Below are positions 1-64,000 of a DNA stretch of 64,000 bases, piece after piece. The first letter of the stretch is position 1, and every line of letters starts with the position of its first letter. Origin of the DNA: Bacteroidota bacterium (GTDB lineage Bacteria; Bacteroidota; Bacteroidia; B-17B0; Aurantibacillaceae); contig JAUXZS010000024.1 in the NCBI GenBank assembly GCA_030692515.1, positions 124,001-188,000 of the forward strand, read 5' to 3'. The notes under the pieces are model-generated. The model made no database searches. It saw only the letters and a list, made by a program, of their open reading frames with translations, and was not told the DNA's origin. Both the position numbers and the translations under genes were made by a program.

Positions 1-201
1 AATTGGAAATGTAAAAACGCTATTTATTTCTTTTTGGTTAAATACTCCGCTTGTATCTTTAAAATTGGCGTCTAAAATATATTTCGACTCTACACGAATT
101 CTTGGTCTAAATAATTGTTCTATTTGATCAACTTCAAAGGTTTGTGCCTGTGAAACAGAAAATAAAGCAATAATAAAAAAACAAATTAATCTATAAGCCA
201 T
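1..201 (-). CDS. Exported protein of unknown function, N-terminal part only (cut by window edge)
   Basis: The frame is open from an ATG at 201 to the left edge, giving 67 residues. It starts with a signal peptide (MAYRLICFF, hydrophobic core, then a VSQAQ cleavage-like site), so the product is probably exported to the periplasm or outer membrane. The mature start (TFEVDQIEQLF, then RPRIRVESKY) is not one I can assign. It could be an outer-membrane barrel protein, but too little is visible. The ATG lies only four bases beyond the U-tract of the terminator of the upstream isomerase gene, so its expression depends on read-through or on a start site I cannot see. Confidence 0.6.
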   Translation of the reverse strand, partial: MAYRLICFFIIALFSVSQAQTFEVDQIEQLFRPRIRVESKYILDANFKDTSGVFNQKEINSVFTFPI

Positions 202-204
202 GTT

Positions 205-248
205 TAAAAATAAAAAAGCCGACTACTTTATGTTTTAAGGCAGTCGGC
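205..248 (-). terminator. Rho-independent terminator after the parvulin gene
   Basis: GCCGACT (218-224) pairs perfectly with AGTCGGC (242-248). On the minus strand the stem is followed by a T-rich run (205-217). It sits just after the stop codon of the isomerase gene and just before the ATG of the next minus-strand gene. Confidence 0.85.
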
Positions 249-267
249 AATTAATTGATTTTACAAT

Positions 268-2376
268 TTACTTTATTGTACTAAGCACATCGTTATTTAC
301 TTTAACAATATATTTTTTCTTAAGATAATCTAACCATTCTTTTTCTAAATAATTTTGGTAGTCTGCAGTTACCAATCCTCTACACTCACCTAGCGATTTA
401 GGAGACTTGGCTAAGATTTTATTTACAACAATAACAAATATTTTTTTCTCTTTGTCATCGTTAATATCTTTTGGAGCAATACCAACTTTCCAATTATCAT
501 CTACATATTTATTTTCTGTTTTTAAATAGGTAACATTTTCAACGCTTAAGTTTAATTGAGAAGGTTTATTTATTATTTCTGTTATTTCTTTTTCAGTTTT
601 CTTTTCTTTTAAAAGTTTTCTTACATCCTTCGCAACTTTTTCGTTAAGACATTTGTAAGTAGAAACTTCTGCTCTCTCGTCCCATAAATAATTATTTTTA
701 TTTTTCTCATAAAAATCTTTTAAGCCGCTTGTATCTTTAACTGCTTTACTCCAAACTTTTTGATCAGTTAAATCAAATAATAAAATTCCATCACGGTATT
801 CGCGTAATAAATTTCTGAAATCAACATATTTTTTCTCTAATTGTGCATCTTCAAAATTTACAACACTTTCATCAACCCAAGTTTTGTAAATACCTTTCAT
901 TACTTCGTTAACATCTGTAGGACTTCTAAAAGTCATTTGCGTTTCTAAAAATTGCGCGAAATCATTTTGAGTGTAAGACTTACCACCTAAATTAAAAATT
1001 TCTTTATTACCTAACTTCTTAGCGCGAGCAGCTGTCCAGGTAGCTTTTAAATAAGTAGTATCCATAATAGATTTAAATTCATCTCTATTTTTTAAATTTT
1101 CAGTGAATTTATTTTCTTTTTTCACACGCTCTATTAAAGCAGTTTTTCCCATTTGAGATCTGCTATCGCGAGCAATACGAGTTTTTAATTCGTTCTTAAT
1201 TTCATCAAATGATGCAAGGCCTTTTGCTTCGTTACGTTTGATAATATGCCAGCCATATTGCGTCATGATAGGCGCAGAATAATCGTTATTAGCTTTTAAT
1301 CCAAAAGCAGCATCTTCAAAAGCTTTAGGTAATTTTCCGCTTTTAAAAGGCTGTAATTGTCCGCCTCTATCGCTAGTTTGTTTATCATCGCTAAACTGGC
1401 GAGCAAGTTCTTCAAATGATTGTCCTGCTTTTAGCTTAGTATATAACTCATCAATTTTTGTTTTAGCATTTGCTTTATCTTGTTCAGTAGCATCTTTACC
1501 AAACTTTGCCATGATGTGAGAAACAAAAATTTCTCCACGACTTTCGCGTTTATCATAAACTTTTAAAATGTGGTAACCAAAACGAGTTCTAACTACAGGA
1601 CTAACATCGCCAACTTTAGTAGTATAAGCAGCACTTTCGAAAGGATAAACCATATCTAAAGAAGAGAAAAAATTAAGGTCGCCTTTATTATCAATAACAG
1701 AAGGATCATCGCTTGTTTTTGGAGCAATATCCATAAACTTATCGGTTGCATTTTTATAATAATCTGCTAAATACTTTACTGAATTTAATTTTGCTTTATA
1801 TATGGCACTATCTTTTCCTTTTAAAGTTTTAGCAACCTCTGATTGATTTTTTAAAAGTTTATCGTAGTTTGCGATATCTGCTGCTGTTGGTAATTTACCA
1901 AGAACAGCATCTCTAATTAAGTGAATTCTTGTCCATGCCTCTAAAGTATCTTTTGGTAAAGCTGTTTCTTCAACTCTAACTAAAATATGGCTTGCACGAA
2001 CTTCTGTTTTCATGCGCCCGTAAGCTTCGTTTAATAAATTTTCGTTAGTGTTTTTATCGGTAAGATACGGAGCAGCTAATTGACGACGGTAACCTAATAA
2101 TTCATTTTTAAAAGAGGTTAAAGTATCTAATCCTAAACTTTCGGCTTCAAACACTTTGCTTTTAAATAAAGAAAATAAATCTACATATTCATTTACAGAT
2201 TTAGTAGCGTTGTTAACTTCCTTTCCATTGTTTTTGCGATAAACAGCTTCAAATTCTGATTTTGAAATTGGTTTATCGTTAATTGTCATTACTACAGGTT
2301 CTTGTGCTTTACTGCAATTTACAATTGCTCCAAGAGCTAAAGCAACAGTAAAAACTTTATTCATTTTCATATTCAT
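268..2376 (-). CDS. Periplasmic peptidylprolyl isomerase with two parvulin domains (SurA/PpiD-like)
   Basis: About 702 residues with an N-terminal signal (MNMKMNKVFTVALALGAIV, then NCSKAQ). Two PpiC/parvulin rotamase domains follow, the first opening at ASHILV near residue 130 and the second at VSHIMAKFG near residue 285. A long C-terminal region, rich in Lys and Glu, has no recognised domain. Parvulins of this type catalyse cis-trans proline isomerisation and chaperone outer-membrane proteins in the periplasm. A longer reading starts at a TTG at 2391, but that codon overlaps a -7 promoter box (2389-2396), so the ATG at 2376 is preferred (2370 and 2364 are also possible). The gene lies downstream of the T9SS core genes and a TlpA-type thioredoxin on the same strand. 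A role in folding secretion components or cargo is inference only. Confidence 0.88.
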   Translation of the reverse strand: MNMKMNKVFTVALALGAIVNCSKAQEPVVMTINDKPISKSEFEAVYRKNNGKEVNNATKSVNEYVDLFSLFKSKVFEAESLGLDTLTSFKNELLGYRRQLAAPYLTDKNTNENLLNEAYGRMKTEVRASHILVRVEETALPKDTLEAWTRIHLIRDAVLGKLPTAADIANYDKLLKNQSEVAKTLKGKDSAIYKAKLNSVKYLADYYKNATDKFMDIAPKTSDDPSVIDNKGDLNFFSSLDMVYPFESAAYTTKVGDVSPVVRTRFGYHILKVYDKRESRGEIFVSHIMAKFGKDATEQDKANAKTKIDELYTKLKAGQSFEELARQFSDDKQTSDRGGQLQPFKSGKLPKAFEDAAFGLKANNDYSAPIMTQYGWHIIKRNEAKGLASFDEIKNELKTRIARDSRSQMGKTALIERVKKENKFTENLKNRDEFKSIMDTTYLKATWTAARAKKLGNKEIFNLGGKSYTQNDFAQFLETQMTFRSPTDVNEVMKGIYKTWVDESVVNFEDAQLEKKYVDFRNLLREYRDGILLFDLTDQKVWSKAVKDTSGLKDFYEKNKNNYLWDERAEVSTYKCLNEKVAKDVRKLLKEKKTEKEITEIINKPSQLNLSVENVTYLKTENKYVDDNWKVGIAPKDINDDKEKKIFVIVVNKILAKSPKSLGECRGLVTADYQNYLEKEWLDYLKKKYIVKVNNDVLSTIK

Positions 2377-2388
2377 TAAGATTTTAGG

Positions 2389-2396
2389 CAAAATTA
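2389..2396 (-). promoter_or_regulatory. -7 box of the parvulin gene
   Basis: On the minus strand this reads TAATTTTG, a full match to the Bacteroidota -7 consensus TAnnTTTG, 12 bases before the preferred ATG. No convincing -33 TTTG lies at the expected spacing. Confidence 0.55.
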
Positions 2397-2417
2397 GTTT
2401 TTTTTTAATAAAAAGGG

Positions 2418-3539
2418 TTATTTAATTAGCTCTGCTAACTTTTCATCTAAAGCAGCACCGCGAAGGTTTTTTGCAACAATTTTTCCTTCTTTGTCTAACA
2501 ATAAATTTTGTGGGATACTGGAAATACTGAAAATTTTTCCTGCTTCGTTACCCCAACCTTTTAAATCACTAACATGAGGCCATGTTAAATTATCTTTTTG
2601 AATGGCTGCTAACCAAGCATCTTTATTAGAATCAAACGAAACACCAAGCACTGTAAATCCTTTATCTTTATAACGGTTATAGGATGCTACTACATTTGGA
2701 TTTTCCATTCTGCAAGGTCCGCACCAGCTGGCCCAAAAATCAACCAAAACATACTTTCCTTTAAAATCGGTTAAATTAATTGGTTTACCCTCCGGCGAAT
2801 TTTGAGTGAAATTAGTTGCTTTATTTCCAATCATTGTTCCTTTAACGGCATCAACACGTTTAGTTGCCAATTTTATAAACTTTGTGTTTTCAATACTTTT
2901 ATCAATATAACTTAAAGATTCAATTACAACTTCCATTGGAATATTAGGATTATTGAAATCATTGTAAATAATAAAACCGCTTACAGCCGATTTAGCGTGA
3001 GTTTTAATAAAATCCTTTAAGCCATTAATAAAAACAGTATTTAAGCCCTGAAAATCAGCCTTAAGTTTATCCATAGTGACATTATCGCCTGTTTGAGACG
3101 CTGTATTAAAGTCAGCTTGCATTTGTTGTTGTTGCGCCACAAAATTATTAATCATGGTACGATATTCTAGATAATCTTTTTGTGTTTGGCCACCGGCTAC
3201 AGAAGAATAAATTAAAGAGTCGCCAATTAAATTAGCTTTTAAAGGTTCACTATCGGCGAAAAAAATGAAATTTGGTTGTTCGTTGATATTATTACCATAA
3301 GTAAACCAATACATGTTAGGGTCAACACTTTTTAAATTAAAGCTAAACTTACCATTAACTACTTTAGTTGAATCGGTATAATCTTTTTCATCCCATTTGT
3401 GATGAACATAAACTGTTTTTCCAGAAAAATTCCGGATAGTTCCATCAATTTTAACAGGAAATGTTTTAGCTTGAGTTTTTTTTTGGGAATAAATAGTCCC
3501 AAAAATTAAAAATGACATTAACAATAAAAAATTTTTCAT
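2418..3539 (-). CDS. Exported TlpA/ResA-type thiol-disulfide oxidoreductase with N-terminal DUF4369-like domain
   Basis: About 373 residues. A signal peptide ([19 protein letters not shown]) is followed by a beta-rich domain of the DUF4369 kind, a helical linker, and an AhpC/TSA-thioredoxin domain with the active site WCGPC near residues 270-274. It acts in the periplasm, probably reducing or exchanging disulfides. The frame stays open to 3626, but that extension runs into the terminator of gldN and lacks a signal peptide. The start at 3539 has a -7 box 19 bases upstream. It lies between gldN and the parvulin gene, so two periplasmic folding enzymes follow the T9SS operon. The exact substrate is unknown. 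Confidence 0.9.
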
Positions 3540-3558
3540 AATAAATAGTGTATTAGAA

Positions 3559-3566
3559 CAAATATA
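3559..3566 (-). promoter_or_regulatory. -7 box of the TlpA-type gene
   Basis: The minus strand reads TATATTTG, a perfect TAnnTTTG, predicting a leader of about 14 bases before the ATG at 3539. It lies after the gldN terminator, so this gene probably has its own transcript. No good -33 element is seen. Confidence 0.6.
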
Positions 3567-3610
3567 CCAAAGCTTTAAGTTAGTTAATTTTGTTTTAGAA
3601 TTTTTAACAA

Positions 3611-3642
3611 CAAAAAAACCCTTCAATTTCTCGAAGGGTTTT
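3611..3642 (-). terminator. Terminator closing the T9SS core operon after gldN
   Basis: AAAACCCTTC (3615-3624) pairs with GAAGGGTTTT (3633-3642), a ten-base stem with an eight-base loop. On the minus strand it continues into a run of seven T. It starts 18 bases after the gldN stop. Confidence 0.88.
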
Positions 3643-3660
3643 AAGATAATTTTTATATAA

Positions 3661-4497
3661 TTAGAAATGCCACAAATCGTGTTCCCATCTAAAAATATCC
3701 ATTTTAATTCTATCGGATTCTAACAATGCGTCAATTCCTTTAGAGTATTGATTAATATTTCTATCATACACATTTGTTTCTTTAGTTATAGTACTCGCAA
3801 ATTGTCTTTTCCAAAAAATATCTTCAAAGGTTCTACGTTCACTATCATTTTTAGTATTATAAACTTCATGCTTAGCGAAGAATGGTCGGCAAGAAGGGAA
3901 ATAAACCCAAAATTGTTCTCTCGCGGCTTCTTTTTCTTCATCCCAAGTATAAACACCCATCCCAATAATCCTAACTTCTAAAACCGATTTTTGTTTGTCA
4001 AAAAACCAATCCTCTTTTAATCTAAAAGTTCTGATATTTCTTAAAATAGATAAAGAATCGCATTGAAAAATTTTAATACTAACCTCTTCACCTTCTGGGG
4101 TATAAGACGTTTGATCAGCTGAGTCGCATTTTTTCAATTTATCTCTAATTGCAGACAATTCTAATGGAATTTGAAACTCTTGATCATTAAAAGCAATAAT
4201 TTGTCCTTGCAAGATATATTTTGCTAAAACTTGAAATAAAGACATTCTACCAGAAACAAACTCAACAGGATAATATAAAGTTTGATTAATTTTTTCGCGC
4301 ATATCAACATCTCGCCAAACACGTTTTTCCCAAGTTACATCTCCTTCACGAAGATGAGTATATGGAATAAAACGACGATTTACTGCGTTTTCTTTATCAT
4401 AAATGCCATCTTTATAGTCACCAGGTTGAAAAACACCTTGCTGAGCAGAGGCTACTAATGATAAAATTGTTAATATGGTAAAAAAAAGATTTTTCAT
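3661..4497 (-). CDS. gldN: T9SS/gliding motility protein GldN (PorN)
   Basis: 278 residues with a signal peptide ([19 protein letters not shown]). The mature N-terminus has the GldN hallmarks NRRFIPY, then LREGDV, then EKRVWR and a DMREKINQ block. GldN/PorN is a periplasmic protein that, with the lipoprotein GldK/PorK, forms the large ring under the outer membrane in the T9SS. The gene begins one base after the gldM stop, so the two are tightly coupled, and it ends the porP-gldKLMN operon at a strong terminator. From memory, GldN proteins are often 300 or more residues, so this copy is on the short side, but no frameshift is seen. Confidence 0.95.
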
Positions 4498-4498
4498 A

Positions 4499-6133
4499 TT
4501 ATTTTACTTTTAATGTTACACCAGGTATATTTCTAATAGTTCCATCAGGACCTTTAGCTTTAACGTTTTCGAAGAAAATTTTACTCCCAACACCAGCTGA
4601 AGATAAAATACTTCTTGCTTCTGAGTTAACAGAGTTACCTTGACAAACAACGGATTTTAAATTTCCTTTAACTACGGCTGTTAATTCAAAAGAAACAACT
4701 ATAAATTTAGCATCAAAGTCAAAGCCAGCTAATTCAGCTCCAACACCACCAATCTGTCCTAATTCAACTTTCTTTACATCAACATTTCCTGTTTTGCCAC
4801 CCACTTTTGCAACTGGGTCAGGAATTTTCTTAACACGAATTGGAATAGCAGGACCTTGTGATTTTCCTTTTGCAGAAACACTCACCATACAAGTACCAGG
4901 ACTAGTAGCGCGTAATACAAGTTTACCACCAGAACCCGTTTTAGTTGCACCGCAACCAGAAACATTAACCTGTAACTCAGTTGGAGAAACTCCGGCAGCA
5001 GAAACTTGAACAGGATTATCAACACCAATGTACATTACATTCATTTTTACTAACTGAACAGCAACTGCAGGTGCAGCAACCATATAAGTTGCATGCCAAG
5101 GATAATTTTCATAAGTACCATCTGGTTTTTTAAACTTGATAATACCATTTACTTTTTGCTCGCCTTGTCCACCCGTGTTAACAGAATACTTACCCATACC
5201 ATCTTTAATATCGATAGCTGTTCCGCCGTTACCGGTTAAAGAGTCTCCATTTAATAAAACTTGCATTTGATCAGCAGTCATAGCACTAGAGGAAGCCGCT
5301 AAAAAAATATCAGCAGTATAAGGTTGTCCTGCTTGAATATAAGAAGAAGGTGCAATCACTTTAGCAGATAATTTATCAAATTTGATTGCCAACTTACCAC
5401 TAGCACCCGAGAAAATATTTAACATTTCTGCTTCTGTGTTTTTTAAGTCAGTAACCATTTTATTAAGATTAACTACAACAGCAGCCATTGGTAAATGGTA
5501 AAAATTTTCTACTTCCCAAGTCATCAAAACTCCGTCTTCTTTAGCACCAGATGCCACAGGTTTAAGATCAGAAAACTTTTTCTTTAATCCTTTGTAATCC
5601 TCTTCTAATAATTTTGTTTTAGGATTCGTTTGCATTTCATCTAAAATACTATTTAACCCAGAGCTTAATTTATCCAATTTTCCTTTTAACTCTTGAGCTG
5701 TTAAGGATCCTCCAATAACTGCACCAGGCTCGGCAACACCTAAAATACGAGAAGGATTATCATAATCGTCAATCCTTTGTGCGTATTTCAATTGCACTGT
5801 ATCTGCTTTTGTTGTTGCCTCAGAGGTACCAATCACATACAATTTAACTTGATCAATATAAACCTCCATGTCTTTCAACATTTTTTGCGCAATTTTAGCT
5901 TTCTCAAAATAGCCAGCTGCAGCAGGATTTCCATTAATAGTATGCTCAAAAGATTCAGTAACTCGCTTGTTATTTTCCGCTAAATTTTCGCGGCTTTTTT
6001 CCATGCTTTCATTAACTGTAATATAACCATGTAATATTTGTTTTGAAACATTCATAGCCAGAAGTGCTGTAAGTACAAGGTACATCATACCAATCATCTT
6101 CTGCCTAGGGGTTTCTTTTCCTCCGCCTGCCAT
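4499..6133 (-). CDS. gldM: T9SS motor protein GldM (PorM)
   Basis: 544 residues opening with MAGGGKETPRQKMIGMMYLV, the highly conserved GldM/PorM start. A single transmembrane helix (about residues 14-32) and a large periplasmic part with several beta domains follow. GldM dimers span the periplasm. Their membrane helices sit in the GldL ring and transmit proton-motive-force-driven rotation to the GldK/N ring. Gene order gldL-gldM-gldN is the family standard. The 80 bases before the gene hold a small ATTGTT/AACAAT hairpin but no clear promoter, consistent with co-transcription from upstream. Confidence 0.97.
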   Translation of the reverse strand: MAGGGKETPRQKMIGMMYLVLTALLAMNVSKQILHGYITVNESMEKSRENLAENNKRVTESFEHTINGNPAAAGYFEKAKIAQKMLKDMEVYIDQVKLYVIGTSEATTKADTVQLKYAQRIDDYDNPSRILGVAEPGAVIGGSLTAQELKGKLDKLSSGLNSILDEMQTNPKTKLLEEDYKGLKKKFSDLKPVASGAKEDGVLMTWEVENFYHLPMAAVVVNLNKMVTDLKNTEAEMLNIFSGASGKLAIKFDKLSAKVIAPSSYIQAGQPYTADIFLAASSSAMTADQMQVLLNGDSLTGNGGTAIDIKDGMGKYSVNTGGQGEQKVNGIIKFKKPDGTYENYPWHATYMVAAPAVAVQLVKMNVMYIGVDNPVQVSAAGVSPTELQVNVSGCGATKTGSGGKLVLRATSPGTCMVSVSAKGKSQGPAIPIRVKKIPDPVAKVGGKTGNVDVKKVELGQIGGVGAELAGFDFDAKFIVVSFELTAVVKGNLKSVVCQGNSVNSEARSILSSAGVGSKIFFENVKAKGPDGTIRNIPGVTLKVK

Positions 6134-6213
6134 TTTTACAAATTTGTTTTTATATTGTTAAACAATAATAATAATTAAATAATACTAAATTCTTGTTTGG
6201 TTACAAACGAAGA

Positions 6214-7011
6214 TTATCCTTTGTTAAAGTTCATAGCACTTAACATATTGCCATAAACTGTGTTTAACGCAGTTAAATTAGTAGATAACTGAGACATTTC
6301 AGAACGATATTTTTTAGTATCATCAACTGAATCATGTAAGTTTTTCATTAGGTCGTGTAGTCCATCATAAAACTTAGATGTAGCATCTAAATGCGTTTTA
6401 CTACCTTGTAATTGTAACTCGTAAGTTGCATTTAAAGCAGATAAATTTTTAGAAACTTTATTTAAAGACTCGCCAATAGAATGTCCAGCGTCATTAGACT
6501 CAGCTAAACTTTGAATTGAATTTGCTGCACTTTTGTATGTATCAGCTAAAGTAGAAACACTACTTGATGCCTTTTTCACATTATCAACATATTCATTTGT
6601 AGCAACAGTAGCATTACTGATATCAGCCATTTTTGTAGCATTATCGCCAATTGCACGCATACCAGCACCTAAACTTTCAATTAATTCAGGTCCAATTTTT
6701 GCATCAGCCAACAAATTGTCTAATTGCTCAGTTATTGGTAAATTACTTTTTTCTTCTTCTTCCTCTAAAGCACCGCCCATACCAGCTAATTCTGGATAAG
6801 CTAAAGTCCAATCAACCTCCTCATGTGGAACGTCTGATGCAAATAAACAGAATAAAAATGCTTCGGTACTAAGACCTACAATTAGCATCTCATTACAAAG
6901 AGGCCAGTGCATAATTTTAAATAATGCCCCTAAGATAACTACGGCAGCACCAATACATGAAGCCATATGAACGAACTTCTTAAATCCTTTAACTTTTCCT
7001 AATTTACTCAT
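6214..7011 (-). CDS. gldL: T9SS inner-membrane motor protein GldL (PorL)
   Basis: 265 residues. Two transmembrane helices lie close to the N-terminus (about 13-31 and 41-58), followed by a long cytoplasmic helical tail rich in Ser, Asn and Asp. Lys32 in AlaLeuPheLys and Glu50 in SerThrGluAla sit where the charged residues needed for proton flow are found in characterised GldL proteins. GldL forms a pentamer around the GldM dimer and powers the secretion/gliding motor. It lies between gldK and gldM with short gaps (63 and 80 bases). Confidence 0.95.
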   Translation of the reverse strand: MSKLGKVKGFKKFVHMASCIGAAVVILGALFKIMHWPLCNEMLIVGLSTEAFLFCLFASDVPHEEVDWTLAYPELAGMGGALEEEEEKSNLPITEQLDNLLADAKIGPELIESLGAGMRAIGDNATKMADISNATVATNEYVDNVKKASSSVSTLADTYKSAANSIQSLAESNDAGHSIGESLNKVSKNLSALNATYELQLQGSKTHLDATSKFYDGLHDLMKNLHDSVDDTKKYRSEMSQLSTNLTALNTVYGNMLSAMNFNKG

Positions 7012-7074
7012 AGCTGTGTTGTGTTTTGTGGTTAGTTTTTGTGTTGATTATTTGTGTTTTTTTTGTGTTTTCTA

Positions 7075-8619
7075 TTAAATTTCGTCGCCTTTAGCACGAC
7101 CTAAGAAAGTCATAACATTTCTAAATCCAAGGTAACATTTTGCTGTATCTTGATATTCATAGGTACGAGCACTTGTTTGTAAGTAATAACCAACGTCTTT
7201 CCAACTTCCACCGCGTATTACTTTACGCTTTAATACATTTTGATCTTTTTCCTGAGCTTCATAAACGTAATCAGGATTTAAATCATGTTGAAAATCATAA
7301 GCTGATTCATCAAATGCATTACTTGTCCATTCAGAAACGTTACCAGCCATACAATATAAACCGTAATCGTTAGGGTTATATGAGTAAACATATACAGAGT
7401 GAAATCCACCATCATCAATATAAGAACCACGCATTGGCTTAAAGTTTCCTAAGAAACAACCACGTGAATTACGGATATAAGGACCGCCCCAAGGGTAAGG
7501 TGATTTATCAAGACCACCACGAGCAGCGTATTCCCACTCACTTTCAGTTGGTAAACGGAAATCATTAACGATAGTTTGACCAGTACCAATTAAATAATTG
7601 TTTAATAATAATGAACGCCAAATCGAGAATGCACGAACTTGTTTCCAAGTTACACCAACAACTGGATAATCATCATAAGCAGGATGCCAAAAATACATGT
7701 TTGTTAAAGGCTCATTAAATGAATAAGTATAATCATGAACCCAAGCTAAAGTATCTGGGTAAACATTAATAACATCTTTTAATATAAATACTGAACGATC
7801 AACACCCTTACGTTCTCTAGGAACATAATTTCCTTGACCAACAGATACCTGATCTTTTACATTATAAGTACCTAATACTTTACTATCTTTTGAAGGATCG
7901 CCAACTAAAGAAGATGGAGAACCAGGTGCACCGTTTTGTCCATCATTTAAAGTAACACCATTCATGTAATCTGCTTTTTTATAATCATGAGCAGCATCTT
8001 GAATATCTGGTGATTTGTTTGGTAAAAAACGGTTTGTTTTTGAAGCTGCTAGACGAATATCAATTCTATAATACTCATAATTTAACTTACGAGCATCTAT
8101 TTCTTTACGGTTATAAAAACGTTCACCTTCAGGAAGATACATTGGTTGTAAATCTGCTCTGTAATCATCATCTCCACTGTTCCAATTAATTTTTTGCTCC
8201 CAGTTAATATAAGGGTCTTGTAAATTATTATCTCCTTTATATATAGGCCACATTGCCAAGAAATCATCTTGAGTAATTTGGAAATCTTCAGCATCTCCAT
8301 TAGATCCGAAAGCTAATAATTTACGAGCAATTGAGTCACGCACCCAATAGACGAATTGACGGTACTCATTATTTGATATTTCAGAGTCATCTATGTAAAA
8401 TGCTTGAACAGACACCATTTTTGATTTTGTGGTGTGTGCCATAGGAGTTTCTTCATCATCGGGTCCCATATGGTAACTTCCCATAGGTATGAAAAGTGTA
8501 CCAAACGGATCTGGTTGAAACCACTTTTCGCGGCCACCAACACCAACCAATTCGGCTTCGTGTTTGTTACAACCTGCAACAAAGGCGACGAATGAAGCTA
8601 ATACCAATAGTTTTTTCAT
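7075..8619 (-). CDS. gldK: T9SS ring lipoprotein GldK (PorK)
   Basis: 514 residues with a lipoprotein signal (MKKLLVLASF, lipobox VAGC, Cys17). It has an FGE/sulfatase-modifying-factor fold, seen in IPMGSYHMGPDDEE near the start and in FRLPTESEWEYAARGG, GNVSEWTSN and VIRGGSWKD towards the end. In GldK/PorK this fold is structural: the lipoprotein sits on the periplasmic face of the outer membrane in a ring with GldN. It follows porP by 129 bases on the same strand and precedes gldL by 63. A middle insertion (roughly residues 150-270, many Asp/Asn) makes it somewhat longer than the Flavobacterium protein as I remember it. Confidence 0.95.
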   Translation of the reverse strand: MKKLLVLASFVAFVAGCNKHEAELVGVGGREKWFQPDPFGTLFIPMGSYHMGPDDEETPMAHTTKSKMVSVQAFYIDDSEISNNEYRQFVYWVRDSIARKLLAFGSNGDAEDFQITQDDFLAMWPIYKGDNNLQDPYINWEQKINWNSGDDDYRADLQPMYLPEGERFYNRKEIDARKLNYEYYRIDIRLAASKTNRFLPNKSPDIQDAAHDYKKADYMNGVTLNDGQNGAPGSPSSLVGDPSKDSKVLGTYNVKDQVSVGQGNYVPRERKGVDRSVFILKDVINVYPDTLAWVHDYTYSFNEPLTNMYFWHPAYDDYPVVGVTWKQVRAFSIWRSLLLNNYLIGTGQTIVNDFRLPTESEWEYAARGGLDKSPYPWGGPYIRNSRGCFLGNFKPMRGSYIDDGGFHSVYVYSYNPNDYGLYCMAGNVSEWTSNAFDESAYDFQHDLNPDYVYEAQEKDQNVLKRKVIRGGSWKDVGYYLQTSARTYEYQDTAKCYLGFRNVMTFLGRAKGDEI

Positions 8620-8748
8620 ATTACTTGTTTTAGTTTATAACCACAATCAACATTAAAGTTACTTGTTCTTTTGTTTGAAAGTTATTAACATTAATTGTTA
8701 GTTGTAAGTGGTTTAAACGCAATTTTATATAAAAGGTTACAAAATTTA

Positions 8749-9714
8749 TTAATTTAAGAAACGATCATCTCCATAAGATGATAATTTTTTAACTTTTGGC
8801 AACATACAGAAACCTAAGATAATCTCATGAGTTCCACCAACATTACCTTTTAATTTAGACAATGTAATGTCATATGAATAACCAATTTTATAGCTTAACC
8901 CACCAGTGGCAGATTTACCTTGGTAACCAATCATTAAGGCAGCAGCATCACTTACACGGTAAGTTCCACCAACCCAAAGCATATTATCATACATATATGT
9001 TAAATTAACATCAACAGCAGTTGCAGCCACATCTGATTTCATTTTTATGTTTGGTGTAATTTTATTTCTTGGGTTAATATCTAAAGAATAACCTGCCATT
9101 AAATAATAATGACGAGACATATCATAGCTTAATTTACCATCACCCTTAACAGATTGAGCTGGTAAGTGAGAACTTGATAAACCTACATACATTTTTCCAG
9201 GAATTTGGTAAAAAGCGCCAAAACCTAAATCATATGTTAATTTATTTAATGCAGGGTTACTTAATGCATCATATGCACCCGGAATATTAGGATCAACTTT
9301 ACCCGGCTCAGGAGTAATCCATGTATTATCAATTTTCTTTTGTAATATACCAACATCCAAACCAACACCTAAAGTACCTTTTCCAATAACTTTGTTATAT
9401 GAAATAGGAACTCTTAAGAATAAAGTGTTCATTGGACCTATTTTATCACTAATAACGTTTAAACCAATACCTAATGGTAAACCAGCTAACGGCATATCAA
9501 AGCCTAGAGCTAGGGTTTGAGGAGCACCTTCAAAAGCCGACCATTGCTGGCGGAATTGAATATTACCACACATAGCGCCAGAAGTACCAGCATAACCTGC
9601 GTTATAAATCAATTTATTGTGCATAAATTGTGTAAATTGAGGGTCTTGCTGAGCAACCGCAACCCCTGTAAAACCTGCTACTGCAATAGCAATTTGTGTG
9701 AAAAGTTTTTTCAT
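8749..9714 (-). CDS. porP: PorP/SprF-family type IX secretion outer-membrane protein
   Basis: 321 residues: a signal peptide (MKKLFTQIAIAVAGFTGVA, VAQ) and then the family signature QDPQFTQFMHNKLIYNAGYAG. The remainder alternates Gly/aromatic strands typical of a 12-14-stranded barrel. PorP/SprF proteins are outer-membrane components of the T9SS, and some are cargo-specific partners. This one leads the operon ahead of gldKLMN, the position of the core porP copy. A candidate promoter and a 5'-terminal hairpin lie upstream (9735-9796). Confidence 0.93.
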   Translation of the reverse strand: MKKLFTQIAIAVAGFTGVAVAQQDPQFTQFMHNKLIYNAGYAGTSGAMCGNIQFRQQWSAFEGAPQTLALGFDMPLAGLPLGIGLNVISDKIGPMNTLFLRVPISYNKVIGKGTLGVGLDVGILQKKIDNTWITPEPGKVDPNIPGAYDALSNPALNKLTYDLGFGAFYQIPGKMYVGLSSSHLPAQSVKGDGKLSYDMSRHYYLMAGYSLDINPRNKITPNIKMKSDVAATAVDVNLTYMYDNMLWVGGTYRVSDAAALMIGYQGKSATGGLSYKIGYSYDITLSKLKGNVGGTHEIILGFCMLPKVKKLSSYGDDRFLN

Positions 9715-9734
9715 ACTTTATTTAGTTAAATATA

Positions 9735-9760
9735 TAAGTGTTTTTTTGGCTATACACTTA
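9735..9760 (-). promoter_or_regulatory. Hairpin at the predicted 5' end of the porP-gldKLMN transcript
   Basis: TAAGTGT (9735-9741) pairs perfectly with ACACTTA (9754-9760) around a 12-base loop. The predicted transcription start from the promoter at 9766-9796 falls at about 9760, so the mRNA would begin with this stem. Such a 5' stem can protect mRNA from decay; that role is inference. Confidence 0.45.
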
Positions 9761-9765
9761 GGCGG

Positions 9766-9796
9766 CTAAATTAGTTAAAGAATTTTAAAAAACAAA
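9766..9796 (-). promoter_or_regulatory. Candidate promoter of the T9SS core operon
   Basis: The minus strand has TTTG (9793-9796), 19 bases, then TAATTTAG (9766-9773). The -33 element and spacing match the Bacteroidota consensus exactly and the -7 box has one mismatch to TAnnTTTG. It lies about 52 bases before the porP ATG. Confidence 0.6.
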
Positions 9797-9883
9797 TAAT
9801 TCAGCCTAAATTTTTAATATTTGTTAAATTTTTGGTCTACCTTATTGACTAAATACTCGTAAAAAAAATGTTAGTGAATAATA

Positions 9884-9914
9884 TTTGGGAACTTAAATTA
9901 TTAATGTATATTTG
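9884..9914 (+). promoter_or_regulatory. Promoter of rpmE2
   Basis: TTTG (9884-9887), 19 bases, TATATTTG (9907-9914): a perfect match to both elements of the Bacteroidota primary sigma promoter. It predicts a start near 9920 and a leader of about 30 bases. Confidence 0.85.
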
Positions 9915-9949
9915 CATCCCAATTTTGAACCTTAATAAATCATTTTAAA

Positions 9950-10201
9950 ATGAAAAAAGAAATACATCCAGAAAATTATAGATTATGTGTGTTTAAAGAC
10001 ATGAGCAATGGTTATGCCTTTATTACTCGTTCTTGTGCAGAGACAAAAGAAAATGTTAAATGGGAAGATGGTAACGAATATCCATTAGTTAAATTAGATA
10101 TTTCAATGACCTCGCATCCTTTTTATACAGGTAAACAAGTTTTAGTTGATACTGCTGGTCGTGTGGATAAATTCCGTACTCGTTACGCAAAAAAGAAATA
10201 A
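9950..10201 (+). CDS. rpmE2: Ribosomal protein L31, type B
   Basis: 83 residues beginning [20 protein letters not shown], with [10 protein letters not shown] and the tail [12 protein letters not shown], all typical of bL31 type B (RpmE2). The zinc-binding CxxC pair of the type A paralogue is absent: the two cysteines (in RLC and SCAE) are far apart. It is a component of the large ribosomal subunit at the bridge to the small subunit. It stands as a single-gene unit with its own promoter and a strong terminator. Confidence 0.97.
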
Positions 10202-10223
10202 AAAATTTCAATATTATACTTCT

Positions 10224-10257
10224 ACCCTGTCTTGCTAAAACAAGACAGGGTTTTTTT
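10224..10257 (+). terminator. Terminator of rpmE2
   Basis: ACCCTGTCTTG (10224-10234) pairs perfectly with CAAGACAGGGT (10241-10251) around a six-base loop, followed by seven T. Confidence 0.95.
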
Positions 10258-10566
10258 ATTGCCAAAAAAGATGAAATAATAAACTGTTTGTTTTGAAAAT
10301 GAAATTTAAACTAGTTTATATAAATTATTATACTTGGTTAATCTTGCTAAATAAAAACAAAAAACACAAAAATGTTATATGAAACAAACGTACATGTTAT
10401 TATATTTATAAAAGGTGAAAATGAATTTCATGACAGATTGATTACCCATTACATTTAGATTTTATTTACTGAAGTTATCCCTCTAAGATACAACTACCAA
10501 TATTATTATTTCTGCTTTAAAAGAAACAATCGTAATAATTATAAGTGTCTTTTAATTCCTGAGTGA
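10258..10566. other. AT-rich intergenic stretch with no supported gene
   Basis: This lies between the rpmE2 terminator and the stop of mnmE, where the two genes converge. I see only a 28-codon frame (ATG at 10372) with no family resemblance or promoter, and no stem followed by a T-run for mnmE. I found no repeat or RNA gene here. Confidence 0.5.
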
Positions 10567-11961
10567 TTATTTGCCGATACAAAACTTACTAAAGATATTA
10601 GTAAGTAAATCCTCATTAGTTACTTGGCCAGTAATTGTTCCAATTTCGTCGAGCGCATATCTAATATCTAATGCTAACAAATCGGCAACAATGTTTTTAT
10701 CTAATCCTTCCAAAACCTTTTCTAAAGATTTTTTTACATTTATTAATGAATTAGCATGGCGCGCATTGGTTACAATGGTATCTGTAGCAGAAACTATTCT
10801 TGCATCAAATAAACTCAATAATTTTAGTTTAAGCTCTTTTATATATTCGTGCGTTTTGGCTGAAATAAAAATAATTTCAGGGAAATCAGAAAATTCCTTT
10901 TTAAGATCATTTAAACTTTCTGTATCTATTTTATTAGCCACAATTACTAATTGAGATGTGCCAATATAATCTTTCAACATTTCAATTTCCATTTTCAAAT
11001 CGCCACTACTTAATTCATGCGAATCAAATAAATAAATAACAATTGCCGACTTTTGAATTGCTTCGTAAGCTTTATTTACACCTATCTGTTCAATTACATC
11101 TGTAGTAGTTCTAATACCTGCAGTATCAATAAATCTAAACAATACACCGTCAATAGTAATTTCATCTTCAATGGTATCTCTTGTTGTTCCAGCAATTTCG
11201 CTAACGATAGCGCGATCATCTTCTAACAAAACATTTAATAAAGTAGATTTTCCGGCGTTTGGTTTTCCTACTATAGCAACCGGAATTCCGTTTTTAATAA
11301 CATTTCCTAATTCAAAACTATTCACTAATTTTTGAACAACAGTATTAATAGAAAGAATTAATTTTTTTAAATCTGTTCTATTGGCAAACTCTACATCCTC
11401 TTCACTAAAATCTAATTCTAATTCAATTAAGGAAGCAAAGTTAATTAGGTTTTCGCGCAACAATTTTATTTTATCACTAAATCCACCGCGCATGTGCTGC
11501 ATAGCAACTTGATGCGAAATAGCAGAGTTACTGGCAATTAAATCTGCTACGGCTTCGGCCTGACTTAAATCAAACTTTCCATTTAAAAAAGCACGTAAAG
11601 TAAATTCTCCAGGCTCTGCGTGTCGCGCCCCAGAAGCTAAAAATAATTGTAAAAGTTGCTGTTGAATAAATGTTGAACCATGACAAGAAACTTCAACACT
11701 ATCCTGGCCAGTATAAGAATTTGGTCCTTTAAAAATACTTACCAAAACTTCATCAATAATTATATCCTGTTGTATAATTAATCCAAAATGTAATGTGTGT
11801 GATTGTTTATTATGAATGGTTTTTTTTATTAATTTTTTTGAATAAAAGCTTTCCTCAACAATATTAAATGCCTTTGGTCCACTTAATCTTATAACCGCAA
11901 TTGCTGCACTTCCATGAGAAGTGGCTAAAGCAACAATGGTATCGTTTGTTTCTATTTTCAT
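10567..11961 (-). CDS. mnmE: tRNA modification GTPase MnmE
   Basis: 464 residues. An N-terminal formyl-folate-binding domain (start TNDTIVALATSHGSAAIAVIR, with GPNSYTGQDSVE) is followed by a helical domain. An inserted G domain carries GKPNAGKST near residue 232, DTAGIR and NKID. The protein ends with the family C-terminus FCIGK, whose Cys is conserved. With MnmG it makes the cmnm5U34 wobble modification in tRNAs. The length is normal for the family. It lies 43 bases after the MFS gene on the same strand and may be transcribed with it. Confidence 0.98.
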   Translation of the reverse strand: MKIETNDTIVALATSHGSAAIAVIRLSGPKAFNIVEESFYSKKLIKKTIHNKQSHTLHFGLIIQQDIIIDEVLVSIFKGPNSYTGQDSVEVSCHGSTFIQQQLLQLFLASGARHAEPGEFTLRAFLNGKFDLSQAEAVADLIASNSAISHQVAMQHMRGGFSDKIKLLRENLINFASLIELELDFSEEDVEFANRTDLKKLILSINTVVQKLVNSFELGNVIKNGIPVAIVGKPNAGKSTLLNVLLEDDRAIVSEIAGTTRDTIEDEITIDGVLFRFIDTAGIRTTTDVIEQIGVNKAYEAIQKSAIVIYLFDSHELSSGDLKMEIEMLKDYIGTSQLVIVANKIDTESLNDLKKEFSDFPEIIFISAKTHEYIKELKLKLLSLFDARIVSATDTIVTNARHANSLINVKKSLEKVLEGLDKNIVADLLALDIRYALDEIGTITGQVTNEDLLTNIFSKFCIGK

Positions 11962-12004
11962 TAAAGTAACAATCTAATTTATTAAAAATTATTGAAGGAA
12001 AAAA

Positions 12005-13198
12005 TTAAACCTTTAATGGCTTTACTTTATTAAAAACTAAAACTGCCAATAGTACAAAACAAATGGCTATATAACCTAAATAAGGATAATTATGTAATTT
12101 ATGATCGCTGGATTGTAAAACTATAAAACCTCCTATTAAAGATGCCATCGAAGTTCCAAATTGTTGAACCGAAGAGTTTATAATTAAAAAAGCGCCTCTA
12201 ATACTTGGTTCGGCAGTGGAGGTTGTGTGAGCCATAGAAATAATCATTCTTGAGCCGCTAAAAACAAAGAAAGAAGCTGTAAAACATAATAAAACAATTT
12301 TATTATCGGTTTGCAAATTTGGAATTCCAATTAAAGGAATCAAAGACAAAACAGATAATGCCAGCAATACTTTATACCTTCCAATTCTATCACTTAGTTT
12401 GCCAATCATTGGCGATGAAAAAGCGGTTATTGCTCCTCCTACAATATAAACAAGAGGAACAGTTCCTGAATAATCAAATCCAAGATTAAAAGTAAAATAA
12501 TCGGTTAAAAATGGAATTATAAAAAAATGTGAGGGCATTATCATTAGTGTTAACAATAAAGCCCATCTTCTATTTTTATCTTCTAAAACGCTTTTCATTA
12601 CACCAATAAATGTTTGTGGTTTATAACGAACTAAATGTCCTGTAAAAGATGGAACTGCAACTAAAATGCCAATAAAAACAAGTGCACACAGGCCTCCTAA
12701 AATTAAAAAAGGTGTATACCAATAATTATGCGCTGCCAGATACAATCCCCCCGGAACACCAACAATACTTGCTAATGCAAAGCCCATCATTAAAATACCC
12801 ATTGCCTGGCCCCGTTTTTGTACGGGAATTGCATCACCAACAATCGACTGAATAATTGACCCCGAAACACCGCCAAATAAACCTGTTATAAAACGAGCAA
12901 CCACAAGCATTATGTAACTGGTTGCGAACCCACAAAAGAAAGTACCTAACGTAAAACCGGCGTAAATAAAAACCAAAACTTTTTTACGATCAAACTTATC
13001 TACTTTGTTTACACATATAAGAGAAGAAATAAAAGCGCCAATACCATAAGCAAAAACGGCAACACCAAATTGACTTGGACTAATTCCCCAAAGCTCTGTT
13101 AACTTTGGTTTAAGAGGCATTAAAATCATAAAATCAACAATACCTGTAAATTGAACGAAAGCAAGCGTTAGAAGAAGAATAATATCGGAACGTTTCAT
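12005..13198 (-). CDS. Major facilitator superfamily transporter (DHA1-like)
   Basis: 397 residues with about 12 hydrophobic segments. The DHA-type motif between helices 2 and 3 is present (KVDKFDRKKVLV), with GKLSDRIGRYKVL in the second half. The helix 4-5 region has VVARFITGLFGGVSGS and then GIPGGLYLA-like features of the drug-efflux/sugar-efflux branch. It is probably a proton-coupled exporter in the inner membrane; the substrate cannot be read from sequence. The ATG at 13198 lies only 8 bases after a near-consensus -7 box. Confidence 0.88.
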   Translation of the reverse strand: MKRSDIILLLTLAFVQFTGIVDFMILMPLKPKLTELWGISPSQFGVAVFAYGIGAFISSLICVNKVDKFDRKKVLVFIYAGFTLGTFFCGFATSYIMLVVARFITGLFGGVSGSIIQSIVGDAIPVQKRGQAMGILMMGFALASIVGVPGGLYLAAHNYWYTPFLILGGLCALVFIGILVAVPSFTGHLVRYKPQTFIGVMKSVLEDKNRRWALLLTLMIMPSHFFIIPFLTDYFTFNLGFDYSGTVPLVYIVGGAITAFSSPMIGKLSDRIGRYKVLLALSVLSLIPLIGIPNLQTDNKIVLLCFTASFFVFSGSRMIISMAHTTSTAEPSIRGAFLIINSSVQQFGTSMASLIGGFIVLQSSDHKLHNYPYLGYIAICFVLLAVLVFNKVKPLKV

Positions 13199-13206
13199 GA
13201 ATACTG

Positions 13207-13214
13207 CAAAGTAA
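13207..13214 (-). promoter_or_regulatory. Possible -7 box of the MFS gene
   Basis: The minus strand reads TTACTTTG, one mismatch to TAnnTTTG, ending 8 bases before the ATG at 13198. If used, the mRNA would be almost leaderless. Confidence 0.35.
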
Positions 13215-13275
13215 AGTTCATAAAGTTAGGTTAAAAAAGAAGTATAAAATAAATTTATATAGAAATAAAAAAAAA

Positions 13276-13283
13276 TATATTTG
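13276..13283 (+). promoter_or_regulatory. -7 box upstream of the 146-residue gene
   Basis: TATATTTG is a perfect TAnnTTTG and would give a leader of about 16 bases before the ATG at 13306. The -33 region is AT-rich without a clear TTTG. Confidence 0.55.
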
Positions 13284-13305
13284 GTAAACTTTTAATAAAA
13301 AAAAC

Positions 13306-13746
13306 ATGTTTGATTTAAAAACTGCAGTAACAAATATTTCTAATAAATGGAAATATAAATTAGATGAAGTAAGCCCTGGTATTTATAAAATAGACGTGGC
13401 TATAAAAATGAAAGATGATAGTTGGAGATACCAAAACGTTTGGATTTGGGAAATTAAAGGGCGCCATTTTGGAAAAGATGTTATTTATATGAATAGTAGA
13501 TGTGGAGAATATAACCCAAACCTTAATCATTATAAATTACTTAAAGAAGGGGGCTACGGTACTTTTGCTCAAGTAACAGTTACAACAGATAAACGCGCCG
13601 ATGGATCGCCATGCGAAACATTAATTGTGCAAGCTGTGCAGCCAGTTGAGCTTACAAACGAAACAATTTTAAATGAAGTTATTTATGACGTTGCATTTAA
13701 CGGTGATATTATCGAGCAAGCCTACTTTGGGGGAGATAACAACTAA
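13306..13746 (+). CDS. Conserved-looking cytosolic protein of unknown function
   Basis: 146 residues, no signal peptide and no membrane helix. The sequence alternates beta and helix with many aromatics (RYQNVWIWEIKGRHFGKDVIYM), followed by SRCGEYNP and a Val/Thr-rich strand (FAQVTVTTDK). The layout (helix, three to four strands, helix, ending in FNGDIIEQAYFGGDNN) vaguely recalls small chaperone/YbjN-like folds, but I would not assign it. It is transcribed from its own -7 box, divergently from the MFS gene. The next gene, an unknown lipoprotein, starts 107 bases downstream on the same strand. Confidence 0.8.
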   Translation: MFDLKTAVTNISNKWKYKLDEVSPGIYKIDVAIKMKDDSWRYQNVWIWEIKGRHFGKDVIYMNSRCGEYNPNLNHYKLLKEGGYGTFAQVTVTTDKRADGSPCETLIVQAVQPVELTNETILNEVIYDVAFNGDIIEQAYFGGDNN

Positions 13747-13853
13747 AAAAAATTAACAATAAATACCTGAAAAGTGCAGAATTTTAATTTGTCATATTCA
13801 GTTATTTTGCTTTACTTGCACTAAATTAATCTTTAAAAAACATCAATTTATCG

Positions 13854-14765
13854 ATGAGTATTCATAAAAAAATGCTAAACAAAAACGTTTTAGCTTTATC
13901 AATTGCAGCAGCCCTACTTACATCTTGTGGCGGCAAAAAAGATGACGTAAACAAGGATGAAATAGTTGAAACTGTAGATACAGTTAAATCATCTGTTTTA
14001 AATGTTGGAGGAGAACTTTTTAGTGTCCCATCTCCAATTCAAACAGCATTGTTAATTCAAAAAAGTGGTATATCGTACGATAAATCAACCTTACACGCTT
14101 CAAACAAAGTAAATACATTTACAACTGATTTTTCAAAAGCTCTTAATTTAGGGATTTATGGCGCAGATTTAGGATATGTATCCCTTTATAACCAAACTCA
14201 AGATGCATTAGGTTATTTAGCTTCTGTAAAACAGTTAGCTGATAAACTTGGTATTTCAGCTGCATTTGATGCTTCTACTATGGAACGCATAAAAAACAAT
14301 GTAACTAATAAAGACAGTATGATGGTTTTGGTAGGTATTGCTTACAGAGGTAGCGATGCTTATTTAAAAAATAATCAAAGAACCGGTATAAGTAGTTTGA
14401 TTCTTACAGGTGGGTGGATTGAGAGTATGCATTTTTCAGTTACCGCATACACAACAAAACCAACTGAAGGGGTGAGATTTAGAATAGCTGAGCAAAAACA
14501 AGCTTTAGGGAGTTTGATAAAAATATTAAGTAATAGTCAAGGGCCTGAAGTTGTTGCGTTAACTAATCAATTAACTGAACTTTCTAAAATTTATGATGGT
14601 ATTGAATTTAAGTACAATTTTGTTGAGCCTGTTACAGATACAACAAAAAAATTAACTTATATTAATAGCACAACTGAAGTAATTGTTAGTGATGCACAAA
14701 TCACTCAGATTACTGAAAAAATTAAAGAAATTAGAAATAAAATAATTAACGCTTCTCAATCATAA
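13854..14765 (+). CDS. Lipoprotein of unknown function
   Basis: 303 residues. A lipoprotein signal has lipobox LLTSC followed by GGKKDD. An in-frame ATG at 13872 (MLNKNV), preceded by an A-run, is an equally good start. The mature protein is largely helical with regular Ala/Leu spacing (ALGYLASVKQLADKLG) and a central GGWIESMHFS segment. I recall similar proteins in other Bacteroidota but no named function. Gly after the lipid Cys suggests outer-membrane placement, as is usual for Bacteroidota. It is followed after 21 bases by a small exported protein gene, most likely in one transcript that ends at 15236-15267. Confidence 0.85.
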   Translation: MSIHKKMLNKNVLALSIAAALLTSCGGKKDDVNKDEIVETVDTVKSSVLNVGGELFSVPSPIQTALLIQKSGISYDKSTLHASNKVNTFTTDFSKALNLGIYGADLGYVSLYNQTQDALGYLASVKQLADKLGISAAFDASTMERIKNNVTNKDSMMVLVGIAYRGSDAYLKNNQRTGISSLILTGGWIESMHFSVTAYTTKPTEGVRFRIAEQKQALGSLIKILSNSQGPEVVALTNQLTELSKIYDGIEFKYNFVEPVTDTTKKLTYINSTTEVIVSDAQITQITEKIKEIRNKIINASQS

Positions 14766-14786
14766 TAATTAAACTTTTACATTAAA

Positions 14787-15215
14787 ATGAAGAAATTTAT
14801 TATAGCCCTTTCCTTTATTTCATTAACAGCAAGTTTTAATAAAGTAAATGCCCAATGCGACACAATCGCGAATATTTGTGCTAAACACATAATTGCATCG
14901 TTTATTTCTGATGGGCAACAATACCGCGCCTTGTTATTAAACTCTGAAGAAACTGCTGAATTCCAAACTACCTTTTTTGGCGAAACAACTTACAGAATTG
15001 CCGCTTGTAGCGGAACTTCGGATGGAAATTTGATTTTCAATATCTATGATCAAGATCGTCACTTATTATTCACTAACCGAGATAAGAAAAATGCTCCATA
15101 TTGGGATTTTAAAGTTAAATCTACTCTAGAAACAATTATCGAAGCTCAATTAGATGCTAATAGAAATCCTGGTTCTGGTTGCGCAGTAATGTTAATCGGC
15201 TTTAAGCAAAAATAA
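14787..15215 (+). CDS. Small exported protein of unknown function
   Basis: 142 residues with a signal peptide (MKKFIIALSFISLTASFNK, VNAQ). The mature part has four cysteines (CDTIANIC, AACSG, GCAV) and a beta-rich centre including LIFNIYDQDRHLLFTN. This is reminiscent of a jelly-roll, prepeptidase-C-like fold, although I cannot confirm that. Expected location is the periplasm. It sits 21 bases after the lipoprotein gene and directly before a terminator, so lipoprotein and small protein form a two-gene unit. Confidence 0.82.
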   Translation: MKKFIIALSFISLTASFNKVNAQCDTIANICAKHIIASFISDGQQYRALLLNSEETAEFQTTFFGETTYRIAACSGTSDGNLIFNIYDQDRHLLFTNRDKKNAPYWDFKVKSTLETIIEAQLDANRNPGSGCAVMLIGFKQK

Positions 15216-15235
15216 AGTTCACATTAAAAAAAATT

Positions 15236-15267
15236 AAAAGGATAAAGTAAAACTTTATCCTTTTTTT
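15236..15267 (+). terminator. Terminator after the lipoprotein/small-protein pair
   Basis: AAAAGGATAAAGT (15236-15248) pairs with ACTTTATCCTTTT (15252-15264) around a three-base loop, running into seven T. Confidence 0.9.
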
Positions 15268-15291
15268 GTATCTTAGAATTCAATTTTTAAA

Positions 15292-15780
15292 ATGAAGCAT
15301 ATAATTATATTTTTTAGTTTATTCTTTTGTGGATTTAATAGTTTTTCTCAGGACGCTTCTGACTATAATATTGTAAAAGACACCATTCATATCCCAAAAG
15401 AAAATAAAACATTAGATTGCGAATACCTGATTACTACCCTCAAAAATAGCACTACAATACAATTAATTAAAGCCTCAAACAATAAATATTATTTAAGAAT
15501 TGTTACTTCAGAAAACTTATACTTCGGTAAAACTGATATGCTGGAGGTAAACTCTAATTCAAAAAGTTTTTTCGCAAAGGAAACTACTAATTTTGAATTA
15601 AATAAAAACACAGGTTATTATATTATTGAAATTTATAAAAATTATATCGGCACCCTAAAAGAAGATGGAATTACTGGCTATATTTTTGGTAAAGCAGTTA
15701 CAAAATTTTCAAAGCAAGATTGCAACCAAGTAAAACAAATGGCAAAAAAATTCTATGAAATTTATTGCGCCAAAAAATAA
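15292..15780 (+). CDS. Small exported protein preceding the TerB-ABC transporter
   Basis: 162 residues with a signal peptide (MKHIIIFFSLFFCGFNSFSQ). The mature protein is beta-rich with many Lys, Asn and Tyr (NNKYYLRIVTSENLYF). It ends in a helix KQDCNQVKQMAKKFYEIY and has three mature cysteines (DCEYL, QDCNQ, YCAKK). I do not recognise the family. Its stop codon is only six bases before the ATG of the large ABC transporter gene, so the two are almost certainly co-expressed. A periplasmic partner or substrate-contact role is inference. Confidence 0.82.
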   Translation: MKHIIIFFSLFFCGFNSFSQDASDYNIVKDTIHIPKENKTLDCEYLITTLKNSTTIQLIKASNNKYYLRIVTSENLYFGKTDMLEVNSNSKSFFAKETTNFELNKNTGYYIIEIYKNYIGTLKEDGITGYIFGKAVTKFSKQDCNQVKQMAKKFYEIYCAKK

Positions 15781-15786
15781 TAAAAA

Positions 15787-18700
15787 ATGAGCGAACGAAT
15801 ACTAAGAGCCCTTATGCAAATGTTTGCAATTATTGCAAAGGTTGATGGCATAAACAATACAGGCAGACAAATTGTACAATCCTTTCTAAAAAGTCAATTA
15901 AACTTAGAGCAGGTTGAAACTTATTTAAAAATATTTGATGAATATTTAGAATCTCATCAAAATACAAATAAAAAGAAAGAAGGCGCTGCAAAGAGAACCT
16001 CTTTGAACTCTGTAAAGATTTTAAAAATTTGTACCCAAATTAATCAGGAGCTTGAGCAACCACAAAGAGTAATTGTTTTAATACGTTTATTAGAGTTCAT
16101 TCACTCAAGTAACGAAATTTCGGAACAAGAAAATGAATTTGTTCTCACTGTTGCCGATACATTTAACATTCCAATGGAAGAATTTAATCTTTTAACTTCT
16201 TTTGTTGAGGATGGATTGGAAGTGGTACCTAATAACCCTAATATTTTGATTATTAATAATCAAGAGGTTGGTAATCTAAATCAAAGCAAACATATTTATT
16301 GCGAAACGCTACCACAAGATGTTAGGGTTATTCAAATTGAAAGTGTTTCAATGTATGCACTTAGAATTTATGGAAATTTCGAACTTCAATTAAACGGACA
16401 AGGTATTTCTAAAGAACGCGTACACATTTTCACACCAGGCTCTTCTATTCGCTCTAGTAAAATAAAACCAATTTATTATAGTGATGTAATTGGTCATTTT
16501 TTAAGTGATGAATCTCGACCAAGAATTACTTTTGAAGTAAAAAACCTCGAATACAAATTTAAAGGAGGAAAATTAGGTTTACGTGACATTAACATTAATG
16601 AAGAAAGCGGAAAACTAATTGGCATAATGGGTGGTTCGGGTGCAGGTAAGTCTACATTATTAAATGTACTTAACAGCATGGAAACCCCAAGCGCAGGTTC
16701 GGTGAAAATTAATGGCAAAAACATTCATACTGAAAAGGATCAAATTCAGGGTGTAATCGGTCATGTTAGTCAGGATGATTTATTGATTGAAGAACTTACT
16801 GTTTACGAAAACTTATTTTACAATGCTAAATTATGTTTTGGAAACTTAGGAGACGATGAAATTGCTGAACGCTGCAATACGTTATTAGCCGACATTGGCT
16901 TAAGTGAAACAAGAAATTTAAAAGTAGGATCGCCTTTAGAAAAAACAATTTCCGGTGGACAACGAAAGCGTTTAAATATTTCATTAGAATTAATTCGTGA
17001 ACCAAGTGTTTTATTTGTTGACGAACCTACTTCAGGTCTATCTTCACGTGACTCTGAAAACATCATGGACCTTTTAAAAGAATTAGCTTTAAAAGGAAAA
17101 TTAATTTTTGTAGTAATTCATCAGCCATCATCAGAGATTTATAAAATGTTTGATAAGCTAATGATTTTAGACGTTGGCGGATACCCTATTTATTATGGTA
17201 ATCCCGTTGATGCGGTTAGTTATTTTAAAAGATTAGTTAATCATGTAAATGCAGAAGAATCTGAGTGCTGGAATTGTGGTAACGTTAATCCTGAACAAAT
17301 TTTTAATATTATCGAAAGTAAGGTATTGGATGAATACGGAAACTTAACTTACAATAGAAAGGTTAGCCCGCTTGAATGGAATGTTCAATATAGAGAAAGA
17401 ATTGAAAGCAATATTCATTCAGATAAAAAACATACAGAAATTCCAGAAAGTATATTTAAAATACCTAACATTTTTAAACAGTTTAAAGTATTTATTACGC
17501 GTGATGTTAAAAGCAAATTAACAAACACTCAGTACTTAATGATTAATTTTTTAGAAGCACCGGTTCTTGCTTTCATTTTAGCATATTTGGTTAGATTTTT
17601 TAATACTGATGTTGATACAAGTAAAGGATATGTGTTTGGAGAAAATGAGAACATTCCGGCATATATGTTTATGTCTGTTGTGGTTGCTTTATTTATTGGA
17701 TTAACCGTAAGTGCCGAGGAAATTATTCGCGATAGAAAAATCCGAAAACGCGAATCGTTTTTGAATTTAAGTAAAGGCAGTTATTTATGGAGTAAGATTT
17801 TAATTATGTTTTCATTATCCGCCGTTCAAACTTTAACCTTTGTTATTGTAGGTAATTCTGTTTTAGGCATAAAAGGAATGTATACAGATTATTGGATGAT
17901 CTTATTTACCACTTCTTGTTTTGCGAACATTTTAGGTTTAAATATATCATCGGCATTTAACAGTGCAGTAACCATTTACATTTTGATTCCTTTTTTAATT
18001 ATACCTCAATTATTATTAGCAGGCGTTGTAGTTAAATTTGATAAACTAAACCCAACTCTGGCTTCGCAAGGAAGTGTGCCAATTAGTGGTGAAGTAATGG
18101 CCAGTCGTTGGGCATTTGAAGCTTTAGCAGTAAATCAATTTAAAGAAAATAATTACGAACGTAATTTTTATAAATATGATAAAAGCATTAGCGTTGCTCA
18201 ATACAAAAAAGATTATTGGATGCCAAAGCTTGAAAGCAAAATTGTGAAGATAGAAAATGAGTTAAGGGATGGTAAAAAATTAAGCGACGTAAAAGCCGAT
18301 ATTGAATTAATTTATAATGAGATAGACAAGGAAACAAAAATAAATAAAAAGGTTGCCTGCCCTGTTTTAAAACAAATAAACGTAAAAGACTACAACACTT
18401 CGGTTGCTACTGGCATAAAAACTTACTTAACAAACATCAAAAACTATTATATAAATGTGCAAAACACAGCCTATAAAAAATTAGATGAAGTAAAACTTTC
18501 TATGCAAAAAACACCGGAAGAAAAAGAAGCGTTTTTACAGCTAGCAGCAAATTATGATAACGAAAACTTAAACAATTTGGTTAAAAACGCAGGCGAATTA
18601 AACCGCTGTATTGAAAAAGACGGGAAACTAATTCAACAAATTGATCCTGTATTTCAAGATCCAACGGGTTCAAAAATTGGTAGAGCGCACTTTTTTGCTC

Positions 18701-18864
18701 CTAGAAAAAATTTCTTTGGAATGTACTTTTCTACTTATTGGTTTAATATTTGTGTCATCTGGATGATGAGCATTTCACTTATATTTACACTGTATTTTGA
18801 GATATTTAAAAAAATATTAGACGCTCTGGGAAGTATTAAATTCACTAAGAAGAAAGCATTTTAA
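15787..18864 (+). CDS. ABCG-type ABC transporter (ATPase plus permease in one chain) with N-terminal TerB-like domain
   Basis: 1025 residues. Residues about 1-145 look like a TerB helical domain (FAIIAKVDG, then a second HSSNEISEQENEF repeat). A beta-rich linker contains FTPGSSIRSSKIKPIYYSD. The ATPase has Walker A GGSGAGKST near 282-290, signature ISGGQRKRLN near 388, Walker B VLFVDEPTSG near 408 and H-loop VIHQPSSE near 441. Then comes a CWNCG motif at about 494-498 and an ABCG-like membrane domain of about five helices (582-751). A long coiled-coil-rich extracytoplasmic region (about 752-970) and a final helix (978-1008) complete it. ABCG half-transporters act as dimers and usually export lipids or hydrophobic compounds. 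TerB domains are linked to membrane-associated stress systems. The substrate is unknown. Confidence 0.9.
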   Translation: MSERILRALMQMFAIIAKVDGINNTGRQIVQSFLKSQLNLEQVETYLKIFDEYLESHQNTNKKKEGAAKRTSLNSVKILKICTQINQELEQPQRVIVLIRLLEFIHSSNEISEQENEFVLTVADTFNIPMEEFNLLTSFVEDGLEVVPNNPNILIINNQEVGNLNQSKHIYCETLPQDVRVIQIESVSMYALRIYGNFELQLNGQGISKERVHIFTPGSSIRSSKIKPIYYSDVIGHFLSDESRPRITFEVKNLEYKFKGGKLGLRDININEESGKLIGIMGGSGAGKSTLLNVLNSMETPSAGSVKINGKNIHTEKDQIQGVIGHVSQDDLLIEELTVYENLFYNAKLCFGNLGDDEIAERCNTLLADIGLSETRNLKVGSPLEKTISGGQRKRLNISLELIREPSVLFVDEPTSGLSSRDSENIMDLLKELALKGKLIFVVIHQPSSEIYKMFDKLMILDVGGYPIYYGNPVDAVSYFKRLVNHVNAEESECWNCGNVNPEQIFNIIESKVLDEYGNLTYNRKVSPLEWNVQYRERIESNIHSDKKHTEIPESIFKIPNIFKQFKVFITRDVKSKLTNTQYLMINFLEAPVLAFILAYLVRFFNTDVDTSKGYVFGENENIPAYMFMSVVVALFIGLTVSAEEIIRDRKIRKRESFLNLSKGSYLWSKILIMFSLSAVQTLTFVIVGNSVLGIKGMYTDYWMILFTTSCFANILGLNISSAFNSAVTIYILIPFLIIPQLLLAGVVVKFDKLNPTLASQGSVPISGEVMASRWAFEALAVNQFKENNYERNFYKYDKSISVAQYKKDYWMPKLESKIVKIENELRDGKKLSDVKADIELIYNEIDKETKINKKVACPVLKQINVKDYNTSVATGIKTYLTNIKNYYINVQNTAYKKLDEVKLSMQKTPEEKEAFLQLAANYDNENLNNLVKNAGELNRCIEKDGKLIQQIDPVFQDPTGSKIGRAHFFAPRKNFFGMYFSTYWFNICVIWMMSISLIFTLYFEIFKKILDALGSIKFTKKKAF

Positions 18865-18880
18865 TTACTAATTCATATTA

Positions 18881-18907
18881 AAAAAGGAAGCTAAACACTT
18901 CCTTTTT
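18881..18907. terminator. Bidirectional terminator between the ABC transporter and the Dph6-like gene
   Basis: AAAAAGGAAG (18881-18890) pairs with CTTCCTTTTT (18898-18907) around a seven-base loop, with A- and T-runs on both sides. It lies between two convergent genes and can serve both. Confidence 0.85.
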
Positions 18908-18929
18908 TTATATCAAAAAATTTGAATTT

Positions 18930-19652
18930 CTATTTATTTGGTAACAAATCGCAAAACCAAAACCCTTTAGTTTCAATTTCGTTTAAAGAATTACAAGTTC
19001 CCTCATACTTAATATCAAGAGCCTTGTAAATATTTTCTCCCATCAAAAAATTTATTTTATTTTTAAAAATGGGTCCATCAAAACAAAAAGTGTGATACTC
19101 CCCATTTTCCCCGCAATAATCAATATTAGACGGTAATTCGTTTAAGAATTTTTCGTCTATCTCTCGCCCTAACCATTCTTCTCCCAAATAACCATCATTA
19201 ACACAGCAAATAACAGTTTTAAACTTTAAATGAATAAAATCTTTCACCAATTCATTTGTATTTATTTTCCATAAAGGAAATACCGCCTTCATGCCAACTT
19301 TAGCTAAATTATTTTCGCGATAAATCCTTAAATCTTCTAAAAAAATATCTCCAAAAATTACATTTTCAATTACTTCCAATTTTGCTTTTAACAAAACAGA
19401 TTCCATTTGTTTTTCGTAGTCATCATTAGTGCCTGCTGTTACCCTAACTTTTAAAACCGGTATTTTTATTTCCGAAGTTTGAATATCCAACAACTCTTCC
19501 CTAGTTCCGTGCATAGACACGCGTTTAAACTCATCACTAATTGTGGTTAATAAATATTTAACGTCAAATAATTTTTCCGATAAAACTTTATGTAAACAAT
19601 AGGCAGAGTCTTTTCCTCCACTCCAACAAAATATCGCTTTTGGTAATTGCAT
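18930..19652 (-). CDS. Dph6-like adenine nucleotide alpha hydrolase (diphthine-ammonia ligase family)
   Basis: 240 residues with a PP-loop SGGKDS at 11-16, then KRVSMHGTREELL and the C-terminal GENGEYHTFCFDGPIF block that defines the Dph6/MJ0570 family. In eukaryotes and archaea these enzymes amidate diphthine on elongation factor 2. Bacteria lack diphthamide, so the bacterial substrate is unknown and an ATP-dependent amidation or thiolation is the safe reading. It starts nine bases after the uvrA stop, suggesting co-transcription. A conserved functional link with uvrA is not implied. Confidence 0.9.
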   Translation of the reverse strand: MQLPKAIFCWSGGKDSAYCLHKVLSEKLFDVKYLLTTISDEFKRVSMHGTREELLDIQTSEIKIPVLKVRVTAGTNDDYEKQMESVLLKAKLEVIENVIFGDIFLEDLRIYRENNLAKVGMKAVFPLWKINTNELVKDFIHLKFKTVICCVNDGYLGEEWLGREIDEKFLNELPSNIDYCGENGEYHTFCFDGPIFKNKINFLMGENIYKALDIKYEGTCNSLNEIETKGFWFCDLLPNK

Positions 19653-19661
19653 TTTAAAAAA

Positions 19662-22487
19662 TCAATTTAATTTTTCAAGTAAATATTTTCCGGTATATCC
19701 TTTTTTATTTTTGGCAAGATCTTCCGGTGTTCCTTCAAAAACTATACTTCCGCCATTCTCGCCGCCTTCTGGTCCAATATCGATTATCCAATCGGCACAT
19801 TTAATTACATCTAAATTGTGTTCTATCACAACAATGGAATGTCCCTTTTTTAATAAGGCATCAAACGATTTTAAAAGCTTTGCAACATCATGAAAATGCA
19901 AACCTGTTGTTGGTTCATCAAACACAAATAATGTTGGTGAGGTATTATTAATTGCAATTAAAAAACTTGCTAATTTAATACGTTGAGCTTCTCCTCCACT
20001 TAAGGTACTGCTACTTTGTCCTAACGCCACATAACCCAAGCCAACTGCCTGCAACGCTACTAATTTTTCTAATATTTTTTTGCAAGTTTTATTATCCTCG
20101 TCTTGTCCAAAAAAATCAACAGCTTCGTCAACAGTAATATCTAATACATCCGAAATAGACTTACCTTTATATAAAACTTCTAAAGTTTCTGCTTTGTAAC
20201 GTTTTCCTTTGCAACTTTCGCATAACAATTGTATGTCCGCCATAAACTGCATTTCAACCGTTGTTTGCCCTTCACCCTGACATAATTCACATCGCCCTCC
20301 CTCCACATTAAAACTAAAAAAACCTGGCTTGTAACCACGTGCTTTTGATAAATTTTGATCAGCAAATAAATTTCTTACTTCATCAAATGCTTTAACATAC
20401 GTAACGGGATTACTTCGTGATGATTTTCCAATTGGATTCTGATCAACAAACTCTAATTGTTTAATTTGTTTTAAACTTCCACCAATTAAATGTTCATGAC
20501 TTACACTTTCAAAATAACCATCCAAATACTTTTGTAAATTTGGTATTAATCCCTTTCTAACTAAGGTAGATTTTCCTGAACCACTAACTCCTGTTACACA
20601 AGTTAAAACGCCTAAGGGAAATTTTACAGATACGTTTTTTAAGTTATTCTCATTTAAATTTCTAATTTCAATAAACTCCTTCCACTTACGGCGAGTTTTT
20701 GGAATTTCAATTTTTAAAATATTATTTAAATACTTTGAAGTATATCCTGATTTATTTTTTAATAAATCTTTATGTGAACCTTGAAAAACAAGGTGGCCAC
20801 CATGAGTTCCTGCTTCCGGACCAATATCAATTAATTCATCTGCCTGGCGCATTATTTCTTCATCATGCTCAACAATAATAACGGTGTTACCTTGTTGTTG
20901 CAATGAACGTAACACTTTTATCAAACGCTCTGTATCTCTTGGATGCAAACCAATACTTGGCTCATCTAAAATATACAAACTACCAACCAATGTGCTACCC
21001 AATTGAGTTGCTAAATTAATACGTTGACTTTCGCCACCACTTAAAGTATTGGCAACACGATTTAAGGTTAAATAGCCTAAACCAACATCTAATAAATATT
21101 GTAAACGATTAGTTATCTCAACCACCAAACGTTTTGCAATTGCGGTATCGTGCTCATCTAATTTTAAATTTTTAAAGAAGGGAAATAAATTATCAATTGG
21201 AGATAAAACCAAATCATTAATACACTTATCAGCAATTTTTACGTAGTTAGCATCTTTCCTCAATCGCGTTCCGTGGCAATCAGGACAAGCTGTTTTACCG
21301 CGATACCTCGCCAGCATAACGCGGTATTGTATTTTGTAGGTTTCTTTTTCAAGCATTTTGAAAAAAGAATTTAATCCATCAAAATATTCGTTACCAGTCC
21401 ACAATAAATCATAATCTTTTTTAGATAATTCAATGATAGGCTTATGAACTGGGAAATTAAATTTGTGTGCGTTTTTTACTAATTGATTTTTGTAAGCGCT
21501 CATTACTTCACCATTCCAACACACAATAGCACTCTGAAAAACCGAAAGGCTTTTGTTTGGAATTACTAAATCAGGATCAATTCCAATTATACTTCCAAAA
21601 CCCTCACAGGTTTTACAGGCTCCTATTGGATTATTGAAAGTGAAAAAATGAACACTGGGTTCTTCAAACGTAATGCCATCTAATTCAAATAAATTACTGA
21701 AAGAATTTTTCTCATAAACACCATCACTTTTTTCTACCCAAAGTAAGCACTCACCACTGCCTTCAAAAAAAGCAGTTTGAACACTATCTGCAGCTCTGCT
21801 TAAAAAATCCTCATCCTCAGGGTTAGAAATTAATCTATCAATTAATAAAAATACTTCTGTGCTTTTTTTTACAGATTTATAATCAATTTCATTTATTTTT
21901 TTTATTTCACCGTTTATTACAGCCCTTGAAAAGCCTTGTTGCGATAGTAATTCAAGCTGTTTTTGAAAGGGTCTATCTTTTGCTTCATAAACTTTTGATA
22001 GAATTAATACTTTAGAATTTGGCTTTAAATTAGAAACAAAGTTGACTACATCGGTTACCGTTTGGCGCTTAACTTGTTTGCCACTAATTGGGCTATAGGT
22101 TTTTCCGATACGAGAAAACAATAACTTAAAATAATCGTAAATTTCAGTAATAGTTCCTACAGTACTTCGTGGATTACGAGAAATAACTTTTTGTTCAATT
22201 GCAATTGCTGGCGATATTCCTTTTATATAATCAACCTGAGGTTTTTCTAATCTACCTAAGAACTGTCTAGCATAAGCAGAAAGACTTTCAACATAACGAC
22301 GTTGTCCCTCCGCATATAACGTATCAAAAGCTAAAGATGATTTTCCTGAGCCGGAAAGTCCGGTTATTACAATCATTTTATTTCGAGGCAAAGCAACATC
22401 CACATTTTTTAAATTATGTTGTCGCGCACCTTTAATTATAATAAATTCTTTGGGACTAAGTTTTGTAATATCTTTTTCTGAACTCAT
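19662..22487 (-). CDS. uvrA: Excinuclease ABC subunit A
   Basis: 941 residues of normal length. The first ATPase has [20 protein letters not shown] and [11 protein letters not shown]. The zinc modules [18 protein letters not shown] and [18 protein letters not shown] are present, as are both signatures LSGGESQRI and LSGGEAQRI, the second Walker [11 protein letters not shown] and the adjacent [13 protein letters not shown]. UvrA dimers scan DNA for bulky lesions and load UvrB in nucleotide excision repair. No LexA-like operator is recognised upstream. Confidence 0.99.
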
Positions 22488-22545
22488 TTTTTTTAAAAGG
22501 ACTAAACTATTTTTATGATTTAATATTTATAATCGATACAAAATA

Positions 22546-23037
22546 TTAATCCATTAATTTTACTAAGGCTTCTGCCGCTGAATGATTTTTCCAATCTAAA
22601 TAACCAACCGTCTCCTTTTTAACTTCTAATTTTGTATTTACGATGTATGAAGTTGGGATAGAAAAAATACCAATATCGCCAAAGCTTTGATTTAATTTTA
22701 AAAAAGTAAATGGATAAGCTTTTCTTTCTTTAAAAGAAATTACTTTTTCTAAAGACTCATCGCTTATTACAATCACATCAACATCGGCTAATTCACTATT
22801 TTTAACCTCGTTTAATTCTTTTAATTCAACCAAACAATTGGGACACCATGAGGCGCTAAAACAAACAACCATTTTTTTGCCTTTAAAGGAGCTAAATTTA
22901 ACTGGTTGGTTATCTAAATCTACTAAACTTAATTTTTCAAAATTAATAGTAGGTGCAACATTGTACTTTTTGTAAAAATAAAAGCCTAAAAAGCCAAGTA
23001 TTACAAGGATTAGGATATTAATTAGTTTTTTGTTCAT
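22546..23037 (-). CDS. Membrane-anchored thioredoxin-like (redoxin/TlpA) protein
   Basis: 163 residues. An N-terminal hydrophobic anchor (about residues 5-22, NILILVILGFLGFYFYKK) is followed by a compact thioredoxin fold with the active site CPNC at 65-68 and cis-Pro loop FSIPTSY. The active site faces the periplasm. Probable roles are thiol reduction or disulfide exchange on exported proteins. It stands alone between uvrA and the divergent mtgA; uvrA starts 59 bases downstream of its stop on the same strand. Confidence 0.88.
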   Translation of the reverse strand: MNKKLINILILVILGFLGFYFYKKYNVAPTINFEKLSLVDLDNQPVKFSSFKGKKMVVCFSASWCPNCLVELKELNEVKNSELADVDVIVISDESLEKVISFKERKAYPFTFLKLNQSFGDIGIFSIPTSYIVNTKLEVKKETVGYLDWKNHSAAEALVKLMD

Positions 23038-23101
23038 AGTAATTAAGAATCGATAGTTAATTCATTTAAAAAATAGTGGGATTAAAGCTTAAAAATACGA
23101 A

Positions 23102-23109
23102 TAGATTTG
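23102..23109 (+). promoter_or_regulatory. -7 box upstream of mtgA
   Basis: TAGATTTG is a perfect TAnnTTTG. It ends eight bases before the first possible GTG start (23118) and 41 bases before a second GTG (23151), so start choice decides whether the mRNA is leaderless. Confidence 0.55.
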
Positions 23110-23117
23110 CAAGATAA

Positions 23118-23882
23118 GTGCTGTTTTTGTTAACCAAAATATTTAAAGTTGTGATAAGAATCATTATATGGTTCTTTATTTTATCAATTATAAGCGTAAT
23201 TGCTTTCCGCTGGTTGCCTGTGCCTATTAGTCCTTTAATGATAATAAGATGCGTAGAGCAAAAAAACGATGGCAAAAACATGACTTTAAAACACGATTGG
23301 GTTAGCTTGGATGAAATATCTCCAAAATTACAATTGGCCGTGGTTTGCAGCGAAGACCAAAATTATCTTAAACATTTTGGATTTGATTGGGGCGCTATTG
23401 AAAAAGCAATGAAAAATAATGACTCAAACAAAAAAATTCGTGGTGGAAGCACAATTTCGCAACAAACAGCAAAAAATGTATTCTTATGGCCAGGCCGTAG
23501 TTATATAAGAAAAGGCTTTGAAGCCTACTTTACATTATTAATAGAAGTTTTTTGGAGCAAGGAGCGCATTATGGAAGTATACTTAAATACAATTGAAATG
23601 GGGAACGGTATTTATGGCGCAGAAGCAGCAGCTCAATATTGGTTTAAAAAATCGGCAATAAAATTAAATAAAGATGAGAGCGCGGCAATTGCTGCTATTT
23701 TACCTAATCCTCTAAAGTATATTGCAAATCCTCCAAGCCCATATATTTCAAAAAGAAAAGCTTGGATAAAACAACAAATGAGTTTTTGGGGAAATCAATT
23801 AGATTATGACAAGTATAACGATGAGGATGAAGTGAAAGAGAAAACAGTAGTGAAAAAAACCTCAGCTAAAAAAGAAAAATAA
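23118..23882 (+). CDS. mtgA: Monofunctional biosynthetic peptidoglycan transglycosylase
   Basis: Up to 254 residues from a GTG at 23118, or 243 from a GTG at 23151; no early ATG exists, and I cannot decide between them. One transmembrane anchor (WFFILSIISVIAFRWL) is followed by a GT51 domain with the catalytic EDQNYLKHFGFD, RGGSTISQQTAKN, and EVYLNTIEMGNGIYGAEAAA motifs. The tail is short and basic. MtgA polymerises lipid II into glycan strands without a transpeptidase domain. Its stop overlaps the next start (TAATG), so it is coupled to the serine hydrolase lipoprotein. Confidence 0.96.
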   Translation: MLFLLTKIFKVVIRIIIWFFILSIISVIAFRWLPVPISPLMIIRCVEQKNDGKNMTLKHDWVSLDEISPKLQLAVVCSEDQNYLKHFGFDWGAIEKAMKNNDSNKKIRGGSTISQQTAKNVFLWPGRSYIRKGFEAYFTLLIEVFWSKERIMEVYLNTIEMGNGIYGAEAAAQYWFKKSAIKLNKDESAAIAAILPNPLKYIANPPSPYISKRKAWIKQQMSFWGNQLDYDKYNDEDEVKEKTVVKKTSAKKEK

Positions 23883-25045
23883 TGAATAGACTCTATGTAC
23901 TTACCCTTTTATTAGTGATGTTTTTAAGTTGTGGCAATTCAAGCAACAATCATAAAGGAAAAACTTTTGCAAAGCCTGCTAAACGCGAGCCTATTTCGAA
24001 TTTAAATAAAGAAGAAAAATTTATTGCTTTTAAGTTAGATACTTTTTTTACACAATTAAACCGAACTGGAACATTTAACGGTAGTGCATTAATAGCTCGC
24101 GATGGAAAAATTATTTATAAAAAATCATTCGGAATATTAGATAAAACCACCAAGGAAGTTTTAACCGATTCATCTATGTTTCAATTAGCTTCTGTTTCAA
24201 AAATTATTACTGCAACTGCTGTTTTAATGCTTTACGAAAGAGAATTAATTGACTTAAATAAACCATTTCAATTTTATTTTCCCGATTTCCCTTATGAAAC
24301 AGTTACAATTAAACAATTATTAAGTCATCGTTCGGGTTTAGCAAATTATTTATATGCCTTAAACAGCGAAGTATGTCAACCTAATTGTCAAATGAGCAAT
24401 AACGATATGTATTGTAGTTTTGTAACTAAAAATCCAAAGCCTTATTTAAAACCAAACAAACGTTTTAATTATTGTAATACAAATTATGCTTTATTGGCTT
24501 TGTTGGTAGAAAAAGTTTCTGGAAAAACATTCTCACAGTTTTTGAGAGAAGAAATATTTAACCCATTAAATATGAATCATACTGCAACAATTAAAGAAAT
24601 AGATTTAAACGGACAAAACATTACAAAACCTTACGACAATAAATGGAAGCCTGTAGATTTTGATGCAAGCGATTATGTTTTGGGCGACAAAAGTCTTTAT
24701 TCTACACCATACGATTTGTTTTTATTTAGCGATGCTATGTATAATAATAAAATTATTAAGGCCGAAACGCAAGAGCTAGCCTACACCGCATATAGCCGAG
24801 AAAAAAAATTAAGTAATTATGGCTTTGGATGGAGACTAAAAGATGTTAATGATTCCTTAAAAAAGGAAGTTTACCATAATGGCTGGTGGCATGGCTACCG
24901 CTCATCTTTTCATCGCCGATTGAATGATAAATTAACAGTAATTATTTTAAGTAATCAGTTAAATTCGGCAGCTTATCATACTTATAGAGTATATCAAATT
25001 ATAGATAATGTTCCGGGAACAGAAATAGTTGAATTTGTTGAATAA
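23882..25045 (+). CDS. Serine hydrolase lipoprotein of the beta-lactamase/class C PBP family
   Basis: 387 residues with a lipoprotein signal (lipobox MFLSC, Cys17). It carries the three family motifs: SVSK at 104-107, YCN in the FNYCNTNY segment, and HNGWWHG in place of KTG near the end. Related proteins include D,D-peptidases, esterases and D-amino acid-specific peptidases; true beta-lactamase activity is unlikely given the HNG motif. The one-base overlap with mtgA (TAATG) suggests a cell-wall role next to the transglycosylase, which is inference. Confidence 0.9.
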   Translation: MNRLYVLTLLLVMFLSCGNSSNNHKGKTFAKPAKREPISNLNKEEKFIAFKLDTFFTQLNRTGTFNGSALIARDGKIIYKKSFGILDKTTKEVLTDSSMFQLASVSKIITATAVLMLYERELIDLNKPFQFYFPDFPYETVTIKQLLSHRSGLANYLYALNSEVCQPNCQMSNNDMYCSFVTKNPKPYLKPNKRFNYCNTNYALLALLVEKVSGKTFSQFLREEIFNPLNMNHTATIKEIDLNGQNITKPYDNKWKPVDFDASDYVLGDKSLYSTPYDLFLFSDAMYNNKIIKAETQELAYTAYSREKKLSNYGFGWRLKDVNDSLKKEVYHNGWWHGYRSSFHRRLNDKLTVIILSNQLNSAAYHTYRVYQIIDNVPGTEIVEFVE

Positions 25046-25095
25046 AAATACTCAGTCTTAAAAAAAGGCTATTAGAAACTAGAATTTATTATATG

Positions 25096-25103
25096 TATTT
25101 TTG
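25096..25103 (+). promoter_or_regulatory. -7 box of gldF
   Basis: TATTTTTG is a perfect TAnnTTTG. It ends six bases before the ATG at 25110, predicting a leaderless or nearly leaderless gldF-gldG mRNA. A longer reading using TTG at 25101 would start inside this box and is rejected. Confidence 0.6.
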
Positions 25104-25109
25104 CGCTTT

Positions 25110-25850
25110 ATGTTAACACTTTATATAAAAGAAATACGAAGTTTTTTAAGTTCATTAATTGGCTACTTAGCCATTGGTGTTTTCATTTCGTTAGTTGGCA
25201 TTTTTATGTGGGTTATTCCATCAGAAAGTGGAGGCTCCAATGTTTTAGACAATGGTTTTGCTAACATAGACCCTTTGTTTTTTATTGCTCCTTGGGTTTA
25301 TTTATTCTTAATTCCTGCAATAACAATGCGCTCTTTTTCTGAAGAGAAAAAAAATGGAACCATCGAATTATTACTCACTCGCCCTTTAACAGACTTACAA
25401 TTAGTTTTAGCAAAATATTTTGCGGGCTTTACTTTAGTAATGGTTTCTTTATTACCAACACTAATTTATTATTACAGTGTTCATGTGCTTGGTGCACCAA
25501 AAGGAAATATCGATACTGGCGGTATGTGGGGCTCATACATTGGTCTTTTATTTTTAGGGGCAGGCTTTGTATCTATTGGTATTTTTGCATCTGCTATTTC
25601 CGAAAATCAAGTAATTGCTTTTATAATTGCATTATTACTTTGCTTTTTTTGTTATATAGGATTTGAATTTATTGCACAAAGTGGTTTATTTGGAAAATAC
25701 GATGCATTCTTTAAAGGTCTTGGCTTAAATGACCATTATGTGAGTATGAGCCGCGGAGTTATTGATACCCGTGACGCCTTATATTTTATTAGTGTTATTG
25801 CACTATTTAATTTGTTAACCAAACTTGTTTTAGAAAGTAGAAAATGGTAG
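25110..25850 (+). CDS. gldF: Gliding-motility ABC transporter permease GldF
   Basis: About 246 residues with six predicted helices of the ABC-2 permease type. The start is MLTLYIKEIRSFLSSLIGYL, and MRSFSEEKKNGTIELLLTRP marks the conserved cytoplasmic loop. GldF works with GldG and the ATPase GldA in Flavobacterium gliding; GldA is not in this window. The gene overlaps gldG by seven bases. T9SS genes in the same window fit a gliding-capable organism, though gldF-G also occur in non-gliders. Confidence 0.95.
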   Translation: MLTLYIKEIRSFLSSLIGYLAIGVFISLVGIFMWVIPSESGGSNVLDNGFANIDPLFFIAPWVYLFLIPAITMRSFSEEKKNGTIELLLTRPLTDLQLVLAKYFAGFTLVMVSLLPTLIYYYSVHVLGAPKGNIDTGGMWGSYIGLLFLGAGFVSIGIFASAISENQVIAFIIALLLCFFCYIGFEFIAQSGLFGKYDAFFKGLGLNDHYVSMSRGVIDTRDALYFISVIALFNLLTKLVLESRKW

Positions 25851-27565
25851 CAGATAAAAAAATAATTACTTCAAAAAATAAACGCAGAGATATAGCCTCT
25901 CTTTTTGTGTTAATAGCAATTGTTATTTTAGTAAATTTTATTGGTTCGTTTTATTTTAAACGTTTCGATTTAACTTCCGAAAAACGCTACACACTTGCCG
26001 AATCAACCAAAACATTATTAAAAAATTTAGATGATGAAGTTTATTTTAAAGTTTATTTTAACGGCGATTTTAATCCGAGTTTTACACGTTTAAGAAACGA
26101 AGCCAAAGAAATTTTAGATGAATTTAGAGCGTATTCAGGCAATCAAATTCAATACGAATTTATTACTCCTGGCGACGGTTTAAGCGAAGATGAAAAAGCG
26201 AAAATTGAAAAACAACTTTATGAAAAAGGTTTAGTTCCCGAACCAATATTTGAAAAAACAAAAGACAAAACAACTCAGTCATTAATTTGGCCGGGAGCAA
26301 TTGTTAGTCACAAAGGAAGAGAAGCTGTTTGGAAAATTTTTAACCGTCAAGATAATACAGATTATGAAGTATCTGTAAATAATAGTGTAAAAGAGTTAGA
26401 ATATAGTTTAACAAATACAATTCGTAAATTACAAAGACATAAAAAACAAGAAGTCACTTTTATAGAAGGACATTACGAATTAGATACATTGCATATTAGC
26501 GATTTTGCTCTTGGACTTTCAGAATATTATGAGGTTAACAAAACTCCCATTCTTGGTAAACTTGGCGCGTTAGACAATAGCGATGCAATTATAATCGCAC
26601 AACCAGATAGCGCATTTTCGGTAGCCGATCAATATATTATTGACCAATACATTATGAAGGGAGGTAAAGTACTTTGGTTAATAGACCCTGTTGGCATTAA
26701 TAAAGATACCTTATTAATGAAAGGATTTACATTAGGCTTAACACGACCATTGAATCTTGATAATATGTTGTTTAAATATGGAGTTCGTTTAAACTCTGTT
26801 TTACTGCAAGATTTTCAGTGCTCTGTAATACCAATGAATGTTGGCTTTAAAAAAGGACAACCAAATTTTAAATTATTTCCATGGCCTTATTCTCCTTTAG
26901 TATTGCCTGATGGAAATCATCCAATCGTAAAAAATTTAGATCTTATTAAATTAGATTACGTAAGTTCTTTAGATACAATTACAGCAAGAGGAATTAAAAA
27001 AACAATTTTATTAAGTACTTCTCGTTACACAAAAACAATACCTACTCCTGCTCGTATAAATTATAGCAGTGTTCAAATTCCCCCAAAAGAATCTCAGTTT
27101 TTAGATCATTACATTCCTGTTGCTTGTTTGTTAGAAGGAGAATTTACAAGTTTTGCAGAAAACCGTTTACCTTCAATCTTTTTAACTGACTCTGCTTTTA
27201 ACTCTAAAAATAAATATATTGAACACGGTAAAAAAACAAAAATGATTGTTGTAGCGGATGGAGATATTGCTAGAAATGAATACAGTTATAGAGAACGAAG
27301 ACCTTATCCCTTAGGTTTTGATATTTATTCCAAGCAACAGTATGCAAATAAAACGTTTTTATTAAACTGTGTTAATTATTTATTGGATGATGAAGGAATG
27401 TTACAATTGCGTTCGCGCGAAGTGACATTACGTTTATTAGATAAAAAGAAAATAAGTTTGCAACGAAGTAAGTGGCAAATAACAAACGTGTTAATGCCTG
27501 TTATGCTTTTAATAGCATTTGGATTAATTCAATTCTTTTTAAGAAAACGGAAGTTTGCTAAATAG
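25844..27565 (+). CDS. gldG: Gliding-motility protein GldG, ABC-associated
   Basis: 573 residues. An N-terminal helix (about 18-38) is followed by FDLTSEKRYTLAESTKTLLKNL, the hallmark of the GldG/ABC-type uncharacterised family. A large periplasmic part contains IIAQPDSAFS and KVLWLIDPV. A C-terminal helix (VLMPVMLLIAFGLIQFFL) and basic tail close it. It pairs with GldF in the membrane as the auxiliary subunit of an ABC transporter required for gliding in Flavobacterium johnsoniae. Start and gldF stop overlap (ATGGTAG), indicating coupling. Confidence 0.95.
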   Translation: MVADKKIITSKNKRRDIASLFVLIAIVILVNFIGSFYFKRFDLTSEKRYTLAESTKTLLKNLDDEVYFKVYFNGDFNPSFTRLRNEAKEILDEFRAYSGNQIQYEFITPGDGLSEDEKAKIEKQLYEKGLVPEPIFEKTKDKTTQSLIWPGAIVSHKGREAVWKIFNRQDNTDYEVSVNNSVKELEYSLTNTIRKLQRHKKQEVTFIEGHYELDTLHISDFALGLSEYYEVNKTPILGKLGALDNSDAIIIAQPDSAFSVADQYIIDQYIMKGGKVLWLIDPVGINKDTLLMKGFTLGLTRPLNLDNMLFKYGVRLNSVLLQDFQCSVIPMNVGFKKGQPNFKLFPWPYSPLVLPDGNHPIVKNLDLIKLDYVSSLDTITARGIKKTILLSTSRYTKTIPTPARINYSSVQIPPKESQFLDHYIPVACLLEGEFTSFAENRLPSIFLTDSAFNSKNKYIEHGKKTKMIVVADGDIARNEYSYRERRPYPLGFDIYSKQQYANKTFLLNCVNYLLDDEGMLQLRSREVTLRLLDKKKISLQRSKWQITNVLMPVMLLIAFGLIQFFLRKRKFAK

Positions 27566-27590
27566 CCACGAATTGCACGAATTACACAAA
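27564..27590. repeat. Interspersed repeat copy 1 (AGCCACGAATT family)
   Basis: AGCCACGAATT followed by CACGAATT and ACACAAAA begins inside the gldG stop codon. The same opening with similar spacing of CAC/AATT blocks recurs at 56528. Both lie just after a plus-strand gene and before a minus-strand gene. Confidence 0.45.
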
Positions 27591-27729
27591 ACAAAATCCT
27601 AATGTGTAAATTAAATCTAACAAATAAAAACACAGAATTATAAAGGTAATTAACGAAGGACACAAAAAAAACTGCGTCTTTAAAATTTTTAATTCCTAGG
27701 TTTAATAAAAAGGTAAGATTGGAACTGTA

Positions 27730-28404
27730 TTAATTAAACAAATTAAAGTTTGTTTCGAGTAATTGATTTTTAACTGCAAACATAACCACACCGGCAGTAT
27801 TGTTTACACCTAATTTAGCCATGATATTTTTACGGTGAGTATTTACAGTATGTGTGCTTAATTTTAATTTATCGGCAATTAATTTATTTGATAAACCTTC
27901 GGCAATACCTCTGATGATATCAATTTCTCTATCAGTAACAGCAACACCATCACAACCTAAAGATTTAATAAAAGAGTTAGAAGTTACAATTTCCTTTGTA
28001 GCTGTTAAAAAAGAAATAATTTTACCACAAACAAATTTCTCTCCTTTTATAGTAGAATTAACTGCTTCTAATATTTCAGTCTTATCGCAATCTTTTATCA
28101 AATAACTGGTAACACCACTATTTAACACTTTATTTATCTCATTTTTAGATAACATTTCTGTTATCACTAAAAATTTAGTTTTAGGAAATTTTTTAATGAT
28201 AGCTTTTAACTCATCAACTTCAATTCCTAACGAACTAAAATCTGTTATTAATAAGTTTGGCTTTGAAAGTTGTAATTGACTAATAAGGTCATGCTTATCG
28301 CCACAAACAGTTGGCACAAGTTCAAAACCTTTTAATTCGCCCACAAGAAACTCAAGACCAATTCTGGACAAGAAATTTTTATCGGCTATTAATACTTTAA
28401 TCAT
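27730..28404 (-). CDS. Two-component response regulator, NarL/LuxR type
   Basis: 224 residues. The receiver domain has Asp55 as phosphorylation site (LLITDFSS), Thr82 and Lys104. The C-terminal LuxR helix-turn-helix (about 155-215) shows LTxRE-like VTDREIDIIRGIAEGLSNKLIA and THTVNTHRKNIMAKLG. The acidic pocket at the start is IADKN, with one acid where most have two. No histidine kinase is nearby, so the partner is unknown. The 164 bases after gldG contain a repeat copy but no terminator I can identify. Confidence 0.93.
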   Translation of the reverse strand: MIKVLIADKNFLSRIGLEFLVGELKGFELVPTVCGDKHDLISQLQLSKPNLLITDFSSLGIEVDELKAIIKKFPKTKFLVITEMLSKNEINKVLNSGVTSYLIKDCDKTEILEAVNSTIKGEKFVCGKIISFLTATKEIVTSNSFIKSLGCDGVAVTDREIDIIRGIAEGLSNKLIADKLKLSTHTVNTHRKNIMAKLGVNNTAGVVMFAVKNQLLETNFNLFN

Positions 28405-28446
28405 AATTACAAGAGCGAATATACAAAGAAAAATAAAAAAAATATG

Positions 28447-29367
28447 TTAAATACTTATTCTTTTGCCATCGGTTGCTAACATACAATTTTCAAAAATTGG
28501 TTTTGCCTCAGCAATAAATTGCTCTAAATCGCCGTATCTGGCAGAAAAGTGGCCTAATAATAATTGTTTAGCGTTTGCCTGTTTAGCAATTTCGGCGGCT
28601 TGTTCGGCAGTTGAATGATAGGTTTTTTCTGCTCGATCTTTTTTATCATTTAAAAAAGTGCACTCATGATAAAGTAAAGTAACACCTTTAATGTATTCAA
28701 CAATTTTTGGAAAATAAATGGTATCGCTACAATAGGCATAACTTTTTGGATCGCGGGCGCTAAAAGTAACTAGGTTGTTTTTTATAATTTCCCCATCTTT
28801 ATTTACAACATCATTACCATTTTTAAGTAACAAAATATCTGCCGTTGAAATTTTATATTTATCCAATTTATATTTGTCAATTTTTCTAGGTAAAGGCTTT
28901 TCCCTAAATAAAAAACCCGTACAAAAAATGCGATGTTTTAATGGAAAAGAAAATACTTCAACCTTATCATCTTCAAAAAGCAAATTCAAACCATCGTTAT
29001 TTGTAAAAACCCAATTAATAGTATAGTTAAATCTGGTATCAGAAATTTTATTCAGTAAATCTATCACCTCTTTTAATTCTTTAGGACAATAAATTGTTAG
29101 GCTTTGTGTTCGTCCTAATAAATGCATACTACTCAATAAACCCGGTAATCCAAAAAAATGGTCGCCATGCAAGTGCGAAATAAAGATGTGATCTATTGCT
29201 TGAAATTTAGCTTTAAATCTCCTCAATTGAATTTGTGTAGCTTCGCCGCAATCTATTAAAAAATAGCGCTCAGCTATATTTAATAACTGAGCGCTTGGAT
29301 TTCTTTCAGATGTTGGACTTGCAGACGAAGAGCCTAATATTAAAAGTTCAAAAGTTTGGCTACTCAT
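28447..29367 (-). CDS. rnz: Ribonuclease Z
   Basis: 306 residues of the metallo-beta-lactamase fold with HLHGDH at 65-70, a second His near LYHECTF and the terminal LLGHFSARYGD motif. RNase Z cuts the 3' trailer from tRNA precursors. The length is usual for the bacterial short form. Its ATG overlaps the stop codon of the upstream T9SS cargo gene (TAATG on the minus strand), an unexpected coupling of a tRNA enzyme to a secreted protein. Confidence 0.97.
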   Translation of the reverse strand: MSSQTFELLILGSSSASPTSERNPSAQLLNIAERYFLIDCGEATQIQLRRFKAKFQAIDHIFISHLHGDHFFGLPGLLSSMHLLGRTQSLTIYCPKELKEVIDLLNKISDTRFNYTINWVFTNNDGLNLLFEDDKVEVFSFPLKHRIFCTGFLFREKPLPRKIDKYKLDKYKISTADILLLKNGNDVVNKDGEIIKNNLVTFSARDPKSYAYCSDTIYFPKIVEYIKGVTLLYHECTFLNDKKDRAEKTYHSTAEQAAEIAKQANAKQLLLGHFSARYGDLEQFIAEAKPIFENCMLATDGKRISI

Positions 29368-30197
29368 TAGCGATTCCCGGTAAGCACCATTCGTTTTGTT
29401 TCAGAATAATTTTTATATTGAATTGTATATAAATACATGCCACTGCTCCAATTTGAGCCATCTAATTCATAATTGTTATCGCCATATTTGGTAGTGATTT
29501 TATCTTCAAAAATTTTATCGCCTAATAAATTATAAACACAAATTTTAGCAATTGCTTCGTCTTTAACATTAAATTTAATAGTTGTTTTTTCAGAAAAAGG
29601 ATTTGGAACATTTATAACATTTAAAGATTTTGCGCTAACCTCTTCCTTAATACCAACTGAAGGATTAATTTTTATAATGTAATAATTTAATGTTGTTGGC
29701 GGAGATATTGAAGCAGACCCATTATTGTAATTTGGTGTTGAAGGGCATGGCCCAAAAGGTGAAGGCGTTAAATAAGGTTGAACTTTAAATTGAATAGTAT
29801 AAGTACCAGCTGTTGTTGGTGTTCCTGAGATTACAGAACAACTTGTAGCATTACCTGGATATTTATATATTCCGGCTGCGGCGGTTACAGTTGGTCCGGC
29901 CAATAAATTTAACCCTGGAGGCAATGCAAAATTTGTATAAGTTGCAGGTGTACTTAACTCTACTCTATTAAAACAAATTACAATTGAATTTTGAGTGGTA
30001 TCTTTTGGTACACGAACAGTGATGTTTTGTCCGTAAGGTTGACCAACTGTGCCTTGAATAAAATTTGTGGCGCTATCTGGCCAAATACCCGCATTATTCA
30101 TCGCTAAAAAAACTGGGTCAATTGAACAAGTTGTGGGAGCCTGCGCAAACACGTTAAAAGTTGCTAAGGCCAAAACAAAAGTAAAAAATTTATTCAT
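29367..30197 (-). CDS. T9SS-exported protein with type A C-terminal sorting domain
   Basis: 276 residues: signal peptide (MNKFFTFVLALATFNVFAQ), a Thr/Pro/Gly-rich middle with putative-Ig-like GTPTTAGTYTIQFKV, and a C-terminal sorting domain from about residue 195 (NVPNPFSEKTTIKFNV to SGMYLYTIQYKN and KRMVLTGN). The domain directs passage through the T9SS and attachment to the surface. The body has no enzyme motif I can name. It is the first gene of a pair with rnz. Confidence 0.9.
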   Translation of the reverse strand: MNKFFTFVLALATFNVFAQAPTTCSIDPVFLAMNNAGIWPDSATNFIQGTVGQPYGQNITVRVPKDTTQNSIVICFNRVELSTPATYTNFALPPGLNLLAGPTVTAAAGIYKYPGNATSCSVISGTPTTAGTYTIQFKVQPYLTPSPFGPCPSTPNYNNGSASISPPTTLNYYIIKINPSVGIKEEVSAKSLNVINVPNPFSEKTTIKFNVKDEAIAKICVYNLLGDKIFEDKITTKYGDNNYELDGSNWSSGMYLYTIQYKNYSETKRMVLTGNR

Positions 30198-30296
30198 GTT
30201 TAGTTTATTTTAAGGTTTTATATATGGCTAAAGTAATAATCTTGATGTAAATAAAAAAACAGAATAAAAATAAATTAAAAATGATAGTTTAATTAC

Positions 30297-30326
30297 TTGT
30301 TTTAACTAGTCAAATTGATATCTTTG
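30297..30326 (+). promoter_or_regulatory. Promoter of ndk
   Basis: TTG (30297-30299), 19 bases, TATCTTTG (30319-30326). Both elements and spacing fit the Bacteroidota consensus, with a start near 30332 and about 14 leader bases. Confidence 0.8.
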
Positions 30327-30345
30327 CGCTCTTAAAATTAAAAAA

Positions 30346-30765
30346 ATGATAGGTAATAAAACCTTTACAATGATTAAACCTGATGGCGTTGAAGCAAACA
30401 ACATCGGACCAATATTAGCGATGATAAACAAAGCAGGATTTAAAATTCTAGCGTTGAAATACATGCGCTTAACAAAAGAACAGGCTGGGAATTTTTATGC
30501 TGTTCATAAAGAACGTCCGTTTTATGGAGAGTTAATTGAGTATATGAGTAGTGGACCAATTGTTGCAGCCATTTTAACAAAAGACAATGCTGTTTTAGAT
30601 TACAGAAAATTAATTGGTGCAACAGACCCAACAAAAGCTGATGAAGGAACCATTCGTAAATTATTTGCAAAGTCGATCGCCGCAAACGCCGTGCATGGCA
30701 GTGATAGTGACGAAAATGCAGACATCGAATCCAACTTCTTCTTCTCTCATTTAGAAAGATTTTAA
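30346..30765 (+). CDS. ndk: Nucleoside diphosphate kinase
   Basis: 139 residues with the family start [19 protein letters not shown], the [13 protein letters not shown] loop and the catalytic His117 in NAVHGSDS. It transfers the gamma phosphate of ATP to NDPs through a phospho-histidine. Length and motifs are complete. A single-gene unit with its own promoter and terminator. Confidence 0.98.
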
Positions 30766-30783
30766 ACTCTAAAAAAAAATATA

Positions 30784-30817
30784 AGCCCGTATTGGTGAAT
30801 CCTTTACGGGTTTTTTT
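30784..30817 (+). terminator. Terminator of ndk
   Basis: CCCGTA (30786-30791) pairs with TACGGG (30805-30810), extended by a G-U and an A-T pair, followed by seven T. Confidence 0.8.
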
Positions 30818-30965
30818 ATTCTTTTTTACCAGAAAAGTGCGAAAAGCTACCACTTTTAAAAAAAATAGCTATTTTTAAAAAAAAGTAATAAACATTGTTT
30901 TGATTTATGATAAAAATTAAACAATTTTGTTAAAATTTATTAATGTTTAAATAAACCGTTTTGGT

Positions 30966-33900
30966 ATGATAAAATATCTCTCTAAAAAATTAGTAAAAGC
31001 TTGTGCTATAATTGCTCTTGCAGGATTAAGTGGCGTTGTTAACGCTCAAACATTTAATTGGTCGCAGGCTGGTCCTATTTATAATGCAGGAAGAGCTAGA
31101 AATATGATTGTTGACAAAAATGATCCTACAGGAAACACATTATATGTTGGTAGCGCGTCAAGTGGCGTGTTTATTTCAACTGACGGTGGTGTAAACTGGA
31201 ATGCATTAACACTTTCAGGTAATAAATTAAATGTAAGTTATCTTGCTCAAGCAGTTGACGGTACTATTTATGTTGCAACAGGCGAAGGTTTTTTAAGACC
31301 AGGTCAAAAATTAAAAGCACAACCAGGAACCGGACTTTATAAAATTGTTGGCGCTGCTTTAACTTTGGTTGCTCCAAGTTCTGCTGTAGGTACAGTAATT
31401 AACCGTGTAGCTTGTAGCCCTTCTAGCCCAAATAACATTGCAATTGCAACTAATTTTGGTATTATGGTTTCCACAGATGGCGGTTCTAGCTTTTTCGTGC
31501 CAACAGGAATACCTTCTAACAGTACAACTATAAGTGGACAAGATGTTAAGTTTGATAATAGTGGTATCCTTTATTGCTCAGCAGGAAATGAAAATTCTAC
31601 TTCTCCTGCAGCTGCAAATGAATTTTCTAAGGTTTATAAATCTACTGACAACACCCTTACTTCGTTTAATGCTCTTACCACATTAAATTCTCCTTTAGTA
31701 TCGGGAGATAATTACGGACGAATTGAATTAGCAATTGCGCCAACAAACAATAGCGTTATTTATGCTTCATGTGCTACAAAATACGCAGGAACATCTAGCC
31801 CTGCATCTGCAACTTTAAAAGGTTTATTTGTGTCGTATGATGCCGGTGCTACTTGGGGTTTAATTCTTCAAGGCTCTCCTCAATTAGACCCTTTAGGAAA
31901 TGGTGGTAGCCTTGCTTCAGGTGATTATGCTCAAGTTGTAACGGTAGACCCTTTTAGCTCAGATAAAATTTATTTAGGAAGTTACCAGTTTTATACTTGG
32001 ACTAGAACGGGCGGTCTTAACTCTAATCCCGTTGGTACCTGGACTAAATTTGGATTTAATCAGATTCCAAATGTTCAGTTTTATTTAGCCCAAAATATTC
32101 ATGATATTAAATTAATTACGTCTGGTAATTCAATTGGTAGATATTTTTTCATTACAGATGCCGGTATATATCGTTCATCAGACGCTTTAACAAGCTTTCA
32201 ACCTTTTTATAAAGGCCTTATTACAGGGCAATTTAACTCTGTTAGTATTGAGCGTTTCCCTTTAGCTGCTAATGGAACTAGTACTGTAGGTGGCACCTTA
32301 GTAACTCCTTATTCTGGGTTTATTGGGGGAACTGGTGGAAATGGTTTAAATTATTTTAGCGGTAATTTTCCTTTAGTTACAACTGAAGAAGCATATAGTA
32401 GTGGAGATATTTATCAATCAGAATTCTCTAAAATACTTCCTAATGCTGCATATTTTACTTCTGGCTCAGGAAGATTATTTAGAAGTACGGATGTTAGATC
32501 TTCGGATCCAACGCAGATTGACTTATTGATTAATTCGAAAACACAACTAATTGTTCCCTACAATAATACCAAATACGATGTAACCGGAACTCCGTTTAAA
32601 TTATGGGAAAATTACGGGCAAACAACTGCTAGCCCTGACTCAGCAGTATTTTACAATGATACTTTAAGGTTTGCTGCTTCTATGATTGGTGTTGCAACAT
32701 TAACTACTCAAACAACATTTACCTTTTCGGCTGCAAGGCCAAATGAATACGCATTAATTGATAGCATTGCTATCAGAACAGGTACCGTTCAACTTCCTGT
32801 CAGCCCCGGCGCAAATTCGCCAGCTTTTACTGGTTCTGATAAAAAAGATATTACTATAGTTTTTGTTGACACTTATACTGCGCCTGCAACGGGTACATTT
32901 ACCCCTCCTATTAAGAATCAAGCTGGCCCTGTTGTTACAGCAAGTACATCAGTTGTTCTTAACGGAACCACTCAATTAGATAATATCAGTGTAACCTTTA
33001 CCGCTCCTCCTTTTTTAGCTAAAACAACAGCAAGTTTCTCAGGTGTTCCGGATGCCGCAGCTTATTACCGTGTATTTGCAACTGTATTTTACAAGTATAA
33101 AGCAGGCGATGTTGTAACGGTAGTTGATGATAAGATCTCTACTAAAACATATTCATATTCTACAACTTTAACACAGCCTCTAAACTGGGATTATTATGGC
33201 TCCTTAACTAGTTACACTATGGGTGCAGCTGCAAGTTCATCTGCAGTATCAAATCCAACGTATGCACTTGCACCGGGCTCATATCCTAATCAAACAGCTT
33301 CGTCAGTATTTACTGTATCTCCTATTACCACAACTAACTATACTTTATCAACCTACGGTGGTTATACTGTAACTGCAAAACCTGTTACTTACACAATAAG
33401 TGCAGTTCCTGCTGGTACGGCATCTATTAGTAACCCTACTTATAATTTAAACCCTGGTAACGTTACGCAAACTACAACTGTGTTTGTTGTTACTCCTACA
33501 ACCACCACAAATTATACAATTACTGAAACGGGTACAGGAACTTTAACTTCTCAAGATACATACAGTACTATTAACTCATCTACTTATAATTTAATGCCGG
33601 GGAACGTTTCTCAAGCATCTCCTGTATTTACAATTGTGGTAACGCCAACAACTGCAACAACTTATACTTTAGCAGGTTTAAGTTCTAACACATTAATTGG
33701 AGTAAATACTTCAACTGTTGCAACACCAGTTGCAGTTACGTCATTTAGTACTTTTGGTTATTTTGCTGCCCCTATTGGTGGTAATAATAAACCAGTTAAA
33801 ATTGCAAACACTACGTCTGCAAGATTAGCCATGGGTTATGGAGCAAACGTTTATGTTTCAAATGCACCACTAAGTTTAAATAATCCTATGAGTATGATAA

Positions 33901-34955
33901 ATGTTAGTAGTAATAAGTGTTTAACTACTGACAATTTAGGGAATAAATTATCTGGAGCATCAAATACTGTAGCTATTTCAGGTACGGTAACTGCTTTAGA
34001 ATGGAGTAAAAGCGGAACTGAACTATATTACGCTACAAATGATGTTGGAACCGGCAATACTTATTTATACCGTGTTTCTTATTTAGATGCTTTAATGGAT
34101 TCTACTTCTAAAAGTTACTCAGGTAAATTACATACAAATGTATTTACATTTAGTACTACTGTTGCTGAAGATGGTTCTAAAAACAATCCTCGTTGTCCAT
34201 ACAGAACAACTTTATTGGGACAGTTCACCAAATTAATAACTGGCATTAGCGTTTCAAATAATAATCAAGCAATTGCTGTAACCTTTGATGACGTTACTGG
34301 AACTAAAGTTATGTATAGCACAGTTGCCGATGTTAGAAAGTGTGATATTGGAAATATTAATCTACAGGCTAAAAACGGAACAGGTTTAAATGTGTCTAAA
34401 GTTTATTGTTCTTTAATGGAAATGTCTGACAATAAAAAAGTGTTTGTTGGAACAGATTTAGGTGTTTATTATACTAATGATATTACAGCTGGTTCGCCAA
34501 CTTGGGTAGATATAAATAACAATCAAATGCCAGTAATTCAAGTATTTGATATTAAGCAGCAAGTTATGAAGCCTTGGGATTGTTATAATTCTGGTCTTAT
34601 TTATGCTGCAACCAACGGACGTGGTATATGGATTAACAAGAGTTTTTCTTCTCCTTATTATGTTTCTGTTAATGAAATTGAAGCTAATAAAGCAGAAAAT
34701 AATTTGAGTTTATATCCAAATCCAACAAATGGAAATGTTTATGTTTCATTTAATGGTATAGATGGAGAAACTGCTACAATTAACGTTATGGATATTAACG
34801 GTAGATTAATAAAAACAGAAAACTTAGGTAAACTAAATTCTGGTCAATTAACTTATACATTCGAAACTGCTGATATTGCTAATGGTATGTATATTGTAAG
34901 CATAAACAGTAATTCTGGAACTAAACGAGTAGCAAAATTAGTTGTTGCTAAATAA
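30966..34955 (+). CDS. Very large T9SS-exported protein with beta-propeller-like (BNR/sortilin) repeats
   Basis: 1329 residues with a signal peptide ending GVVNAQ. The N-terminal half contains BNR/Asp-box-like blocks (STDGGVNW, STDGGSSF, SYDAGATWG, KSTDNTLT) spaced like VPS10/sialidase propellers. Around residues 760-905 there are three tandem Thr/Pro/Asn-rich repeats. Another propeller-like segment (VGTDLGVYYTND) precedes a type A sorting domain from about residue 1245 (LSLYPNPTNGNVYVSFNG, MDINGRLIKTENL, NGMYIVSINS). It is predicted to be surface-exposed or secreted, perhaps adhesive or polymer-binding. No catalytic motif is certain. Confidence 0.9.
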   Translation: MIKYLSKKLVKACAIIALAGLSGVVNAQTFNWSQAGPIYNAGRARNMIVDKNDPTGNTLYVGSASSGVFISTDGGVNWNALTLSGNKLNVSYLAQAVDGTIYVATGEGFLRPGQKLKAQPGTGLYKIVGAALTLVAPSSAVGTVINRVACSPSSPNNIAIATNFGIMVSTDGGSSFFVPTGIPSNSTTISGQDVKFDNSGILYCSAGNENSTSPAAANEFSKVYKSTDNTLTSFNALTTLNSPLVSGDNYGRIELAIAPTNNSVIYASCATKYAGTSSPASATLKGLFVSYDAGATWGLILQGSPQLDPLGNGGSLASGDYAQVVTVDPFSSDKIYLGSYQFYTWTRTGGLNSNPVGTWTKFGFNQIPNVQFYLAQNIHDIKLITSGNSIGRYFFITDAGIYRSSDALTSFQPFYKGLITGQFNSVSIERFPLAANGTSTVGGTLVTPYSGFIGGTGGNGLNYFSGNFPLVTTEEAYSSGDIYQSEFSKILPNAAYFTSGSGRLFRSTDVRSSDPTQIDLLINSKTQLIVPYNNTKYDVTGTPFKLWENYGQTTASPDSAVFYNDTLRFAASMIGVATLTTQTTFTFSAARPNEYALIDSIAIRTGTVQLPVSPGANSPAFTGSDKKDITIVFVDTYTAPATGTFTPPIKNQAGPVVTASTSVVLNGTTQLDNISVTFTAPPFLAKTTASFSGVPDAAAYYRVFATVFYKYKAGDVVTVVDDKISTKTYSYSTTLTQPLNWDYYGSLTSYTMGAAASSSAVSNPTYALAPGSYPNQTASSVFTVSPITTTNYTLSTYGGYTVTAKPVTYTISAVPAGTASISNPTYNLNPGNVTQTTTVFVVTPTTTTNYTITETGTGTLTSQDTYSTINSSTYNLMPGNVSQASPVFTIVVTPTTATTYTLAGLSSNTLIGVNTSTVATPVAVTSFSTFGYFAAPIGGNNKPVKIANTTSARLAMGYGANVYVSNAPLSLNNPMSMINVSSNKCLTTDNLGNKLSGASNTVAISGTVTALEWSKSGTELYYATNDVGTGNTYLYRVSYLDALMDSTSKSYSGKLHTNVFTFSTTVAEDGSKNNPRCPYRTTLLGQFTKLITGISVSNNNQAIAVTFDDVTGTKVMYSTVADVRKCDIGNINLQAKNGTGLNVSKVYCSLMEMSDNKKVFVGTDLGVYYTNDITAGSPTWVDINNNQMPVIQVFDIKQQVMKPWDCYNSGLIYAATNGRGIWINKSFSSPYYVSVNEIEANKAENNLSLYPNPTNGNVYVSFNGIDGETATINVMDINGRLIKTENLGKLNSGQLTYTFETADIANGMYIVSINSNSGTKRVAKLVVAK
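33250..33672 (+). repeat. Three tandem degenerate repeats inside the 1329-residue T9SS cargo
   Basis: Units near 33250, 33431 and 33571 each encode (S)NPTYxLxPGxxxQ, then a VFxVxP and TTTNYTL-like strand. They are 140-180 bases apart and diverged, so they are old domain duplications and not recent slippage. Confidence 0.75.
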
Positions 34956-34970
34956 CACCCACTTCTTAAT

Positions 34971-35006
34971 AAAAAAAAGCTGCTTACAACAAGCAGCTTT
35001 TTTTTT
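34971..35006 (+). terminator. Terminator of the large T9SS cargo gene
   Basis: AAGCTGCTT (34977-34985) pairs with AAGCAGCTT (34991-34999) around a five-base loop, with flanking A- and T-runs. Confidence 0.9.
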
Positions 35007-35035
35007 GAAATAACTTTAAAGAAATATATAAACAG

Positions 35036-35842
35036 ATGAAAACAACAGAAGCAGATTCGTTTTATAATCATTTAGAACAAATGAGCATAACTGAACTTCT
35101 TACAAATATTAATGCCGAAGATAAAACTGTGCCTTTGGCAATTGAAAAAGCAATTCCACAAATAGAAAAATTAATAAAAGAAACCGTAGAGAAATTAAAA
35201 ACTGGAGGCAGACTTTTTTATATTGGCGCCGGAACAAGCGGGAGACTAGGAATTGTTGATGCTAGTGAATGCCCTCCAACATTTGGAGTAGATCACGGCA
35301 TAGTAATTGGCCTAATAGCGGGCGGTGATGAAGCCATTAGAAAAGCAGTGGAATTTGCAGAAGACGATTTACAGCAAGGTTGGTTAGATTTAAAACAACA
35401 AAATGTATCAAATAAAGACGTGGTTATTGGAATTGCCGCCTCTGGCTCTACTCCCTATGTAATTGGCGCTCTAAAAAAATGTAACGAAGAAAATATATTA
35501 ACCGGTTGCATTACTTGTAATTCTGGTTCAGAAATGGCTAATGTTTCCAAATTGCCAATAGAGGTTATTGTTGGTCCAGAATTTGTTACTGGCTCTACCC
35601 GAATGAAAAGTGGAACCGCCCAAAAACTTGTTTTAAATATGATTTCTACTTCTGTAATGATAAAATTAGGAAGAGTTAAAGGAAATAAAATGGTTGACAT
35701 GCAACTAAGTAATAATAAACTTATAGACAGAGGTACAAAAATGTTGATGAAAAATACCGGTTTAGAAGATTACGAAGAAGCTAAAAACCTCCTACTAAAA
35801 CATGGAAGCGTTAGAAAAGCAACTGAATCTTATAAAAAATAG
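35036..35842 (+). CDS. murQ: N-acetylmuramic acid 6-phosphate etherase
   Basis: 268 residues with the SIS-domain motifs GAGTSGRLGIVDASECPPTFG, IAASGSTPYV and TGSTRMKSGTAQKLVLNM of MurQ. The enzyme cleaves the lactyl ether of MurNAc-6-phosphate to give GlcNAc-6-phosphate in peptidoglycan recycling. It is about 30 residues shorter than the E. coli protein as I remember it, missing part of the C-terminal helix bundle. No MurNAc kinase (murK/anmK) or transporter is adjacent. Confidence 0.96.
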   Translation: MKTTEADSFYNHLEQMSITELLTNINAEDKTVPLAIEKAIPQIEKLIKETVEKLKTGGRLFYIGAGTSGRLGIVDASECPPTFGVDHGIVIGLIAGGDEAIRKAVEFAEDDLQQGWLDLKQQNVSNKDVVIGIAASGSTPYVIGALKKCNEENILTGCITCNSGSEMANVSKLPIEVIVGPEFVTGSTRMKSGTAQKLVLNMISTSVMIKLGRVKGNKMVDMQLSNNKLIDRGTKMLMKNTGLEDYEEAKNLLLKHGSVRKATESYKK

Positions 35843-35847
35843 CTCTA

Positions 35848-35902
35848 GTCATGCTAACAAATGAAGCATCTCTTTATTAGATTCCTCCTTTGTCAGAATG
35901 AC
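35848..35902. repeat. Possible REP-like palindromic intergenic element
   Basis: GTCAT (35848-35852) and ATGAC (35898-35902) form outer ends. Inside, ATGCT/AGCAT and ATTC/GAAT give two small hairpins. The wording GTCATGCT, AAGCATCTC, AGATTCCT, AGAATGAC resembles dispersed palindromes common in environmental bacterial genomes (from memory). Confidence 0.45.
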
Positions 35903-35933
35903 AATTTAACAATACTATTAATCGCCGAAATTT

Positions 35934-37265
35934 TTACTTCCCATTAATATACTCAATCATTTTATTGGTTACTTTTTCAGAAACATAATTTGGTTTACTA
36001 ACGTCATCGGGCTTTGCTTTACCTTGACCAACAAAAAACATATGATCTAAATCTTCAAAGTAAACTGACTTAAAATTTGCTTTATCCTTCATCGCATCTA
36101 ACCACATATCATAATCTTTTTTCACCACATTATAATCTCTACCCCCCTGAATTAGAAGTACTGGTATAGTTAAAGTTTTGGCAACCTCTAGTACTTTATA
36201 ATTTCTATCTAACAACCAATACTTTGGTCGAGCACCAAAAGGCAAGCTTGTTTTACTTTTCAAGGTTAAATCAGGCTTAAGAGCGTTTTTAATTTGCCAT
36301 TTAATAGCCGTAGTTTGTTCTTCTGCTTTTTCATCTTTTTTAGTTTGTAAACTGGCAATATAATCCAATTGCTCAGGAATTATTTCTAATAAACTTCTTG
36401 CCGGCGCTGCCAATAAAATTAAACCCTTTACCTTGCACTTTTTTGCCATCAAAGGTGCGCACATAGCGCCCTGACTATGTCCAGCAATATATATTCTATT
36501 CGTATCTATGCCTGCCTGTTGCTTTAAGAAATTTACCGCGGCAACGGCATCATCTATTGTCTCAGAATAATAATCCATACTATCCATTGGGAATGGATCA
36601 TGAAATTGATATACGTAAGTACGTTTATCATAAATTAAAACTGTAATTCCCTTCTGAACTAATTCCAAAGCCATATCTAAGAAAATTTTATTTTTTCCAA
36701 TACTACAATTTCTATCGTGTGGACCACTACCATGAACTAATACTACTGCAGGAGTTTTTTTTGAATTAATTGGGCTATATAAACTGCCAGGTAACATGAT
36801 ATAAGGATTTGATTCAAAAAGAATTTCTTTGCGAGTAAAATTTGAATTTACTATTGGTTTTACTTTATGAAACCATTGGTTGCTAAAAGTATCAATTGCG
36901 ATTCTTTGTATATATTGTGCTTGATCAAAATATAAATACCACAAAAATTTTCCATTAGATGTTTTAATCGAAGTTGCTGTTACCATTTTACAACCTTGTG
37001 TATCCACTTCGGTTTTTTCAATGGCAACTATTGGTCCATTTTTTTTAGTAAAATCATATATAATTTTGTCTGCTTGCGCAGAAGTTATTTTCCCATAAAA
37101 AGTAGAATCAAAAAACTTATCATTTCTGTTGGGGATATCACGTTTTACCGCTCCTAAAAAAGATTTGGTGAGTTTTTTATAGGGACTAACCTCTTCTTGA
37201 GCGATACAAGCCCCACTTATCAACAATAGAGCGAAAATTTGTAAAGAATAGCGTAATTTTATCAT
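35934..37265 (-). CDS. Exported alpha/beta hydrolase
   Basis: 443 residues with a signal peptide (MIKLRYSLQIFALLLISGA, CIAQ). An N-terminal domain of about 130 residues has no clear family; it could be a DUF3887-like cystatin/NTF2-type fold. The alpha/beta hydrolase follows: VVLVHGSGPHDRN oxyanion region, nucleophile elbow GHSQGA, an Asp in LIQGGRDYNV and a terminal His in FEDLDHMFFVG. It is likely a periplasmic or surface esterase/peptidase with unknown substrate. It is divergent from dnaG with facing promoters in the 41-base gap. Confidence 0.9.
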   Translation of the reverse strand: MIKLRYSLQIFALLLISGACIAQEEVSPYKKLTKSFLGAVKRDIPNRNDKFFDSTFYGKITSAQADKIIYDFTKKNGPIVAIEKTEVDTQGCKMVTATSIKTSNGKFLWYLYFDQAQYIQRIAIDTFSNQWFHKVKPIVNSNFTRKEILFESNPYIMLPGSLYSPINSKKTPAVVLVHGSGPHDRNCSIGKNKIFLDMALELVQKGITVLIYDKRTYVYQFHDPFPMDSMDYYSETIDDAVAAVNFLKQQAGIDTNRIYIAGHSQGAMCAPLMAKKCKVKGLILLAAPARSLLEIIPEQLDYIASLQTKKDEKAEEQTTAIKWQIKNALKPDLTLKSKTSLPFGARPKYWLLDRNYKVLEVAKTLTIPVLLIQGGRDYNVVKKDYDMWLDAMKDKANFKSVYFEDLDHMFFVGQGKAKPDDVSKPNYVSEKVTNKMIEYINGK

Positions 37266-37276
37266 GTAATTAAATG

Positions 37277-37298
37277 TATATTTATTAGTCCAAATTTA
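37277..37298. promoter_or_regulatory. Abutting divergent -7 boxes for dnaG (+) and the hydrolase (-)
   Basis: On the plus strand TATATTTA (37277-37284, one mismatch) precedes dnaG. On the minus strand TAAATTTG (37291-37298, perfect) precedes the hydrolase gene. They lie six bases apart, so two polymerases could not sit here together. Confidence 0.5.
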
Positions 37299-37306
37299 CA
37301 ATTAAA

Positions 37307-39301
37307 GTGATACCTAGAGACACCGTTGATAAAATAATTGATGCAGCGCACGTAGAAGAAGTTTTAGGTGAATTTATTACGCTCAAGAAACGTGGGGCTA
37401 ATTTATTGGGGCTTTGTCCCTTTCATGGTGAAAAATCGCCTTCATTTACGGTATCACCGGTTAAAGGAATTTATAAATGTTTTGGCTGCGGTAAATCAGG
37501 CAACTCTGTAAATTTTATAATGGAGCATTTACAGCTTTCGTATCCCGAAGCTTTAAAATGGCTTGCAAAAAAATACAATATCGAAATAGTTGAACGTGAA
37601 ATTACACCAGCAGAACGCGAACAACAAACCGAACGCGAGAGTATGTTAATTGTGATGCAATATGCGCAACGTTATTTCACAGATATTATGATGAATAGTG
37701 ATGAAGGAAAATCAATTGGCTTAGGCTATTTTTTAGAAAGAACTTTACGCGACGATATCATTACAAAATTTCAATTAGGATATAGTTTAGAAGAACGTAA
37801 CGCCTTTACCATTGCCGCAATAAAAAATGGCTATCAACCAAAATATTTGGCAAAAACAGGCATGAGTATTGTAAGTAATCGCCATGTTGAAGGAACAGAA
37901 ATAACACAGACAGATCTGTTTGACAGGTATGCTGGAAGGGTTATGTTTCCTATTCATGACGATGGAGGGAGAGTTGTTGCTTTTGGAGGAAGAACATTAA
38001 GCAGTGATAAAAAAGTTGCTAAATATATTAATAGTCCAGAAACTGATATTTACAACAAAAGTAAAATTTTATATGGTTTGTGGATGGGCAAAAAAGCTAT
38101 TCAACAAGCAGATAGTTGTTATTTGGTAGAAGGTTATATGGATGTTATAGCAATGCACCAAGCAGGGATAGAAAATGTGGTAGCATCAAGTGGAACATCT
38201 TTAACCGTTGAACAAATAAAATCAATACACCGCTTTACTAAAAACATCATAGTTTTATATGATGGCGATGAGGCTGGCCAAAAAGCAAGTAACAGAGCTA
38301 TCCCTCTTTTATTAGAGGAAGGAATGAATGTGAAATTATTGGCGTTTCCGGATAATGATGACCCCGATTCCTTTAGCAGAAAAGTTACTATCCAAGAATT
38401 TAAAGATTATTTAGATAATAATGCTCAAGACTTTTTATATTTTAAAGCAAAAAAATTAAGCGACGAAACAAAACACGATCCAATTAAAAGAGCCGGCGTA
38501 ATTAAAGATATTGTAGATAGCATTGCAATTATTCCTGATAATATTATTAGAAGCATTTATATAAAAGAATGCTCTAATATAATGGAGATAGAAGAATCTA
38601 TTCTTCAACAAGAAGTAAATAAAATTCGTAGAAAAGTTGGTCCAAAAAAAACGGATACTAATTATTCAACAAATGCTACTATTTCTTCAACTGAAACTAT
38701 TCTAGAAAGTGAACTATTAGTTGACACAAAACCTGAAAAAGAAGTTTTTAATTTTGATGCGGAAGAAGAAAGGCTACTTGTTTTATTAATTAAATACGGT
38801 AATATTTTAATCACAACTCAGGCAGAAGACGAAGTTAATGTTGAGCACGAATTAGAAATTACTTTAGGCGAGTTTATCATTTTTGAACTATGGCGAGATG
38901 AAATAGATTACGAAAACCCAATTTACAAAGTTGTTTTAGATGAATATATTGCGCAATTAAAATCACATAGTTTACCCGACACAAAACATTTTATTAGATC
39001 TGAAGACCCAATTATTAGCAGTTTTGCAATAAATTATGTGATAGATAAATACGAGATTAGTCCAAAGTGGATAAACTTTGGTGTACTAGTTCCTAAAGAG
39101 ATAGACTTGGCAAAAAAAGACGCCGAAAAAACGCTGTTTAGTTACAAAAGCAGAAAATTAAACTTCTATATTTCTACAATTCGTGATACTTTAAAAACAC
39201 TATCGTATGAAGAATCGCTAGAAATACTTGAAGAGATTAAACGATTAGATACTCTAAAAGGCAGGGTTAACAAACTTTTAGGTAGAGAAGTGATAAAATA
39301 A
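37307..39301 (+). CDS. dnaG: DNA primase
   Basis: 664 residues from a GTG start that gives the family N-terminus IPRDTVDKIIDAAHVEEVLG. Zinc ligands Cys37, His40, Cys58 and Cys61 fit a CHC2 zinc ribbon. The RNA polymerase core has GGRVVAFGGRTL, and the Toprim acidic motifs are VEGYMDVIAMHQAG and LYDGDEAGQKAS. A divergent C-terminal helicase-binding part follows. It makes RNA primers for replication. It is not next to rpoD, unlike in enterobacteria. Confidence 0.98.
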   Translation: MIPRDTVDKIIDAAHVEEVLGEFITLKKRGANLLGLCPFHGEKSPSFTVSPVKGIYKCFGCGKSGNSVNFIMEHLQLSYPEALKWLAKKYNIEIVEREITPAEREQQTERESMLIVMQYAQRYFTDIMMNSDEGKSIGLGYFLERTLRDDIITKFQLGYSLEERNAFTIAAIKNGYQPKYLAKTGMSIVSNRHVEGTEITQTDLFDRYAGRVMFPIHDDGGRVVAFGGRTLSSDKKVAKYINSPETDIYNKSKILYGLWMGKKAIQQADSCYLVEGYMDVIAMHQAGIENVVASSGTSLTVEQIKSIHRFTKNIIVLYDGDEAGQKASNRAIPLLLEEGMNVKLLAFPDNDDPDSFSRKVTIQEFKDYLDNNAQDFLYFKAKKLSDETKHDPIKRAGVIKDIVDSIAIIPDNIIRSIYIKECSNIMEIEESILQQEVNKIRRKVGPKKTDTNYSTNATISSTETILESELLVDTKPEKEVFNFDAEEERLLVLLIKYGNILITTQAEDEVNVEHELEITLGEFIIFELWRDEIDYENPIYKVVLDEYIAQLKSHSLPDTKHFIRSEDPIISSFAINYVIDKYEISPKWINFGVLVPKEIDLAKKDAEKTLFSYKSRKLNFYISTIRDTLKTLSYEESLEILEEIKRLDTLKGRVNKLLGREVIK

Positions 39302-39679
39302 ATACCCAATTTTAATAAAATCAAAATAGTTTTTATTTATAAAAAGAACAACACTTTTGAGATTTCCTTAATAATGACAAAAGTCATAATTGCAATTGAG
39401 GATGGTCATTTAAATCCAAAAACAAAAAAATATCTTTGCTTGCTTTAACGTCTAAACATAAATGATTGAATTTATATTTAAAACAAAATATGTTATTTTA
39501 TTAAGATTTATTTTAAAAATCTAAAAAAATTTATTATCTTGTGTATGTTAGCTGATAAATAAGAGATTTTAGATCTATTTTTTAATATTAGGAACCTCAA
39601 AGCTATTTTCAATTAAATAATTAAATCTTTACAAGTCAGTTAAAAATAAATTTATTATTAACCTAAAAAAACAGAAATC
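39302..39679. other. 378-base AT-rich intergenic region before the YtxH gene
   Basis: No gene is supported. It contains TATCTTTG (39431-39438), a perfect -7 box about 240 bases before the YtxH ATG, and a small ATGAC/GTCAT hairpin (39374-39387). If that box is used the YtxH mRNA has a long leader; otherwise the promoter is of a kind I cannot read. I found no terminator for dnaG. Confidence 0.5.
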
Positions 39680-39958
39680 ATGAGCAAGACAAATGTAGTA
39701 ATTGGCGTGTTAGCCGGAGTTGCAGTAGGAGCTTTATTGGGTATTTTATTTGCCCCAGATAAAGGTTCAGAAACAAGAAAAAAAATCTCTAAAAAAGGAG
39801 AAGATGCCGTTGATGGCATAAAAGATAAATTTGATGACTTATTATGTAGTTTATCTGAAAAGATTGATGCAGTTAAAGATGGTGCATCTAACTTATACGA
39901 AAAAGGTAAGCACAAAGCCGATGCATTGGCTAAAGATGCAAAATCACAAATGAGTTAA
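39680..39958 (+). CDS. YtxH-family membrane-associated stress protein
   Basis: 92 residues: an N-terminal Gly/Ala-rich helix (VVIGVLAGVAVGALLGILFAP), then DKGSETRKKI and an amphipathic Lys/Asp/Ala-rich tail, the usual YtxH layout. These proteins are associated with general stress responses in Bacillus and are common in Bacteroidota. Their mechanism is unknown. It leads a same-strand group of five envelope genes. Confidence 0.9.
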   Translation: MSKTNVVIGVLAGVAVGALLGILFAPDKGSETRKKISKKGEDAVDGIKDKFDDLLCSLSEKIDAVKDGASNLYEKGKHKADALAKDAKSQMS

Positions 39959-39970
39959 TACTCAAAAAAA

Positions 39971-40327
39971 ATGACAAACCGAATTATGGAAAACTTAACA
40001 ACTATTTTCGATCCGTTATTTGAAAAAGCAGAAGCATATGGAAAAACCAGTCTTGAAATAGCTAAACTCAAAGCCTTAGATAAAACATCAGAAGTTGCAT
40101 CTAATATAGCATCCCGAGGCATAGTTTTTCTTGTGCTTTCTCTTTTTATTATAACTTTAACTATTGGGGTTGGCCTTTGGCTAGGTTCAATTCTGGGCGA
40201 AGTTTATTATGGCTTTTTTTGTGTAGCGGGATTTTATGCTCTTCTAGCTATAGTTTTATATTTCTTTCTTCATGATAAAATTAAACGCCGAATTGGTAAT
40301 TCAATTATTTCCAATGTTCTTAATTAA
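39971..40327 (+). CDS. Holin-like small membrane protein (phage holin superfamily III/DUF1469-like)
   Basis: 118 residues, with a soluble helical start (KAEAYGKTSLEIAKLKALDK) and two transmembrane helices (about 48-70 and 78-98). It ends with basic KIKRRIGN. This is the fold of the DUF1469/holin-X family, which in non-phage contexts accompanies YtxH-type genes. Start may be M1 or M6. It lies 12 bases after the YtxH gene and six before the next. Not a phage gene: no phage neighbours. Confidence 0.85.
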   Translation: MTNRIMENLTTIFDPLFEKAEAYGKTSLEIAKLKALDKTSEVASNIASRGIVFLVLSLFIITLTIGVGLWLGSILGEVYYGFFCVAGFYALLAIVLYFFLHDKIKRRIGNSIISNVLN

Positions 40328-40333
40328 CTTTCA

Positions 40334-40768
40334 ATGGATAAAATAACTTCTACAAATCAATTACGCGAAAAAATTCAACAGCTTGAAATAAAACAAGTAA
40401 GTGAAGGCATATTGTTGAAAGAACAATTTAAAGTTACCTACGAAAGTTTAAAGCCCGTTAATATTATAAAAAACAAAATTAGCGAACTAGTTACGTCATC
40501 GGATTTAACTGGAAATGTTCTAGATGGAATTTTAGGTTTAACGGCTGGTTATCTAACAAAAAAAGCTATGGTTGGCTCTAGTCACAACCCGTTAAAAAAA
40601 ATACTTGGTTCACTTTTACAAATGGGAGTAACTAGTATTGTTACAAAAAACACCGGTGGTATTAAAGCGGTTGTTTCAACTTTAATTGGCGCTTTGCTAA
40701 AGAAAAAAGATGACTGCGCTGAAGAAGATGTTGAAGAAGAAATTGAGGAAGATGACGAAGATAACTAA
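40334..40768 (+). CDS. Unknown protein with acidic C-terminal tail, third gene of the YtxH group
   Basis: 144 residues. A helical N-terminus is followed by a Gly/Ala/Leu-rich middle with two weakly hydrophobic segments (VLDGILGLTAGYL and IKAVVSTLIGALL) separated by a KKIL-containing linker. The tail is almost all Glu/Asp (about 18 residues), with one Cys. The family is unnamed to me. Its position directly after the holin-like gene suggests a shared function at the membrane. Confidence 0.82.
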   Translation: MDKITSTNQLREKIQQLEIKQVSEGILLKEQFKVTYESLKPVNIIKNKISELVTSSDLTGNVLDGILGLTAGYLTKKAMVGSSHNPLKKILGSLLQMGVTSIVTKNTGGIKAVVSTLIGALLKKKDDCAEEDVEEEIEEDDEDN

Positions 40769-40929
40769 GAAGTATTAAAATAAATTTTTCTTTTATTTTA
40801 ATATAATTCTAGCATAAAATTTTAAATCCCGTTTCTAAATTTATATTTAAAATGCCTAAATTAGTTCTCTATACCTAGGTACTAATTTTCTATAAATTAA
40901 ATCGAATTTAAAACTTCACACGTTAAATA

Positions 40930-42060
40930 ATGAATCAAATACTAAAGGAAAACACAAATAATACAAGTACCAACTACTCGCCATTTCTAAAAAAATTACT
41001 TATTTTATTTCTTGTCATTGCTGGACTATATTACGCAAAAGCGTTCTTGATACCCTTATCAATTGGAGCGGTAATAGCCACATTATTTTTACCTTTTTGT
41101 AAATGGATGGAAAGTAAAAAAGTCTATCGTGGGGCAGCTGTGTTTATCTGCGTATTTCTATTACTAATTGCTTTTGCTGCTTTGGCTTCACTAATTGGTT
41201 GGCAAATTGCCTCTATCGCAACAGATTTCGAACTAATAAGACTAAGAGCTATTTCAGGTATTCTTGAAACTCAAGAATACATTTTTAATAATTTCGGAAT
41301 TACTATAGAAAAACAATCGCAATTTATGCAAACAAGTCAACCTTCCGTAAAGGGCATAATACCATTTATGGCTGGCTCTTTCGCATCCATATTTACCAGT
41401 GCAATATTAACCATAGTTTATATATTTGGACTTCTTTATTATAGAGGTCACATTAAAGAATTTTTACTAAAACTAACGCCATTGCCGCAAAGAATCAAGA
41501 TGCAAATTGTCATTTATGATGTAGCGCAAGTATCACAGCAATATTTAATTGGTCTCTCTAAAATGATTTTGTGTTTATGGATTATGTATGGCATCGGGTT
41601 TTCAATTTTAGGAATTAAAAACGCAATCTTTTTTGCCATACTTTGTGGTGTTTTGGAAATTATACCATTTATCGGAAACATTACTGGCACAATAATTACT
41701 TTATTGATTGCAGCCGTTCAGGGAGCATCCTTCCCTGTTTTAATAGGTGTAATTGGCACTTATGGAGGAGTTCAACTTATTCAAGGTTGGATTTTAGAAC
41801 CACTTATTGTGGGCTCCCAGGTAAAAATAAATCCCTTATTTACAATTATTGCTTTAGTATTAGGTGAATTAGTTTGGGGTATTCCTGGTATTTTTTTAGC
41901 AATTCCTTTAATTGCTATGGTTAAAATCGTTTGCGATCATGTAGAATCATTTAGGCCCTATGGCTTTTTAATTGGAGAAATTGATAATGGAAATGGAGAG
42001 TTAGGTTTAATAAAAAGAATAGTTAAATTCTTTAAATTAAAATCTACAAAACAAGCATAA
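40930..42060 (+). CDS. AI-2E family transporter (PerM/TqsA-like)
   Basis: 376 residues with about eight transmembrane helices. The family core is visible in FAILCGVLEIIPFIGN, then GGVQLIQGWILEPLIVG and NPLFTIIALVLGELVWGIPGIFLAIPL. Members move small molecules (AI-2 export for TqsA) or act as Na+/H+ antiporters in some Gram-positives; the substrate here is open. It is preceded by 161 bases without a recognisable promoter, and follows the three small envelope genes. Confidence 0.92.
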   Translation: MNQILKENTNNTSTNYSPFLKKLLILFLVIAGLYYAKAFLIPLSIGAVIATLFLPFCKWMESKKVYRGAAVFICVFLLLIAFAALASLIGWQIASIATDFELIRLRAISGILETQEYIFNNFGITIEKQSQFMQTSQPSVKGIIPFMAGSFASIFTSAILTIVYIFGLLYYRGHIKEFLLKLTPLPQRIKMQIVIYDVAQVSQQYLIGLSKMILCLWIMYGIGFSILGIKNAIFFAILCGVLEIIPFIGNITGTIITLLIAAVQGASFPVLIGVIGTYGGVQLIQGWILEPLIVGSQVKINPLFTIIALVLGELVWGIPGIFLAIPLIAMVKIVCDHVESFRPYGFLIGEIDNGNGELGLIKRIVKFFKLKSTKQA

Positions 42061-42175
42061 AATACAATTAAAAAAAACGACACTCCTAAAATTTACGCTA
42101 ACAACTTAGAAATATTTTTTTTTACCGATTATACACCAGATTGTTTTAATCAAAAATATTACTGACGTATAACCT

Positions 42176-43858
42176 ATGGAAATCTTCGGAAGCATATTTA
42201 AACTTACAGCAGGCATCGGCTTATTACTATTTGCAATGTATTTAATTGAAGAATCTCTGAAAAATCTTTCGGGGCGCAACTTTAAAATATTTCTTCAGCG
42301 CGTTGCAAAAAACAATTTAGCCGCAGTTTTTGGTGGAGCTCTAATAACAGGAATACTTCAAAGCAGCTCAATGGTTTCATTAATGGTATTGGCATTTGTT
42401 GAGTCAGGTGTTTTTACAATGAAAAATGCAATGGCTATTATTCTTGGAGCAAATCTGGGAACAACTCTTGACAGTTGGCTAGTTGCAACACTTGGCTTTA
42501 ATGCAAATATTGAAGTGATCGCCTATCCAACAGTATTTGTAGGTGGGATATTACTGATGTTTTTTAAAAACCAAAAATCGATTAAGTATTTATCCTATTT
42601 TCTTTTTGGATTCGGACTATTATTCATTGGCCTAGCCTTTATGAAAACTTCAATGGAATATCAAGTTGCAACTTTTGATTTTTCGAAATATTCAGAAATG
42701 CCAAAAATAGTTTTTTTACTTATTGGATTTTTAATTACAATACTTGTTCAATCAAGCTCGGTTACAATGGCTATTACACTTAGCGCAATTCACACCGGCA
42801 TAATTGATTTCCCGGCCGCAGCTGTATTAATTCTTGGTTCAGAAACAAGTACTACTATTAAAATATTAGTAAGTACAGCCGGAGGAAGTGCTTCAAAAAA
42901 GCGAGTTGCATTCGGTAATTTACTTTTTAATATCTTTTTAACGGTATTTACTTTTATTTTTTTGAAGCCTATTCTTCTTTTAATAACAGGCTCCTTCAAT
43001 ATTTCCAATCCACTAATTGGTTTAGTAGCATTTTCAAGTTTTATAAATCTCATTAGTATCCTAATTTTCCTTCCTTTTCTTTCAAAATTCGCAAAATTTT
43101 TAGAACATTTTTATAAAACCAATAACACTTTACCTTCTGCTTTTATAGTCAACGCCAATATTGAAGATCCAGAAAATGCCTTAGAATTATTTAGAGAAGA
43201 AACAGAATATTTTATCAATAATTCGATGCTATTTAATCTTAACTTATTTGATATAGATATAACATTGACAAAAGAAAACGATAAGTTTAAAACCGCCAAT
43301 GAAATCAGAAATTTTTTTTCAAAAACGCATGAAGAAAAATACGATTTTCTTAAACAACTCCAAGGCGAGCTACAGGCATTTTATTTAGAATTCAGAACAA
43401 AATTACAGGGTGAACAAAACGAACAACTAAATCAACTTATTTCCGCAGTGCGAAGTTCGATGCATGCCACTAAAAGCATTAAAGATATTGGATCAAACAT
43501 CAACAATCTTAAGCGCTCTTCAAAAGATATCAAATTTGATTTCTTTATGCATCATAAAAACGAAATGGAAATTTTGTACATAAAATTAAACACCCTAATC
43601 TCTCAAAACAAAAAAGGAGTTTTCAAGGAACTTAGAAGCCTTTTTGAACATATACAAAGTAATTATACTACTGCCTTAAATAATTTTTATAAAGATTTTA
43701 AAAGTGGTGTCATAAAAGATTTAGATATTACTACTGCCCTTAATTTTAACCGTGAGCTTTTCACCTCTCATAAAGCTATGTTAATGGCAGTTAAGGATTT
43801 GTTGTTAGATGAAAAAGAAGCACTAGAATTTAACCAGATACCAACCTATCAAACATAA
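42176..43858 (+). CDS. Na+/phosphate symporter family protein with PhoU-like tail
   Basis: 560 residues. Two inverted membrane repeats each contain the family signature QSSS (LQSSSMVSLMVLAFVESG and VQSSSVTMAITLSAIHTG). Further TT-rich motifs are GANLGTTLDSW and GSETSTTIK. The C-terminal 230 residues are helical and PhoU-like. These proteins import phosphate with sodium. Known homologues include YjbB and NptA. It is the last gene of the same-strand envelope group. Confidence 0.93.
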   Translation: MEIFGSIFKLTAGIGLLLFAMYLIEESLKNLSGRNFKIFLQRVAKNNLAAVFGGALITGILQSSSMVSLMVLAFVESGVFTMKNAMAIILGANLGTTLDSWLVATLGFNANIEVIAYPTVFVGGILLMFFKNQKSIKYLSYFLFGFGLLFIGLAFMKTSMEYQVATFDFSKYSEMPKIVFLLIGFLITILVQSSSVTMAITLSAIHTGIIDFPAAAVLILGSETSTTIKILVSTAGGSASKKRVAFGNLLFNIFLTVFTFIFLKPILLLITGSFNISNPLIGLVAFSSFINLISILIFLPFLSKFAKFLEHFYKTNNTLPSAFIVNANIEDPENALELFREETEYFINNSMLFNLNLFDIDITLTKENDKFKTANEIRNFFSKTHEEKYDFLKQLQGELQAFYLEFRTKLQGEQNEQLNQLISAVRSSMHATKSIKDIGSNINNLKRSSKDIKFDFFMHHKNEMEILYIKLNTLISQNKKGVFKELRSLFEHIQSNYTTALNNFYKDFKSGVIKDLDITTALNFNRELFTSHKAMLMAVKDLLLDEKEALEFNQIPTYQT

Positions 43859-43938
43859 AAAGTTTTAAATAAAAATTCTTCCTAAATTTAAAGTGCCGAA
43901 AAAATAATATACACTATTAAATTATATCGGTAATTTCA

Positions 43939-46299
43939 CTATTTTGAAACTATCACTTTCTTTATTATCTCCTCCCCGTTAGCCCTAATTTTCACAAAAT
44001 AAATTCCAGCAGATTGGTTTTCAATATCAATAATTGAATTTAATGAATTCTCATTATTTTTTTGATACACAATTTGTCCTAAAGAATTAAAAATAGCCAC
44101 GTCAACAACAATTCCGTTAGGATTAGAAAGATTAAATAAACCTTTAGAAGGATTTGGGCTTAAAATAATATTTTCTCCAACTAATATGTTTTGATTAAGG
44201 CTTGTAGCACTCGAAGCAATAACTCTAATCCATAAATCATCAAAATAAAAGCCATCTTTATTTACGCTAAAATCAGTGTTAAACAAAAATCTTAATTTAA
44301 TTGTTTGCCCAATATATAAAGATAAATCAATGTCTTCTTTTACAAATGCGTCTTGAAATCCATCATAAATGGGATTTGTTCCTCCAAAAGAAACCGGCGA
44401 TGTTTCATATTTTCCGCATAACGGAGTCCATGTAACACCATTATTTGTAGTAATAAAAATTTGTGTTTTATCTCCGTTTTTTTCTAATTCAAAGCGCGTG
44501 TAATATTGTAAGTGAGCATAAACTGCATTAGTTAAGACAGCTGGATTTTTTAAAGTTATAGATTTAGTTTGATTACCAGAATAATTACCATTTGGACTAT
44601 CAGTAATGCTATTTGGAGGAGAAACAAATTTTGTAGTGCTCAATCCCCATGTACCTGATGTAGTATAATTTGTTGCTGTTGAACTTCCATTATCATAAAT
44701 TAGAGTTATTGGCGAGCCATAAATTTTAGATACTGTATCTAATCTTGTAAATGCTCCATTATTAACTGCAATTGCATATTTAATAATCTGTCCGGAAACT
44801 AAACCCGTATTTAAAATAAATGAAATTGAATCTAAAATAGTTTGGTTTTGCACTAAAGTTGAATAAATTTTAGGAACCCCAACGGCTGAAATATCTGTGC
44901 CTACTGGAGAAATTGAAACTGTAAACGTGCCTGCTTGTAATCCTAAACGTTGCAAATTATATTTAATATACCCGTTGCCACTTAAAAATTTATCTTGCGC
45001 ATCCCTAGCAATTGCGTATTTGCCAGCCAATTTTGCTAAATTATAATTTTGAGTAAAAGTAGTTTTACAAATGTCTAAAATACGAGACGATGCAGGCCAA
45101 AAGCCATCGGTTGCCGAACCAGCCTCAGGCGTCATTGCTAAAATTTTTGGTTTTGTGGTTTGTTCTCCATACATCCAATCATCACTATCGCCATTAACAA
45201 CGTAATTTACGGTTTGATCCCCGGTACCATATAAAAATCTGCTATCCTCTGTCAATAAAACACTCCAGTTTACAAAAACAGCACTATCAGGAGTATATAA
45301 ACTTGGTAAATATCCCCAAGGATAAATTAATAAATTACTGTACGTGTGAGCATTTAATGCTGTTACAAATTGACGAGAATTACAAAAATCTCGCATTGCT
45401 TGGGTTTCCGGCTCACTAAACGCAGAAGCGCCTCTATATGTATCACTACTACTATTGGGAGATGAACCAGTATTGTCAAATCCCCAATGGTCACCATAAT
45501 TTCTATTTAAATCAACACCAAATGTTGAATTCAAATTATCCCTCCTGTTTTTACGCCACATACCTCCCCCATTCGGATTTGTTGTTTGATTATAAACATA
45601 ACCATCAGGATTAACACAAGGCACAAAATATAATTCTGTATTATCTAATGTTGCCTTTATATCTGGATTAGTAGCGTAATTTTCTAATAAATACCACATG
45701 TAAAAAATTAATTGAGATAAACTCGCAGCCTCTCTTGCATGATGTAAAGAACTATATAACACTTCTGGTTCTGGCTCATCAATATTTGGATTATCACTAA
45801 TCTTTACAAAATAAATATCTTTTCCCTCAATACTTTGAAAGCTTAATGGCTGCTTTACAGTAATTAAATTTGGGTACAATAAAACCATACTATCCAAAAT
45901 CTGTTTCATTTCATTCCAAGTAAAATAACCACCCATGGTTCCTAAATGAAAATTGGTTGGTTTAATAATATTGGGTGCATTACATGTGTTTATTGGCATT
46001 GAACGTTCTGCAACATCTGCTTTATTTCTAGCCTCATAAAAATTTGCTAAATCATAAATTAAAATTTTATGTTTTACACCATTTGCTTTTAATGTTTGTA
46101 ATTCATAATCACTAATTTCTGCGGCTATACCACCATCTTGAACATCGCTATGATCGATAGTAATCCCTAATTGTAATAATTTTTTAGCGAGACTTTCATC
46201 TCCCTGCATTAATACTTTATGATATTTTAATGTTTGTGAATTAATTGTGGTTAAGCAAAACAAAACCAACACTGATAAAATAATTTTTTTAATCATCAT
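43939..46299 (-). CDS. Exported M14 zinc carboxypeptidase with T9SS sorting domain
   Basis: 786 residues. A signal peptide (MMIKKIILSVLVLFCLTTIN) is followed by a propeptide-like part. The M14 domain has the HxxE zinc motif in SSLHHAREAAS (near 185-189), VDLNRNYGDHWG, a second His in ALNAHTYSN and the general-base Glu in TPEAGS near 390. A jelly-roll/MAM-like accessory domain contains KFVSPPNSITDSP. The type A sorting domain starts near residue 710 (LSPNPSKGLFNLSNP). It removes C-terminal amino acids from external peptides. It lies seven bases after the S9 gene stop and probably shares its transcript. Confidence 0.95.
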   Translation of the reverse strand: MMIKKIILSVLVLFCLTTINSQTLKYHKVLMQGDESLAKKLLQLGITIDHSDVQDGGIAAEISDYELQTLKANGVKHKILIYDLANFYEARNKADVAERSMPINTCNAPNIIKPTNFHLGTMGGYFTWNEMKQILDSMVLLYPNLITVKQPLSFQSIEGKDIYFVKISDNPNIDEPEPEVLYSSLHHAREAASLSQLIFYMWYLLENYATNPDIKATLDNTELYFVPCVNPDGYVYNQTTNPNGGGMWRKNRRDNLNSTFGVDLNRNYGDHWGFDNTGSSPNSSSDTYRGASAFSEPETQAMRDFCNSRQFVTALNAHTYSNLLIYPWGYLPSLYTPDSAVFVNWSVLLTEDSRFLYGTGDQTVNYVVNGDSDDWMYGEQTTKPKILAMTPEAGSATDGFWPASSRILDICKTTFTQNYNLAKLAGKYAIARDAQDKFLSGNGYIKYNLQRLGLQAGTFTVSISPVGTDISAVGVPKIYSTLVQNQTILDSISFILNTGLVSGQIIKYAIAVNNGAFTRLDTVSKIYGSPITLIYDNGSSTATNYTTSGTWGLSTTKFVSPPNSITDSPNGNYSGNQTKSITLKNPAVLTNAVYAHLQYYTRFELEKNGDKTQIFITTNNGVTWTPLCGKYETSPVSFGGTNPIYDGFQDAFVKEDIDLSLYIGQTIKLRFLFNTDFSVNKDGFYFDDLWIRVIASSATSLNQNILVGENIILSPNPSKGLFNLSNPNGIVVDVAIFNSLGQIVYQKNNENSLNSIIDIENQSAGIYFVKIRANGEEIIKKVIVSK

Positions 46300-46306
46300 C
46301 TTTTTT

Positions 46307-48403
46307 TTATTTATACATTTCTAAATTAAAAAACACAAAACTCCACATATCACCAAACTCATCAATTTGCTTTGCTGTAGGTTTACCTGAACCATGCCCA
46401 GCATTAACATCAATCCTTATTAGAATAGGATTATTGCTTTTATTTTCTTTTTGTAACGTGGCGGCAAACTTAAATGAATGTGCCGGCACAACTCTGTCAT
46501 CATGATCACCAGTTAAAATTAATGTGGCAGGATAGTCTACCGGTTTAATATTGTGTAAAGGAGAATACTTTAGCAAACAATCAAATTCTTCTTTATTATC
46601 ACTGCAACCATAATCAACGGTCCAAGCTCTGCCAATTGTAAATAAATGAAAACGCAACATGTCTAATACACCAACCGTTGGAATGGCCACTTTACAAATG
46701 TCCGGACGTTGAGTCATAACTGCACCAATTAGCAAACCTCCATTACTTCGGCCATGAATAGCTAACTTTTTATAAGAAGTATATTTATTGGCAACTAAAT
46801 AATCGCATGCGGCAATAAAATCATCAAATACATTTTGTTTTTTACACTTTGTTCCTGCCTTGTGCCAATCTTCGCCATACTCGCCCCCGCCACGTAAATT
46901 TGGAACACAATAAATACCTCCGGCTTCTAAAAAAACTGCTCTATCAATTCTAAACTCGGGAGATAAGGAAATATTAAAACCACCATAACCAAAAACAAAA
47001 CAAGGTGTTTGCTCATTAATTACCAATCCTTTTTTATGTGTAATAAACATCGGGATTTTTGTTCCGTCTTTACTTGGATAAAAAATTTGTTTTGTTTCGT
47101 AATTATCAGATTCAAATTTACAATTGGGTTTAAAAATTAATTTGCTTTCCCATGTTTTAGCATCCAAATAAAAACTTTGCTCAGGGCTTGTATATTTAAC
47201 AATACTATAGGTAGCAAAATCATATTTATTGTCGCTATTAAAAGAATTCAATTTACATATTCCCGGTAATTGAATGTCTTTTTCTAAATTCCCAGTTAAA
47301 GAATAACAACTTAATTTAGAGCAGGCATCTTGCAAATAATTTGCTACAATTTTATTGTTACACAACCTAACACCTTCTAATAAATTTGAAGATTCGGGCA
47401 GCACAGTTTTCCAATTATTTGGTTTATCAAAACTAAAAGAGACCAATTTATATTTTGGAGCTCCTTTATTTGTTCGTAAATAAAATGTTTTTCCAACATT
47501 ATCGACAATGCTATTTTCAAAATCAAAATTATCAGAAATTGTTATGAATTTTGACTTAGGACTTAAAAGGTCTTTTAATAATAATTTATCCCCGCTTGTA
47601 CTTTGACTTATAGAAACAACCAAATAATTTTCGTCATCAGTAACATGCGCACCAAAATTATAGTTTGGATTACTTTTATCTTCTAAAACCAAAACATCTT
47701 TTTCTTGAGAAGTACCTAATTGATGAAAATACACTTTATGAAATTGATTCTTTTGAGACAGTGCGCTACCGGTTGGTTCATCATAGCGACTATAATAAAT
47801 ACCATTCCCTTTCCAACTCATTCCGCTAAATTTCACCCATTTAATTACGTCTGGTAAATCTTTTTTTGTTTCGATATCTTTAAAATGAATTTCAACCCAA
47901 TCGCTACCGGCTTTTGAAATTCCATACGCTAAAGTTTTTCCGTTTTTTGAAATTGAAGTGCCGCTTAAAGAAATTGTTCCGTCAGAAGAAAGTGTATTGG
48001 GGTCTAATAAAATCTCCCCATTATCCTCTAAAGTTTTTTTAATATAAAGTACACTTTGATTTTGAAGCCCATCATTTTTATAACAAAAAAATGAATTTCC
48101 TTTTTTAAAGGGAGCCGATTGCTTGTTATAATCCCATAGATTTTTTAAACGATTTTTAATTTTATCTCTAAAAGCAATACGACTTAAATATTTTTGAGTG
48201 ATTGTATTTTCTTGTTTAACCCATTGCTCGGTTCTGTCAGAACGATCATCTTCTAACCATCTAAATGGATCATTAATTTGATAACCAAAATAGTCATCAA
48301 TTACCGATTCGTTTTCTAATATTGGATAATAATAATTGTTTTGAGCTTTATTTAACTCAATATTAAAACTTAAAAAAGCTACTAAAATCAGGTATCTGTA
48401 CAT
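46307..48403 (-). CDS. Exported prolyl oligopeptidase (S9A family)
   Basis: About 698 residues. The preferred ATG at 48403 gives a signal peptide (MYRYLILVAFLSFNIEL, NKAQ); an upstream ATG at 48439 would precede it with a non-signal stretch. The N-terminal seven-bladed propeller is opened by DYFGYQINDPFRWLEDD. The catalytic domain has the nucleophile GRSNGGLL (Ser near 551), Asp in GDHDDRVVP and His in AGHGSGKP. The enzyme cuts after proline in short peptides. Adjacent to the M14 carboxypeptidase, it forms an external peptide-degradation pair. Confidence 0.96.
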   Translation of the reverse strand: MYRYLILVAFLSFNIELNKAQNNYYYPILENESVIDDYFGYQINDPFRWLEDDRSDRTEQWVKQENTITQKYLSRIAFRDKIKNRLKNLWDYNKQSAPFKKGNSFFCYKNDGLQNQSVLYIKKTLEDNGEILLDPNTLSSDGTISLSGTSISKNGKTLAYGISKAGSDWVEIHFKDIETKKDLPDVIKWVKFSGMSWKGNGIYYSRYDEPTGSALSQKNQFHKVYFHQLGTSQEKDVLVLEDKSNPNYNFGAHVTDDENYLVVSISQSTSGDKLLLKDLLSPKSKFITISDNFDFENSIVDNVGKTFYLRTNKGAPKYKLVSFSFDKPNNWKTVLPESSNLLEGVRLCNNKIVANYLQDACSKLSCYSLTGNLEKDIQLPGICKLNSFNSDNKYDFATYSIVKYTSPEQSFYLDAKTWESKLIFKPNCKFESDNYETKQIFYPSKDGTKIPMFITHKKGLVINEQTPCFVFGYGGFNISLSPEFRIDRAVFLEAGGIYCVPNLRGGGEYGEDWHKAGTKCKKQNVFDDFIAACDYLVANKYTSYKKLAIHGRSNGGLLIGAVMTQRPDICKVAIPTVGVLDMLRFHLFTIGRAWTVDYGCSDNKEEFDCLLKYSPLHNIKPVDYPATLILTGDHDDRVVPAHSFKFAATLQKENKSNNPILIRIDVNAGHGSGKPTAKQIDEFGDMWSFVFFNLEMYK

Positions 48404-48464
48404 TGTTAAAAGTGCATTGTTAATATTAAAAAAAAGCAAGATAAAACTGCCTTATGTCACTCTC

Positions 48465-48472
48465 TATATTTG
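48465..48472 (+). promoter_or_regulatory. -7 box of the glucosaminidase gene
   Basis: TATATTTG is a perfect TAnnTTTG, ending ten bases before the ATG at 48483, so the leader would be only a few bases. Confidence 0.6.
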
Positions 48473-48482
48473 TTAAATATAG

Positions 48483-49232
48483 ATGATAAAATTCAATTTT
48501 TCAATAGCCAATAAAATTAAGTGTTCGTCGGTAAATTTTAGCATTTTTCTGGTTATTTTATCTTTAAAAATGCACTCTCAGTTACCAAAGGACACAGTTC
48601 AATCCTACATAAGACATTATGCTAATGAAGCAGTTAAACAAATGATTGAGCATAAAATTCCAGCGAGTGTTATTTTAGCTCAGGCAATTTTTGAGAGTGA
48701 TTGTGGAAATAGCCAACTTGCAAAAAGATCAAATAACCATTTTGGAATAAAATGTCATACAAAATGGGATGGCGATACAATTCGTCAAAGTGATGATAGT
48801 TTGAATGAATGTTTCAGAAGGTATTCCAAGGTTGAAGAGTCTTATAGAGACCATAGTATTTTCCTAAAAACAAGAACCAGATATAAACATTTATTTTCTC
48901 TCCCTATAAATGATTACAAAAGTTGGTGTTATGGCCTAAAAAAATCGGGTTACGCTACTTACACTTATTACTCAGAGGTACTCATTAAAATAATCGAACA
49001 ATATCATTTATATGAATTTGATCAAACAGAACAATTAAAAGGTGTAACTCTAATGTGTTCTAAAACCAATAATCTTAGAGAAAGCAAATACACAACTATT
49101 GGCTTCACATTAAAAGAGTTTTCTCAAAATGATGTTTTATGGACTGACGTAAAGTATCTTTTAATACAAAGCCTTGATTTAGTTATAGATCATCCAGAAA
49201 AGGAGATAGAATTAATTGCCGAAAATTATTAG
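48483..49232 (+). CDS. Exported glucosaminidase (GH73/FlgJ-like)
   Basis: 249 residues. A signal segment (SIFLVILSLKMHSQ) precedes the GH73 domain: IPASVILAQAIFESDCGNSQLA carries the catalytic Glu, followed by NHFGIKCH and FRRYSKVEESYRDHS. YATYTYYSEVLIKIIEQY closes it. A C-terminal 60 residues resemble a degenerate LysM-like unit with little support. It hydrolyses glycan strands in peptidoglycan. It is divergently transcribed from the S9 peptidase gene. Confidence 0.92.
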   Translation: MIKFNFSIANKIKCSSVNFSIFLVILSLKMHSQLPKDTVQSYIRHYANEAVKQMIEHKIPASVILAQAIFESDCGNSQLAKRSNNHFGIKCHTKWDGDTIRQSDDSLNECFRRYSKVEESYRDHSIFLKTRTRYKHLFSLPINDYKSWCYGLKKSGYATYTYYSEVLIKIIEQYHLYEFDQTEQLKGVTLMCSKTNNLRESKYTTIGFTLKEFSQNDVLWTDVKYLLIQSLDLVIDHPEKEIELIAENY

Positions 49233-49371
49233 ATTTCAAGCTTACTAATTCCCTAAACTTTACAATAATATTGTCTGCTTTTACGGTGTTTACTACAAAA
49301 TGATTCCTCTCATTTTCAAAAAACAAAATAAATTTTGGAAAATAAAATTTATTTATTATTTTAGTATATTC

Positions 49372-49385
49372 CTTACATATGTAAG
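49372..49385. promoter_or_regulatory. Perfect 14-base palindrome before a T9SS cargo gene
   Basis: CTTACATATGTAAG is a perfect inverted repeat 14 bases upstream of the GTG start at 49400. It could be a regulator operator or chance in AT-rich DNA. Confidence 0.4.
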
Positions 49386-49399
49386 ATTTAATTAAAATT

Positions 49400-50413
49400 G
49401 TGAAAAAAAGTTTATTTGTACTATTTTTTCTTTTAGCTGTTGCCCAAAGTAAAGCCGCAACTTGTATCGCTTTATTTAATACTGATTGGGCAACTGCTGG
49501 CTCTTGGTCTTGTGGCTTTGTTCCTGGATGCGGAGACTCTATTGTTATACCGGCCGGAATAACGGTTACAATTACAAGCCAACAAGATTATTCAGGATGC
49601 CCTGCAAACGCCCCCATGAAAATAACAATTTATGGGACTTTAAAATTTACAAATGGTAATAAATTAAAACTAAATTGTGAATCGATAATATATATTTTCC
49701 CGGGCGGCTCAATTCAGCCAGGTACAGGAGGAGGAAATTCAAATTATATTGAAGTTTGTGGTGATAATTATTGGAATGCTGCTTCTGGCCCATTATCAGG
49801 TCCTACTTGTATACCACCAAGTACTCCTGGCTGTGGAGTAGTTTTACCCATAGAATTAATTAATTTAACTGGAAAACCAAATAATGGTTTTATTGAATTA
49901 TCGTGGATTACGGCAACCGAAAAAAATTCAAATTATTTTGATGTTGAAAGAAGTTCAGATGCTACTGACTTCATTAAAAAAATAACAGTTAATTCAAAAG
50001 CACCAAACGGGAACAGTTCTACCCAATTAGATTATTTTTGCACAGATAATGACCCTTTATTTGATGTTAGCTATTATAGACTAAAACAAGTTGACTTTAA
50101 CGGTTTATTTAGTTATAGCAAAGTAATTTCTGTTAATTATCTAAAAGCAAAAAACATTCGATTTGTAATATACCCTAACCCAAATAATGGAGAATTTACT
50201 GCCGATATTTCGGGTATTGAAAACAACCATGAAGTTTCATTAATTTTAAAAGGACCAAAGGGTAGAATACTTTATGAATCAAAATTTTATTTTAACGAAC
50301 AAAATGATTCGAAATTTCAAATTATACCTGATACAAAACTAGCTGCAGGTATTTATGTTTGCACGTTAATAATAGAAGAAATAGAGTACAACGTAAAAGT
50401 TATAGTAAGTTAA
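49400..50413 (+). CDS. T9SS-exported protein with G8-like N-terminal domain
   Basis: 337 residues from a GTG start. Signal peptide ([19 protein letters not shown]) followed by a beta-helix/G8-like domain with [15 protein letters not shown] and [14 protein letters not shown] second domain ([35 protein letters not shown]) is the fibronectin-type unit that often precedes sorting domains. The type A sorting domain ([18 protein letters not shown] to [13 protein letters not shown]) ends it. It is likely a surface protein; the role is unknown. Confidence 0.9.
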
Positions 50414-50514
50414 ATTTCTTAAAACATTTTTACCTCCAAATTGACCTTTATCTAATTTTACTGTTTGCTTTCCATCTTATAAATCCTAAATTTATAGCTT
50501 CAAAATCAACAGCA

Positions 50515-51936
50515 ATGGAATCTACAAAAACTTTAACTATGGATTATAGAATTGAAAAAGACACAATGGGAGAAGTAAAAGTCCCTGCTCATGTTTATTG
50601 GGGTGCACAAACAGAACGCAGTCGTAACAACTTCAAAATTGGTCCTGAAGCAAGCATGCCCAAAGAAATTATATATGCTTTTGGCTATTTAAAAAAAGCT
50701 GCTGCTATGGCTAATGCAGAATTAGGGGTTTTAACAAAAGAAAAATCTGATTTAATTGGCAAAGTATGTGATGAAATTATCGCAAAAAAACTAGACGATC
50801 AATTTCCATTAGTTATTTGGCAAACTGGCTCTGGTACTCAAAGCAACATGAATGCGAATGAAGTAATTGCTTATCGTGCTCATGTTATGAATGGTGGAAA
50901 ATTAGAAGATGAACCAAAAATTTTACACCCTAATGATGATGTAAACAAATCGCAATCTAGTAATGATACCTTCCCAACAGCTATGCATATTGCGGCTTAC
51001 AAACAAGTAGTAGAAATTACAATTCCCGGAATGGAAAAATTACGTGATAGTTTAAATAAAAAAGCAGAAGCGTTTAAAGATATTATTAAAACCGGTCGTA
51101 CTCACTTTATGGATGCTACACCACTATCGCTAGGTCAAGAATTTAGTGGCTATGTACAGCAAATTACAATGAGTATACGTACTATAAAAAATGCCTTAGA
51201 AGCAGTAAAAGAATTAGCATTAGGTGGAACTGCTGTGGGCACAGGACTAAATACACCAAAAGGCTACGATGTTTTAGTAGCTAAAAAAATTGCAGAATTA
51301 ACCAAATTGCCATTTGTAACAGCACCAAATAAATTTGAAGCTTTAGCTGCACACGATGCAATGGTTGAACTGAGTGGTGCTTTAAAACGCAGTGCTGTTG
51401 CCTTAATGAAAATTGCAAATGATGTGCGTATGTTGTCATCAGGACCACGTTGTGGAATTGGCGAAATTATTATTCCTGACAATGAACCGGGAAGTTCAAT
51501 TATGCCCGGCAAAGTAAATCCTACACAGCCAGAAGCTTTAACCATGGTTTGCGCGCAGGTTATTGGAAATGATGTAGCTGTATCTATTGGAGGAATGAGC
51601 GGTCATTTTGAATTAAATGTCTTTAAGCCATTAATTGCTACTAACGTTTTACAAAGTGCCAGATTACTTGGAGATGCTTGTGTTTCATTTACTGAAAAAT
51701 GTTCGGATGGTATTGAAGCCAACTTACCTGAATTAAAAAAACACTTAGAAAACTCTTTAATGTTGGTAACCGCATTAAATACACATATTGGCTATGAGAA
51801 GGCCGCCAAAATTGCTAAAACAGCGCATAAGGGAAATAAAACTTTACGCGAGGCTGCAATTGAATTAGGCTATGTTACAAACGAACAATTTGATTTATGG
51901 GTTAAACCAGAAGACATGATTGGAAGTTTAAAATAA
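50515..51936 (+). CDS. fumC: Class II fumarate hydratase
   Basis: About 473 residues. The usual family N-terminus ([18 protein letters not shown]) begins at a second ATG (50539); the ATG at 50515 adds eight residues. Both are possible. Motifs are [40 protein letters not shown] and the superfamily signature [11 protein letters not shown]. It interconverts fumarate and malate in the citric acid cycle. An open frame extends upstream into the preceding cargo gene but is not supported. Confidence 0.97.
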
Positions 51937-51945
51937 AGATTAAAT

Positions 51946-51992
51946 ACACCTGTCAGGTTTATAGCAAGCAGCTTATTAAACCTGACAGGTGT
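51946..51992. repeat. Long inverted repeat with self-palindromic arms after fumC
   Basis: ACACCTGTCAGGTTTA (51946-51961) and TAAACCTGACAGGTGT (51977-51992) are perfect reverse complements, 16 bases each, around a 15-base loop. Each arm also contains its own palindrome, ACCTG-N-CAGGT. No T-run follows directly. I recall similar ACCTGTCAGGT palindromes dispersed in Bacteroidota genomes. Confidence 0.75.
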
Positions 51993-52003
51993 TATACTAC
52001 TAT

Positions 52004-52035
52004 AAGCCCTCTCATTTTCATGAAGGGCTTTTTTA
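52004..52035 (+). terminator. Terminator of fumC
   Basis: AAGCCCT (52004-52010) pairs with AGGGCTT (52024-52030), followed by a T-run to about 52035. It lies after the long inverted repeat. Confidence 0.85.
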
Positions 52036-52142
52036 TTGAAAAAAAAAAAACTGATGCATATCCTATAAAAACAATAGTTTAAATTCAATCTTCTAAATTA
52101 AATAGGTACATTTACATTCCTTCAAGTGGGGTTAAAAATCAG

Positions 52143-52577
52143 GTGAGTCCTACTAATCATTTTCTTATCGATAATCTTAAAAAAATCAATCCTTTTAGAA
52201 AAGGTAAGAAATTGTATAGTATTATTCTGTGCAAATGTCCGAGATGCCAAGAAGGAAATTTGTTTGTGAATAAAAACCCATACAATTTAAAAATGCTGGA
52301 TGTAATGCCTAAAAGATGCGAGGTTTGCGATACTGATTTTGTAAGAGAAACCGGTTTTTATTATGGCGCTATGATGATAAGTCATGCCCTAACAACAATA
52401 ATAGCAGTGATTGTTCACTTCAGCGTTTTTTATTTTTGGGGCTGGGAAATTGCGCCACATTTAATTTTTTTGCTTACAATTATAATTGGCTTGTTTCCTG
52501 TAAATTTTAGAATTGCAAGAGCAATTTGGATTAATTTATTTATAAGCTATAATCCTAATTACAAGGTTAAGTGGTAA
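52143..52577 (+). CDS. DUF983 membrane protein
   Basis: 144 residues from a GTG start. An N-terminal zinc-ribbon-like part has CKCPRCQEGNLF and KRCEVCDTDF, then the family segment ETGFYYGAMMISHAL. Two to three membrane helices follow (about residues 80-125). The family is widespread in Bacteroidota and Proteobacteria and has no settled function. Its 3' end overlaps the nhaD stop region by 11 bases on the opposite strand. Confidence 0.9.
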   Translation: MSPTNHFLIDNLKKINPFRKGKKLYSIILCKCPRCQEGNLFVNKNPYNLKMLDVMPKRCEVCDTDFVRETGFYYGAMMISHALTTIIAVIVHFSVFYFWGWEIAPHLIFLLTIIIGLFPVNFRIARAIWINLFISYNPNYKVKW

Positions 52578-53841
52578 TTAAATAAACTCCGAAGCCTGAC
52601 AAATATCCCAACACAGCCAACCATGAAATATTTTTTAAATACCAGGTAAAACTAATATTTTCAATGCCCATAGCAACAACGCCAGCGGCAGAACCAATTA
52701 TAAGCATGCTTCCACCTGTGCCGCTACTATAAGCTAAAAGGTGCCAGAAAGAACTATCTGCAGCAAACTCAGTAAATGTATACATACCTTGATAAGCTGC
52801 TACTAAAGGCACATTATCAATTATTGCACTCATAAAGCCTGTTAATACTAAAATTGTATTTTCAGAACTAAAGGCACTATTTAAACCTGCGGCTAAGCTG
52901 TGTAATACACCACTTGTTTGAAGTGCCGAAATACTTAATAAAATTCCTAAAAAAAACAAAATGCTTGGCGTATCAATATTCCTTAATGCAAATGCCACTG
53001 AATAATTTTTTTTGTCAACCGATACACGTCTACCATCTTTAATTTCAGTAATACACCACATCAAACCAAGTCCAAATAAAATTCCCATAAATGGTGGTAA
53101 ATGAAAAATAACTTTAAAAATAGGCACTGCAATTAAACTTAGTAAACCTAATATTAAAATAAAAATTCCCCCTTTATTATTTGAATTATCGGTTTGAATT
53201 TTTGTAATTGTAATACTTTGAAATAATTTTTGTTTTTTCATTATAAAAAATAAAACAACCAAAGGCACCAGTAAATTAATGATACTCGGTACTATTAAAG
53301 AAGTAATTAATTTTGTAGTACTTACTTGCCCTCCAATCCATAACATGGTAGTGGTAACATCTCCGATAGGACTGAAGGCACCACCGGCGTTTGCGGCAAT
53401 TACAACTAGGCCGGCAAATAACAATCGCAATTTTCCTTCGGGTAAAATTTTTCTCAATAAAGAAATTATTAAAATTGTTGAAGTTAGATTATCTAATACC
53501 GCCGATAAAATAAACGCAACGGCAGCTACCAACCATATTAAAGTAATGGGCTTTACTTTTATTAACTGCTGTGTTATAATATCAAAACCATTATGAGCAT
53601 CAATTAACTCTACAATGGTCATGGCTCCTAACAAAAAAAATAAAATTGCCGCTATTTCAGAAAAATGATGCATCAACTCTTCAGTCAGTATATGCGGGTC
53701 ATTTGAATATATCATTACAAAAATCCAACACAATACTCCAGAAAACAAGGCAACTGCAGCTTTATTAATATTTACTTTATGTTCAAAAGCAATAAGAGAA
53801 TAGGAAATAATAAAAACAACTATTAATAAAGTACTAAGCAT
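52567..53841 (-). CDS. nhaD: Na+/H+ antiporter NhaD
   Basis: 424 residues with about 12 helices of the ion-transporter superfamily. FHKV/FEHKVNINKAA at the start, VLDNLTSTILIISLLRK, GGAFSPIGDVTTTMLW, and IIDNVPLVAAYQGMY with GTGGSMLIIGSAAGV are the NhaD hallmarks. It exchanges sodium for protons at the inner membrane. Eight bases overlap the end of the BtuF-like gene, so both are co-transcribed. Confidence 0.93.
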   Translation of the reverse strand: MLSTLLIVVFIISYSLIAFEHKVNINKAAVALFSGVLCWIFVMIYSNDPHILTEELMHHFSEIAAILFFLLGAMTIVELIDAHNGFDIITQQLIKVKPITLIWLVAAVAFILSAVLDNLTSTILIISLLRKILPEGKLRLLFAGLVVIAANAGGAFSPIGDVTTTMLWIGGQVSTTKLITSLIVPSIINLLVPLVVLFFIMKKQKLFQSITITKIQTDNSNNKGGIFILILGLLSLIAVPIFKVIFHLPPFMGILFGLGLMWCITEIKDGRRVSVDKKNYSVAFALRNIDTPSILFFLGILLSISALQTSGVLHSLAAGLNSAFSSENTILVLTGFMSAIIDNVPLVAAYQGMYTFTEFAADSSFWHLLAYSSGTGGSMLIIGSAAGVVAMGIENISFTWYLKNISWLAVLGYLSGFGVYLITT

Positions 53842-54622
53842 TAATTCTTTTTTTTAGGTCTTTAATATACGCATTTAAATGTAATAATCGAGTGCCATAC
53901 CAGCTAAACAACTCACCATCAACAATTATAATTTTTGCCGTAGGTAATTTTTTTTGAAGTTCTGCTACATGTTTTTCCTTAAAAGGAAAGGGTTCGCTAG
54001 ACAAAAAACAAAAATCAAGTTTTACTAATTTTAACTGCTCATCAGTTAATTCAGGATAACGCTCTAAATTAAATAGTGCATTATTAAAACCTACAAAATT
54101 TAAAACAGAATCAATAAAAGTGTTTTTGGCTGCAAACATATACGGTTTGTTCCATATAAAATAGGCAACTTTTTGTCCGGCAAAATAATACTCAATTTCA
54201 CCTAACGATTTTTCTATTTCTTCAACCAAATTATTTGCAGCTATTTCTTTATCACAAATTGCTCCTAGCATCTTCATCATATTAAAAGAATCTTCAATTG
54301 TATAAATATCACTCATCCATACATTAAACTCTTTTTTTAATAAGTCAATATCACTCTTTTCATTTTCTTCTTTATTCCCAATAATTAAATCAGGCTTTAA
54401 AGCTCTAATTTTTTCGATATTTAATTTCTTGGTTCCTCCCACTCTATCCACACTCTTAAACATTTTATTTGGGTGAATACAAAACTTTGTAATACCAACT
54501 AATTCGCTATACAAACCAATATCCCACAAAAATTCAGATTGGGATGGCACAATAGAAATAATTCGTTTAGGTTTTTCTTTTAATTTAAGAATTGTTCCTA
54601 ATTGATCTGTAAACTCAAACAT
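53834..54622 (-). CDS. BtuF-like metal-chelate binding protein without signal peptide
   Basis: About 262 residues of the helical-backbone metal receptor fold: PKRIISIVPSQSEFLWDIGLY, VGGTKKLNIEKIRALKPDLIIG, then ERYPELTDEQLKLVKLDFCFLSSEPFPF. The fold binds B12 or siderophores in ABC importers, but no signal peptide is present and no btuCD genes are nearby, so a cytosolic cobinamide-related or unknown role is possible. A longer reading from TTG at 54631 lies within a -7 box and is rejected in favour of the ATG at 54622. Confidence 0.85.
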   Translation of the reverse strand: MFEFTDQLGTILKLKEKPKRIISIVPSQSEFLWDIGLYSELVGITKFCIHPNKMFKSVDRVGGTKKLNIEKIRALKPDLIIGNKEENEKSDIDLLKKEFNVWMSDIYTIEDSFNMMKMLGAICDKEIAANNLVEEIEKSLGEIEYYFAGQKVAYFIWNKPYMFAAKNTFIDSVLNFVGFNNALFNLERYPELTDEQLKLVKLDFCFLSSEPFPFKEKHVAELQKKLPTAKIIIVDGELFSWYGTRLLHLNAYIKDLKKRINA

Positions 54623-54628
54623 TGACCA

Positions 54629-54636
54629 CAAAAATA
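54629..54636 (-). promoter_or_regulatory. -7 box of the BtuF-like gene
   Basis: The minus strand reads TATTTTTG, a perfect TAnnTTTG, six bases before the ATG at 54622. It predicts a leaderless or nearly leaderless mRNA. Confidence 0.55.
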
Positions 54637-54730
54637 AGCCTTTATCGCAGAGTTAGAAAGTTTAAATGTTTAGAAAGTTTGAATTTGTTTTAATACAGGG
54701 GCTCACTACTATTAACATATATAATCAAAG

Positions 54731-55651
54731 GTGTTTTACTATATTTACAGCGCTTTGACAAACGCCGTAAAAGGACATATTGCTTTATTTGCTGCACAAA
54801 TTGTGTATGCATTAAACTATTCTATTGCAAAAGGATTAATGCCAGATTTTATTGGTCCATTAGCCTTAGTATTTTTAAGAATAACCGGTGCCTGTATTTT
54901 ATTTTGGGTTTTATCATTATTCGTTAAAACACAAAAAGTTGAAAAAGCTGATATGATAAAAATGCTTTGGCTGGCTTTGTTTGGTGTAGTTATTAATCAG
55001 GTTTTTTTTATTTGGGGTTTAAGCTTAACACATCCTATCAACTCAGCCATTATCATGGTTTCTAATCCCATTATGGTTTTTATTTTTACCTTATTTATTT
55101 TAAAAGAGCGCATCACTATCTTAAAAATAAGTGGATTAACGCTTGCAATTGCGGGCGCTTTAATACTTCTATTTTTTAAAGGTAATTTTGATTTTGGTAG
55201 CGAAACAATTGCCGGAGATGTTATGACATTAATAAACTCAGCTTCCTGGGCCATTTTTGTTGTTTTAGTAAAACCAATAATACAAAAATACAATACGGTA
55301 ACCGCTATGCGTTGGATGTTTTTATTTGGAAGCATTTATATTATGCCCATTGGTTTATCTGATACTTTAAATACAAATTGGCACCTATTTACCTCTCACG
55401 CAATTTTTGCAACCTGCTTTGTGGTTATTGCAACAACATTTTTTGCTTTTTTATTAAACATTTATGGCTTACAATCTTTAAGTCCTTCAACAGTTAGTAT
55501 GTATATTTACCTCCAACCTTTTTTAGCTTCAATATTTGCAATTATAATGGGAGAAGATAAATTAACAGCAATAAAAATATTTTCAGGAATTTTAATAATT
55601 TGCGGATTATATCTGGTAAACAAAAAAACCAAAAAATTAAATTATGATTAA
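54731..55651 (+). CDS. EamA/DMT-family permease
   Basis: 306 residues with ten predicted helices in two EamA repeats (ALNYSIAKGLMPDFIGPLAL and VISWAIFVVL-like SASWAIFVVLVKP). The typical end is PFLASIFAIIMGEDKLTAIKIFSGILIICGLYLV. The longest reading starts with GTG at 54731; a TTG at 54755 just after a TATATTTA box (54740-54747) is an alternative. Substrate unknown, usually metabolite export. Its stop overlaps yicC by eight bases. Confidence 0.88.
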   Translation: MFYYIYSALTNAVKGHIALFAAQIVYALNYSIAKGLMPDFIGPLALVFLRITGACILFWVLSLFVKTQKVEKADMIKMLWLALFGVVINQVFFIWGLSLTHPINSAIIMVSNPIMVFIFTLFILKERITILKISGLTLAIAGALILLFFKGNFDFGSETIAGDVMTLINSASWAIFVVLVKPIIQKYNTVTAMRWMFLFGSIYIMPIGLSDTLNTNWHLFTSHAIFATCFVVIATTFFAFLLNIYGLQSLSPSTVSMYIYLQPFLASIFAIIMGEDKLTAIKIFSGILIICGLYLVNKKTKKLNYD

Positions 55652-56513
55652 ATCAATGACAGGCTTCGGAAAAGCCACTTTAGAATTAGCAGACAAAACC
55701 ATTAACGTTGAAATACGTTCTTTAAATAGCAAAAGCGCTGATATTAGTTTACGTTTATCGTCCGGCCTAAGAAGTTATGAACTCGAATTACGAAATGACA
55801 TTTCGAAACAATTAGAGCGCGGTAAAATTGATTTAAGCATTTTTATAGAATCTAAAAAGGCCGAAACACCTGTTGAAATAAATATTGATTTAGCTAAGGC
55901 TTATCATGATCAATTAAAAAATTTAGCAATAGAGCTAAACGAACCCATTGGTGATGCTTTAACGCAAATTTTAAAATTCCCGGACGTTTTAAAAAGTGAA
56001 CGTAAAGAAACAGATGAAAATGAATGGAAACAAATTAAAGAATGCGTGAATGAAGCTATAATTCAATTAAATAATTTTAGAGACATGGAAGGTCTTTCTC
56101 TAAAAAAAGATTTTGAAGAGCGTTTAAATAAAATAGGGAAATGCTTAGAAGAAATTAAAACATTAGATATGATTCGCATTAATTCTATAAAAGATAGAAT
56201 AAGAAACAATATTGATGATATACTTGGCAAAGGTAAAATTGATGAGAATCGTTTTGAACAAGAATTAATTTATTACGTAGAGAAATTAGATATTAACGAA
56301 GAAAAAGTTCGTCTTAAAACGCATTTAGATTATTTTATTGAAACCTGCAACGAGACCGCTCCCGGCAGAAAACTAAATTTTATCAGTCAGGAAATAGGTC
56401 GCGAAATAAATACCATTGGCTCAAAAGCTAACGATGCACAAATGCAAAAAATAGTTGTGTTAATGAAAGATGAATTAGAAAAAATTAAAGAGCAGGCAAA
56501 TAATGTTTTGTAG
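55644..56513 (+). CDS. yicC: YicC-family endoribonuclease
   Basis: 289 residues. The family ends are clear: MIKSMTGFGKATLE at the start and APGRKLNFISQEIGREINTIGSKANDAQMQ at the C-terminus (DUF1732), with a helical middle. YicC of E. coli is an RNA endonuclease implicated in small-RNA decay. The gene is often followed by gmk; here it overlaps the EamA gene upstream and gmk is absent. Confidence 0.96.
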   Translation: MIKSMTGFGKATLELADKTINVEIRSLNSKSADISLRLSSGLRSYELELRNDISKQLERGKIDLSIFIESKKAETPVEINIDLAKAYHDQLKNLAIELNEPIGDALTQILKFPDVLKSERKETDENEWKQIKECVNEAIIQLNNFRDMEGLSLKKDFEERLNKIGKCLEEIKTLDMIRINSIKDRIRNNIDDILGKGKIDENRFEQELIYYVEKLDINEEKVRLKTHLDYFIETCNETAPGRKLNFISQEIGREINTIGSKANDAQMQKIVVLMKDELEKIKEQANNVL

Positions 56514-56527
56514 CATTCGATATATTG

Positions 56528-56556
56528 AGCCACGAATTTCACTAATTTTCACAAAT
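56528..56556. repeat. Interspersed repeat copy 2 (AGCCACGAATT family)
   Basis: AGCCACGAATT followed by CACTAATT and CACAAATTC, matching the opening and spacing of the copy at 27564. It lies 15 bases after yicC and before the convergent ftcD. Confidence 0.45.
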
Positions 56557-56613
56557 TCTTTACTATTTAAATTGTCTGGCTACCCGAAAAACAAATTGCT
56601 CACATTAAAAAAT

Positions 56614-58302
56614 CTAAACGCCAATTTTTTCATCAACAATTTTTAAAATAGCTGTTTCGGTAGCAATTGTTTTTTGTTCAATGTCTTTTCCTTTTGCAAG
56701 AATATCGTTTACAAAAGTTTTATCATTATAACCGCTTGCATTTATCCTTACATTCATAAATGCTCCCATTACAGCACTTCTAGCACACAAAGCACCAACT
56801 CCTGCATCACTCACCGAGTTTGGATTTCCAATTTCTGCCATAGCCTTAATAATTTCTAAGCTATCGTAACTTAATTGCATCACTTTAAAAGGAACTTCTA
56901 TTGCAAATTTTGTTGCGTCTTGAATTGCATCAGTTCTAATTTTCTTTTCTTCATCATTAGATTTTGGTAAAGAAAAAGCAGTCATGATTTTATTGAAGGC
57001 TGCAGTATCGGCATCAACTAAGCGCAATAATTCGTTTTTTATTTTTTGTCCCTTCTCTGCCCAAAGACTAAACTCCTCCCATTTATCATCCCAACCTTTT
57101 TTATGTGAACTTAAATTAGCCACCATGGTTGCTAAAGAAATTCCTAAACTCCCAACGTAAGCTGCTATAGAGCCTCCACCCGGAGCTGGACTTTCACTTG
57201 CTGTTTCATCTGCAAATGCCGCAAGATTCATATTTATTAATTTTGAATCTGCTTTATCTTTTAATAAATATTCAATTATTCTTTCTTCAGGATTAAAAGG
57301 AGCCAACTCATCTAGCCCCATTGATTTTACGGCGATTTTAATCAACTCACTTTCGCTAACACCAACTGAACGTTGTTGCTTTTTTAAAAAATAAATACCT
57401 GCATCTAACAAAGATTTTAATGGAATTAATCCCACTAATTCAGAGCCCGTAACGCGTATTCCACGTTCTGTAGCTCGTTTACACACTTCATCAAAAGCAA
57501 TATGAACAGGGGTAATATTTATATTTGTTAGATTCATTGAGATTTGGCAAACTCCATATTCTTCGATATACCAACCAATTGCTTTTACAGATTTTAATGT
57601 TCCTGGAATCGATTTCGGTGTTCCATCTTCATTTAAAACTATTTTTCCGGTTAAAGAATTTCCCTCTCTTACAACTCTGCCAGCTTCACGCACATCAAAT
57701 GCAATTGAGTTGGCTCTACGTGTAGATGTTGTATTTAAATTAATATTATAGGCCACTAAAAAATCTCTTGCGCCAATTACGGTAGCGCCGCGCAATGCGT
57801 CATATTCAGTAGGACCAAAATCAGGTTTCCATTCCGGCAATTTTATTTTTTTAAAAAAACCTTCGTACTCTCCATTTCTAATTACCGAAAGATTACTTCT
57901 ATTTTTATTTGATTGCGCCTCTTCATATAAATAAATTGGAATTTTTAATTCTTCACCTACTCTTCTTCCTAATTCTTGAGCGTACTTTGCAGTTTCTTGC
58001 ATAGTAATATTGCTAATGGGAATTAAAGGACAAACATCAGTAGCACCCATTCTTGGATGTTCGCCTTTATGCTTACTCATATCAATTAATTCGCCTGCCT
58101 TTTTAATAGCTAAAAAAGCTGCGTCGATTACACTTTTTGGATTACCAACAAATGTTACAACGGTTCTGTTTGTTGCTTTACCCGGATCCACATTTAACAA
58201 TTTTACACCATCAACACTTTCTATTACGTTAGTAATTTGTTTGATGATGTTTAAATCAACACCCTCACTAAAATTGGGTACACATTCAATTAATTGTTCC
58301 AT
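56614..58302 (-). CDS. ftcD: Bifunctional glutamate formimidoyltransferase / formimidoyltetrahydrofolate cyclodeaminase
   Basis: 562 residues: an N-terminal transferase (LIECVPNFSEGVDL, NRTVVTFVG, HPRMGATDVCPLIP) of about 300 residues, a short linker, then the cyclodeaminase domain (ADETASESPAPGGGSIAAYVGSLG). It uses formiminoglutamate from histidine breakdown to feed one-carbon units into folate. Fusion is the arrangement of animal FTCD and of many Bacteroidota. No hut genes are adjacent in this window. Confidence 0.96.
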   Translation of the reverse strand: MEQLIECVPNFSEGVDLNIIKQITNVIESVDGVKLLNVDPGKATNRTVVTFVGNPKSVIDAAFLAIKKAGELIDMSKHKGEHPRMGATDVCPLIPISNITMQETAKYAQELGRRVGEELKIPIYLYEEAQSNKNRSNLSVIRNGEYEGFFKKIKLPEWKPDFGPTEYDALRGATVIGARDFLVAYNINLNTTSTRRANSIAFDVREAGRVVREGNSLTGKIVLNEDGTPKSIPGTLKSVKAIGWYIEEYGVCQISMNLTNINITPVHIAFDEVCKRATERGIRVTGSELVGLIPLKSLLDAGIYFLKKQQRSVGVSESELIKIAVKSMGLDELAPFNPEERIIEYLLKDKADSKLINMNLAAFADETASESPAPGGGSIAAYVGSLGISLATMVANLSSHKKGWDDKWEEFSLWAEKGQKIKNELLRLVDADTAAFNKIMTAFSLPKSNDEEKKIRTDAIQDATKFAIEVPFKVMQLSYDSLEIIKAMAEIGNPNSVSDAGVGALCARSAVMGAFMNVRINASGYNDKTFVNDILAKGKDIEQKTIATETAILKIVDEKIGV

Positions 58303-58374
58303 AATTTAATATAAAAAAAATTTAATTTATAAAGCTACCAAAATCTGCAAAAATCGCCAAAACATAAATAATTA

Positions 58375-59400
58375 TTAAATGCTCATCCTGGTTAAAGGAA
58401 TTACACCTAAATCAGATAACTCATTGTTCAAAAACTTATAATAAGCTGTAATGCCAATCATAGCGGCATTATCAGTACAATATTCAAATTTCGGAATAAA
58501 TGTTTGAATAGTTAATTCCTCTTCTAAATTTTTAATCTGTTTTCTCAATTCACTATTTGCCGAAACACCACCTGCAATAGCCAACTGTTTAATACCGGTA
58601 TCATGAATTAATTTTTTTACATTTTTTAAAAGCACCTGTATTAAATGGTTTTGGTACGAAGCACAAATATCGTTTAAATTTTCTTTTACAAAATTTTCAT
58701 TTTTCTGTAAATTGTTTTGAATAAAATATAAGAAAGAAGTTTTTATCCCGCTAAAACTATAGTCATAACCATTCACATGAGATTCTGAAAATTTAAATTT
58801 CATACTATCCCCTTCTTTCGCGAATTTATCAATTAATGGTCCGCCGGGATATGGCAAACCCAATATTTTAGCCGCTTTATCAAAAGCCTCACCAACAGCA
58901 TCATCAATGGTTGAACCCAAAATTTCAAAACCTAAATAATCCGAAACTTTAATTAATTGTGTATGTCCACCACTAACTGTTAAACATAAAAATGGAAATT
59001 TTGGAAATTCCTGACTCTTATTATCTTTAATAAAATGTGCTAAAACATGTCCCTGCATATGATTTACTCCAATTAAGGGAATGTTTAAAGACAAAGACAT
59101 AGATTTTGCAAAAGATAAACCCACCAATAAACTGCCCATTAAGCCGGGTCCAATAGTAACTGCAATTGCATTTAACTGTTCAAACTTAACATCTGCAACT
59201 TGCAAAGCCTCTTGCACAACCAGAACAATATTTTTCTGATGGTCGCGACTTGCAAGCTCAGGCACTACCCCACCATATTTTTCGTGGATTTTTTGATTTG
59301 CTGTAATATTTGACAACACCACATTATTACATAAAACAGCGCATGAAGTATCGTCACAACTGCTCTCTATAGCTAATATATAAGTGTTTAAAATTTGCAT
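58375..59400 (-). CDS. tsaD: tRNA N6-adenosine threonylcarbamoyltransferase TsaD
   Basis: 341 residues, ASKHA fold: AIESSCDDTSCAV at the start, GPGLMGSLLVGL and the metal-binding NHMQGH (His114, His118). Then come VSGGHTQL, the core PGGPLIDKFAKEG and IAGGVSANSELR. It transfers threonylcarbamoyl to A37 of ANN-decoding tRNAs together with TsaB and TsaE, which are not here. Its predicted -7 box TAACTTTG (59460-59467) lies inside the start of tamB. Confidence 0.98.
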   Translation of the reverse strand: MQILNTYILAIESSCDDTSCAVLCNNVVLSNITANQKIHEKYGGVVPELASRDHQKNIVLVVQEALQVADVKFEQLNAIAVTIGPGLMGSLLVGLSFAKSMSLSLNIPLIGVNHMQGHVLAHFIKDNKSQEFPKFPFLCLTVSGGHTQLIKVSDYLGFEILGSTIDDAVGEAFDKAAKILGLPYPGGPLIDKFAKEGDSMKFKFSESHVNGYDYSFSGIKTSFLYFIQNNLQKNENFVKENLNDICASYQNHLIQVLLKNVKKLIHDTGIKQLAIAGGVSANSELRKQIKNLEEELTIQTFIPKFEYCTDNAAMIGITAYYKFLNNELSDLGVIPLTRMSI

Positions 59401-59409
59401 TTTTTTGGA

Positions 59410-59439
59410 TTTGTAAAACCCAATTTTGGCTTATCTTTA
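59410..59439 (+). promoter_or_regulatory. Possible promoter of tamB
   Basis: TTTG (59410-59413), 18 bases, TATCTTTA (59432-59439, one mismatch). The TTG start at 59455 follows after 15 bases. Confidence 0.4.
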
Positions 59440-59454
59440 TAGCAAAGCCATAAT

Positions 59455-62400
59455 TTGCGCAAAGTTACAAGAATATTTTTTAAAACACTTGGTGTACTAA
59501 CAATCCTAATACTTTTGTTGGGTGTGAGCTTGTATTTTGCCATTCAATCATACTCTTTTCAAACATGGCTGGGACAAAAAGCTAGCAATTATTTAACCGG
59601 CGAACTTCATAACAACATATCAATTAAAACGGTTAAACTGGATTTTTTTAAAAAGGCAAATTTAGAAGGCGTATACATTAGTGACAAGAATAAAGATACA
59701 CTTTTTGCTGGCGACATTTTGGTTGATCTTCAGAAATTGGATTATAAAAATCAACAAATAGAATTCAAAAAAATTACTTTAAAAAATTCAACCGCAAAAC
59801 TTATTAAATACAAATCAGATTCTCTCCTCAATTTTCAGTTCCTAATTGATTATTTTGATTCAGGCGTTTCAGATACAACTCAAAAGAAAAAATGGGAAAT
59901 AAAACTTGGAGACATCTATTTAGATAATGTGAATTTTGTGTATCGTGACGAAAATTCTGATGTATCCATTTCTCAAAATATGAATTTTAATAACTTATGG
60001 TTTACAAAAACTTATGGAAAATTATCGGATATACGATTTGATAAAGATACAATTTACACTAAACTAAACGATTTACGAACACATGAACAATGTGGTTTCA
60101 TATTAGATAATCTTACTACTGAAGCAAAAATAAGTGGTACGGAATTATTATTAAAAAAATTAATTATAAAAACGCCAAAAACTTATATTAAAGGAAACGT
60201 GAACTTTTATTATGCCAGCTGGGATGACTATTCTGACTTTATAAATAAAATAAAAATAAAATCTCTTTTAGAAATTGGCACTCATGTTGCAACCGAAGAT
60301 ATAGCAAGATTTACCAGCGAATTAAACGGTCTAAAGGCAACCGCTTATTTATCGGGAAATATTGAGGGCTACGTTAATGACATTAATTTAAAAGATTTTA
60401 AATTTAAATATGGCAAACACACTCGCTTTGATGGCAATTTAAGTTTAACAGGGCTGCCAGATATCAGTACTAGCTTTTTACATTTTGATGCTAAAGAACT
60501 TTCAACAAATTATTCAGACATTGAACAAATTCCAAACTATCCATTTTCAGAAAATAAAAAGCTGGAACTAACGATAGAAGTAAAACGTTTAGGCACAATT
60601 TCATATAAAGGAAAATTTGATGGCTTTTTAACTGACTTTACAACTTACGGCAAATTTAAAACCGGACTAGGTAATTTTGCAACTCAATTAAGTATTAAAA
60701 TTGGCAAAAAAGCAGAAGACGTTGCGTACCATGGAAAATTACAAACTTCTAATTTTAATATTGGCACTTTATTTGGAATTAAAAATTTAAATGCACTTTC
60801 AATAAACACAGAAATAAAGGGAAAAGGCGTGTCGTTAAAAACTTTAGATGCTGATGTAGAAGGGAAAGTTTTAAATATAAATTATAATAATTATTCATAT
60901 AAGGATATTCAACTAAATGGAAATATCAAAGAAAAAATATTTAACGGCTTGCTAACTAGTAAAGATCCTAATGCTGATTTTGACTTTAATGGGAGTATAA
61001 ATTTTAAGAATAAAATTCCGGAAATAGATTTTATTTCCACGGTAAATAATTTAGATCTAAAAAAATTAAACTTCACACAACAGGAAGCAAAAATATCAAC
61101 ACAAATATTAATCATCTTAAAAGGAAATAACATTAATGATATCACGGGAACAGTAAATTTTGACAATACAGAATATACAAATTCTGAAAAGAAATTTAAG
61201 ATTAGCACATTTGATTTAAAATTAGAGCAATCAACTGTAGACAAAAAAATTGTAGTTAACTCAAATTATTTTAATTTAACCGTAGACGGACGATTTATGA
61301 TTAGTAATCTAGGGATGGCATTTAATCAGGTTTTAAATGCTTATTACCCCGCCTTTATTGCCAAAATAAAAACGAAAACAATTTACACCGATGCCTTTAA
61401 GCTTAAACTTACCATTAAGAAATTTAATATCGTTAATGAGTTATTCTTAAAGGATTTAATGGTTAGCCCTAATTCAATAATTGGTGGGGAGTTTAATGCA
61501 TCTACTAACTTAATGAATATAAGTTTAAATTCAGAATCTATAAAATACGGTACAATTAAATTTAATAATAACGTGATTGAATCTTATTCTAAAAATAACA
61601 AAATCAATCTTGTATTTAAAGGCAGCGATATTCAATTATCCGACAGCATTAAATTAAATAATTACTTTATGTATATAGTATCAAAAGATTTAGATACTAA
61701 ATACAATTTAGAATGGGATAATAAAGTTTTACCAAAAAATACCGGTCGAATTGCCGGAAAAGTTTCTTTTAGTAACAAGCAGGCTACTTTAAACTTTGAT
61801 AATATTTTTGTTACCGCAAAAGATAGTACATGGAAAATGGTTACTTCAAATCCAACTGTAATTGACACAGGTGGAAAAATAGTAATAAACCCATTATTAT
61901 TTACAAGCAACGAACAAAGTATTGGTGTTGCTGGATCATTATCAAACAATCCTTCAGATAGTTTGGCCATAAATACTTCAAATGTAATTTTAGAGCAATT
62001 TAATCCTATTCTTAATGCATTTAACTTAAAATTAGAAGGTATTTTGCATGGTAGGTTAACAATCCATAATCCAGAAACATTCGTTTTTAGCAGCGATTTA
62101 AGTTTTGAAAAACTAAAAATTAATAATAATACTTTAGGTAAAATGGTAGTAAAAACAAATTATAATGCTGCCGAAAAAACAATTTTTACTGATGGATACA
62201 CTTCTCTTGGTTTACCGACAATAGATGGAGAAGAAATGAAAAATATTGCATTTAAGGGGCACTATTATTTAGATAAAAAAGAAGAGAGTATTGACCTTGA
62301 TATTATAGCCTCCCCTGCAAATTTAAGACTACTTAACCCATTATTAGAAGGAGTTCTTACAATAAACAATGCTTTAGTTACAGGAAAAGGAAAAATACAT

Positions 62401-63933
62401 GGTACTCCTGATAACATAAAAATTGACGGGAAATTTAAAATGTACAATAGCGAAATAAAAGTTGATTATACAAATGTTACCTATAACATGACGGGCGAAA
62501 TTGAGATTATGCCTGATCAAATTCGGTTTAGCGAATTGCTTATGAAAGAAAAAGGATTAAAGGCATCACCACAAGGAACTATTAATGGAAATATTTTTCA
62601 CCAAAATTTCACTAAAATACAGTTGGATTATGATATCAGTTATAAAAACATGTTGATTTTAAATACTACTGAAAAACAAAACAAAACATTTTATGGCAAA
62701 ATATATAGCACAGGCAATGTTGGATTATGGGGCTTTTTAAATAATTTACACATGAGTGTAAATGGTACAACCACTAGAAATTCGAAGTTTATTTTACCAC
62801 TTGATGGCCCCTCAGAAATTGCAGAATCTGATTTTATTCATTTCGTAAAAAAAGATACTATTGTAAAAAAAATAGAAAAAACTTTAACTGGCTTTAGCTT
62901 AGACATGGCCATTAATATAACACAAGATTTAAATGTAAAAATAATACTCGATAATATAAGCGGCGACGCTTTACAAGTACAAGGCGATGGCGATTTAAAA
63001 TTAAAAATTAGTTCGCTTGGAAAATTTGAAATGGTTGGAGAATACGTAATTGCAGAAGGAGATTATTTATTTACTTTAGAAAATGTAATTAATAAAAAAT
63101 TCGAAATTGACGCTGGAAGTACCATTTCATGGAGCGGCGATCCTTTAAACGCTGTGATAGATATTACAACCAGTTATAAGCAACGAGCCTCAGTTGCTCC
63201 TTTACTAAATGACACCACCGGCAGATACAAAGGTAGATTTCCTGTAGACTGTAAATTATTAATTACTGATAAATTATTTTCGCCAAATATTAATTTCGCT
63301 ATTGAGTTTCCAAATTTAGATGCCACAGCTAAGTCAAGAATTAATAATGTTTTAAGTGATGAAGCAGAATTAAACAGACAAGTATTTTCTTTTTTATTAT
63401 TTAGAACTTTTGTTACACCGCAAATATACAACACTAATGGCGGTGGTGTAACTGCAGGAGGTGCTGCTGCATCAACCGGAAGTGAATTATTAAGCAATAG
63501 GATGAGCGAATTTTTAAATGCTTATTTTGAAAACTTAACAGGAATTAAAGATTTACAAGTTGGTGTGAATTATCGGGCCGGAAGTCAAAACAACCAAGAG
63601 GTAGATTTAGCTTTAAGTAAACAATTTTTAAATAATAAAGTTACGGTAGATGGAAATTTTGGTGTAAACAACGCGCAATCAAAAAGTTCAAACGGACTAA
63701 TTGGAGATGTTAATATTGATTATAAGCTTTCAGAAGATGGAAGATACAGAGTAAAAGCATTTAACAGAAGTAATGATAATACACAAATTACCACCTCTGG
63801 CGGACCATATACCCAAGGCGCAGGTTTCTTTTATAGGGAAGAGTTTGAAACTTTTAATGATTTATTTACGCGTTACCTCAATAAAATAAAAAAGAAAGAA
63901 ACCGTAAAAGAAAAAGACTCTGAACCAAATTAA
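59455..63933 (+). CDS. TamB-like translocation/assembly module protein
   Basis: 1492 residues from a TTG start (no ATG close by). One N-terminal membrane anchor (TLGVLTILILLLGVSLYFAI) precedes a very long, repetitive beta-rich region with an AsmA-like start. The C-terminal TamB/DUF490 domain includes QGDGDLKLKISSLGKFEMVGEYVIAEGDYLFT and ends in a basic tail. TamB spans the periplasm as a hydrophobic groove for lipid transport between membranes, partnered by a BamA-type barrel (TamA) that is not visible here. It diverges from tsaD. Confidence 0.93.
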   Translation: MRKVTRIFFKTLGVLTILILLLGVSLYFAIQSYSFQTWLGQKASNYLTGELHNNISIKTVKLDFFKKANLEGVYISDKNKDTLFAGDILVDLQKLDYKNQQIEFKKITLKNSTAKLIKYKSDSLLNFQFLIDYFDSGVSDTTQKKKWEIKLGDIYLDNVNFVYRDENSDVSISQNMNFNNLWFTKTYGKLSDIRFDKDTIYTKLNDLRTHEQCGFILDNLTTEAKISGTELLLKKLIIKTPKTYIKGNVNFYYASWDDYSDFINKIKIKSLLEIGTHVATEDIARFTSELNGLKATAYLSGNIEGYVNDINLKDFKFKYGKHTRFDGNLSLTGLPDISTSFLHFDAKELSTNYSDIEQIPNYPFSENKKLELTIEVKRLGTISYKGKFDGFLTDFTTYGKFKTGLGNFATQLSIKIGKKAEDVAYHGKLQTSNFNIGTLFGIKNLNALSINTEIKGKGVSLKTLDADVEGKVLNINYNNYSYKDIQLNGNIKEKIFNGLLTSKDPNADFDFNGSINFKNKIPEIDFISTVNNLDLKKLNFTQQEAKISTQILIILKGNNINDITGTVNFDNTEYTNSEKKFKISTFDLKLEQSTVDKKIVVNSNYFNLTVDGRFMISNLGMAFNQVLNAYYPAFIAKIKTKTIYTDAFKLKLTIKKFNIVNELFLKDLMVSPNSIIGGEFNASTNLMNISLNSESIKYGTIKFNNNVIESYSKNNKINLVFKGSDIQLSDSIKLNNYFMYIVSKDLDTKYNLEWDNKVLPKNTGRIAGKVSFSNKQATLNFDNIFVTAKDSTWKMVTSNPTVIDTGGKIVINPLLFTSNEQSIGVAGSLSNNPSDSLAINTSNVILEQFNPILNAFNLKLEGILHGRLTIHNPETFVFSSDLSFEKLKINNNTLGKMVVKTNYNAAEKTIFTDGYTSLGLPTIDGEEMKNIAFKGHYYLDKKEESIDLDIIASPANLRLLNPLLEGVLTINNALVTGKGKIHGTPDNIKIDGKFKMYNSEIKVDYTNVTYNMTGEIEIMPDQIRFSELLMKEKGLKASPQGTINGNIFHQNFTKIQLDYDISYKNMLILNTTEKQNKTFYGKIYSTGNVGLWGFLNNLHMSVNGTTTRNSKFILPLDGPSEIAESDFIHFVKKDTIVKKIEKTLTGFSLDMAINITQDLNVKIILDNISGDALQVQGDGDLKLKISSLGKFEMVGEYVIAEGDYLFTLENVINKKFEIDAGSTISWSGDPLNAVIDITTSYKQRASVAPLLNDTTGRYKGRFPVDCKLLITDKLFSPNINFAIEFPNLDATAKSRINNVLSDEAELNRQVFSFLLFRTFVTPQIYNTNGGGVTAGGAAASTGSELLSNRMSEFLNAYFENLTGIKDLQVGVNYRAGSQNNQEVDLALSKQFLNNKVTVDGNFGVNNAQSKSSNGLIGDVNIDYKLSEDGRYRVKAFNRSNDNTQITTSGGPYTQGAGFFYREEFETFNDLFTRYLNKIKKKETVKEKDSEPN

Positions 63934-63935
63934 TA

Positions 63936-64000
63936 TTACTTAGTCAGCAATTTTAACTTCATGGCGTTTAGCTTTACGCCTTTATATATCAATATTAAAG
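63936..64000 (-). CDS. C-terminal end of a gene cut by the window edge
   Basis: An open frame runs from the right edge to a TAA at 63936-63938 and encodes LILIYKGVKLNAMKLKLLTK. It is too short for assignment. It converges with tamB with two bases between stops, which supports a real gene end. Confidence 0.4.
   Translation of the reverse strand, partial: LILIYKGVKLNAMKLKLLTK

Follow-up and report, generated by a model that had tools for sequence, protein, structure and literature searches.

The 1025-aa protein encoded at the end of the gene block joins a TerB domain and a weakly FHA-like domain to an ABCG-type half-transporter, and two unnamed families of exported proteins, a 303-aa lipoprotein and a 142-aa protein, accompany this transporter across class Bacteroidia. 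In 8 of 13 other families of the class, a gene for SiaC lies within 6 kb of the transporter gene, against 0.33 expected by chance (P 5e-11). We propose, with evenly balanced confidence, that a SiaABC-type switch gates export by this ABCG protein, with the lipoprotein and the 142-aa protein as its partners.

The gene block and its conserved members

The five open reading frames reported in the preliminary description of the window (the whole 64-kb stretch of DNA analysed) were confirmed in position and in length (146, 303, 142, 162, and 1025 aa; Table 1), as were the six bases between the end of the 162-aa gene and the start of the transporter gene. A promoter-like TAnnTTTG is located at 13276.

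Table 1. Positions of the genes, protein domains, and hairpin in the window
Feature	Position	Strand	Remarks
146-aa protein gene	13306..13746	+	ORF; no signal peptide; accessory, patchy
303-aa lipoprotein gene	13854..14765	+	unnamed, mostly helical family; conserved transporter partner
142-aa exported protein gene	14787..15215	+	unnamed family, conserved cysteines; usually paired with lipoprotein
Terminator-like hairpin and T run	15236..15268	+	3' of 142-aa gene
162-aa exported protein gene	15292..15780	+	genus and few near loci
1025-aa TerB/FHA-like/ABCG half-transporter gene	15787..18864	+	
TerB domain, residues 1-142	15787..16212	+	Pfam PF05099; ends at 16212
FHA-like domain, residues 146-246, degenerate, weak assignment	16222..16524	+	hhalign
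ATPase, residues 247-511	16525..17319	+	Walker A, ABC signature, Walker B, H-switch
Helical insert, residues 745-982, predicted periplasmic	18019..18732	+	before last membrane span

Neighbourhoods were counted in 20 loci of the genus and in 80 named loci, two of which (L131 and L141) were left uncounted for a transporter reading frame that was too short, giving 78; three named loci (L074, L076, and L081) are contigs of the genus set again. The full-flank set comprises those 49 named loci in which the sequence extends 5 kb or more to either side of the transporter. The 18 loci of 13 other families are L034 to L053 minus L034, which is the second copy of the own genome, and L041, which belongs to the genus; G041 also has the transporter and is outside the 13 families counted.

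The small genes differ in their conservation beside the transporter, and the block does not hold together as the single unit first suggested. Of the small proteins put forward as its partners, the lipoprotein and the 142-aa protein stand and the other two fall away. Within 6 kb of the transporter, a lipoprotein homologue occurs in 37 of the 49 full-flank loci and a 142-aa homologue in 32 (36 and 31 of 48 when a duplicate genus contig is removed), and outside the genus the corresponding counts are 17 and 13 of 18. Lipoprotein and transporter are found in the same five of 198 genomes of the phylum (Fisher 4e-10), one of the five being the own genome and three others belonging to one family. The two exported-protein genes also lie together in seven loci away from a transporter (L154, L158, and L187 to L191), and G059 keeps the lipoprotein and a 142-like gene without a transporter. 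Lipoprotein genes stand beside the transporter without the 142-aa gene in, for example, L049, L133, and L147, and alone in L155, L156, and L157.

Adjacency of the 162-aa gene and the transporter across Bacteroidota, a check that the preliminary description had called for, was observed in none of the 18 loci of other families. The 162-aa gene is present in 19 of 20 genus loci, in L041 of the same genus, and in 7 of 78 named loci, a number that includes three or more of the repeated genus contigs, and a homologue of the 146-aa protein is present in 8 of 20 genus loci; because the former is nearly confined to the genus and the latter is so patchy within it, neither gene is counted as core. The 146-aa protein has no Pfam match above cut-off. 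A LolA-like carrier was considered for the 162-aa family and rejected (LolA_2 in 2 of 17 members at E<=0.1, best 0.0095; 14.3 bits for the window protein at a cut-off of 26.8), as was kinship between the 142-aa and 162-aa proteins, for which hhalign aligned the signal peptides only.

A terminator-like hairpin of 13 pairs (-13.1 kcal/mol), followed by a T run, divides the exported pair from the transporter gene. Such a hairpin is present in 45 of 58 loci, compared with a mean of 2.35 (maximum 6) in 20 shuffles.

The lipoprotein call for the 303-aa protein is borne out by the lipobox LTSC, and a pattern search located a lipobox in 44 of 61 family members. The window protein carries KKDD at +4 to +7, and 7 of the 44 lipobox-bearing members have a K-, QA-, S-, or T-(D/E)2 string; the optimum for surface exposure given in the part of PMC5080379 consulted is C-X-K-(D/E)2-X. 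The structure model (pLDDT 85) is mostly helical and has no fold match in the PDB at E<=0.001; its best VIA Z of 7.1, which falls in the range of unrelated helical proteins, is no proof of a new fold. In the 142-aa family, the four cysteines, candidates for disulfide pairing, are all kept in 23 of 49 rows. Neither family has a consistent Pfam match: single-member matches at E below 0.01 for the lipoprotein (best 0.00097, 1/61) and the 142-aa protein (best 0.0032, 1/49), and ArlS_N in 8/49 of the latter (best 0.016), were taken as chance, and PDB profile matches (best E 0.035 and 0.51, respectively) were rejected.

Domains and fold of the transporter

The proposed N-terminal TerB domain is upheld narrowly, with the full-length protein scoring 25.2 bits against Pfam PF05099 at a cut-off of 24.4; residues 1-142 alone score 30.2 bits, and 40 of 41 homologous N-termini match TerB at E<=0.1. 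ATPase and permease follow in one chain as described (ABC_tran, 107 bits, then ABC2_membrane, 65.6 bits), and the model of the protein has an ABCG fold (Foldseek E 1.5e-25), the half-transporter aligning with ABCG-type chains by VIA-align (over 539 residues with Z 32.6 and rmsd 4.2, and over 548 residues with Z 32.3 and rmsd 2.8). Judged from the alignment, the catalytic ATPase motifs are intact: the key Walker A residues and SGGQ are kept in 69 of 69 homologues, VIHQP in 67, and exact VLFVDEP in 37, the DEP part being invariant. The ATPase part also contains CxxC at residues 494-497.

The stretch between TerB and the ATPase is weakly assigned as a degenerate FHA-like domain. It gives an hhalign probability of 23.8 (E 8.4e-4), versus about 0.3 in two controls, and it occupies the position of the FHA domain adjoining the ABC domain in L171. 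Pfam PF00498 (FHA) has no match in the window domain and matches 2 of 51 homologues at E<=0.1 (best 0.013). The GR and SxxH residues, with which FHA domains bind phosphothreonine, are in most of the FHA rows aligned and are absent from the consensus of the FHA-like domain. PDB profile matches to the TerB part (E 0.93), the FHA-like part (E 0.56, a MEK1 kinase chain), and the insert (E 0.026) were rejected.

The large insert noted earlier is present as 238 residues between the last two hydrophobic spans, is mainly helical in the model, and is predicted to be periplasmic. An insert of this kind, together with dedicated exported partners, would also suit an ABC protein that exports nothing and, like FtsEX- or MacB-type machines, uses ATP to move its long periplasmic helices and thereby exert mechanical force on its two exported partners in the envelope. 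We regard this as unlikely, as the best 50 structural matches listed are ABCG-type transporters, aligned over the whole half-transporter, or lone ATPase subunits; FtsX and MacB chains do not appear among the matches listed, which is not an exclusion.

SiaABC switch genes near the transporter

SiaC is encoded no more than 6 kb from the transporter in 21 of 49 full-flank loci (21 of 48 without the duplicate contig), the other 28 showing no SiaC at that distance, and in 9 of the 18 loci outside the genus, usually together with SiaB and sometimes with a SpoIIE phosphatase. The linkage recurs with differing gene orders and strands. One locus with linked SiaC, L132, belongs to the cultured isolate Marinifilum flexuosum DSM 21950. 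Pfam confirms SiaC, DUF6272 (SiaB), and SpoIIE in the scanned loci L042, L034, L123, L133, L138, and L180; all three stand together beside the transporter in L042, and L180, L181, and L182 share the run phosphatase-SiaB-SiaB-SiaC-SiaC fusion-ABC-lipoprotein-142-like, in which the phosphatase and the SiaC fusion are Pfam-confirmed in L180 only. A putative phosphorylation site, NT[SA][SA], is present in 36 of 39 SiaC proteins of the neighbour cluster; the phosphosite of P. aeruginosa SiaC is T68 according to the portion of PMC7647112 consulted.

Presence of the two genes is also correlated across whole genomes. Among 23 genomes outside the genus, 13 have both TerB-ABC and SiaC, one has the ABC gene only, one SiaC only, and eight neither (P 1.6e-4), a partial match in G052 (residues 243-481) being scored as absence of TerB-ABC. 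The transporter is present and SiaC absent in G058; the reverse holds for G059 and for G033, which is 60% complete. Genomes with SiaC carry 1 to 15 copies of it, and many SiaCs therefore serve other targets. SiaBC is found without a lipoprotein or 142-aa gene within 6 kb in, for example, L113, L116, and L125, so the switch set and the exported-partner set are separable; L078, L079, L080, and L100 have neither within that distance.

The 64-kb window itself encodes no SiaC or SiaB. The own-genome cassette (L173; SiaC, SiaB/DUF6272, and PP2C/SpoIIE by Pfam) is some 37 kb away from the transporter and outside the window, which is why the link is not visible from the window sequence; the second transporter copy of the same genome (L034) has SiaB and SiaC 5-6 kb away. 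The 20 genus loci, where downstream flanks are 77 to 3360 bases, gave a single SiaC match, which was taken as spurious because of its very long branch. In the trees, the L173 SiaC groups with the transporter-linked SiaCs of L035, L037, and L088 (SH-aLRT 87), and the transporters of these three loci group with that of the window (98); likewise, second copies from different families cluster together, both for SiaC (89) and for the transporter (100). Because of very long SiaC branches, L073 and L076 are absent from the transporter tree; both were kept in the neighbourhood counts, L073 in the genus row and L076 among the 78 named loci, outside the 49.

A proposed switch and its relation to known systems

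From these genomes we infer a homodimer, a direction of export, a kind of substrate, SiaC binding, and the sign of control. The ABCG half-transporter, expected to be a homodimer, would move its substrate, probably a hydrophobic or lipid-like compound, out across the inner membrane, with the insert, the lipoprotein, and the 142-aa protein forming the envelope side of the pump. The cytosolic TerB and FHA-like module would be the control input for the switch, in which a SpoIIE (PP2C) phosphatase, often sensor-fused, would dephosphorylate SiaC and the kinase SiaB would phosphorylate it; SiaC in one phosphorylation state may then bind the module and turn the pump on or off. More tentatively, it is possible that the dephosphorylated form of SiaC docks there, switching the ATP-driven export of an envelope component received by the lipoprotein and the 142-aa protein. 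If this docking reading is true, SiaC would be a general plug-in regulator with transporters among its effectors.

Adjacency alone gives no direction, and transporters that act as sensors exist (BceAB type), so that the transporter might instead sense envelope state or flux and report to a SiaABC switch whose output lies elsewhere. Such reverse control seems improbable: in L173 and L042, the SpoIIE neighbour of SiaBC has its own propeller/Y_Y_Y region, and in P. aeruginosa the effector on which SiaC acts is its neighbour, the authors suggesting, in the part of PMC8457831 consulted, that modulation of neighbouring proteins is common for DUF1987 proteins. A stress, tellurite, or phage-defence machine, the hint first drawn from the TerB domain at the N-terminus, is very unlikely, since that domain is the only ter feature among nine proteins scanned at 8749-19652 and PADLOC matches on the ABC protein are confined to the ATPase region. 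Least credible is a neighbourhood that reflects shared ancestry without functional meaning; kinship among many of the loci and the lack of one or other neighbour in some lineages speak for it, but SiaC linkage spans the 8 families with varied order and strand and is joined by whole-genome co-occurrence.

Gating of export by the SiaABC-type switch would extend the reach of SiaABC from cyclic-di-GMP control to the control of membrane exporters and would suggest a role for TerB as the regulatory input of a transporter. The repeated linkage in Bacteroidota suggests that partner switches can control membrane export besides the known signalling enzyme, and it brings the TerB-fused pump and the two unnamed families into a single system open to testing; if the proposal is true, this envelope-export system gains defined targets for deletion and binding tests. 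No description of a TerB-fused ABC transporter or a SiaC-linked ABC exporter was found in the limited literature collection searched.

Like the TerB proteins of tellurite clusters, the window protein matches Pfam TerB; unlike them, it is fused to a transporter and has no ter gene among its scanned neighbours. With eukaryotic ABCG5/G8, ABCG1, and ABCG2 it shares an ATPase placed before the membrane domain and the same fold over approximately 540 residues, whereas it is bacterial and adds the N-terminal TerB/FHA-like module and the 238-residue stretch before the last span. Regulatory domains are likewise fused ahead of an ABC exporter in Rv1747, which is described in the parts of PMC5549992 and PMC3908365 consulted as having two FHA domains and a cognate Ser/Thr kinase gene; the window protein differs in its TerB and degenerate FHA-like domains, its large insert, its exported partners, and its association with SiaB rather than a Hanks kinase. 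An FHA-FHA-ABC protein does occur in the class, in G052 (L171), which is without SiaC and the full TerB-ABC. Finally, as in P. aeruginosa SiaABCD, a PP2C phosphatase, the DUF6272 kinase SiaB, and SiaC with its NTSS motif are encoded together. In P. aeruginosa, the SiaABC partner switch controls the diguanylate cyclase SiaD, as stated in the portions of PMC7647112 and PMC8457831 consulted, whereas the switch-linked gene here encodes an ABCG transporter with exported partners.

Domains of the transporter

The five genes claimed in the preliminary description are all present as it described them, and the last encodes a 1025-aa protein in which Pfam finds both an ABC ATPase and a membrane domain of the ABC2 type. 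The TerB domain proposed for its N-terminus was confirmed, PF05099 scoring 25.2 bits (cut-off 24.4) on the whole protein and 30.2 bits on residues 1-142 scanned alone, with matches at E<=0.1 in 40 of 41 homologues. A structure model built from 69 sequences (mean pLDDT 83.4) aligns over ~540 residues with ABCG transporters of humans and plants (Z ~32). The ABC signature and the key residues of Walker A are kept in 69/69 homologues and the H-switch in 67/69, and the last two spans are separated by a mostly helical stretch of 238 residues for which topology prediction gives a periplasmic location. The linker between ATPase and membrane domain carries a CxxC motif, kept in 68/69 homologues, that is a possible metal or redox site.

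Residues 146-246 are weakly assigned as FHA-like. When the profile of this family is compared with one of ten FHA domains from related genomes, the probability is 23.8 (E 8.4e-4), versus ~0.3 for two unrelated controls. The domain order of an FHA-FHA-ABC protein in genome G052 (locus L171), whose second FHA lies immediately before the ATPase in the same position, also counts in favour of the assignment. Of 51 members, 2 match the Pfam FHA model at E<=0.1 and the window copy does not match it, and the GR and SxxH residues found in most FHA rows are missing from the consensus. The L171 protein resembles Rv1747; its host is a class member with neither SiaC, a partner-switch protein discussed below, nor a full TerB-ABC protein.

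Coordinates of the features in the window and at related loci
Feature	Location	Description
Five-gene block	window 13306-18864	146-aa, lipoprotein, 142-aa, 162-aa and transporter genes
Hairpin	window 15236-15268	terminator-like, 3' of the 142-aa gene
Transporter gene	window 15787-18864 (+)	1025 aa
CxxC	window 17266-17277	transporter residues 494-497
Own-genome Sia cassette (L173)	contig C68, ~97.8-103.0 kb	four genes
L173 gene 1		1084 aa; propeller repeats, Y_Y_Y and SpoIIE domains
L173 gene 2		285 aa; no Pfam match
L173 genes 3-4		SiaB, SiaC
Gene before second transporter copy	L034 5233-9723	1496 aa; no Pfam match at E<=0.001
Extended SiaC	L180, residues 235-344 of 360	SiaC domain (Pfam)

Genes beside the transporter

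The neighbour survey covered 20 genus loci (L054-L073), the set L034-L053 and 78 of 80 named loci, of which 3 duplicate genus contigs. L034-L053 comprises 18 loci from 13 other families, the own genome's second transporter copy (L034) and one more genus locus (L041). Adjacency meant within 6 kb of the transporter, or 3 kb for the 162-aa gene. Of the 20 genus loci, 17 have the lipoprotein near the transporter, 16 the 142-aa gene and 19 the 162-aa gene; the L066 lipoprotein scores as a different paralogue. The corresponding counts are 17, 13 and 0 in the 18 other-family loci, 55, 48 and 7 in the 78 named loci, and 37, 32 and 5 in the 49 named loci whose flanks reach 5 kb or more on each side. 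Transporter and lipoprotein also occur in the same 5 of 198 phylum genomes (own genome included), three of which belong to one family. On these neighbour counts and shared genomes, the core is the transporter, the lipoprotein and the 142-aa protein, the 162-aa gene counting as a lineage addition. The idea that the small proteins are conserved beside the transporter thus holds for the lipoprotein and the 142-aa protein, and fails for the 162-aa gene and for the 146-aa gene, found in 8 of the 20 genus loci.

The view of the block as one unit had to be given up: downstream of the 142-aa gene stands a terminator-like hairpin, as in 45 of the 58 loci having this spacer (shuffled mean 2.35), and the lipoprotein/142-aa pair is found apart from the transporter. 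The block is better described as two units. In genus genomes G015, G016, G024 and G036 the pair stays together at another place, and at the transporter loci read for three of them (L070, L069, L066) the 162-aa gene still adjoins the transporter. Pairs with no transporter nearby occur at L154 (own genome), L158 and L187. Lipoprotein homologues also lie beside the transporter without a 142-aa neighbour (L049, L133 and L147 among others) or stand alone (L155, L156, L157), and those left in G004 and G025 are weaker-scoring ones only. L155 and L156 are further paralogues of the own genome, with neither transporter nor 142-like neighbour.

Linkage with SiaABC genes

In neighbour clustering, the SiaC (38 loci) and SiaB (31) clusters rank next after the transporter, lipoprotein and 142-aa clusters. 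All these loci lie outside L054-L073, and in that part of the sample the transporter cluster has 103 loci; Pfam confirmed SiaC (PF09345), DUF6272 (SiaB) and SpoIIE phosphatases on scanned representatives. Within 6 kb, SiaC is found in 21 and SiaB in 20 of the 49 named full-flank loci, 28 having no SiaC in that range, and 45 have the lipoprotein or SiaC. Among the 18 other-family loci, 9 have SiaC and 7 have SiaB nearby. Counted by family, SiaC adjacency occurs in 8 of 13, against an expectation of 0.33 given copy number and genome size; this calculation treats families as independent and gene places as random. The genus loci, with downstream flanks of at most 3360 bases, give a single, doubtful SiaC match. 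Across 23 genomes from outside the genus, the presence of the transporter and that of SiaC agree in 21 (13 both, 8 neither; Fisher 1.6e-4). Co-occurrence is broken by G058 and G059, and also by G033, which is 60% complete. Several loci, many titled Bacteroidales, carry SiaBC but neither the lipoprotein nor the 142-aa protein, so the switch can occur apart from the exported partners. The stretch with the TerB-ABC gene also contains HPt-like and STAS-like genes in L113, L116, L122, L124, L129, L144 and L146 (clusters; Pfam for L113 only), and in L180, L181 and L182 the gene directly before the transporter encodes a second SiaC, one that is extended at its N-terminus by a long stretch.

SiaC and SiaB are both absent from the 64-kb window; the own-genome cassette L173 ends ~37 kb before the transporter. 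Its gene order recurs beside the transporter in L042 (Pfam-supported) and in L035, where the phosphatase gene is cut by the stretch edge and its domains are unscanned, and in L044 a 285-like protein, SiaB and SiaC adjoin the transporter. At the second copy, L034, a SiaC-like gene and a double-DUF6272 protein lie 4.7-5.8 kb off; the gene directly before that copy is listed in the table.

SiaCs of the genus cassettes group with those of L035, L037 and L088 in the SiaC tree (SH-aLRT 87), as does the window copy with the same loci in the transporter tree (98). Second transporter copies group across families (100), in a set that includes four loci without SiaC, and their SiaCs likewise group across families (89). 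This agreement supports the linkage without proving it, because the SiaC tree is poorly resolved, with 24 of 52 inner branches open and L034 on a very long branch.

A putative switch-controlled exporter

In P. aeruginosa, SiaC phosphorylation at T68 is set by SiaA and SiaB and works via a partner switch (PMC7647112). The phosphosite motif is present in 36 of the 39 SiaCs of the neighbour cluster. In the most economical putative wiring, the target of SiaC would be the TerB/FHA-like module on the cytosolic side of the ABCG pump encoded next to it. That the pump exports is taken from its membership of the ABCG family; that its substrate is hydrophobic is guessed from the structures closest to it. 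On the periplasmic side the lipoprotein and the 142-aa protein would do their work. Counting against this wiring are the lack of a Sia gene beside the window's transporter, the near absence of SiaC from the short-flanked genus loci, the 28 of 49 full-flank loci with no SiaC in range, the loci where switch and exported partners part company, and the genomes that break the co-occurrence.

The literature searched gave no description of this combination, and no Pfam entry consistently matched the lipoprotein or 142-aa family. These two are the only components not of known kind, and the system would be placed both among SiaABC-type switches, as one whose linked effector is of a new sort, and among ABCG transporters, as one whose regulatory front end is new.
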